Origin: an uncultured Chthoniobacter sp. | Lineage (GTDB): Bacteria > Verrucomicrobiota > Verrucomicrobiia > Chthoniobacterales > Chthoniobacteraceae | NCBI GenBank assembly: GCA_903874975.1 | Contig: CAIQUL010000085.1 | Location: 1 to 32,311, forward strand | Direction of reading: 5' to 3' | DNA: 32,311 nucleotides | Translations under genes and position numbers: made by a program | Shown: in pieces, positions 1-32,311 of the stretch | Numbering within the stretch: the first letter of the stretch is position 1 | Layout of the letters: each line of letters opens with the position of its first letter | Notes under the pieces: generated by a model | The model's input: the letters and a program-made list of their open reading frames with translations, nothing else | Databases searched by the model: none | Told to the model about the DNA's origin: nothing

Positions 1-480
1 CTCCGCCATCTGCATGGTCGCGAGGCCCGAGGCGTCGGCGATTTCCAGCGGCTGGCGCAGCACGTTTTCCAGCAAGACGAAATGACTCCCCGCGCTCTGC
101 TTCGCCGCCTGCGCGAGCAGCCCGAGCGCGTGCGCGCGTTTGCTTTCCGCCGGCCCGCCGCCGTGCGCCTCCATGCTCGCCGAGCGGTCGAGCAGGATGA
201 GCACCGTGTCCGGCGCGCCGCCCGCCGCCGCGCCGATCCACCCGCCGGTCAGCGGTCGCGCCAGCGCCCAGATGAGGAAAAGGATGATCAGCATCCGCGC
301 TAGCAGCAGCAGATACTGCCGGATCTTTGCCCGCCGCGTCGCTGCGCGATTCGCCTTCAGCAGAAAGATCATCGCGGCCCAGGGCACCGTCTTGTAGCGC
401 AGCCGGTTGAGCAGATGGATGACCAGCGGCAGCAATACCGCCGGCAGCGCCCAGAGCATCCATGGTTGGAGGTAGGCCAT
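1..480 (-). CDS. BatA-like membrane protein with N-terminal anchor and vWA start (partial)
   Basis: The frame is open from the ATG at 480 to the window edge, giving 160 codons with the C-terminus missing. The protein begins with a hydrophobic segment (LQPWMLWALPAVLLPLVIHL), then a basic loop with NRLRYKTVPWAAM, a second hydrophobic stretch (LLLLARMLIILFLIWALARP), and then the start of a von Willebrand A domain with the metal-site motif D-R-S-A-S (LLDRSASME). This arrangement is the 'aerotolerance regulator N-terminal' / BatA type. It follows a DUF58 gene and a MoxR ATPase on the same strand, the usual moxR-DUF58-batA order. It probably sits in the inner membrane with the vWA domain outside and works with the MoxR ATPase in envelope stress or maturation; that role is inferred from the family. 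Only the beginning is visible, so later domains are unknown. Confidence 0.85.
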   Translation of the reverse strand, partial: MAYLQPWMLWALPAVLLPLVIHLLNRLRYKTVPWAAMIFLLKANRAATRRAKIRQYLLLLARMLIILFLIWALARPLTGGWIGAAAGGAPDTVLILLDRSASMEAHGGGPAESKRAHALGLLAQAAKQSAGSHFVLLENVLRQPLEIADASGLATMQMAE

Positions 481-485
481 TAGGG

Positions 486-595
486 AAATGACGAATGACG
501 GATGATGAATGACGAAGGAATGACGAAGCCGGAATGACGCGCCGATCTCGACAGCGCGTCAGACTTCGTCATTCGCCATCCGTCATTCGTCATTT
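486..595. repeat. Extragenic palindrome built of ATGACGAA words
   Basis: Two 32-bp arms, 486-517 and 564-595, are reverse complements at 30 of 32 positions. The arms consist of repeated words such as AATGACGAATGACGG. The loop contains a further GAATGACGAAG unit. The element fills almost the whole spacer: the right arm stops directly at the DUF58 stop codon and the left arm lies 6 bp before the next start. A related but shorter element is at 10440-10508. It can form a long hairpin and may act as a terminator or attenuator, or it may be a REP-like mobile repeat. Confidence 0.8.
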
Positions 596-1504
596 CTACC
601 GTCCCCCCTTCTTCGCCGCCCGCACGCGCTGGAGCATGAAGTTGGTCAGCACGCCGTCGAAGGGCTGGTCGAGGTAGGTGAAATGGTAGTCCACCTGAAA
701 CTGGCGGCAGCCGTGCTGGAGCGCGGCGAGGTATTCGCGGAGCGCGTCGCCGTAGGCCTCGCGGACGACGGCCGGGTCGGTGATGAGATCGGCGCCGCTT
801 TCCAGATCGACGAAACGCACGGGGCTCGTGAAGTCGAAGTCGTATTCCTGGCGGTCGAGCAGGTGAAAAACCGCGACGTCGTGCTTGAAAAAGTGCAGGT
901 GCTTGAGCGCCTCGAGCAGCGGCGGCACGTCGGTGAAAAGATCGCTGATGATGACGACCAGGGCGCGCTGGCGGATGCGTTCGGCGAAGTCGTGCAGGGT
1001 CTGCACGATGTTCGATTCGCCGGCGGGCTGCGTCTCGCCGAGCATCCGCTGGAGCTGGCGTAAATGCGTGGGCGTGCGGCGCGGCGGGAGATCGTGCGCT
1101 TTGTCGGCGAAGCACGTGAGCCCCACGGCGTCGCCCTGATGCACGAGCAGATGGGCGATCGTGCCGGCCAGCTTGCGCGCGTAGTCGAAACGCGTGCCGC
1201 CGTCCGGCGTGCTCGTGAATTTCATCGACGCCGAGGTGTCCACCACGAGGTAGCAGCGCAGGTTCGTGTCGGCCTCAAACTCGCGGATGAAGAACTTGTC
1301 GGTCCGGCCAAAGACGCGCCAGTCGAGGTGCTTGATGTCGTCGCCCGGCGCGTATTTCCGGTACTCCGCAAACTCCACCGACGCCCCCCGCGTAGCCGAG
1401 CGATGCAGGCCGTTGATGTTCCCGAGCATCGGCGACCGCACGTTGAGCATCAGCCGCGAGAGGCGGGCGATGGCTCCGTGGTCGAGGAAGTCGGGGGCGC
1501 TCAT
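596..1504 (-). CDS. DUF58 domain protein (vWA-like)
   Basis: 302 residues, from the ATG at 1504. The central part carries the DUF58 signature: RRGASVEF-like ATRGASVEFAEYRKYAPGDD followed by DWRVFGRTDKFFIREFE, then LRCYLVVDTSASMKF, which is a vWA metal-binding DxSxS motif. No membrane segment is evident, so it is probably cytoplasmic or membrane-associated. It lies between moxR (upstream) and a batA-like gene (downstream) on the same strand, the standard context of this family. The function in such operons is thought to be as a partner of the MoxR ATPase in envelope integrity or protein maturation, but the biochemical role is not established. Spacers on both sides hold palindromic repeats, so the three genes may be separately attenuated. 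Confidence 0.9.
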   Translation of the reverse strand: MSAPDFLDHGAIARLSRLMLNVRSPMLGNINGLHRSATRGASVEFAEYRKYAPGDDIKHLDWRVFGRTDKFFIREFEADTNLRCYLVVDTSASMKFTSTPDGGTRFDYARKLAGTIAHLLVHQGDAVGLTCFADKAHDLPPRRTPTHLRQLQRMLGETQPAGESNIVQTLHDFAERIRQRALVVIISDLFTDVPPLLEALKHLHFFKHDVAVFHLLDRQEYDFDFTSPVRFVDLESGADLITDPAVVREAYGDALREYLAALQHGCRQFQVDYHFTYLDQPFDGVLTNFMLQRVRAAKKGGR

Positions 1505-1513
1505 TCTAGGATG

Positions 1514-1614
1514 GAGTGAATCGTGATCGGTGATCGGTGAGTGGTGAAAAGAGCGGGCACGTGTTCGAGGTCGGAGCGCTCACGATTCACAAATCACCGT
1601 TCACTTCCCGGATT
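1514..1614. repeat. Imperfect extragenic palindrome (GTGATCGGTGA words)
   Basis: The spacer between moxR and the DUF58 gene begins with repeats of GTGATCGGTGA and ends with the complementary words TCACGATTCAC, AAATCACCGTTCAC and TTTCACTC. The outermost GAGTGAA (1514-1520) pairs with TTCACTC (1614-1620), which runs into the moxR stop. The arms are less regular than at 486-595, with several mismatches. It belongs to the same general class of spacer-filling palindromes but uses a different word. Confidence 0.6.
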
Positions 1615-2628
1615 TCACTCCGCCGTCTCCTTAATCATCCGCCGGATGATCTCCACACTCCCCACGCCTTCGCTCTCCGCGTGGAAGTTCACGAGGATGC
1701 GGTGCGCGAGCACGGGCTCGGCGACGGCATGGACGTCTTCGAGCCGCGCGATGTAGCTGCCTTGCAGGACGGCGCGCGCTTTCGCCCCGAGGACGAGATA
1801 CTGCACGGCGCGCGGGCCGGGGCCCCACATGACCCACTTTTTAATCCACTCCGGCGACTCCTCGCCCGCCGGGCGGCACTTGCGGACGAGCTTCACGATG
1901 TGGTCGTAGACGTGGTCCGGCACCGGCACGCGGCGCACCACGTCCTGGAAACGCAGGATGTCCTCGGCGTGCAAAATCTTGTCGAGCACCGGCATCGCGC
2001 CGCCGGTCGTCGTCTTGGCGATTTGCAGCTCCTCCGCCGCGGTCGGGTAGCCGACGTTGATGAGAAACATGAACCGGTCGAGCTGCGCCTCGGGCAGCGG
2101 ATACGTGCCCTCCTGCTCGATCGGGTTTTGCGTCGCGAGGACGAAGAACGGTTTCTCCAGGGTGAAGCTGTGCTTGCCCGCGTTGACCTTCTGCTCCTGC
2201 ATCGCCTGGAGCAGCGCCGCCTGCGTCTTCGGCGGGGTGCGGTTGATTTCATCGGCGAGCACGATGTTCGCGAAGATCGGCCCTTTCACGAACTCGAACG
2301 CGCGCCGGCCCGGCTGATCCGTCTCCTGCAAAATCTCGGTGCCGGTGATGTCGCTCGGCATCAGGTCTGGCGTGAACTGCACGCGGCTGAAATTCAGCGA
2401 CATCAGATCCGCGAGCGAGTGAACGAGGAGCGTTTTCGCCAAGCCCGGCACGCCCATGAGGAGCGCATGGCCGCGGGCGAAAATGCACGTCAGGAGCTGC
2501 TCGATGACCGTGTGCTGCCCGACGATGATCTTCCCGAGTTCCGCGCGGATGCGCCCGTTGAGTTCGCGGAGTTGATCAATGGCGATGACGTCCGCTTCCT
2601 GCGCGGCGTTGGTGTTCTGGGTTTGCAT
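1615..2628 (-). CDS. MoxR-family AAA+ ATPase
   Basis: 337 residues starting at the ATG at 2628. Walker A is GVPGLAKT (about residue 60), the MoxR variant in which the P-loop reads GxPGxxKT. Walker B is VLADEINR, followed by TPPKTQAALLQAMQE, and sensor-1 is VLATQNPIEQEGTYPLPEAQLDRF. These are diagnostic of the MoxR/RavA branch of AAA+ ATPases (AAA_3), chaperone-like ATPases that act on vWA-domain partners. The next genes on the strand are just such partners, a DUF58 protein and a BatA-like protein, so an operon is likely. The length fits the family. It is soluble, in the cytoplasm. Confidence 0.95.
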   Translation of the reverse strand: MQTQNTNAAQEADVIAIDQLRELNGRIRAELGKIIVGQHTVIEQLLTCIFARGHALLMGVPGLAKTLLVHSLADLMSLNFSRVQFTPDLMPSDITGTEILQETDQPGRRAFEFVKGPIFANIVLADEINRTPPKTQAALLQAMQEQKVNAGKHSFTLEKPFFVLATQNPIEQEGTYPLPEAQLDRFMFLINVGYPTAAEELQIAKTTTGGAMPVLDKILHAEDILRFQDVVRRVPVPDHVYDHIVKLVRKCRPAGEESPEWIKKWVMWGPGPRAVQYLVLGAKARAVLQGSYIARLEDVHAVAEPVLAHRILVNFHAESEGVGSVEIIRRMIKETAE

Positions 2629-2695
2629 AAAGGGATCGCGGAACTGCGCCTTTCCCGCGTTTTTTCAAAATACGAATGACCGGAAGCGCGCGTGG

Positions 2696-2719
2696 GCGGA
2701 CATGACAGATGAAGTCCGC
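2696..2719 (-). terminator. Possible hairpin downstream of mgtE
   Basis: GCGGAC (2696-2701) is complementary to GTCCGC (2714-2719) with a 12-nt loop, about 30 nt after the mgtE stop on the minus strand. There is no T-run, so it would be at best a weak intrinsic terminator. The rest of the 2629-2749 spacer must also hold the moxR promoter, which I could not pick out. Confidence 0.25.
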
Positions 2720-2749
2720 GCAATGTTCACGGTAAATATTCGGGACCGG

Positions 2750-4129
2750 CTAAAGCACCGTCCCGCGCAGGAGAGCGACGGCCGCGGTGAAGTAAATGAT
2801 GAGGCCGGTGACATCCACCAGCGTGGCCACAAACGGCGCGGAGGAGGTCGCTGGATCGAGGCCGATGCGGCGGAGAAGCAGCGGGAGCATCGAGCCCGCG
2901 AGCGAGCCCCAGAGCACCACGACGACGACCGCCGCGCCGACCGTCGCGCCCACGAGCAGATAGTGCGGACCGTAGATCGGGGAGAATTGGCCCCAGATGG
3001 CCACGCGCGCGAATCCGAGCAGCCCGAGGAGCAGCCCGAGGAGGAGGCCGCACGTCACCTCGCGGCGCATCACGCGCCACCAGTCGCGGAGTTGCACTTC
3101 GCCGAGCGCCATGGAGCGAATGAGCAGGCTGGTGGCCTGCGAGCCGGCATTGCCGCCGCTGGAAATGATCAGCGGGATGAACAGTGCGAGCATCAGCGCG
3201 TGCGCCAGCTCGGCTTCGAAAAATCCCATGACCGTGGCCGTGAGCATCTGGCCGATGAAGAGCACGACCAGCCAGACCGCACGCTTTTTCACGAGGTCGA
3301 AAATCGGCGCGTCCATGTAAGGCTCCTCCAGTGCCTCGACGCCGCCGAGCTTCTGCATGTCCTCGGTGGTCTCCTCTTCCTGCACGTCGAGCATGTCGTC
3401 CACGGTGACGATGCCGAGCAGCTTCTCCTCGCTGTCCACGACCGGGAGGGTGTTGCGGTCGTATTTGCGGAAAACCTCGAGCGCCGTGCCCTCGGCGTCG
3501 GTGGCGCGCAGGGCGACGAAACTGCTGTCGCGAAACTCCGCGATGCACGTGGTGACGGGGCGGATGAGCACTTCGCGGATGCGGATGTCGTCGATCAGCC
3601 GCCCGCGCTCATCGGTCACGTAGATCACGTTGAGCGTCTCCGTTTCGCTGCCGTGGATGCGGACGTGGTCGAGGGTCTGCTGGATCGTCCACTCCTCGCG
3701 AACGCTGATGAAAGCAGGGGTCATCAGGCGACCGACGCTGCCCTCGGGGTAGTTGAGCAGCGCCTGCGCGATGGCTTTTTCCTCGGGCGAAAGGAGCTGG
3801 ATGAGCTGGACCACGGCGGCCCCCGGCAGCTCCTCGAGCAGCGCCGTGCGGTCGTCGGGCGACATGTCATTGAGGATGCGGGCGGCCTCGGCGTGCCCCA
3901 TCGCTTTCAGGACGATCTGCTGCGCGTCGGCGTCGAGATACTCGAAGACGTCCGTGGCCTGCGCGTGCGGGAGCAGGCGGAAGACGACGGCCTGCTCATC
4001 GTCCGGCAGCTCGGTGATGCACTCGGCGATGTCCGCCGGCGACCAGTCGGCAAACGCCGCCCGCAGCGCGGAGAAATTCCGCTCCGCGATCAGCTCCTTG
4101 ATTTCCGGACCGATGAGATTGCCGAGCAT
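2750..4129 (-). CDS. mgtE: MgtE magnesium transporter
   Basis: 459 residues from the ATG at 4129, the usual MgtE length. The N-terminal superhelical MgtE_N domain is visible (ELPDDEQAVVFRLLPHAQATDVFEYLD, with repeats of this form). A pair of CBS domains follows (YVTDERGRLIDDIRIREVLI and YDRNTLPVVDSEEKLLGIVTVDDMLD). The C-terminal half has about five membrane helices and the family signature SSGGNAGSQATSLLIRSMALGE. MgtE is a homodimeric Mg2+ channel in the inner membrane, gated by Mg2+ binding to the N and CBS domains. The gene lies 51 bp after a kinase gene on the same strand; no functional link is evident. Confidence 0.96.
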   Translation of the reverse strand: MLGNLIGPEIKELIAERNFSALRAAFADWSPADIAECITELPDDEQAVVFRLLPHAQATDVFEYLDADAQQIVLKAMGHAEAARILNDMSPDDRTALLEELPGAAVVQLIQLLSPEEKAIAQALLNYPEGSVGRLMTPAFISVREEWTIQQTLDHVRIHGSETETLNVIYVTDERGRLIDDIRIREVLIRPVTTCIAEFRDSSFVALRATDAEGTALEVFRKYDRNTLPVVDSEEKLLGIVTVDDMLDVQEEETTEDMQKLGGVEALEEPYMDAPIFDLVKKRAVWLVVLFIGQMLTATVMGFFEAELAHALMLALFIPLIISSGGNAGSQATSLLIRSMALGEVQLRDWWRVMRREVTCGLLLGLLLGLLGFARVAIWGQFSPIYGPHYLLVGATVGAAVVVVVLWGSLAGSMLPLLLRRIGLDPATSSAPFVATLVDVTGLIIYFTAAVALLRGTVL

Positions 4130-4180
4130 CTGCGTCTTGTGTCGACGGCGGGGGAGTTTGGGAAGCCGGAAAGCGCGCCG

Positions 4181-5845
4181 CTACGGATCGGGCTTTTCCT
4201 TTTCCGGGGCCCGCCGGGCCTCGTATTCGGCGAGCCGTTCGGCGGCGCTCTTCTGGCTCTGCCAAGCGGCCTGCTCGCTCGCCTGGGCGCGGTCGCGTTC
4301 ACGACTGAGCTGGAGGAAAAAACCGACGACGAGAGCATTGAAGAGCACAAAGAAAATGGCGAAGAGCGCGATCTCCGGTTTGTGCCTTACGGCCCAGAGG
4401 GCGAGCTGTTTGAGCGGGCCGGCCCCCTCGGCTTTCGGAGCGAATCCGCCCTGGCACGCGGCGATGTCTTCCTGCAAATCCTCGACGGTTTGGTAACGGT
4501 CCGCCGGCGCGAGCGCGAGGGCTTTCATGACCACGGCAGACAGCCCGTCGGGGATGCGGTGGCCGGGGCAGTGCGCCAGGACATGAAACTCCGCGGTGAG
4601 GTCGCGCTTCCCGCGGCGGCTGGATTTCTTCGGGTGATTGTGAACCGACGGATGCGCGATCCGGCTGCCGAGAATTTTCTCCACGATCTCCGTTACGTTT
4701 TCGCCCTCGAACGGCGTGCGCAGGGTGAGGATGGCGTAGAGGATCTCGCCGAGCACGTAGATGTCCGAGCGGCCGTCGATCTTGTCGAGTTCGCCGCGGG
4801 CCTGCTCGGGCGAGATGTAGGGCGGGGTGCCAACGATGAGCCCGTGCATGGTCTCGAAGCCCCGGAGATCGTCGGGCGGGGCGCTCCTGGCGGCGGCGTC
4901 GGCGGCGAGGTCGGCCCCGCTTGCGGGGTGCGTTTCGCGGCGGCCACCGGTGAGGTTTTTCGCCAGCCCCCAGTCGAGCACGAGCACCTCGCCGAAAGCA
5001 CCGATCATGATGTTTTCCGGCTTGAGGTCGCGGTGGACCACGCCCTTCGAGTGGGCGAAAGCGATCGCGTCGCAAACTTTCTGGAAGACCGTCAGCAGCG
5101 CGCCGAGCGGATATTTTTCGATGCTCTTTTCCCGCCCGGCGCGGATGCCGCGGAGGACGTCGTCGAGGGTCGTGCCCTTGACGAATTTCATGGTGTAAAA
5201 CATCTCGCCCTGCTCATCAATGCCCAGTTCATAGACCGGGATGATGTTCGGGTGCTCGAGCTGCCCGGTGAGCTGCGCTTCGTCGATAAAGCGGAGGGCG
5301 TTTTCGCGCGAGAACTGGTGCTTCGAGTTGATGACCTTCATGGCCACGGTGCGGCGGATCCGGAGGTCGCGAGCCTGGAGGATCACGCCCATGCCGCCGC
5401 GGTTGATCGTGGTGATGACCTTGTACTTCCGCCCGGCGATCTGGTTGCGCACCTGACCCAGACCCAGGCCCTCGTCCCACAGCGCCTCGACGAATTGCCG
5501 CGCGGCGGATTCGCGGAGCCGGACGATCAGCCGCGCCTGACCGATCTGGACTTCCTGGCCGAGGCGGATGCGGGTGGGGAGCTGGACTTGCACGCCTTCG
5601 ATGAAGATGCCGTTGCTGCTGCCGAGATCCTCGATGACCAGCTCGAAGGCGTTGAAGATCAGTCGCGCGTGGTGGCGCGAGACGTCGTCGGCATCGACGA
5701 AAATCGGGCACGAGGCGTCGCGCCCGATGAGGTACTCACCGTGGGAAACGGTGTACATCGCGATGGCCTCTCCGCCGACGAGGACATCCACCTCGGCGCT
5801 GACGGCCTCGGCCTCCGGGACCGGGGTGGAGGCGGATTCAGCCAT
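4181..5845 (-). CDS. FHA domain-Ser/Thr protein kinase with C-terminal membrane anchor
   Basis: 554 residues. An N-terminal FHA domain (about 20-110) has the phosphothreonine-binding pattern LIGRDASCPI, VSRHHARL and LGSSNGIF. The kinase domain (about 140-430) has the glycine loop RGGMGVILQARD, the ATP lysine in VAMKVI, the catalytic loop VHRDLKPENIM near residue 270, and DWG in place of DFG near 291; DWG is common in kinases of Planctomycetes and Verrucomicrobia. The activation segment ends PPYISPEQA. After a linker comes one membrane helix (IALFAIFFVLFNALVVGFFL), then a charged coiled-coil-like tail. The enzyme would therefore face the cytoplasm, with the FHA domain reading phosphorylated partners or itself. 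Neighbours do not reveal its substrate. Confidence 0.95.
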   Translation of the reverse strand: MAESASTPVPEAEAVSAEVDVLVGGEAIAMYTVSHGEYLIGRDASCPIFVDADDVSRHHARLIFNAFELVIEDLGSSNGIFIEGVQVQLPTRIRLGQEVQIGQARLIVRLRESAARQFVEALWDEGLGLGQVRNQIAGRKYKVITTINRGGMGVILQARDLRIRRTVAMKVINSKHQFSRENALRFIDEAQLTGQLEHPNIIPVYELGIDEQGEMFYTMKFVKGTTLDDVLRGIRAGREKSIEKYPLGALLTVFQKVCDAIAFAHSKGVVHRDLKPENIMIGAFGEVLVLDWGLAKNLTGGRRETHPASGADLAADAAARSAPPDDLRGFETMHGLIVGTPPYISPEQARGELDKIDGRSDIYVLGEILYAILTLRTPFEGENVTEIVEKILGSRIAHPSVHNHPKKSSRRGKRDLTAEFHVLAHCPGHRIPDGLSAVVMKALALAPADRYQTVEDLQEDIAACQGGFAPKAEGAGPLKQLALWAVRHKPEIALFAIFFVLFNALVVGFFLQLSRERDRAQASEQAAWQSQKSAAERLAEYEARRAPEKEKPDP

Positions 5846-5901
5846 GAGGGTGGGCGGGTGAATTCGCCGTGCGGCGCGGAGTCTCCCTCAGAGCCGGCAA
5901 C

Positions 5902-6225
5902 CTAGAGGGGCGGCGCCGGTGGTGGCGGGGCGGGAGCGAGCGGATCGAGTGCGGGAGGAGTTGCAGGAGGCGGGAGTTCCCCGGGCAAGCCGGGCAGCGC
6001 CGGAGGCTGGGGCAGTGCGGGCACGGTGCCGTCCGGTCCGGGGGGCGGAGGTTCGGTGGCCTTGATGATGTCTTCGGCCGACTTGCCCTGCTTGTCGGGA
6101 GGGGCCACGAAGTAGGACTTCCGCGGCGAATACATCCGGGTGTAGGGCGTGCTCGTCCGGCAGCCGGCGACGCCGATGGAGAGCAGGGCGATGGGGAGAA
6201 AAAGGAAACGGAAGGAGCGGGGCAT
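5902..6225 (-). CDS. Small proline-rich lipoprotein
   Basis: 107 residues if started at the ATG at 6225. That start gives a clean lipoprotein signal: MPRSFRF, a hydrophobic core, and the lipobox VAGC. An upstream reading of the same frame would hide this signal inside the protein. The C-terminal half is almost all Pro, Ala, Leu and Gly (PPALPGLPGELPPPATPP), suggesting an extended region in the periplasm or at the cell surface. Function unknown. It lies 31 bp after another lipoprotein gene on the same strand and may be the last gene of the sigma-factor operon. Confidence 0.75.
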   Translation of the reverse strand: MPRSFRFLFLPIALLSIGVAGCRTSTPYTRMYSPRKSYFVAPPDKQGKSAEDIIKATEPPPPGPDGTVPALPQPPALPGLPGELPPPATPPALDPLAPAPPPPAPPL

Positions 6226-6256
6226 GATTTCGTGTAGGTGCTGAAACGGGTTTTCG

Positions 6257-6757
6257 TCAATGCCGGGAATGGGTTGGGGGCGATTCTTTTCCCGGCGCGA
6301 CGCGGCGAAGGTTGAAAGTGCCGCGGTCGTAACTCGAATCGTAACGTGCCGTGCAATGATCGCCCCGGATGCGGGCGGTGTAGCGGTAGGTGCCACCGAA
6401 GATCGCGGGCAGCTCGTGCGTGCCGCGGAAATCGGTGTGCGAGCCGGGGACAGGGGTCAGCGTCAGCGTGTAGCTGGTGGCAAAGGATTTCCAGTGCGCG
6501 CGAAAGTCGGCGCGGAGCGGGTGCCCGGGCGCGGCGGGCGTTCTCGTCAGCACCGCGCGCAGCCGTCCGCCGTCCATCGCGCCGCTCCGCACCTTGTGCG
6601 CGGCGCTTTCCCAGCGGCCCTCCCAACGGGTCACGCCCGCACCGGGCGCGGCGCTCCCGGCAGCCTGCCATTGGGCGTCAAAGGAAGCGCACGCGCCCAG
6701 CGCGCCGCAGATGAGCGCCAGCAGCGCGCGCGAAATCATGGCGGCGCGCGCAGTCAT
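6257..6757 (-). CDS. Lipoprotein of unknown function, last of a coupled trio
   Basis: 166 residues from the ATG at 6757, whose ATGA overlaps the stop of the preceding gene. The signal sequence MISRALLALICGALGAC ends in a lipobox cysteine. The mature part is rich in beta-type sequence (RWEGRWESAAHK, GRLRAVLTRTP, YTLTLTPVPGSHTDF, GTYRYTARIRGDHCTARY, DRGTFNLRRV), which resembles a small barrel or lipocalin-like fold; this is only an impression. Tight coupling to a sigma factor and an anti-sigma-like membrane protein suggests it acts with them at the envelope. Confidence 0.75.
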   Translation of the reverse strand: MTARAAMISRALLALICGALGACASFDAQWQAAGSAAPGAGVTRWEGRWESAAHKVRSGAMDGGRLRAVLTRTPAAPGHPLRADFRAHWKSFATSYTLTLTPVPGSHTDFRGTHELPAIFGGTYRYTARIRGDHCTARYDSSYDRGTFNLRRVAPGKESPPTHSRH

Positions 6758-7509
6758 GGCTTCGGCAGCGCGGCGAGGAAAGTCCGCATCTCGGCCTTGC
6801 TCCCGCGAAACGCGATCACGGAGCATTGCTCGCCACCGGGCCGCACCGCCGCGACCCACCCGTTTTTCTCGATGATCTGGCCCTCGGTCGGCGCCTCGAC
6901 CCCGAAATCGGAGGCGCGAAATTCCCACGCCACGGACTCGTGCCGATCCACCAGATATTGCGCGATATTTTTTCCTTCCTGAGTGAAAACCCGCGCGCCG
7001 ATGACCGGCACGCCGGCCAGTTCGGGCGGTGCTTCATAACCCTCGTAGCCGCGCAGCAGCAGCCAGTCGGCGAGTTGCGCGGTGGTCGTTTTGATGGTCT
7101 CAAACTCGCCGCCGCTCAGTCTGCTCGTGGTGACCAGCATCTGCTCGACGGACTCGCGCCCGCGGAAGTCGGACATGCTCTCCACGATGAAGAAAACGAT
7201 GACGCCGACGAACAGCAGCACTCCGGCGAGGGCAGCGAGGATCGCGGGTGTGGCGAGATGCGAGCGCAGTTTGGGCGGTGCGCCGCCGGTCGCCTCCTGC
7301 TGCGCGCCGAGTTTCGCGCGGAGATTCTCGGGCGGAGCCAGGCAGTGGATGACCGCCACGATCTGCGCGTCGAACTCCGCCTGCGTAGTCAGCCGCCGCC
7401 CGAGTTCGGCGTCGCCCTCCGCCACGCGGAGAGCCTTCTGCACGCGGCCCTCCGGCTCGCGTCCGGCGCGGTGGCAGCTCAGCAGCAGGCCAGCTTCGGT
7501 CGTGGTCAT
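6754..7509 (-). CDS. Membrane protein in anti-sigma position
   Basis: 251 residues from the ATG at 7509, overlapping the sigma-factor stop in ATGA. The N-terminal cytoplasmic part (about 1-85) ends before one membrane helix (ATPAILAALAGVLLFVGVIVFFIV). The C-terminal part would be periplasmic (QMLVTTSRLSGGEFETIKTTTAQLADWLLLRGYEGY...). Topology and genetic coupling are those of a transmembrane anti-sigma factor, but no zinc-binding HxxxCxxC motif is obvious, so the role is inferred from position. The ORF stays open in frame far upstream of this start, but that stretch overlaps the sigma gene in another frame and is a shadow. Confidence 0.7.
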   Translation of the reverse strand: MTTTEAGLLLSCHRAGREPEGRVQKALRVAEGDAELGRRLTTQAEFDAQIVAVIHCLAPPENLRAKLGAQQEATGGAPPKLRSHLATPAILAALAGVLLFVGVIVFFIVESMSDFRGRESVEQMLVTTSRLSGGEFETIKTTTAQLADWLLLRGYEGYEAPPELAGVPVIGARVFTQEGKNIAQYLVDRHESVAWEFRASDFGVEAPTEGQIIEKNGWVAAVRPGGEQCSVIAFRGSKAEMRTFLAALPKP

Positions 7510-8027
7510 GGTTGGGTGGCGTCCTCCGCGGGGTGCAGCGCGCGGCGGAGCAGCTCGCGCGCGGTGGTGAGCGTGTCGGCCAGGGTCTCGAGGTCCATTT
7601 TCAAAAGCTCGGCGATCTGCCCGATCGTGAAAAAATCGAGGTAGAAAATCGCCAGCGCGCTCCGCTCCGGCTCCGGCAGGGCGTGAAAGCGCTGGGCCAG
7701 CAGAAAGGCCTCGATCGGGAGCACGGCGGGCGCGGCCCCCGGGGGAGCGTCCGTCCGTAGCAGCCGCGGCGCGGCGGGGGGCGAGGATGCGTTGTTTTTC
7801 AGGCAGCGCTCGCGGATCGCTTGGACCAGCCACGCCTGCCGCCCCGTCTCCGTGCGGACCTGATCGAGATGCGCCTCCGCGGCGGCGAGAGTTTCCCCGA
7901 GCACCTGCTCCGCCGGCTTCGCGTGCCCGGTGAGGAGCAGCGCCAAGCGGTAGAGCTCGGCGAGGCCGGATGGGTGGGGCGGGGGAGAGGTTTGCAAGGC
8001 GCGCGACCATAGGCACGCGCCCCGCAC
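7506..8027 (-). CDS. ECF-like RNA polymerase sigma factor
   Basis: Up to 173 residues, with a GTG start at 8027; the start is uncertain because the first 20 residues look unstructured. Region 2-like sequence is [30 protein letters not shown] followed by [18 protein letters not shown]. Region 4 is [47 protein letters not shown], a typical sigma70 region 4 type 2 helix-turn-helix. It is followed without a gap by a membrane protein in the anti-sigma position and then a lipoprotein, so the set probably senses an envelope signal. No autoregulatory promoter was recognised. The gene is divergent from the phosphatase-RpiB-SHMT fusion. Confidence 0.85.
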
Positions 8028-8069
8028 GGGCTCAAGCGCGGAAAGGTGCAGACGCTTTTTCCGGTCGCG

Positions 8070-8098
8070 TTGACTTGCCCCGCGCGTCTCCCTATCTT
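8070..8098 (+). promoter_or_regulatory. Sigma70-type promoter for the fusion gene
   Basis: TTGACT (8070-8075) and TATCTT (8093-8098) are separated by exactly 17 bp. The -10 box ends 42 bp before the GTG start at 8141. Orientation and spacing fit a housekeeping promoter. Confidence 0.6.
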
Positions 8099-8114
8099 CG
8101 CGCCCTTTCCCAAG

Positions 8115-8142
8115 AAAACCGCCTTCGTAAAACCGCCTTCGT
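8115..8142 (+). repeat. Perfect 14-bp tandem duplication at the start codon
   Basis: AAAACCGCCTTCGT occurs twice head to tail (8115-8128 and 8129-8142). The second copy ends with the first two bases of the GTG start codon of the fusion gene. It lies in the leader and does not disturb the frame. Confidence 0.85.
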
Positions 8143-10333
8143 GAAACACGTCCTTTTCGTTTGCACCGGAAACATCTGCCGCAGCCCGATGGCGGAGGGG
8201 CTCTTCCGCAACGCGGTGAAAAATCTGCCGGGTTTCGAGATCAGTTCCGCCGGGGTGGCGACGGACTACGGACAGCCGCCGAGCACGCATGCGGTGGAGG
8301 TGCTGCGCACCATAGGGCTGGATATTTCCGACCAGCGCAGCCAGCCGCTGACCGAGGAACTGGCGGAAAAGGCGACCGACATTTTCGTCATGACGCGCGG
8401 CCATCTCGACGCCATCTGCACGTATTTTCCCGAGGCGGCGGAAAAGACGTTTCTCATCCGCGAGTTCGATACAGCCGGCAGCGATCTCGACGTGCCGGAC
8501 CCCATCGGGCTCGGCATCGGCGCCTACCTCGAGTGCCGCGACACCATCCAGCGCAGCCTCCCGGGGCTGCTCCGCTTTCTCCAATCCGCATCTCCAATGA
8601 GCACCACGCAAACCACCACCGCCATCGCCATCGCCCCGACGACCCGCACGCTGCGCATCGCGCTCGGTGCGGATCACGGCGGCTTTGAACTCAAGCAGAC
8701 CGTCCACGCGCACCTCACGAAAAAGGGCTACATCGTCACGGACTTCGGGGCGTTTGCGGCGGACTCGGTGGACTACCCGGATTACGCGGAAACCGTCTGC
8801 CAGCACCTGCTCGCGGGTGAGTCCGATTTCGGCATCCTGTTTTGCAAAAGCGGCATCGGCATGAGCATCGCCGCGAACCGTTTTCCACAGATTCGCGCGG
8901 CTTTGCTCGACAACGCCGCCGAGGCCGCGATCACCCGCCAGCACAACAACGCCAACGTGCTCTGCCTCGCCGCCAATCACGTCGAGCCGAGCGCCGCGCC
9001 GAACATCGTCGAGGCGTTTCTGACCACCGCTTTCGCGGGCGGCCGTCATGAGCGCCGCGTGGAAAAGCTCGACCACCTCGGAACCTCGAACGCCAGCCAT
9101 CCGTCGCTCGAAGTCGGTGATCCCGAAATCTTCCGCGCGATCGAGGCGGAGAAGCGCCGGCAGTTTGAAAACATCGAGCTGATCGCCAGCGAGAACTTCA
9201 CCAGCCGCGCGGTGATGGAGGCCCAGGGTTCGTGTCTCACCAACAAATACGCCGAGGGCTACCCGGGCCGCCGCTGGTACGGCGGGTGCGAGCACGTGGA
9301 TGTGGTGGAGCAGCTCGCCATCGACCGCACGAAGCAGCTCTTCGGCGGCGACCACGTGAACGTCCAGCCGCACTCCGGCTCGCAGGCGAACACGGCCGTC
9401 TATTTCTCCGTGCTCCAGCCCGGCGATCACATCCTGACCATGGACCTCGCGCACGGCGGGCACCTCACGCATGGGCACAAGGCGAATTTCTCCGGGCGTT
9501 TCTACACCGTGACCCACTACGGCGTGAGCCAGAAAGACGAGCGCATCGACTACGACCACCTCGCCGCCGTCGCGCACGAAGTGAAGCCGAAAATGATCAC
9601 CGCCGGCGCCAGTGCCTACCCGCGGATCATTGATTTCCAGCGCATGCGCGAGATCGCCGACAGCGTGGGCGCGTATCTTTTCGTGGATATGGCGCACATC
9701 GCCGGGCTGGTCGCCGCGGGGCTGCACCCGAACCCCGTGCCGCTCGCCGATTTCGTGACCACGACCACGCACAAAAGTCTGCGCGGCCCGCGCGGCGGCC
9801 TCATCATTTGCAAAGCGAAATACGCCAAAGGCATCGACGGTCAGGTCTTCCCTGGCATCCAGGGCGGCCCGCTCGAACACGTCATCGCGGCCAAAGCCGT
9901 GTGCTTCCTCGAAGCGCTCCAGCCGTCCTTTAAGGCCTACGCGCAGCAGGTCGTGAACAACGCCAAGGCGCTCGCCGCCGGCCTCACCAAACACGGCTAC
10001 CGCATCGTCAGCGGCGGCACGGACAACCACCTCATGCTCGTGGATCTCCGCCCGAAAGGTCTCAACGGCAAGATCGCCAGCGACGCGCTCGACCACGCCG
10101 GCATCACCGTGAACAAGAACGGCATCCCCTTTGACACCGAGCCGATCAGCAAAGGCGGCGGCATCCGCGTCGGCACGCCCGCCGTGACCACGCGCGGCAT
10201 GAAGGAGGAGGAGATGATGGAGATCGCCGACCTCATGCACCGCGTGCTCGCGAACATCGAGAACGCCGCCGAGCACGCGAAAGTCCGCGCCGAAGTCCGC
10301 GCGCTGACCTCGCGCTTCGCGCTGCCGGGGTAG
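8141..10333 (+). CDS. Three-enzyme fusion: LMW phosphatase - ribose-5-phosphate isomerase B - serine hydroxymethyltransferase
   Basis: One uninterrupted frame of 730 residues from GTG 8141. (1) Residues 1-150, low-molecular-weight phosphatase: P-loop [12 protein letters not shown] and the aspartate loop VPDPIG. The Ile in the loop suggests phosphotyrosine rather than the phosphoarginine specificity of YwlE, which has Thr there. (2) About 170-315, Rpi[28 protein letters not shown] with the catalytic Cys, HNNANVLCL, and the ending [11 protein letters not shown]. (3) About 325-730, serine hydroxymethyltransferase (GlyA): [26 protein letters not shown] lysine in [13 protein letters not shown] (about K545), [14 protein letters not shown]. 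The SHMT part has no ATG of its own between RpiB and its first motif. An internal ATG at 8597 could start RpiB-SHMT but has no clear ribosome site. Bacillus has these as neighbouring genes ywlE, ywlF, (ywlG), glyA in the same order. Confidence 0.93.
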
Positions 10334-10344
10334 AAAATCAGCCG

Positions 10345-10400
10345 GTCATCCTGAGCGGAGTTCCCGGCGGGCGCAGGCGGGCGGGAACGCAGTCGAAGGA
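10345..10400 (+). repeat. TCCTGAGCG...AGTCGAAGGA repeat with an inserted hairpin
   Basis: The flanks GTCATCCTGAGCGGAG (10345-10360) and AGTCGAAGGACCTC (from 10391) look like a dispersed motif GTCATCCTGAGCG-AGTCGAAGGA that I recall from many bacterial genomes. Between them is a hairpin with stem GTTCCCG (10360-10366) / CGGGAAC (10382-10388). It lies 12 bp after the fusion-gene stop and could terminate its transcript, although there is no T-run. Confidence 0.5.
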
Positions 10401-10439
10401 CCTCTAACTTTTCGTGGGCGCAGGCGGTGGGACGAGGCC

Positions 10440-10508
10440 ATGACGAATGAAACCCGCATGACGAATCCTCCGCCATTCGCGACCCCTTCGGGTTTGGTCA
10501 TTCGTCAT
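10440..10508. repeat. Extragenic palindrome, second copy of the ATGACGAA type
   Basis: ATGACGAATGAAACCC (10440-10455) pairs with GGGTTTGGTCATTCGTCAT (10490-10508) with two unpaired bases. An additional ATGACGAAT word lies in the loop. It uses the same word as the element at 486-595 and fills the space between the convergent fusion gene and the next minus-strand gene. Confidence 0.65.
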
Positions 10509-10515
10509 TCCCGCC

Positions 10516-11196
10516 TCAATCCCGCCGCGCCAGCACCTGATGCGATTGCGTCGTTTTCACGATGCTCTCCGCCGGCAAGATGCCGCGCCAGACGGTGCCG
10601 GGATACACCACCGAGCGCCGTCCGATCAGCGAGCCGGGGTTGATCACGGAGTTGCAGCCGATCTCCGCGCGGTCGCCGATCACCGCCCCGAATTTTTTCA
10701 ACCCCGTCGGCGCCAGTCCGTCCGCCGTGGCGATGGTGATTTCGCTGTGGTCGAGCTTCACGTTGGAGAGAATCACGCCCGCGCCGAGGTGCCCGCGGTA
10801 GCCGATGATCGAGTCGCCCACGTAGTTGAAATGCGGGATCTGCGCCTCGTCGAAGATGATCGAATTTTTGAACTCGCACGAGTTTCCCAGCACGCAGCCT
10901 GAGCCGACGATGACGTTCTCGCGGATGTAGCAGCCGTTGCGGATTTCGCAATTCTCGCCGATCCACGCCGGCCCTTTGATCATCGCGCCCTGCTCGATGA
11001 CCGTCCCCTCGCCGATAAACACCGCGCCGCTGATGAACGGCTTGCCGACGAGCCGCCCGTGAATCCCCGGCTTCAGGCGAAATTGCAGGTAGCTGGTGAT
11101 CTGCTTCAGCGCGTCCCACACGTTGACGGCGTTTTCAAAAAGCATCCGGTGCTCGGTGTGTGTGAGGTCGAGGTAATCGGCGGGCGCGAAGGTCAT
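10516..11196 (-). CDS. Left-handed beta-helix (hexapeptide repeat) transferase-like protein
   Basis: 226 residues from the ATG at 11196, chosen over an in-frame upstream ATG at 11238 because a -10 box lies between them. After an N-terminal segment (YLDLTHTEHRMLFENAVNVWDALKQI) the rest is hexapeptide repeats: GAVFIGEGTVIEQGAMIKGPAWIGENCEIRNG, VIVGSGCVLGNSCEFKNSII, and AVIGDRAEIGCNSVINPGSLIG. This is the parallel left-handed beta-helix of sugar-nucleotide acyltransferases and the C-terminal half of GlmU-type enzymes. No N-terminal nucleotidyltransferase domain is present. The substrate cannot be named; an acyl- or acetyltransferase on a sugar nucleotide is likely. Confidence 0.82.
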   Translation of the reverse strand: MTFAPADYLDLTHTEHRMLFENAVNVWDALKQITSYLQFRLKPGIHGRLVGKPFISGAVFIGEGTVIEQGAMIKGPAWIGENCEIRNGCYIRENVIVGSGCVLGNSCEFKNSIIFDEAQIPHFNYVGDSIIGYRGHLGAGVILSNVKLDHSEITIATADGLAPTGLKKFGAVIGDRAEIGCNSVINPGSLIGRRSVVYPGTVWRGILPAESIVKTTQSHQVLARRD

Positions 11197-11205
11197 GGCG
11201 CGGCG

Positions 11206-11234
11206 TTTATAGGGGCCGCTGCGATGGGCGGCAA
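11206..11234 (-). promoter_or_regulatory. Promoter for the beta-helix gene, very close to the start codon
   Basis: On the minus strand TTGCCG (11234-11229) and TATAAA (11211-11206) are 17 bp apart. The -10 box ends only 9 bp before the ATG at 11196, so the transcript would have almost no leader. Confidence 0.5.
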
Positions 11235-11248
11235 ACATTAGGTGCCAC

Positions 11249-11260
11249 GCCCGCGCGGGC
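11249..11260 (-). terminator. Possible GC hairpin after livG
   Basis: GCCCGCGCGGGC is a perfect 12-bp palindrome starting 6 nt after the livG stop codon. It has no loop to speak of and no T-run, so its role as terminator is weakly supported. Confidence 0.25.
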
Positions 11261-11265
11261 CACAG

Positions 11266-12039
11266 CTACTCCTCCTCTTTCCCGAGGTACGCCGCGATGA
11301 CTTTCGGATTCGCGCGGATTTCGGCCGGCGTGCCTTCGGCGATCTTCCGCCCGTAGTCGAGGACGTTGATCCGCTGGCAGATGCCCATGACCACTTTCAT
11401 GTCGTGCTCCACAAGCAGCACGGCACAGCCGAATTTTTCCTGGGTGAAACGGATGAGCTTCATCAGCTCGGCCTTCTCCGTGGGGTTCATGCCGGCGGCG
11501 GGTTCGTCGAGCAGCAGGAGCTTCGGCCGGGTCGCGAGGGCGCGGACGATTTCGAGGCGGCGCTGGTCGCCGTAGGGCAGGCTCTTGCACGCGGCGTCGC
11601 GCTCGGCGGTGAGGCCGAAGATTTCCAGCAGCTCCATGACCTTGGCGTCGATCTCGCGCTCTTCGGCGGCAAACTTCGGCCCGCGCGCCAGCGCGTGCGA
11701 GATGCCGTGGCGGAGGTGCATGTTGCAGGCCGTGCGGACGTTGTCGAAGACGCTCAGGGACGGAAACAGCCGGATGTTTTGGAAGGTCCGCGCGATGCCG
11801 CGGGCGGTGATCTTATAGGGCCGGTGGCCGACCACGGATTTGCCGGCAAAACTGATCTGCCCCGCGGTGGGCTCATACACGCCGGTGATGAGATTGAAGA
11901 CCGTGGTCTTGCCCGCGCCGTTCGGGCCGATGAGGCCGATGAGTTCGCCCTCGCCGATGGTGAAAGAGAGGTCGCCCACGGCTTTCAGGCCGCCGAACTG
12001 CACGGTCACGTTGTCGAGCTGGAGTAGCGGCGCACTCAT
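11266..12039 (-). CDS. livG: Branched-chain amino-acid type ABC transporter ATPase
   Basis: 257 residues from the ATG at 12039. Walker A is GPNGAGKTT, the Q-loop is ARTFQNIRLF, the signature is LPYGDQRRLEI (usually SYGQQRRLEI), Walker B is LLLLDEPAAGMNPTE, and the switch histidine is in LLVEHDMKVVM. The insertion after FPSLSVFDNV and the ending LGKEEE are typical of LivG rather than LivF. It is the cytoplasmic motor of a hydrophobic amino-acid (HAAT family) importer, with the LivM, LivH and LivK genes just upstream. A long palindromic spacer separates it from livM. The second ATPase, LivF, is not in the window. Confidence 0.93.
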   Translation of the reverse strand: MSAPLLQLDNVTVQFGGLKAVGDLSFTIGEGELIGLIGPNGAGKTTVFNLITGVYEPTAGQISFAGKSVVGHRPYKITARGIARTFQNIRLFPSLSVFDNVRTACNMHLRHGISHALARGPKFAAEEREIDAKVMELLEIFGLTAERDAACKSLPYGDQRRLEIVRALATRPKLLLLDEPAAGMNPTEKAELMKLIRFTQEKFGCAVLLVEHDMKVVMGICQRINVLDYGRKIAEGTPAEIRANPKVIAAYLGKEEE

Positions 12040-12045
12040 GGTTTG

Positions 12046-12202
12046 GTCCACGAAAGGCACGAAACGACACGCAAGGTTCCCCTGCCGGCCGGCTTTTCGC
12101 CAATTCCGTAATTCCGTCCACTCTGCTCCGTGAAAGGCAGGACGGAATTACGGAAGGCGGCGGTCTTCCGCCTTTCGAGCCTTTCCGGGCCTTTCGTGGA
12201 CA
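12046..12202. repeat. Nested extragenic palindromes between livM and livG
   Basis: Three nested or adjacent dyads fill this spacer. The outer arms are GTCCACGAAAGGCACGAAA (12046-12064) and TTTCCGGGCCTTTCGTGGAC (12182-12201), imperfect. The inner arms are CCGTAATTCCGTCC (12106-12119) and GGACGGAATTACGG (12140-12153), perfect. A compact hairpin follows, AAGGCGG (12154-12160) / CCGCCTT (12168-12174). It sits inside the liv operon, so it could lower expression of livG relative to the permeases, or it may simply be an inserted repeat. Confidence 0.75.
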
Positions 12203-12214
12203 TGATTTTTTCCC

Positions 12215-13195
12215 TCATTGCAGGCGTTGGTTGCGCTTGCCGGTGAAGTTTCCAAACAGCCCCTGCGGCCGGGTGAGCATGAGGATGATGAGGAGCAGCG
12301 AGTAAAGGATCATGCGGTTTTCGGCGACCTGCTGCAGCCAGTCGGGGAGCCATTCGTAGTGGGCAACTTTGCGCAGCAACTCGGGCAGGATGGTCAGCAA
12401 GGTCGCGGCGACGACGACGCCGGCGGTGTTGCCCATGCCGCCGAGGATGACCATGACGACGATGTCCACGGAGCGCAGGAAGTTGAAGCCTTCGGGGTGA
12501 ATGAACTGTTTGAAATGCGCGTAAAGCCCGCCCGCGATGCCGGCGAAAAACGCGGCGAGGACGAAGGCGAGCACTTTGTATTTCGTGGTGTTGATACCCA
12601 TCGCCTCGGCAGCGATTTCGTCGTCGCGCACGGCGAGAAAGCCGCGGCCGTAGGTGGAGCCGACGAGGTTCAGCACGACGTAAATCGTGATCGCGGCAAA
12701 GGCGAAGGTCCAAAAGAAGTTCGTGTGCAGTTCCATCCCACCGAGCCCGCGCTGCGCGCCGAGCGGCTCGGCGTTTTGGATCACGCCTTTGATGATCTCG
12801 TTGAAACCGAGCGTCACGATCGCGAGGTAGTCGCCCTTTAAGCGCAGCGACGGCACCCCGACGAGCAACCCCGACAGCGCTGCGCCGAGTCCGCCGCCGA
12901 GCAGCGCCAGCACAAAGACCGTGGTGGTGCTGAGCGTGCCGGAACCGATGGAGGAGCCGTATTTCAACGTCAGCCACGAGGACGCATACGCGCCGACCGC
13001 CATGAAGCCCGCGTGCCCGAGCGAGAACTGGCCGGTGTAGCCGTTCACGAGGTTCAGGCTGACGGCGAGGATGATGTTGATCCCGATGCCGATGAGGATG
13101 TCGAAGTAGTACGGGCTGATCCCGCCCGCGACATGCGAGAGTCCCGCGCAGACGAGGAGCGCGCTGAGCAGCAGGATTTTCGAGCGCTCGATCAT
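12215..13195 (-). CDS. livM: Branched-chain amino-acid type ABC permease LivM
   Basis: 326 residues from the ATG at 13195, directly after the LivH stop (TAAATG, no gap). About eight to nine membrane helices. The LivM family motif is NLVNGYTGQFSLGHAGFMAVGAY near residue 50; also GVPSLRLKGDYLAIVTLGFNEI, then FLAVRDDEIAAEAMGINTTKYKVLAF (the EAA-like loop that docks on the ATPase), and near the C-terminus ILMLTRPQGLFG. Inner-membrane channel subunit paired with LivH. Confidence 0.95.
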   Translation of the reverse strand: MIERSKILLLSALLVCAGLSHVAGGISPYYFDILIGIGINIILAVSLNLVNGYTGQFSLGHAGFMAVGAYASSWLTLKYGSSIGSGTLSTTTVFVLALLGGGLGAALSGLLVGVPSLRLKGDYLAIVTLGFNEIIKGVIQNAEPLGAQRGLGGMELHTNFFWTFAFAAITIYVVLNLVGSTYGRGFLAVRDDEIAAEAMGINTTKYKVLAFVLAAFFAGIAGGLYAHFKQFIHPEGFNFLRSVDIVVMVILGGMGNTAGVVVAATLLTILPELLRKVAHYEWLPDWLQQVAENRMILYSLLLIILMLTRPQGLFGNFTGKRNQRLQ

Positions 13196-14134
13196 TTACA
13201 CTTTCTCCCTTTCCGAAGTTCCGAGCAGTCCGGTTGGTTTGACGATCAGAATGAGGATGAGCACGCCGAAGACGATGGCGTCGCGATAGTTCGGGCTGAT
13301 GTAGCCCACGACGAGAGCCTCGATGAGGCCGATCAAAATTCCGCCGAGCGCCGCGCCCGGCAGGTTGCCGATGCCGCCCAGGACCGCGGCGACGAAAGCT
13401 TTCAGGCCGGCGTTCACGCCCATGAGCGGGTCGATGGACGGCTGCTGGATCGAGATCAGAATCCCGGCCGCACCCGCCAGCGCCGAACCGAGGCCAAAGG
13501 TGAACGAGATGATCACGTCGTTATTGATGCCCATGAGCGAGGCCGCGACGGGGTTGAACGACAGGGCGCGCATGGCCATGCCGAGCTTGGTCTTCATGAC
13601 GACGTAGCGCAGGACGAAAAGCAGCAGCAGGGTGATACCGAAGACGAGGACTTGCGAAACGGTGATCGTGAGCCCGGAGATCGCGCCCCACGATTCGGGA
13701 ATCTCCAGCGCGCGGTCGGTGATGAGTTCCGGGAACGATTGCGGATTCGCCCCGAAGACCAACTGCCCGGCGTTTTCCAAAAAAAGCGACACGCCGATCG
13801 CGGTGATCAGCACCGTCAGTTTTGGCCGGTCTCGCAGCGGCCGGTAGCAGAGCTTTTCAATGACGATGCCGATGATCGCACAAAGCACCATCGCCACGAC
13901 CAGCACCGCGAACATCCCCGGATACGAAGGCCCGGTGCCGAACAGCGCTAGCGTCTTTGGCCCGATGTAAAACCCCGCGAACGCCCCGAGCATGAAGACG
14001 TCGCCATGCGCGAAATTGATGAACCGCAGCACCCCGAAAACCATCGTGTAACCCAGCGCGATGAGCGCGTAGATCGAGCCTTGCGAAAGCCCGTTCAGGA
14101 GCTGCTGGACGAATTCGAGGAGCTTGTCGACCAT
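13196..14134 (-). CDS. livH: Branched-chain amino-acid type ABC permease LivH
   Basis: 312 residues from the ATG at 14134. Family motifs: NGLSQGSIYALIALGYTMVFGVLRFINFAHGDVFMLGAF near the N-terminus and MRALSFNPVAASLMGINNDVIISFTF in the ATPase-docking loop, then GLKAFVAAVLGGIGNLPGAALGG. Multiple membrane helices. It forms the channel with LivM; the two are translationally coupled, with the livH stop abutting the livM start. livK lies 33 bp upstream. Confidence 0.95.
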   Translation of the reverse strand: MVDKLLEFVQQLLNGLSQGSIYALIALGYTMVFGVLRFINFAHGDVFMLGAFAGFYIGPKTLALFGTGPSYPGMFAVLVVAMVLCAIIGIVIEKLCYRPLRDRPKLTVLITAIGVSLFLENAGQLVFGANPQSFPELITDRALEIPESWGAISGLTITVSQVLVFGITLLLLFVLRYVVMKTKLGMAMRALSFNPVAASLMGINNDVIISFTFGLGSALAGAAGILISIQQPSIDPLMGVNAGLKAFVAAVLGGIGNLPGAALGGILIGLIEALVVGYISPNYRDAIVFGVLILILIVKPTGLLGTSEREKV

Positions 14135-14167
14135 GCGCGCGGCGGTCTCGTTTGCGGACGCCGCCGC

Positions 14168-15286
14168 TTACGGAGCGACGGTCTGGACAAACTGGAAGCC
14201 GCCGCCGCCGATGCCGAGAATCACCGCGGGCTTCGTGGCGTTGCGTTTCTCGTCGAGCGTGATCGAGCCGGTGATGCCGGCGTGGGCTTTGGTCGCCGCG
14301 ATGGCGTCGCGCAGTTTCTCGCTTTCCGTGGTTCCCGCCTTTTTGATCGCCGCGGCCAGAATCATCACGCTGTCGTAGCCGAGCGCCGCCATGTCGTCGG
14401 GCGTCTCGTTGTTGTACTTGGCCTTATACTTCTTCACGAACCCCTGCACCGCCTCGCTCTTGTCGTCCGCGCTGAAGTGGCAGGAGAAAAACGACCCGTC
14501 GAGCGAGTTGCCCGCGACCTTCAGCAGCGAGTCGCCGACCCAGCCGTCGCCGCCGAGCAGCGGAACCTTGATGCCGAGCAGCCGCGCCTGTTTTCCGATC
14601 AGCGAAACCTCGCCGTAATAGCCCGGAAGGAAGATCGCCTCAGGCTTCGCGGCTTTGATCGAGGTGAGCTGCGCTTTGAAATCCTTGTCGCCGGTGCTGT
14701 AGCTGGACTCCTTCACGACGGTGCCGCCGCCTTTGAGCAAGGCTTCCTTAAACGCCTGCGCGAGACCGATGGAGTAGTCGGATTTCACATCCGTCAGGAC
14801 GGCCACTTTTTTCCAGCCCTTCGACTGCGCAAACTTCGCCATCACGCTCCCTTGGAAGGGATCAATGAAGCAGACGCGGAAAATGTAGTCGCCGATTTCC
14901 GTGACCTTTTGGTTGGTGGAGGCGGGCGAGATCATCGGAATCTTGCTCTGCTGGCAGATCGGCGCCGCCTCGAGCGATCGGCTCGACGCGACCTCGCCCA
15001 GCACCGCGACCACTTTGTCCTGCGCAATCAGCTTCCGCACGATCGTCGCCGGCTGGCCCGCCTGCGACTGGTCGTCCTCCGTGATCAGCTTCAGCTTTTT
15101 CCCGAGCACGCCACCCGCCGCGTTGATTTCATCGAACGCGAGCTGCGTGCCTTTGTGCGAGGACTGGCCAAAGCTCGCGCTCCCGCCGGTCAGCGAGGCA
15201 AACTCGCCGATCTTGATTTCATCCTGCGCCAGCACGGCGGAGGCGAGGAGGGTGAGTGCGAGGGAGAAAATGAGCGGGCGTTTCAT
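14168..15286 (-). CDS. livK: Periplasmic amino-acid binding protein of the Liv transporter
   Basis: 372 residues from the ATG at 15286. The N-terminus is a signal peptide (MKRPLIFSLALTLLASAVLA, cut before QDE). The mature protein is a type I periplasmic-binding fold: IKIGEFASLTGGSASFGQSSHKGTQLAFDEINAAGGVLGKKL, then IPMISPASTN, FIDPFQGSVMAKFA and DMAALGYDSVMILAAAIKKAG. This is the Leu/Ile/Val-binding family; the exact ligand (amino acid, urea or short amide) cannot be told from motifs. It is first in the livKHMG cluster, which fits the high expression usual for binding proteins. Confidence 0.94.
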   Translation of the reverse strand: MKRPLIFSLALTLLASAVLAQDEIKIGEFASLTGGSASFGQSSHKGTQLAFDEINAAGGVLGKKLKLITEDDQSQAGQPATIVRKLIAQDKVVAVLGEVASSRSLEAAPICQQSKIPMISPASTNQKVTEIGDYIFRVCFIDPFQGSVMAKFAQSKGWKKVAVLTDVKSDYSIGLAQAFKEALLKGGGTVVKESSYSTGDKDFKAQLTSIKAAKPEAIFLPGYYGEVSLIGKQARLLGIKVPLLGGDGWVGDSLLKVAGNSLDGSFFSCHFSADDKSEAVQGFVKKYKAKYNNETPDDMAALGYDSVMILAAAIKKAGTTESEKLRDAIAATKAHAGITGSITLDEKRNATKPAVILGIGGGGFQFVQTVAP

Positions 15287-15294
15287 AGCCGCGG

Positions 15295-15323
15295 AGGCTA
15301 AGGATCGAGCGCGGGCAATTCAA
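15295..15323 (-). promoter_or_regulatory. Weak promoter candidate for livK
   Basis: On the minus strand TTGAAT (15323-15318), 17 bp, then TAGCCT (15300-15295). The -10 box is poor. It would end 8 bp before the livK ATG, leaving almost no leader. Confidence 0.3.
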
Positions 15324-15486
15324 CGGCCAATTTACGGTCGGATGGGCGCAGCGGGATGGTTTGGTCTGATCGAAAGAACTCTTTTGCCTGCGGCACAAAC
15401 TGCGTTTGGATGGTGCACTGCCGGAACCGCTCCCTGCATCTCGTTACTCATTAACAATTACTCATCACCGCTCCCACTTCCGCTCG

Positions 15487-16104
15487 ATGCCTCACCCAGA
15501 CTCACCCACCGCTTTCCTTTTCGACATCGGCAATGTCATCGTGCGCTTCGACTTTTCGCTGGCCCTCAAACGGGTGGCGGCGGAGAGCGAGGTGCATGAT
15601 CCAGTGGAGGTGCTGGCGCGGATTGATCGCGTGAAGGTGGCGTATGAGGACGGGCAGATCGACCGCGGGGCGTTTCTCGCGGCGGCGTTCGATGTCCTGC
15701 GCTACCGGGGCACGGAGGCGGCGTTCATCGCGGCGTGGGAGGAAATCTTTGAGCCGAATCCGCCGATGATCGCGCTCATCGAACGGCTCCACGGGCGTTT
15801 CCCGCTGTTTCTGCTGAGCAATATCGGCGACATCCATCGCGATTACCTTTTCCGCACCTATCCGATCTTCGCGCGCTTTACCGCCGGCACCTACAGCTAC
15901 GCCGCCCGCGCCTCGAAGCCGGGCCCGGAGATTTACCAGCACGCCATCCGCACGCACGGCCTCGACCCCGCGCGCACGGTTTTCATCGACGACCTGCTGC
16001 CGAATATCACCACCGCGCGCGCGCTCGGTTTCCACGCGCACCACTACCACCACGACCGGCACGCCGAATTGGAGGCCGAACTCGCCGCGCTCGGGATCGC
16101 GTAG
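15487..16104 (+). CDS. HAD-family hydrolase, YihX-like
   Basis: 205 residues from the ATG at 15487; an earlier in-frame ATG at 15406 would add a non-homologous leader. HAD motif I is FLFDIGNVIVRFD, in which the usual second Asp of DxD is Gly, as in the YihX / glucose-1-phosphatase-like group. Motif II is FLLSNIG, motif III SKPGPEIYQHA, motif IV FIDDLLPNI. The cap is helical (subfamily IA). A cytoplasmic sugar-phosphate phosphatase is likely; the substrate is not determined. It converges on the lipoprotein-lepA pair with only 9 bp between stops. Confidence 0.88.
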   Translation: MPHPDSPTAFLFDIGNVIVRFDFSLALKRVAAESEVHDPVEVLARIDRVKVAYEDGQIDRGAFLAAAFDVLRYRGTEAAFIAAWEEIFEPNPPMIALIERLHGRFPLFLLSNIGDIHRDYLFRTYPIFARFTAGTYSYAARASKPGPEIYQHAIRTHGLDPARTVFIDDLLPNITTARALGFHAHHYHHDRHAELEAELAALGIA

Positions 16105-16113
16105 GCGGCGCGC

Positions 16114-16292
16114 TCAGCGCTCGTTCCGGTGATCCGGCTTGTCCGGGCTGCGGCTCTCCGGCGCCCCATATATCCGCCGGTTGGCGCCATCTTCCGGTTT
16201 GACCCAGCCGGTGTTGAAAAAGGCGCGGTCGTCGCTGTCCGTCGCGCATCCGCCGAGGAGCAGCGCGACCGCGAGCAGGGCGAGCGCGCGCA

Positions 16293-16293
<1 letters not shown>
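16114..16293 (-). CDS. Tiny lipoprotein overlapping the lepA stop
   Basis: 59 residues. The start ATG (16293-16291) shares one base with the lepA stop (TGATG). The protein is MRALALLAVALLLGGC, a complete lipoprotein signal with lipobox LGGC, followed by a 43-residue charged tail (ATDSDDRAFFNTGWVKPEDG...). Small lipoproteins with a FFNTGWVKPED-like segment have no known function. Overlap with lepA implies translational coupling. Confidence 0.7.
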
Positions 16294-18089
<1,796 letters not shown>

Positions 18090-18102
18090 GAAAAGGGCCG
18101 GG

Positions 18103-18131
18103 AATATGGGGGGCTGTCCCGCGCCGGTCAA
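18103..18131 (-). promoter_or_regulatory. Promoter for lepA with a very short leader
   Basis: On the minus strand TTGACC (18131-18126), 17 bp, CATATT (18108-18103). The -10 box ends 13 bp before the lepA ATG, so transcription would start about 7 nt before the start codon. Confidence 0.5.
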
Positions 18132-18158
18132 CAGGTCATCCCGCCCGCGCCTGCCCGC

Positions 18159-18848
18159 TCACTGGCCCCAAAAAAGCAGCCGGGCGTAGAGGTAGGCGAT
18201 GGTTTCACCCACGACGGCGCGGACGCCCATGCTGGAGGACCACCAGCGGTCCGGGTCGAAGCTCTCCTCGGGAGTCGAGATCACCCCGATGCGCGAACCC
18301 GGACCGAACGCCGTTGCGTAAAGCAACCGGCTCCGCCGGGCGTGGACACCGGAAGTGAAGATTGTGATCTTTTCCGCCGAGTATCCGCGCTCCCGCAACC
18401 ACGCTTTGAGCGCGAGCGCCGAGGCATAGGTCCGGTCGCGCCGCACGGTTTTCCACGCCACGGGTTGCAGCAGGCCGGCTTCGCCCCCGAGCTTGGTGTA
18501 AGTGGCGACCGTGAGATTCGCGTAATCGTGATATGCGAGGAGCGGCGAACCCTTTTCGAGCGGCTCGCCCGTCACACACCAGACCCGGTAGCCGCCCCGG
18601 CGAAACTCCACGTCGGCCACCCGCAGATCGGCGTCGCTGACCCAGCCCTCCATGACGAGCACACCGCCGGGCACGGGGTCCTGCACGGCGAGGAATCCGT
18701 AGAGCCCGCGCCCGCCGACGACGACACCGAGCGCCACGAAAAACCATACCGCGAGCCATCCGCGCCACGTGGGTCGCACGGCGATTCGGCGGCAGAGCAG
18801 GCCGAGAAAGAACGGTGCAACGGTATTGGAGGGCGGCGATTCAGGCAT
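18159..18848 (-). CDS. YdcF/DUF218-type membrane protein
   Basis: 229 residues from the ATG at 18848. One N-terminal membrane helix (GWLAVWFFVALGVVVGGRGLYGFLAV) is followed by a DUF218-like domain: GGVLVMEGWVSDADLRVADVEFRRGGYRVWCVTGEPLEKG, then ERGYSAEKITIFTSGVHARRSRLLYATAFG. This pattern (an activity name line, a growing repeat, then S-x-x-H-x-R-R) is that of the ElyC/SanA/YdcF group, envelope-linked proteins of unclear biochemistry. The domain would face the periplasm. It lies upstream of lepA with its own start; no link is evident. Confidence 0.72.
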   Translation of the reverse strand: MPESPPSNTVAPFFLGLLCRRIAVRPTWRGWLAVWFFVALGVVVGGRGLYGFLAVQDPVPGGVLVMEGWVSDADLRVADVEFRRGGYRVWCVTGEPLEKGSPLLAYHDYANLTVATYTKLGGEAGLLQPVAWKTVRRDRTYASALALKAWLRERGYSAEKITIFTSGVHARRSRLLYATAFGPGSRIGVISTPEESFDPDRWWSSSMGVRAVVGETIAYLYARLLFWGQ

Positions 18849-18991
18849 GCGCGGCGAGCGAAGTTTCTGTCTTAGCGATCGCGTCTGCCTCCGGCCAGTG
18901 CCAGCGCGCACGACGGCTGCGCGCGCCCGGTCGCCCCGACTTCATCCGCTGGTCGGTGACAAAATTTTGACAAACTTTGCACGTCTCTCCA

Positions 18992-19011
18992 GCGCGGACG
19001 AAAATCCGCGC
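18992..19011 (-). terminator. Hairpin just after the tiny basic gene
   Basis: GCGCGGA (18992-18998) and TCCGCGC (19005-19011) form a perfect 7-bp stem with a 6-nt loop, starting 2 bp after the stop codon of the small gene at 19014-19172. No T-run follows, but the position fits a terminator. Confidence 0.45.
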
Positions 19012-19013
19012 CC

Positions 19014-19172
19014 TCAGATCGACTTGCGGCCCTGAAATTTCCCGAGAATCGCCCTCGCCGTCTTCTCCCGATGGCGCTGCTGCGAGGCCTGATCCCCGCC
19101 GGCTAATCCCTCCACGATTCCGGGTTTCGTTCCAGGCTTGGGGCGGGACTTTTTGTTCGGGCGCGATGGCAT
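19014..19172 (-). CDS. Tiny basic protein, unknown
   Basis: 52 residues from the ATG at 19172, ending in TGA just before a strong hairpin. The sequence begins MPSRPNKKSRPKPGTKPG and ends EKTARAILGKFQGRKSI; about a quarter of it is Lys or Arg. Other frames over the same stretch look less protein-like. It might bind nucleic acid, but no family is recognised. Support comes from the hairpin directly after the stop and from the lack of any other gene here. Confidence 0.4.
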   Translation of the reverse strand: MPSRPNKKSRPKPGTKPGIVEGLAGGDQASQQRHREKTARAILGKFQGRKSI

Positions 19173-19275
19173 GGGGAAAACGTGTCACGCCCTCGCGAAA
19201 TGCGCGAGCGGCGAATGAGCCTGTTTGAACGCGAGCCGGGGCGGGCTGTCCCTAAACCGCCTCTCCCTTTCCGCC

Positions 19276-19863
19276 ATGAATGCTCCTCCTGTGGTGCCGC
19301 TCCCGACTCCGCAAACCCCGCCCGCCCCAAGGCCCGCCCGCCCCAAGGCCCGCCCTCGCCGAGGGAGAGCGGCTGGTGCCCACGCTCGTCGTGGCCGGCG
19401 GGCTCACCGTGCTCGGCGACTTGCTACTTTGGAATCACTCCCCGGGTCTCGCGCGGGCGATCCATGAGCAACCGCTCGCCGAGCCCGGCAGCACCGGCCG
19501 CGGCGGATCGAGTTTGGCGCGCATCGTTCGCATCGGCCTGCCGGCCGTCCTGCTGCTCGCGGTCTTCATCGGCGTCTTCGCCTCGGGCCAAACGCGTGGC
19601 CGGTGCTGCTCGAGCAAGCCGAGACGCTCCCCGGAGGCCTGGTCCGCGCCGATCTGCGAATCGGCCTGCGCGAGATGGCGCGAATTCAGCGCGGACGACT
19701 CTGGGAGGCGGATTGGCGCGAACGCCAGTTCCGAACCGACCGCAACGAGCGCGCCCTTTTCGACTGGGCCACGAGGCAGAGCGACCTCACCTCCATCGAG
19801 AGGGAATTCACGATCATCAAGGACTACTACCGGACGCGGGCCGCGCTGGGATACGGTCAATGA
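19276..19863 (+). pseudogene. Membrane-protein gene broken by a 16-bp duplication and a second frameshift
   Basis: The start is ATG 19276 (MNAPPVVPLPTPQTPPAPRPA). A perfect 16-bp tandem duplication at 19321-19352 throws translation out of frame. Removing one copy joins it to a frame reading LAEGERLVPTLVVAGG, TVLGDLLLWNHSPG, and a second membrane helix (RIGLPAVLLLAVFIGVFASG). Near 19590 the frame changes again: adding one base in the G-run of TCGGGCCA gives SGPNAWPVLLEQAETLPGG, which continues to the end (DYYRTRAALGYGQ) with TGA at 19861. The restored protein would have about 190 residues and two membrane helices. The LLLWNHSPG part recalls DUF4173/DUF4153-type proteins, but far shorter. It is either a real pseudogene or the result of sequence errors. 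Confidence 0.7.
19321..19352 (+). repeat. Perfect 16-bp tandem duplication
   Basis: CCCGCCCCAAGGCCCG occurs at 19321-19336 and again at 19337-19352 without a gap. Deleting one copy restores the open frame of the gene beginning at 19276. Confidence 0.95.
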
Positions 19864-19941
19864 GAGCGGCGGGGCGCTGAGGCCCGCCCGCTTCGGCACG
19901 GGTGCCTGAATGTGTTCGTGCGAGCCAGCCGTGCCTTGCCC

Positions 19942-19990
19942 AGGACGCCAAGGGAAATTCTTTCAGAAGCCTTTGCGTCCTTGGCGCCCT
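19942..19990. repeat. Extragenic imperfect palindrome (CCTTGGCG words)
   Basis: AGGACGCCAAGGG (19942-19954) is complementary to TCCTTGGCGCCCT (19978-19990) at 11 of 13 positions. The right half reads CTTTGCGTCCTTGGCGCCC, a word of the type seen dispersed in many bacterial genomes. It lies about 100 bp before the Gfo/Idh/MocA gene. The rest of 19864-20087 shows no gene. Confidence 0.5.
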
Positions 19991-20087
19991 TTGCACAATC
20001 AACGCTTGCCCGATTCACCCCTCCGCACCCATGTTTGCCCGACGAGCGCTTTCGCTCCAACATCTCCACCCCTCACCAGCCACCTCC

Positions 20088-21458
20088 ATGAAAACCAACC
20101 TGACGCGTCGCAACTTCCTCCTTTCCACAGCCGCCGCCGGCCTCGGCGCAGCCACGCTCGGCCTTCCGCGCGCCCGCGCCCTTTCCGAGAATGGCAAACT
20201 CCGCGTGCTCTCGGTCGGCGTCATCGGCACCACCGGCGCAGGGGACCGCCGCAATGTCGCCAGGCATCCGGGCGCGGAGATTACCGGTCTGTGCGACGTG
20301 GATTCCAACGCCCTCGAGGCCGCCTCCAAGGAGCACCCGAACGCTTTCAAGTGCGCCGATTACCGCGAGGCGTTTGCCAAGCACGGGGACAAGTTCGACG
20401 CCGTGATCGTCTCGGTGCCAGACCACTCGCACGCGCCGATCATGCTGACGGCGATGGCGCACGACAAACACGTGTATGGCCAGAAGCCGCTCGTGCATCA
20501 GCTCGCGGAAATCGTGATGATGGAGAAGGCGATCAAGGCCAAGCCCAACCTCGTGACGCAGCTAGGCAACCAGCGCATGGCCTCGCCGGGGCGCCGCGCC
20601 GCGGTGGAAATCCTGCGCCAGGGCCAGCTCGGCAAGGCCATCGAAGCCTACAATTGGACCGGCGCGCCGGATCCGGGCATGTATTTCAACATCGACAAGG
20701 AACTCACGGAAAACCCGGTCATTCCGCCGAACCTCGACTGGAACCTGTGGCTCGGTCCGTGCGCCCCGATTCCTTTCTACAAGCAGCTCGCTCCGGTGAA
20801 ATGGCGCTCGTGGTGGGACTTCGGCACGAACGGCCTCGGCGACTGGGGCTGCCACATTCTCGACGTAATCTTTTTCGCCTACGACGAGCTGCTATCGCCC
20901 GTGTCCGTGAAAACGGACTGCGAGGAACCGGCGGGCAAGTTCTTCCATGTCAATCCGTGCAGGTCGGTCGTCACCTTCGCGGTGAATTCCGACAAATTCG
21001 CCGGCAAGACTTTCAAGGTCCACTACAACGACTCGAACCTGGCGGCGACCCCGGAGCAGATGCGCATCCCGCAGGAGATCAAGCACAGCAACATGACCGT
21101 GGTAGTCTGCGAACAGGGCACGCTCGCGCTGAAGGCTGACGGCGGGCTGACGATCTGGCGCGACGGCAAAGCGGAAGACGGCCTGAAGATGCCGAATCTA
21201 CCGCCATTCCCCGGACTGAACCACTGGCACGCATGGGTGGACAACTGCCACGGCAAAAAGACCGAGCTGCGCACGCCGTTCAAGGACGCGGTGCGCATCA
21301 CCGAGACCACGCTGCTCACGGTCAAAGCCACGCGATTTCCCGGCACCGAGCTGCTATGGGACAAGTCAAAGCTCGCCTTCACCAATCACGCCGAAGCCAC
21401 CAAAACGATCGTCAGCCGCGAATACCGCGACGGCTTCGCCCCGCCGAAGGTGGGGTAA
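20088..21458 (+). CDS. Secreted Gfo/Idh/MocA-family oxidoreductase (TAT signal)
   Basis: 456 residues from ATG 20088. The N-terminus MKTNLTRRNFLLSTAAAGLGAATLG is a twin-arginine signal, so the folded, cofactor-loaded protein is exported. The Rossmann part follows (VLSVGVIGTTGAGDRRNVARHPGAEITGLCDVD), then DAVIVSVPDHSHAPIMLTAMAHDKHVYGQKPL, which contains the EKP-like catalytic lysine region (here QKP). The C-terminal domain has WRSWWDFGTNGLGDWGCHILD and the ending HWHAWVDNCHGKK. Planctomycetes and Verrucomicrobia have many such exported sugar or inositol dehydrogenase-like proteins, presumably for glycan breakdown; the substrate is unknown. An upstream in-frame extension to 19902 covers a palindromic repeat and is rejected. 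Confidence 0.93.
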   Translation: MKTNLTRRNFLLSTAAAGLGAATLGLPRARALSENGKLRVLSVGVIGTTGAGDRRNVARHPGAEITGLCDVDSNALEAASKEHPNAFKCADYREAFAKHGDKFDAVIVSVPDHSHAPIMLTAMAHDKHVYGQKPLVHQLAEIVMMEKAIKAKPNLVTQLGNQRMASPGRRAAVEILRQGQLGKAIEAYNWTGAPDPGMYFNIDKELTENPVIPPNLDWNLWLGPCAPIPFYKQLAPVKWRSWWDFGTNGLGDWGCHILDVIFFAYDELLSPVSVKTDCEEPAGKFFHVNPCRSVVTFAVNSDKFAGKTFKVHYNDSNLAATPEQMRIPQEIKHSNMTVVVCEQGTLALKADGGLTIWRDGKAEDGLKMPNLPPFPGLNHWHAWVDNCHGKKTELRTPFKDAVRITETTLLTVKATRFPGTELLWDKSKLAFTNHAEATKTIVSREYRDGFAPPKVG

Positions 21459-21499
21459 CGGCGGGGAAGGTGGTGGGTGCTTGGGGTTGGCCGTCATGG

Positions 21500-21517
21500 G
21501 GCAATTGTTGCATTGCC
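21500..21517 (+). terminator. Hairpin downstream of the oxidoreductase gene
   Basis: GGCAAT (21500-21505) and ATTGCC (21512-21517) form a perfect 6-bp stem with a 6-nt loop, 41 bp after the stop at 21458. There is no T-run, so termination is only suggested. Confidence 0.35.
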
Positions 21518-21572
21518 ACGCCGGGCAAAAGGAATGCGCGCGGCGAGCCCGGTCTTTCCCGCAATTTTCCGA

Positions 21573-21704
21573 CTACCCCCATCGCCGCATCACGAACCGC
21601 AAGGCACCCAGGCCACCGCCCCATCCGGTGATGACATCGACGACGTGATGTTGGTGCGTGAAGAGCGTGGAGAGTGCGATCGCCACGGCCCGTGTCCACG
21701 GCGT
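21573..21704 (-). pseudogene. Fragment of a PAP2-type phosphatase (C-terminus only)
   Basis: On the minus strand about 43 codons read WTRAVAIALSTLFTHQHHVVDV followed by ITGWGGGLGALRFVMRRWG and stop. This matches the last motif of PAP2 (phosphatidic acid phosphatase type 2) enzymes, S-x-x-x-x-x-x-H-x-x-x-D followed by a Gly-rich helix. The two earlier PAP2 motifs (KxxxxxxRP and PSGH) are not found upstream, where the frame turns into low-quality sequence. The rest of the gene has therefore been lost. The plus-strand frame ending at 21924 may be another gene fragment, but I cannot name it. The whole 21459-22037 stretch has no intact gene. Confidence 0.5.
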
Positions 21705-21970
21705 GCGCAACGAAGCGGAGCTCACCCGACGCGCGCACCGACTGGAGAAAGAAGAGAAGCGCCTGGCCAAGGAAAACCTCGTCCTGCCGCTGCTCGTGCG
21801 CACACTCCAGCGCCTCACCGTGCGCTCGGTGAAGTTCATCCGCTGGTTGCGGGTGCAACTCTTTCTCCGGCCTCACCACGAGCCTGCCATCGCCGCCCTG
21901 CGCCAGTTATATGCGGTTTTGTAAGGGGAATTTTGGACACCGTTGTCTTTCTCCTATCTCCTAACTCCCG

Positions 21971-22018
21971 TTCTGACCGTTTCAGGTGCGGCGGGCGCGG
22001 AAGCAATTTCCTTGCAGT
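21971..22018 (+). repeat. 48-bp direct repeat, copy 1
   Basis: This block begins TTCTGACCGTTTCAGGTGCG and ends AAGCAATTTCCTTGCAGT. It matches 29608-29655 at 45 of 48 positions in the same orientation. It lies 19 bp beyond the stop of the DUF1592-type gene on the minus strand. The copies bracket 7.6 kb containing the DUF1552-DUF1592 operon and the cassette array. Confidence 0.95.
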
Positions 22019-22037
22019 TAATGCCCGGCGATTTCAC

Positions 22038-24992
22038 TCAATGCGCCCCACGGAACGCGTCGCTCAGAACGAGTTCCCTCATCAGGGACTTCAATTTGAA
22101 GTTCTCGCCTTCGGTCTTCTTGATGATGGATTCGATTGTGGACGAGTCGGCTGGGGCGAGTTCGCGGGAGAGGCCGAATCTTAGCAGGTGCGCGGTGAAT
22201 GCTTTGGCGAAGCGCTGGTTCTCCTTCACCAGCGATTCCTTGAAATCGACGATGCCGCCGAAAGGGTATTTTTTCAGGAATGTCCCGCTCGCATCGACCG
22301 TGCGGCCATTGTCGTATTTGTCGCGCCACCGGCCTGTGATGTCGAAATTCTCCATCGCAAAACCGAGTGGGTCCAGCCGTGAGTGGCACCCGGCGCAATC
22401 GGGGTTTTTTCGGTGTTGGGCGAATTGTTCGCGGATGGTCAGGTCTTTCGCGGTTTGGTCTTCTTTCAACGGCGGGACATTGTTCGGCGGCGGGTCCGGC
22501 GGGTCGTTGAGGATGACTTCGATAATCCACGCTCCGCGCGCGATGGGGTGAGTCCGATCCGGGCCCGAGGTCATGCTGGCCATGGCGGCTGTGGTGATGA
22601 CTCCACCGTAGCGGGGATCCGTGGTTGCCACGCGCCTGAAGCTTCGGGAATCGAGTTTGTTTTTGATCTCCTGGTCGAAGTTTCGGGTCGCTTGTTCCTG
22701 CACCTTGCGGGGGTCGGTTGGTTTAGGGATGACTTTGAGGGCTGCTTCTGCTTCGGCGATTGATTTGCTCAAGGTTCCTTTGAGCGATTTCTGTTCGACC
22801 GTGAGGGCTTTTTCCAGCTCGTCGGCGGAGAGATAGCCGGCCCCGGCATTTGATGCGGTGACTTCGTCGGCGGTGAGTGCGCGATCGTAGAGGCGCGCCT
22901 TTGCCAGGCTGACGGAAAGGTGTTTGTCGCCACCCGGCGGAAGCTGGCGGACTCCGAAGAGCACGGTGGTGACATCCTTCGCAAAGGTCGTTGAACCCTT
23001 GCGGTACGGTTTTCCATACGGTTTGCCATTGCGGTAGAGGGTCGTGGTGCCGTCCTCGGCATAAACCATCACGAGGTGCAAATCCTGCATGGGCGATTCC
23101 TCGGCGACGGAATCGGGAAAGTCCTCCGTGCGGGCAAACCTGTTGCTGCCGGAGATCCAATGCCCGCGCTTCCTCATGCCGAGCACGATGGCATCAAAGA
23201 TATTGTTCTGGCCCTGGATGCCCATCAATCCACCGCCGGATTGAGCGAGGTCATGGACTCTGCACCACACTTCCAGCGTCTTCGCCTTGAGCTCGACGGG
23301 CAGTCGCTCGCTTTGCAGCCACGCTGTGTTTTCGAGAATGAGCATCCCGTCCTGATGGCGGATTTTTCCGTGAGCCTGGAGGTGAAGCGAACCCACGGAA
23401 TCCTTCAGGCCGTCAGCAAATTCCCAAGCCGCGAACGGTTTCAAGTCCACCGCCTTGGCGGCACCGTCGGCTGTCTGGCGGGCGGCGAGCAACCGGGATC
23501 TCACCGGCTCGAACAGCGCGTTGAGGTCGGTGCGCGCCTTCTGAATGGCCGCTTCCAAAGAACGGCCCTTCGCTTCGTTGGCTTGGTTTTCCTCGATGAT
23601 TTTGGCGGCATCGACCACCGGTGGTTTCAGGTCGGAGGCATACCATGTGTGGAGGAAGTCGCTTTGATAGCTGAAGTCCGGCTTGATGAGATCAATGATC
23701 GGGCGGTTTTCCAAAAAGACCGCATCGAAGAGAAGCAGCGGTTCGAGCACCATATGCGTGCTGGCCGGGTTGCTCTTATCCACGTTGAAGAGCCGGGCTT
23801 TGGCAGGATCGGGAGTGGCCGACAGCACGTTCTCCAACTGCATCCACTGCGCGGGAAATGTGTCGAGAAATCGCTCGATTTTCGGGTCGGCAAGCAGGCG
23901 TGTGATCGTCTTGTCGAGGACTTCTGCGCGGGACAGTTCACCGCGTTCCGCGAGGCCGAGGAGTTCCGCATCCGGACTGCTGCCCCACAGGAAAAACGAC
24001 AGCCGCGAGGCAAGTTCGTAAGGTTTGTCCGCCGCGTCCTCCGATGCGAATTGGTATAGGAACTTCGGTGACGACATGATTGCGGATGCCGCCTTCTTCA
24101 TGCTGTCGGTGAATGAAAGGCCGCGGGTGGTCTGCTTGAATGCGTAGTCCGTGTAGCGATTGACGGTATCGGCATCCACCGCACGGCGGAACGCCTGTTT
24201 CAAAAATGGCGCGAGCCGCCGGTTCATCTCGCCGCGCAAATCGGTGTCCGGTTCCGGGGCTTTGAGGAACTGGTTCCAGAGGCCCACGTTGGCTTCCGTG
24301 AAGTCGGGGCTTTGGAGGATGGACACGCTGAGTTTCAAAAAGGAATCCAACAACAGCGGAGAAAGGGTTAGCTGGTTCGCTTGATTGTCGAAACCGTGAG
24401 CTGCGCGCAGGTCTTTGGGGAACGGCTCCACGCCCTGAAAGCCGTTCTCCGGACGCAGGGTGAGGCAGGAGACGTTGACATTCGCGGGCATCCCCTTGGC
24501 CCCGGCGTTGAGATAGTTTTCATTCCTGGTCATCAGCTTTTCCGGCAGGCTGAAGACATCGCGCCGGATCTGAAAAAGATCCCGCACCGCGTTGTTGTAT
24601 TGATAGCGGTTCAGCCTTCGGAGGCCGAGCCGCGGCGTGCCACCTTTCGCAGCTGATTGCTTTTGCAGGGATTTCAGCTCAGCGAGAAACCGCGTGCGAT
24701 CCTTGTCAGTCAGCGCCGGCTCGTCCTCGGGCGGCATTTCCAGGTCCTCAACGACCTTGATCACGTCGTTGAGCAACTGCGGCTTGGTCAGCAATTGCGC
24801 CGCGCCGGCGAGTTCCTTGAAATTGACCTTTCCCTTGGTTTTTTCACCGCCGTGGCACTTGACGCATTGCGCGTCGAGCAGCGGCTTGATGAACGCATCG
24901 AAGGCGTCTGCCGCCCGAGACTCAAAGGCAACGCCAGCGAGTGAGAGCAGCAGAATGAAATGGACGATGCGCTTTTTTCCAAACATGGCCAT
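22038..24992 (-). CDS. Planctomycete-type cytochrome protein (DUF1587/1592/1588/1585) with an inserted LamG-like domain
   Basis: 984 residues from ATG 24992, four bases after the stop of the DUF1552 gene; a GGAG lies 8 bp upstream. The signal peptide is about residues 1-28 (cut after SRA). A haem-binding CVKCH is at 43-47, then LGLRRLNRYQYNNAVRDLF (DUF1587). Next come DUF1595/1592-type helices (SRLSFFLWGSSPDAELLGLAERGEL). In the middle, about 525-735, is a concanavalin/LamG-like beta domain (KTLEVWCRVHDLAQSGGGLMG, LYRNGKPYGKPY, ARLYDRALTADEV). A second CxxCH, CAGCH, is near 866 in the DUF1588 part, followed by DUF1585 (RFAKAFTAHLLRFGLSREL). It is exported and probably binds c-type haem; the actual reaction is unknown. 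It forms an operon with DUF1552. Confidence 0.92.
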   Translation of the reverse strand: MAMFGKKRIVHFILLLSLAGVAFESRAADAFDAFIKPLLDAQCVKCHGGEKTKGKVNFKELAGAAQLLTKPQLLNDVIKVVEDLEMPPEDEPALTDKDRTRFLAELKSLQKQSAAKGGTPRLGLRRLNRYQYNNAVRDLFQIRRDVFSLPEKLMTRNENYLNAGAKGMPANVNVSCLTLRPENGFQGVEPFPKDLRAAHGFDNQANQLTLSPLLLDSFLKLSVSILQSPDFTEANVGLWNQFLKAPEPDTDLRGEMNRRLAPFLKQAFRRAVDADTVNRYTDYAFKQTTRGLSFTDSMKKAASAIMSSPKFLYQFASEDAADKPYELASRLSFFLWGSSPDAELLGLAERGELSRAEVLDKTITRLLADPKIERFLDTFPAQWMQLENVLSATPDPAKARLFNVDKSNPASTHMVLEPLLLFDAVFLENRPIIDLIKPDFSYQSDFLHTWYASDLKPPVVDAAKIIEENQANEAKGRSLEAAIQKARTDLNALFEPVRSRLLAARQTADGAAKAVDLKPFAAWEFADGLKDSVGSLHLQAHGKIRHQDGMLILENTAWLQSERLPVELKAKTLEVWCRVHDLAQSGGGLMGIQGQNNIFDAIVLGMRKRGHWISGSNRFARTEDFPDSVAEESPMQDLHLVMVYAEDGTTTLYRNGKPYGKPYRKGSTTFAKDVTTVLFGVRQLPPGGDKHLSVSLAKARLYDRALTADEVTASNAGAGYLSADELEKALTVEQKSLKGTLSKSIAEAEAALKVIPKPTDPRKVQEQATRNFDQEIKNKLDSRSFRRVATTDPRYGGVITTAAMASMTSGPDRTHPIARGAWIIEVILNDPPDPPPNNVPPLKEDQTAKDLTIREQFAQHRKNPDCAGCHSRLDPLGFAMENFDITGRWRDKYDNGRTVDASGTFLKKYPFGGIVDFKESLVKENQRFAKAFTAHLLRFGLSRELAPADSSTIESIIKKTEGENFKLKSLMRELVLSDAFRGAH

Positions 24993-24996
24993 CAAC

Positions 24997-26373
24997 TCAG
25001 CTCCACATGTCCGAGATGACGCCGGAGCTGTCGGCGTATTGGTTTATCTCCGCGCCCATCAGCTTCGCGAGAGACAGCCACATGTTGGAGTTGAGCGTGC
25101 CGCTCTTGCATTGGATTAAGCGCCCCTGCTTGATCTGCTTCTGACCCGTGCCGGCGACGATGAGTGGCAGATCGAAAAACTGGTGCGTCGCACCATCGCC
25201 GATCCCCGCCCCGTAGGTGACCAGCGAGTTGTCGAGGAGCGAGGTGCCGTCCGCTTCCTTGATCTCCTTCATCCGCCGCAACACATACGCATATTGCTCC
25301 ATGTGGAAGACATCGATCTTCTGGACGCCCTTGTAACCGTCGCCCCCCTGATTGTGGGTCATCGTGTGATGGTTCACCGGTTTGTCGAAGACACCCTCGT
25401 AAAGCATCGGCGCCTCCCACCTTTCCGGCCCGATCATGAATGTGCACACGTTTGTGATGCCCATTTGAAGCGCCAGTAGCATCAAATCCGCCTGCAAACG
25501 GATGTATTCTCCGCGCGGCAGAATTTCGTCCTTCGGGATTCGCACGTCGGCGGTGGCGACCAGTTTTTGCAGCTTGGCAATGCGGCCCTCCACGTTGCGA
25601 ATCATTTCCATGAACTCGCTGAGGGTTTCCTGGTCGGCGTGGCCGAGCTTTTTCGAAAGGGACTTGGCATCGGCCAGCATCAGGTCGGTGACATCGGCCA
25701 GATGCTGGCCGTAGCCGTCGGCCATAAAGAGCCGATCGTAGAGCTTCTTCGGGTCCTTGATGGAGGGCGCGATGCGGTCCGGCCCATACCAGGAAATGTT
25801 GTCGAAGTAGATGTCCTCCTTGCCGGATTTGAAGCCATTGCAACTGATCTCCAGCGTTCTGAAAACCGAGGCGTGGCCGATGTGGTCACCGATGATTTGA
25901 TCGAGGCTGCGTCCGTTCGGATGCTTCATGCCCTTCGCCACAGCCTGCTGCGGAGAAACGCTCGTGAGATAGCAGGACGCCCCCTGGGCGTGCACGTCCT
26001 GCCCGTCCAGAGGAGTCCGGTCCAGGCCCGTCACCAGAGTGATGTCACCGCTGTGTGGCGACAACGGCTGCATCGTCTCCGTGAGCGTCACCGGATAAAT
26101 GCCGGGTTTGTTCGGAATGCGCTTCTGGCTCTTGAATTTCTCCGAGTCGAAGCCGCCGACAAATCCCTTCATCGTTGCGATCGTCTCCTCGCCTGGGAAG
26201 AAGCAGCGCCGCACGAGACCGTTGGGAGCATACATCATCACCAGCCTGCGAGCCGGGGCCGGGTTGCTTTTCACCACGCTGCCAAAAGCCGAGGAGAGAG
26301 AGTGCAGAAAAGGCAGCGCAATCGTGGCGCCATTCAGTTTCAGGAAATTGCGTCTGGACGTGATCATTTTCAT
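24997..26373 (-). CDS. DUF1552 exported protein
   Basis: 458 residues from the ATG at 26373, preceded by GGAGGT at 5 bp spacing; the frame extends further upstream but without a ribosome site. The N-terminus has a twin-arginine-like signal (MKMITSRRNFLKLNGATIALPFLHSL). DUF1552 sequence: RLVMMYAPNGLVRRCFFPG, LVTGLDRTPLDGQDVHAQGASCYLT, GRSLDQIIGDHIGHASVFRTLEISCNG, NVCTFMIGPERWEAPML, HHTMTHNQG and LVTYGAGIGDGATHQFFDLPLIVAG. DUF1552 belongs to the alkaline-phosphatase-like superfamily relatives found in Planctomycetes and Verrucomicrobia and is nearly always paired with a DUF1592 protein, as here (4-bp gap). The joint function is unknown, probably in periplasmic breakdown of sulfated or complex polymers. 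Confidence 0.92.
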   Translation of the reverse strand: MKMITSRRNFLKLNGATIALPFLHSLSSAFGSVVKSNPAPARRLVMMYAPNGLVRRCFFPGEETIATMKGFVGGFDSEKFKSQKRIPNKPGIYPVTLTETMQPLSPHSGDITLVTGLDRTPLDGQDVHAQGASCYLTSVSPQQAVAKGMKHPNGRSLDQIIGDHIGHASVFRTLEISCNGFKSGKEDIYFDNISWYGPDRIAPSIKDPKKLYDRLFMADGYGQHLADVTDLMLADAKSLSKKLGHADQETLSEFMEMIRNVEGRIAKLQKLVATADVRIPKDEILPRGEYIRLQADLMLLALQMGITNVCTFMIGPERWEAPMLYEGVFDKPVNHHTMTHNQGGDGYKGVQKIDVFHMEQYAYVLRRMKEIKEADGTSLLDNSLVTYGAGIGDGATHQFFDLPLIVAGTGQKQIKQGRLIQCKSGTLNSNMWLSLAKLMGAEINQYADSSGVISDMWS

Positions 26374-26422
26374 GCAGACCTCCGAGGTGGGCGAATCATA
26401 GGTGAAATAACGCGGGATTTTT

Positions 26423-26500
26423 GGCAAGAGAATGGATGGCAGAGGAATGTGCTGAAGGCCATTTTTGAGAAAACATCCCCTTGCCGTCCATTCCTTTGCC
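26423..26500. repeat. Extragenic imperfect palindrome (GGCAAAGGAATGG words)
   Basis: GGCAAGAGAATGGATGGCAG and further bases (26423-26449) pair with CTTGCCGTCCATTCCTTTGCC (26480-26500), whose complement is GGCAAAGGAATGGACGGCAAG. It lies between the DUF1552 start and the last attC site, in the leader or promoter region of the operon. It is the sixth spacer palindrome in the window, again with its own word. Confidence 0.6.
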
Positions 26501-26566
26501 AGTCCCTCACTATTGAATCTTCGCCCTCGCGGATTCTTCGCCTGCGATGACGTGCTCCGTTGGTTG

Positions 26567-26695
26567 GGCGAACGTTTGAGCGCAGGCACCCCTATCAGCG
26601 AGGGCGAGCGTTGAACGCGGGGTTGAGGTTGTAGCTACGAGAAATCATCGAAACTGGGCGGCTGGTAGGGGTTGCTCTGGCGCGGCTTGTTCGCC
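26567..26695 (-). other. attC-type recombination site, third
   Basis: 129 bp. On the minus strand it starts GGCGAACAAGCCGCGCCAG and ends GCGCTCAAACGTTCGCC. The left arm GCGCCAGAGCAACCCCTA pairs with the complement of TAGGGGTGCCTGCGC, leaving an extra C and an extra A in the left arm. The site begins 7 bp after the stop of the 116-residue cassette gene. Beyond it the sequence returns to host-like DNA. Confidence 0.8.
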
Positions 26696-26702
26696 TCTTC
26701 CG

Positions 26703-27053
26703 TTATGTAAAGTTCGAACTGACTTCTCTTGAGCACAGTCGCCTGCACAGATCAGTGAATACGATGCCGATAAAAATCATGGAGAGTCCGCCCACTATGG
26801 ACTTCGAGAAAACACCGACACCACCGACAATAAAAGCGATGGCACCCACTGCCGTTCCAAGGATGTTCATGATCCACGGGAACTTCGAAGAACCATAGAT
26901 CATCCACAGGCTCCATATCAACGCGCCGACGATCCCAGCAATGTGCCGAATCGGGGAGCCACCAATCAGACCAGCCAGGCCAAGTCCGTGGATCACAACG
27001 GACGTGTAAATGATACGGTATCCGACGTTCTTTAGAGGATCTGATGGGAACAT
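26703..27053 (-). CDS. Small membrane protein, cassette 3
   Basis: 116 residues from the ATG at 27053, 20 bp after the core of the preceding attC site. Three or four membrane helices are visible (IIYTSVVIHGLGLAGLIGG, IAGIVGALIWSLWMIYG, WIMNILGTAVGAIAFIVGGVGVF, SIVGGLSMIFIGIVFTDL), with a short basic C-terminus. No family is recognised. Single-gene cassettes for small membrane proteins of unknown function are common in integron arrays. It is probably transcribed from a promoter upstream of the array or read through from the earlier cassettes. Confidence 0.75.
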   Translation of the reverse strand: MFPSDPLKNVGYRIIYTSVVIHGLGLAGLIGGSPIRHIAGIVGALIWSLWMIYGSSKFPWIMNILGTAVGAIAFIVGGVGVFSKSIVGGLSMIFIGIVFTDLCRRLCSREVSSNFT

Positions 27054-27073
27054 ATGGACGGAGATATTTTCTT

Positions 27074-27168
27074 GGCGAACGATTGAGTGCTCCTACGGGC
27101 GTGATTGAAAGGAAAATGAATCGAAATTGGGATGCTTATGGCCCGTTAGGAGGCACGGCTTGTTCGCC
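27074..27168 (-). other. attC-type recombination site, second
   Basis: 95 bp, the shortest of the three. On the minus strand it starts GGCGAACAAGCCGTGCCTCC and ends GCACTCAATCGTTCGCC. The arm GTGCCTCCTAACGGGC pairs with the complement of GCCCGTAGGAGCAC, leaving an extra C and an extra A unpaired, as in the other two sites. It overlaps the last 11 codons of the 156-residue gene, so that gene's C-terminus is encoded by the recombination site. Confidence 0.85.
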
Positions 27169-27606
27169 TTCTTCGATCTTGAACACGGAATACTCCTCAA
27201 CAATGTCAGTAAACCTCTCTCGGTGCGCTGAACCCAGATCCAGACGTGCGAGGTTCCATCCTCCCTGTCCGATGGTGATCTCATACACTAGAGCTGTGGT
27301 CCCCTTGTGAGGTCCTGCTAAAACCAGAACGCGGTCGCCGGTCTTAAGTGGCGCTCCATTCAGCTTGCCGCAGATGGGTCTAATCCAAGGCCAGCAGGTG
27401 AACATTCCGAGGAAATATCCTAGCCCGGCCACTGCGGGCACTCCAATAAGCAGAGCCGCCACACCCTGCCAGTCAGTCGCGATACTGGCTAGCCTGACGC
27501 CATTCATCGGCACCGTGAGAAAGAATGATATTAGGGCAACTGCTCCGATAACCCACGAGACGACCACCGGACGAGCGCAGACTTGATGGTGGATGGCTGT
27601 CTTCAT
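27136..27606 (-). CDS. Membrane protein with KOW-like segment, cassette 2
   Basis: 156 residues from the ATG at 27606, 8 bp after the core GTTCGCC of the first attC site; a TTG in frame further upstream lies inside the attC site and is rejected. Two membrane helices (VSWVIGAVALISFFLTV and WQGVAALLIGVPAVAGLGYFLGM) precede a soluble part with a KOW-like motif, GDRVLVLAGPHKGTTALVYEI. KOW motifs usually bind RNA or protein in ribosomal and Nus factors, but this one is only motif-length and its role here is unknown. The last residues (GEQAVPPNGP) are encoded by the next attC site. Confidence 0.78.
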   Translation of the reverse strand: MKTAIHHQVCARPVVVSWVIGAVALISFFLTVPMNGVRLASIATDWQGVAALLIGVPAVAGLGYFLGMFTCWPWIRPICGKLNGAPLKTGDRVLVLAGPHKGTTALVYEITIGQGGWNLARLDLGSAHRERFTDIVEEYSVFKIEEGEQAVPPNGP

Positions 27607-27614
27607 GTTATTCT

Positions 27615-27741
27615 GGCGAACGTTCAAGCGCTGGCACCGCTGGGGCGGAGGTGAGCGTCGAAACGGGATGACGGGTTAAAGTTATGGAAGGCTTGGCCGA
27701 CAGAGCAGCCCCAGCGGTTGTCCAGGCGCGCCTTGTTCGCT
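27615..27741 (-). other. attC-type recombination site, first
   Basis: 127 bp. On the minus strand it starts AGCGAACAAGGCGCGCCTGG and ends GCGCTTGAACGTTCGCC. The arm GCGCCTGGACAACCGCTGGGGC pairs with the complement of GCCCCAGCGGTGCCAGCGC, leaving an extra C and an extra A in the left arm. It begins 31 bp after the stop of the 148-residue gene. Confidence 0.85.
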
Positions 27742-27772
27742 TTCTTTATACCGATGGCCATCTGTAGGGCGG

Positions 27773-28219
27773 TCATGGGAAGAACAACTCCTTGATAAGG
27801 ATGGCAACTACTCCGAGAAGTAGTCCTAAAACAATCTTTTTACCACCGGAAAGCTCGTGCTTCCACCAAGGCTTCTCGGCAAAGTTCGGCTGACTGTCCC
27901 AATCACTCTGGGTCCCCCAATCTGCCGGAGACGAAAAGGTCTCTCCCTCGTCACCAGTCACAACGCCACCAAAGTGAGGGGCGATAGACGCCATATACTC
28001 AATGATCCTCGGCCCTTTTGGATTCTTGGTGAACGCAGAGGCATCGCCGCTCGAATAATGCAAAGCAAGGGTGTCGTCCCCATCAAGAATGGCGGTGATG
28101 AAGTGTGGATCATCTTCAACAATCTTGAGTTCCGGTCGGCTCGCCACGAAGTCTCTCCACTCTTGCTTGGTGATGCCAGTGCTCGGTTCAGGTCTCTTGA
28201 GCGTGATGTGATATCCCAT
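27773..28219 (-). CDS. Unknown small protein with C-terminal membrane helix
   Basis: 148 residues from the ATG at 28219; an earlier in-frame start at 28354 would overlap the upstream gene by 94 bp and is rejected. The N-terminal part reads MGYHITLKRPEPSTGITKQEWRDFVASRPELKIVEDD, a pattern (MGYHI..R...ITxxEW) that I associate with a widespread family of small unknown proteins. One hydrophobic helix ends the protein (KIVLGLLLGVVAILIKELFF), so it is probably tail-anchored. It is the third gene of the first cassette and is directly followed by attC. No function can be given. Confidence 0.75.
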   Translation of the reverse strand: MGYHITLKRPEPSTGITKQEWRDFVASRPELKIVEDDPHFITAILDGDDTLALHYSSGDASAFTKNPKGPRIIEYMASIAPHFGGVVTGDEGETFSSPADWGTQSDWDSQPNFAEKPWWKHELSGGKKIVLGLLLGVVAILIKELFFP

Positions 28220-28260
28220 GGCAAGCGGCTTTGTTTGTTGGGCGTGCGGTTGGTATACGG

Positions 28261-28782
28261 CTACCAGAACTTCCACCAAGGTGATGGTGAATTTACGCGG
28301 TAAAAAATGTGACCATTTTTCAATTTCACAGGTTTGCTGTTTTTTTTGATCCACCGCACCACTTGGCTATACCAACCGGCAAACTGCTCGGCGTCGTAAG
28401 AGTAGGGTGCGGATTGGAATGAGTAAGGGCCGCCTGGAGTCAGGAATTTGCTCCAGAATAAGCGACCGGTATGGCTGTCATAGCAGCCTGCTGTGAAAGG
28501 ATCGCGGCAATACTCAATGACCGGCGCACTGTCGATGTCCTGAATGTAAAATGACCCGTTACTGGCAACGGCTATCTCTGGAGTCCAAGGGTAGGCGGTG
28601 TTCCACAGGAAGAATCTTCTTTCACCGGAACGGCGTGGAGGCAACCGCTCCAAGCACAGAAACTCCGGCTTGGTCGCATGGGAGACAAAAATTTTGATTT
28701 CGGCCTTGCTGCGGAGAAACTGCAGGAACAATTCCTCGGCCGGCTCACTCATCCCGACTGCTATTTGGCGACCCCGTCCCAT
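28261..28782 (-). CDS. Unknown soluble protein, cassette 1
   Basis: Up to 173 residues from the ATG at 28782; a later ATG at 28752 (MSEPAEELFLQFLRSKAEIKI) is the more natural start. Readable segments are EYCRDPFTAGCYDSHTGRLFW, DAEQFAGWYSQVVRWIKKNSKPV, and the ending PSPWWKFW. It looks like a soluble protein of about 163 residues with conserved aromatic positions. I do not recognise a family. It lies 14 bp after the 181-residue gene and 41 bp before the next. That 41-bp gap contains GCCCAAC (28243-28237, minus strand), which could be half of an attC site. Confidence 0.7.
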   Translation of the reverse strand: MGRGRQIAVGMSEPAEELFLQFLRSKAEIKIFVSHATKPEFLCLERLPPRRSGERRFFLWNTAYPWTPEIAVASNGSFYIQDIDSAPVIEYCRDPFTAGCYDSHTGRLFWSKFLTPGGPYSFQSAPYSYDAEQFAGWYSQVVRWIKKNSKPVKLKNGHIFYRVNSPSPWWKFW

Positions 28783-28796
28783 AGGTGTGCAAGAAA

Positions 28797-29342
28797 TTAG
28801 CGGCGGCGCAATTTGCCAGCGTCAGGCACGTATTGAGCGATTCTGTTGATTCCCACTGTTCGGCAGGTGTCCAGAACTATTTCCTCGATCTGGCTCTGGA
28901 TTTCGAGCTCCGAAAAGAATGAGAGTGCCACCGAATCATGGTAGGGCGCTGGTCCACCAGCCGCATTCCAGAACTCTGTTTGCTCGAGAAGCATGAGTGT
29001 GCCGTCACGTGTGAAGACAATGCGGTTAGGAAATTCGTCATTCTTTTCTAGCTTGGCATCGCTACAGTTCATGAGATCAGCCCACGGTCGTTCGTGTTCG
29101 AACTCGTCACGCCAGCGCCTGAGAAGTCCGCATCGCTTTCGCGTCCAATACTCGGCAGAAATAACATCCGCCCTCACTAGCGAGGCGAGCCTTGGCACTG
29201 CAAGGCGAGCGAGAGTCCACGGCGCCACTGATCCTCCATCGCGCTCAATCCAAGTGAGGACGGAAATCTGAAACTTGTGGCCTGTTAGAGGCAAAGGAGT
29301 CCATTTGTGCGGCTCTTTTACAATCTGGATCAAATCATTCAT
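28797..29342 (-). CDS. Unknown soluble protein, first gene of the array
   Basis: 181 residues from the ATG at 29342, 6 bp after the attI-like core; two other ATGs nearby are in other frames. The sequence begins MNDLIQIVKEPHKWTPLPLTGHKFQISVLTWIERDGG and contains RKRCGLLRRWRDEFEHERPWADLMN and FTRDGTLMLLEQTEF. It has no membrane segment or signal. No family is recognised. As first gene after the attI-like site it is best placed for expression from the promoter at 29362-29389. Confidence 0.7.
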   Translation of the reverse strand: MNDLIQIVKEPHKWTPLPLTGHKFQISVLTWIERDGGSVAPWTLARLAVPRLASLVRADVISAEYWTRKRCGLLRRWRDEFEHERPWADLMNCSDAKLEKNDEFPNRIVFTRDGTLMLLEQTEFWNAAGGPAPYHDSVALSFFSELEIQSQIEEIVLDTCRTVGINRIAQYVPDAGKLRRR

Positions 29343-29348
29343 TCATTG

Positions 29349-29355
29349 TGCGAAC
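29349..29355 (-). other. attI-like core site
   Basis: The minus strand reads GTTCGCA here, directly before the first cassette gene, and the same GTTCGC core ends each attC site. No L' arm or second half is present upstream as an attC would need, so this fits the simple site attI. The preceding sequence (GATAAACTCCCTGTTCGCA, 29367-29349) includes an inverted GATAAAC that could be the second, weaker binding site. Confidence 0.55.
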
Positions 29356-29361
29356 AGGGAG

Positions 29362-29389
29362 TTTATCGACAGATTTGTGTGTTTGTCAG
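29362..29389 (-). promoter_or_regulatory. Promoter candidate for the cassette array
   Basis: On the minus strand CTGACA (29389-29384), 16 bp, GATAAA (29367-29362). Transcription would start at about the attI-like core and run into the first cassette. 29390-29607 has no gene and no other clear signal. Confidence 0.4.
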
Positions 29390-29607
29390 CAGCTTTATAT
29401 CCGACAAAAATGTTGGAATATCCCGGGGTTGGAGGTCCATGGTGGTTGCTTTACGCGCGTAATGAGCGGGAGCCGACATTCTTGTTGGGATTTGCTCAAA
29501 TGCGCGCACAAAAGTGATGTACGAATATTCCAAATGCCGGGCCAACGGTTGAACAGCGAATTATTCGACCATCATGATGAGTTGGTCAGTCCCCTCACTC
29601 AGCCGGG

Positions 29608-29655
29608 TTCTGACCGTTTCCGGTGCGGCGGGCGCGAAAGCAATTTCCTGGCAGT
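29608..29655 (+). repeat. 48-bp direct repeat, copy 2
   Basis: Same 48-bp block as 21971-22018 with three differences. It lies 6 bp beyond the stop of the DUF1501 gene on the minus strand. Just outside it GGTCAG (29584-29589) and CTGACC (29610-29615) could pair as a loose hairpin. Confidence 0.95.
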
Positions 29656-29661
29656 CGGCGT

Positions 29662-31044
29662 TCACGCCAGGACGGCTTTCACCACTTGGCCGTGGACGTC
29701 GGTAAGGCGAAAGTCCCGGCCGGCGTGGCGGTAGGTGAGGCGTTGGTGGTCGATGCCGAGCAGGTGAAGGATGGTGGCGTGCAGGTCGTGCACCGACACC
29801 GGGTTTTCCAAGGCCTTGAATCCGAACTCGTCGGTGGCGCCATAAATCGTCCCGCCCTTGATGCCGCCGCCGGCCATCCAGAGTGAAAAGCCCCATTGGT
29901 TGTGATCGCGCCCCGCGGTGGCGCCGCCGCCGGCGATGCCCAGTTCCACCGACGGCGTGCGGCCGAACTCGCCCGTGCAGAGCACCAGCGTTTGCTCGAG
30001 CAGACCGCGCTGCTCGAGATCCATGAGGAGCGCGGCCAGGCCGCGGTCGCACTGGTTGGCGACGGTGCGATGGGCGTTCTTGAGGTTGTTGTGGCTGTTC
30101 CAGGGCTGCTCCTTGCCGGGCCAGGTCTGGACGAAGCGCACGCCGCGCTCGACCAGCCGGCGGGCCATCAGCAACTGCCGGTTCTGCGGGCCGTCGCCAT
30201 ACATCTCCTGAATGTGCTTCGGTTCGCGGCTGATGTCGAAGGCGTCGGTGGCCTCGACCTGCATGCGGTAGGCCAGTTCGAAGGACTGGATGCGGGCCTC
30301 GATGGCCGCCTCGCCCTGGCGTTCGGCGAGGTGGCGGTCATTGAGCTGGCGCAACAACGAGAACTGCCGCGCCTGCGTGTCGTGGTCGAGATGAGCGTTG
30401 CGCAGGTGCGCGATGAACTGGCGCGGATCCTTCCGCGCCGTAGCCACCAGCGTGCCCTGGTAAACGCCGGGCAGGAAGGCGGAGCGCCAGTTGTTGGCGT
30501 CGCCCACCGGGAGCCCGCCGGGGCACAATGCGACGAAGCCCGGCAGATTCCGGTTCTCCGAACCCATGCCCCAGTTCAGCCACGAGCCGAGGCTCGGCCG
30601 CACCAGCCGCTGGTCGCCCGATTTCATCAGCATGAGCGACATCGCATGGCTGGGCAGCTCGGCTTGCATGGACCGGATCACGGCCAGCTTGTCGGCACAC
30701 CGGGACAGGTGGGGAAACAGGTCGCTGATGGGAATGCCGCTCTGACCATGCTGCTTGAACTCGAAGGGCGACGGCAGCGCGACGCCGGTGCGGCGCTCGG
30801 TGAGGAGGTTTTCGTACGGCAGCTCCTGTCCGCCGCGCCGCGTGAGTTCCGGCTTGGGACCGAAGGTGTCCACCTGCGACATGCCGCCGTTGAGGAAGAC
30901 ATGGATCACGGACCGGGCCTTGCCGGGGAAATGGCTGCCGGCCGACGCCTCGCGGCTCATCAGGCCCGCCAGTGCCAGCGAGCCGATGCCCAGCCCGCTG
31001 CGCTGGAGAAACTGGCGGCGTGTGCAGGACAGGTGCTCGGTCAT
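29662..31044 (-). CDS. DUF1501 exported protein (TAT signal)
   Basis: 460 residues from the ATG at 31044; the frame extends 61 codons upstream over the end of the previous gene, which is rejected. The N-terminus has a twin-arginine signal (CTRRQFLQRSGLGIGSLALAGL). DUF1501 motifs: SVIHVFLNGGMSQVDTFGPKPEL, MQAELPSHAMSLMLMKSG, RPSLGSWLNWGMGSENRNLPGFV, LLEQTLVLCTGEFGRTPSVE, GRDHNQWGFSLWMAGGGIKGGTIYGATDEFG and HDLHATILHLLGIDHQRLTYRHAGRDFRLTDV. The family resembles sulfatases and alkaline phosphatases and is usually paired with a DUF1549/DUF1553 cytochrome protein, found 13 bp upstream here but truncated. Exported to the periplasm; reaction unknown. Confidence 0.93.
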   Translation of the reverse strand: MTEHLSCTRRQFLQRSGLGIGSLALAGLMSREASAGSHFPGKARSVIHVFLNGGMSQVDTFGPKPELTRRGGQELPYENLLTERRTGVALPSPFEFKQHGQSGIPISDLFPHLSRCADKLAVIRSMQAELPSHAMSLMLMKSGDQRLVRPSLGSWLNWGMGSENRNLPGFVALCPGGLPVGDANNWRSAFLPGVYQGTLVATARKDPRQFIAHLRNAHLDHDTQARQFSLLRQLNDRHLAERQGEAAIEARIQSFELAYRMQVEATDAFDISREPKHIQEMYGDGPQNRQLLMARRLVERGVRFVQTWPGKEQPWNSHNNLKNAHRTVANQCDRGLAALLMDLEQRGLLEQTLVLCTGEFGRTPSVELGIAGGGATAGRDHNQWGFSLWMAGGGIKGGTIYGATDEFGFKALENPVSVHDLHATILHLLGIDHQRLTYRHAGRDFRLTDVHGQVVKAVLA

Positions 31045-31057
31045 GGACGGCGATCGT

Positions 31058-32011
31058 TCAATCGATGAAATGAAACTCGTTCGCGGCGAGCAGCGCGTGG
31101 ACGAAGCGCGGCCAAGCCTCGCCGGCGTCCTTCGCTTCCGCCAGCCAGCCCAGGGCGGCCTTGATCTCGCCGACGTGCGGCGTGCGCGCGTAATCCCGGC
31201 GATAGATCCGGCGCACGCGTTCCTCATCCGACGCAGCGTCCCGGATGTCGGGCCGCTGCACCAGCGCCCGGGCGCGGTTCTGGACGAATTCGGAGTTCAA
31301 CGCGTGAAGCGTCTGCTGCGGGACCGTCGTGTCCGGGCGCTTCACCGTGCAGGTGGTCGGATTGGCGGCGTCGAAGGTGCCCGCCAGCGCAGAGATCACG
31401 TCGCGGTTCACGAAGGCGTACACGGTGCGCCGCGGCACGGCCCTGGCGTCGGTCTCCTCGCAAGGTCGCCCGCCCGGACGCGGCTGCACATCCAGTTCAC
31501 CGCTCCCGGCCAGCAGCGCGTCGCGCATCGCCTCCAGCTCCAGTCGGCGCGTCGGCATCCGCCACAACAGCCGGTTGTCGGGATCCGCCGCACGCGCCGC
31601 CGCGTTCTCGAGCGCCGCCTGCTGATACACCGCCGAGAGCATGATCCGGCGGTGCAGCCGCTTCAGCGACCAGCCGGCGGCCAGGAATTCCCCGGCGAGA
31701 AAGTCCAGCAACCCGGGGAGTGTCGGCGGTTCGCCGCGCGTGCCAAAATCATCCGGCGTCGCCACCAGCCCGCAGCCGAAGTGATGCTGCCAGATCCAGT
31801 TCACGATCACGCGGCGGGTGAGCGCGGTGGCCGGATCGACGATCGCCTGGGCCAGTCCGAGGCGGCGTTGTCCGTCGTCGAACGGCCGGGCGCTGCCGCC
31901 GGACAGGGCCGACAGGAATCGCGGCTCGACCGGTTTGCCGCGCTGGACGGGATTGCCGCGGATGAACACGAACGCCTTATCCGTCCCGCCCGCCAATTCC
32001 TCCAGCACCAT
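31058..32011 (-). pseudogene. DUF1553 C-terminal region, 5'-truncated at an in-frame TAG
   Basis: 317 residues from the ATG at 32011. Motifs of the DUF1553 C-terminal domain: FVFIRGNPVQRGKPVEPRFL, TALTRRVIVNWIWQHHFGCGLVATPDDFGTRGEPPTLPGLLDFLA, WSLKRLHRRIMLSAVYQQ, NRLLWRMPTRRLELEAMRDALLA and TVPQQTLHALNSEFVQNRARAL. Homology seems to reach a few codons before this ATG (APPRAM), up to a TAG at 32029-32027 in the same frame. The N-terminal cytochrome and DUF1549 parts and the signal peptide are missing. So it is either a broken gene or a domain fragment. It lies 13 bp before the DUF1501 gene, as usual for the pair. Confidence 0.8.
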
Positions 32012-32026
32012 GGCGCGCGGCGGCGC

Positions 32027-32311
32027 CTAGGCGGTGAGGTTCAACGCGTCGATCGCGTCCAGCGTGCCGCGGACGCTATCGAGCACGCCGCGGTTGATCA
32101 TCGTCTGCTCGAAACCAACCTCGAAGGTAAGTGCGGTCGGCGAGCCCGAATCGTGGAGATGATGGCGCAACTGGCGTTCGATCGAGCTGTTGACGATGCG
32201 GTGCCGGGGGTCCTGGTCGGGCACCAGCTCGCCGCCCGGTGCCGACGAGACCGCGCGCACGTCCGCGTTTCTCGACACGCTGCTCGACGCGCAGGATCGC
32301 CGGAGCAACGC
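32027..32311 (-). CDS. Uncertain partial ORF ending at the TAG before DUF1553
   Basis: Open from the window edge for 94 codons. It ends TALTFEVGFEQTMINRGVLD, then a short stretch to NLTA. It shares the frame of the DUF1553 region but shows no DUF1549 motif, which would be expected in a complete protein. The clean part (PDQDPRHRIVNSSIERQLRHHL) reads like a real protein of some other kind. It may be an unrelated gene next to a truncated DUF1553, or the two were joined by a rearrangement. I cannot name it. Confidence 0.35.
   Translation of the reverse strand, partial: ALLRRSCASSSVSRNADVRAVSSAPGGELVPDQDPRHRIVNSSIERQLRHHLHDSGSPTALTFEVGFEQTMINRGVLDSVRGTLDAIDALNLTA

Follow-up and report, generated by a model that had tools for sequence, protein, structure and literature searches.

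The 588 bp at positions 19276–19863 (forward strand) of the window, the 32,311 nt stretch of an uncultured Chthoniobacter sp. contig that was analysed, are most probably (roughly 90%) a young pseudogene: what is left of a gene that encoded a DUF4153 (PF13687) membrane protein of 10–11 helices and was broken by at least three ordinary insertions and deletions. The remnant was recognised by tblastn with the proteins of relatives, by a search of the own genome with an intact protein of a relative (P0003), and by the Pfam matches of the relatives' proteins. A 16-bp unit would have been duplicated in tandem close to the gene start, and further on about 276 bp would have been deleted in frame and about 772–784 bp with a shift of frame. 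All three lesions may have arisen by slipped-strand or short-repeat misalignment, and the remnant would probably give no working product.

Intact homologues and retained pieces

The C-terminal piece (19600–19860) matched 3 of the 57 genomes searched, these being the own genome and two relatives from the same genus (G001 and G002), in which it closes one continuous frame of 543 (G001) or 539 (G002) codons, the intact gene measuring 1,620–1,632 bp versus 588 bp in the window. Both intact proteins matched DUF4153 (131.3 and 137.2 bits, cut-off 27), neither gave a match in NCBIfam, and a simple hydropathy scan predicted 11 and 10 membrane helices; no paper on the function of DUF4153 was found in the accessible part of the literature. 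A scan of named genome contigs gave two loci, on JANXWQ010000237.1 and JANXSB010000445.1, both titled 'MAG: Chthoniobacter sp.'. If the G001 gene were read in its longest frame (L017:3641–5593, within the locus 3641–5607), it would overlap a tRNA-Leu at 5525–5607, so the later ATG, giving 543 codons, is the likelier start.

With P0003 as query, matches were obtained in 10/57 genomes and in 10/40 genomes of the family. In both of these overlapping sets the same nine genomes matched in addition to the own one, which did so in pieces; no match was obtained in the remaining 30 family genomes, some of which are incomplete. The sequence-only reading had named homologues with the two parts as separate genes as the observation that would speak against a broken gene, and these were not encountered, as all nine homologues outside the own genome are single, uninterrupted frames over most of the protein. 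This includes G021, where a TAA was noted inside the aligned range and the main frame still spans residues 3–502.

When P0003 was searched against the own genome (E up to 1), three pieces were found, corresponding to residues 5–53, 141–188 and 442–535, all within 19276–19863 and in the order of the intact protein, with 57–65% identity; two are outer stretches and one is an inner stretch. By tblastn and base-by-base comparison, the N-terminal piece with the first helix (about residues 18–50) was placed at 19355–19447 and the inner piece with one helix (residues 141–188) at 19448–19591, followed by the C-terminal tail from about residue 442 at 19582–19863, all on the forward strand. The same search detected neither a second copy of the gene nor its missing middle (about 1 kb) elsewhere in the assembly.

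The first gap, set by the base-by-base comparison at 276 bp whether G001 or G002 is the reference, is a multiple of three and had been missed by the sequence-only reading; its junction has its best breakpoints at 19447–19454, and positions 19442–19455 are within one match of the best. The second gap measures 772 bp against G001 and 784 bp against G002, each a multiple of three plus one, with best breakpoints at 19580–19591 (within one match of the best, 19578–19593). One further single-base change near 19590 had been proposed as needed to restore the frame, but these positions coincide with the second junction, and the apparent change is therefore the scar of the larger deletion. Such deletions could not be seen in the lone sequence, because relatives are needed to see them. 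The two deletions together account for a loss of about 1,050 bp from a gene of about 1,625 bp (about 65%); almost the entire Pfam domain has gone with them, and 2 of the 10–11 helices are kept. In the relatives the flanks of the junctions have only short matches in common. The breakpoints are uncertain by about 6–15 bases, having been placed with two relatives that, at about 57–65% protein identity, are distant for this use. These short matches are compatible with misalignment at short repeats, which they may suggest and do not prove.

Neighbourhood and the draft assembly

The remnant is preceded on the reverse strand by lepA (16293–18131, assigned by family match), a gene with a DUF218 match below the Pfam cut-off (18159–18911) and a small basic open frame of 51 codons (19020–19172), and is followed on the forward strand by a gene for a Gfo/Idh-type oxidoreductase (20088–21458, Pfam). 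No gene order around the gene was seen to be common to the window and G001 or G002. In G001 the DUF4153 gene lies near dnaA, dnaN, tRNA-Leu and rsfS, and a Gfo/Idh gene is also present on that contig, but with only about 37% protein identity. The DUF218-like neighbour had matches in two of the four other genomes of the genus; in one of them the match and the DUF4153 gene are on different contigs, and in the other they are >200 kb apart.

Rfam and tRNA scans of the window returned nothing. A dispersed repeat family, present in all five genus genomes searched, has a copy between open frames at 10330–10450. It corresponds to no Rfam family at the gathering threshold, and its matches number at least 53 for the own genome and at least 65 for G002, scoring having been limited to 40 first-look candidates in four of the five genomes; one copy in G002 is close to the DUF4153 gene. 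An intergenic motif before the Gfo/Idh gene (19975–19994) had 6 matches in the genome (≤3 mismatches) versus 3 for the reversed control, which is not clearly above chance. Further downstream, a PSCyt/PSD multidomain protein with a Laminin_G_3 match (22038–24995) adjoins a DUF1552/HXXSHH protein (24997–26589), and the families of both adjacent genes (22038–26589) were first named from planctomycetes.

The deletions are read from one draft assembly (348 contigs, 95.9% complete), and a contig that wrongly joins the ends of a gene still intact in the cell, by a fault of assembly or amplification, is an unlikely alternative. Three lesions are many for one short gene, and next to the fragmented draft itself the two best relatives are metagenome-assembled. 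However, sequence lost through a wrong join tends to turn up in another place, and the absence of the missing middle from the rest of the assembly argues against such a join. The words on which assemblers usually join sequences are longer than the very short matches shared by the junction flanks, and no break was seen in the family matches of the adjoining lepA and Gfo/Idh genes. We thus consider an artefact of assembly less likely than a young pseudogene.

Remaining reading frames and constraint on the pieces

The frame from the ATG at 19276 enters the 16-bp array, after which the protein is lost. An overlapping ATG at 19280 opens a frame of 209 codons (19280–19909, forward strand, from the open-frame listing), which runs through the array into the first two pieces with their two retained helices, and then continues out of frame with the C-terminal piece. 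Since this frame already reads through the array, the middle piece is not necessarily silenced by the duplication on its own. The two hydrophobic helices expected beyond the array were recovered in the hydropathy scan, and the last piece is closed by the stop codon at 19861–19863. Neither the 209-codon frame nor the 86-codon C-terminal frame had a Pfam match at E up to 1, and by this measure neither of the two is an intact DUF4153 protein.

Differences from the intact genes at codon positions 1/2/3, summed over 166–167 codons of the retained pieces, were 43/32/70 between the window and G001 and 34/35/71 between the window and G002, versus 40/27/73 between G001 and G002. The pieces in the window have therefore evolved neither clearly faster nor with clearly less third-position bias than the intact pair, and since the pattern resembles that of intact genes, constraint on the gene lasted until recently on this time scale. 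With divergence in the pieces still of the kind seen in coding DNA under constraint, the loss looks recent. The remaining pieces are free of stop codons of their own; a recent loss would explain this, as would a short gene that has been kept.

That the 209-codon or the 86-codon frame is translated into a functional short protein is nevertheless very improbable. Both frames are open and the pieces show coding-like substitution, but the second half of the longer frame is out of the family frame, neither frame gave a Pfam match (E up to 1), and a short form of the gene was found in no relative among the 57 and 40 genomes of the overlapping sets. Slimmer still is the chance that a two-helix protein is made from the ATG at 19280 in a new role, with its reading frame set by the 16-bp duplication.

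The 16-bp duplication and gene decay

As the sequence-only reading had claimed, the array at 19317–19355 (forward strand) is a perfect 16-bp tandem duplication, with 2.4 copies in 39 bp and 100% matches. It is the top-scoring tandem array of the window and the longest of its perfect duplications with a period of 10–60, and the 16-bp unit was not found beyond its two tandem copies in the 3.86-Mb draft genome (≤1 mismatch allowed). When the window was simulated 60 times with a first-order Markov model, no perfect duplication with a period of ≥16 arose, so the duplication is real and not a chance match. Tandem duplications of this kind are not rare in the own genome: a survey of about 134 kb, made up of the window and ten more readable stretches (an additional one read as N and was set aside), found ten perfect duplications with a period of ≥10, three of which have a period of ≥15. 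All ten fall inside some stop-free frame of ≥138 codons, weak evidence of coding given the high G+C content of the genome.

Of the three explanations offered earlier for the duplication (slippage switch, young pseudogene or sequencing artefact), that of a young pseudogene has gained support, and a reversible switch, in which the number of 16-bp repeats toggles the gene on and off, is scarcely credible with about two-thirds of the gene gone. A perfect duplication near the gene start, with a length that is not a multiple of three, is what such a switch would use, but with about 65% of the gene missing downstream no repeat number restores the whole protein, and on the gene-bearing contigs of the relatives (L017 and L018) no perfect tandem duplication with a period of 10–60 was found. 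Phase-variable (contingency) loci are whole apart from the repeat, and the locus in the window carries two deletions; it resembles phase-variable tandem-repeat loci (for example PMC12817950) in having a repeat unit length that shifts the frame, and differs from them in that the gene is otherwise deleted, so that no intact product is left for the repeat number to turn on or off. The deletions already refute a switch acting on the intact protein, unless they are a fault of the assembly.

The reading as a young pseudogene agrees with the presence of intact homologues in relatives, of frame-breaking and truncating lesions in the window, and of no other intact copy in the assembled genome (draft, 95.9% complete). 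Compared with the intact DUF4153 proteins of the genus, which its three pieces match in order at 57–65% identity, the remnant lacks about 65% of the gene and has no Pfam match. Short-repeat deletions and duplications are a feature of ordinary bacterial pseudogenes, which the remnant resembles in its several insertions and deletions per gene, its short ambiguous junctions and its pieces that are still coding-like, with no difference of note. It looks like a remnant of an ordinary kind, a case of gene decay and not of a genetic switch, and it matters little beyond annotation. Comparison with relatives can reveal that what seems a single-base frame error in a draft genome viewed alone was left by a large deletion, and the gene should be checked to be otherwise whole before a short tandem duplication is called a switch.

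Follow-up and report, generated by a model that had tools for sequence, protein, structure and literature searches.

The locus considered here raises the question of whether an integron recombination site can head a gene cassette array with no integrase gene beside it. The window, the whole stretch of 32,311 nucleotides that was analysed from an uncultured Chthoniobacter sp., carries the heptamer GTTCGCA on the minus strand (29355 to 29349), 6 bp ahead of the ATG of a gene for 181 amino acids (28797–29342). A preliminary description took this heptamer for an attI-like half-site with a promoter firing into the array, and supposed that an integrase gene had once stood on its other side. Sites of the attI type are generally taken to adjoin the integrase gene intI, as they do in archaea (PMC9668308), and outside class 1 integrons they are poorly characterised (PMC9024848). 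The crossover core of integrons has been given as G|TTRRRY (PMC12901181).

The heptamer alone is no rarer than chance, with 13 occurrences of GTTCGCM in the window against 17.9 expected. The partner half of an attC is indeed lacking upstream, as had been described. At 29355 there is neither an R″ nor a stem of the R″-L″...L′-R′ hairpin that defines an attC, the fold has a z of -0.2, and the attC model has only three hits in the window, all at the cassette ends described below. A weight matrix was built from eight attI sites that adjoin intI in relatives, and by likeness to such sites the window site ranked fourth of 683 GTT trinucleotides. A GTT at 29554 on the minus strand, 20 bp left of the module described next, ranked second of the 683, probably by chance.

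The sequence to the left of the heptamer is a repeated module of about 180–190 bp. In the window it spans 29353–29534 on the minus strand (104 bits with the profile R2), with the crossover G at 29355 and the left edge TTTGGAATATTC at 29534; the family alignment is about 190 bp long. A BLAST search with the upstream block (188 bp around the heptamer) returned a copy of 93% identity on contig C14 of G024, a MAG labelled Prosthecobacter debontii (Verrucomicrobiaceae), and copies of 85% and 82% on contigs C256 and C259 of the host's own genome, which thus holds three, the window copy (contig C85) included. These four closest copies are kept up to CTCCCTG|TT and are unrelated past that point, so that a conserved left side, a boundary between G and TT and varied cassettes at the right are directly observed. 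In the window core (29349–29355, minus strand) the G at 29355 comes from the module and TTCGCA from the first cassette; at the equivalent point the homologues carry GTTAGGC, GTTCGCC, GTTCTGT and others. The left edges of the four copies read TTTGGAATATTC, TTTGGAATATTC, TGGAATATTC and TAATATTC and agree within a few bases, and further left the sequences differ. A 19-mer scan of 85k genomes matched only G024 and two chance coding sequences, no module was found in viral contigs and plasmids, and Rfam matched the module to no RNA family at the six loci searched. A short plus-strand ORF from 29410 (MLEYPGVGG...) runs through the module, away from the attI; this putative frame is partly open in some copies and closed in C256.

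To the right of the crossover, an array of three cassettes lies on the minus strand. The first (27621–29354) is 1.7 kb long, carries ORFs at 28797–29342, 28261–28782 and 27773–28219 and has no further attC inside; with its length and its three ORFs, it probably represents fused cassettes. Its attC lies at 27615–27741, with R″/R′ and L″/L′ pairing. The second cassette (27080–27620; gene 27136–27606) has its attC at 27074–27168 (fold z -3.3), and the third (26573–27079; gene 26703–27053) is closed by the attC at 26567–26695, the end of the array. The scores of these sites with the attC model R1 (70.4, 67 and 60.5 bits, in that order) are not independent, since the model was built partly from them; their pairing is visible in separate folds. 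The attC at 27615–27741 is 93.5% identical to one at 7671–7797 of locus L053, where the cassette gene differs, and such near-identical sites on differing genes suggest, from their sequences, an exchange of attC between cassettes.

Correctly oriented attC cassettes follow the module at each of the four closest copies, with three attC sites in the window, two at C256, two at C259 (one weak) and one at G024. The start of the first cassette is complementary to the R″ of its own attC at C259 (TTCTGTC with GACAGAAC), at C256 (TTAGCCA with TGGCTAAC) and at G024 (TTCGCCC with GGGCGAAC). The second cassette of C256 starts with TTCTGCAG, paired with CCGCAGAAC. This complementarity is the mark of intact cassettes that, to judge from these pairings, were inserted at G|TT. 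In the window TTCGCAC matches at six of seven positions against AAGCGAAC. Pfam found no informative family among the cassette proteins except DUF6994 in C259. The rest of the host genome is free of further attC sites by pattern scan, which was relied upon because the whole-genome search with the attC model is lossy and missed two of the three sites in the window. Dispersed CALINs, clusters of attC sites without an integrase, have been reported in Xanthomonas (PMC12444791), and the window array counts as a CALIN, with three attC sites where at least two are required and no intI nearby. CALINs are defined by attC only; here the same attI module stands at the start of all three arrays found in the host genome.

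Within the module there are three inverted-repeat boxes of the form CCRACA-N4-TGTYGG, all on the minus strand: box 1 at 29473–29488 (CCAACAAGAATGTCGG, at -133, exact), box 2 at 29401–29416 (CCAACATTTTTGTCGG, at -61, exact) and box 3 at 29366–29381 (CACACAAATCTGTCGA, at -26, three mismatches). Exact boxes 1 and 2 are confined to the module within the 32-kb window and were found in none of 100 shuffles, an enrichment that is descriptive, as the pattern was derived from the window block and its homologues. Over the 37 module copies examined, there are 47 boxes at no more than two mismatches against 0.7 in shuffles. Of the 27 copies with a clear core, 21 have all three, placed at about -135, -62 and -26, when as many as four mismatches are allowed, a loose threshold. 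The position of box 3 is shared with palindromes in the intI-adjacent attI sites of G003 (a member of the host's genus) and G052, which carry them at -26 and about -54. Taken one at a time, attI sites do not exceed shuffled sequence in their number of palindromes (P 0.16–1.0).

The attI1 and attI2 sites have multiple integrase-binding sites to the left of the crossover, and the three boxes may be regarded as putative sites of this kind. Like those sites of class 1 and class 2 integrons, the module would be a double-stranded docking site with repeats left of G|TT and variable cassettes at the right. It differs from them in its sequence, in its three CCRACA-N4-TGTYGG boxes, in its position away from intI and in its several copies per genome.

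The promoter that had been placed in this block is not supported. The reversed GATAAAC (29366–29360, minus strand) and the CTGACA-16-GATAAA arrangement are present as letters, and the match to consensus is an ordinary one, with four promoter-like sites found against 2.3 expected. The supposed -10 hexamer, GATAAA, starts at the last base of box 3, and relatives have a GTGATC-type sequence there. The hexamers of a sigma-70 promoter (Pc) are therefore neither above chance nor kept among the copies. A TATAAAG after box 2 is kept in most copies, without a good -35.

The module belongs to a wider family across the order. The profile R2, made from five copies, has matches in 11 of 213 genomes, some of them weak: nine in G020, eight in G016, six in G031, four in G009, three each in the host genome and G033, and one or two each in G029, G468, G024, G470 and G480. 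These counts come from the 19 best candidates per genome, the weakest near E 0.01 per genome. Among relatives, the diverged copies thus number as many as nine in one genome. A clear core is present in 27 of the 37 copies examined (GTTAGGC in 11, GTTCGCC in five), and the other ten are without a clear core of the GTTA or GTTC type. Most of the 37 sit in differing contexts. The next co-directional ORF begins 5–60 bp past the core in 23 copies, and an ORF crosses the core in five more. The attC model gave ten hits in 34 new loci, all downstream on the strand of the site, and in five of these loci (L139, L145, L146, L154 and L156) the attC lies at the end of the first gene or just after it; a first automatic search by complementarity, which was too strict, gave attC in seven of the 34. 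At many copies in the related genus no attC was detected downstream. Together with the ten copies lacking a clear core and the weak profile matches, this indicates that a good part of the family may be fossils.

The integrase was sought both beside the module and elsewhere. No intI and no intI remnant was found by tblastn at the loci of the 37 copies, and the host genome has no protein above the intI cut-off. As this genome is a draft MAG of 348 contigs and 96% completeness, an intI could be missing from the assembly. As candidates for IntI, three host tyrosine recombinases were considered and rejected: two resemble XerC/XerD, one sits at the end of a contig, and all three fall short of the cut-off. 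Three of four relatives in the same genus do carry intI. The preliminary description had proposed seeking this block beside an intact integrase gene in a relative; it is absent from every intI-bearing locus fetched, where the attI is of other sequence, and no integrase could be matched to the attI of the window. Some low-scoring integron-integrase-like proteins were seen in G009:C38 (L169), G012:C28 (L170), G018 and G035:C625 (L072), at about 260–280 bits against 415–485, and are perhaps a second lineage.

The neighbours named in that description are in place beyond the block, the 48-bp repeat at 29607–29655 and the end of the DUF1501 gene at 29662. The integrase said to have stood on that side finds no support: none was found at the 37 loci or in the host genome, and the four closest copies, whose left-hand neighbours differ, all begin on the left at almost the same position, with a fairly sharp boundary. 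The 48-bp repeat is itself dispersed, with a second intergenic copy in the window (21970–22018; that at 29607–29655 is likewise intergenic) and many more in the host genome and its relatives. With no intI adjoining, the site is best called attI-like in place and function rather than a complete integron platform.

Taken together, the recurring copies, the G|TT boundary, the differing first cassettes and the geometry of the boxes strongly support the attI reading. The window site is probably the attI of a small integrase-less array, a copy of a dispersed family of Verrucomicrobiaceae modules that would be served by an integrase in trans. Most likely it is, or formerly was, functional in this way. 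The module consists of three boxes, putative binding sites of the integrase, followed by the G|TT crossover. The enzyme may come from another replicon, a neighbouring strain, or an ancestral or unassembled gene, and would insert cassettes at G|TT beside box 3. Insertion at this point would leave the copies alike to the left of G|TT and different to the right of it. Since the copies, most of them at the head of one or a few cassettes, are scattered and none stands beside intI, it appears that the docking site has spread independently of its enzyme.

How it spread is a further question, and the leading idea, held tentatively and compatible with the attI reading, is that of an attI-bearing cassette. 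The module would have travelled in a cassette-like circle, been inserted by the integrase at secondary, attG-like sites and then gained cassettes. Functional attI-type cassettes and insertion at attG have been reported (PMC12901181). The left edge is G|T in three of the four closest copies, and the array of C259 ends in attC-G|T with a host stop codon directly after it. The left junction in the window is A|TTT, however, the edges vary by a few bases and the left edge has no partner attC. The genes flanking C256 and C259 led to no syntenic empty site, and no clean pair of orthologous loci bearing different cassettes was found. ΔattI-type cassettes likewise carry attI sequence away from intI and move it with cassettes, but in them it is a partial attI, standing in for the attC after a gene within an integron (PMC12901181), whereas here a complete module stands ahead of the cassettes at scattered chromosomal loci. 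Secondary attG sites also receive cassettes far from an integron platform (PMC12901181, PMC12444791); such sites are neither attC nor attI, and the cassettes described here differ in following a long shared sequence.

A MITE-like transposon that ends by chance in an attI is unlikely. Short length, dispersal, a fairly sharp left edge and internal inverted repeats would all suit such an element, but there is no conserved right end, since nearly every copy in the alignment loses its similarity to the others at G|TT. No terminal inverted repeats were seen at the two ends, and conservation is strongest on the attI side. Quite unlikely, too, are ordinary integrons in decay, each copy once complete and its left-hand intI deleted independently. 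Integrase loss is known to give rise to CALINs (PMC8618304) and intI does occur in the genus, but independent deletions sit poorly with left edges that fall within a few bases of one another in four contexts, with 37 loci free of intI remnants and with up to nine copies per genome while those attI sites that were found beside intI differ in sequence. A broken attC, in which the half-site would be the R′ remaining from an upstream cassette since lost, is very improbable: fused and truncated cassettes exist and only a single half-site is visible, but random deletion would not set the same conserved left side ahead of unrelated first cassettes.

The openly searchable literature yielded no account of attI modules that occur in several copies without an integrase, subscription papers lying outside the search. 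Such a family would give some CALINs an origin and would supply an attI model that can be searched for. It would also make testable whether a docking site can move and work apart from its integrase. It is conceivable, though still doubtful, that Verrucomicrobiaceae hold many stand-alone attI modules, mobile through the integron reaction itself, and hence a distributed integron rather than a single platform. If this is true, one integrase acting in trans could supply many chromosomal sites with cassettes simultaneously.
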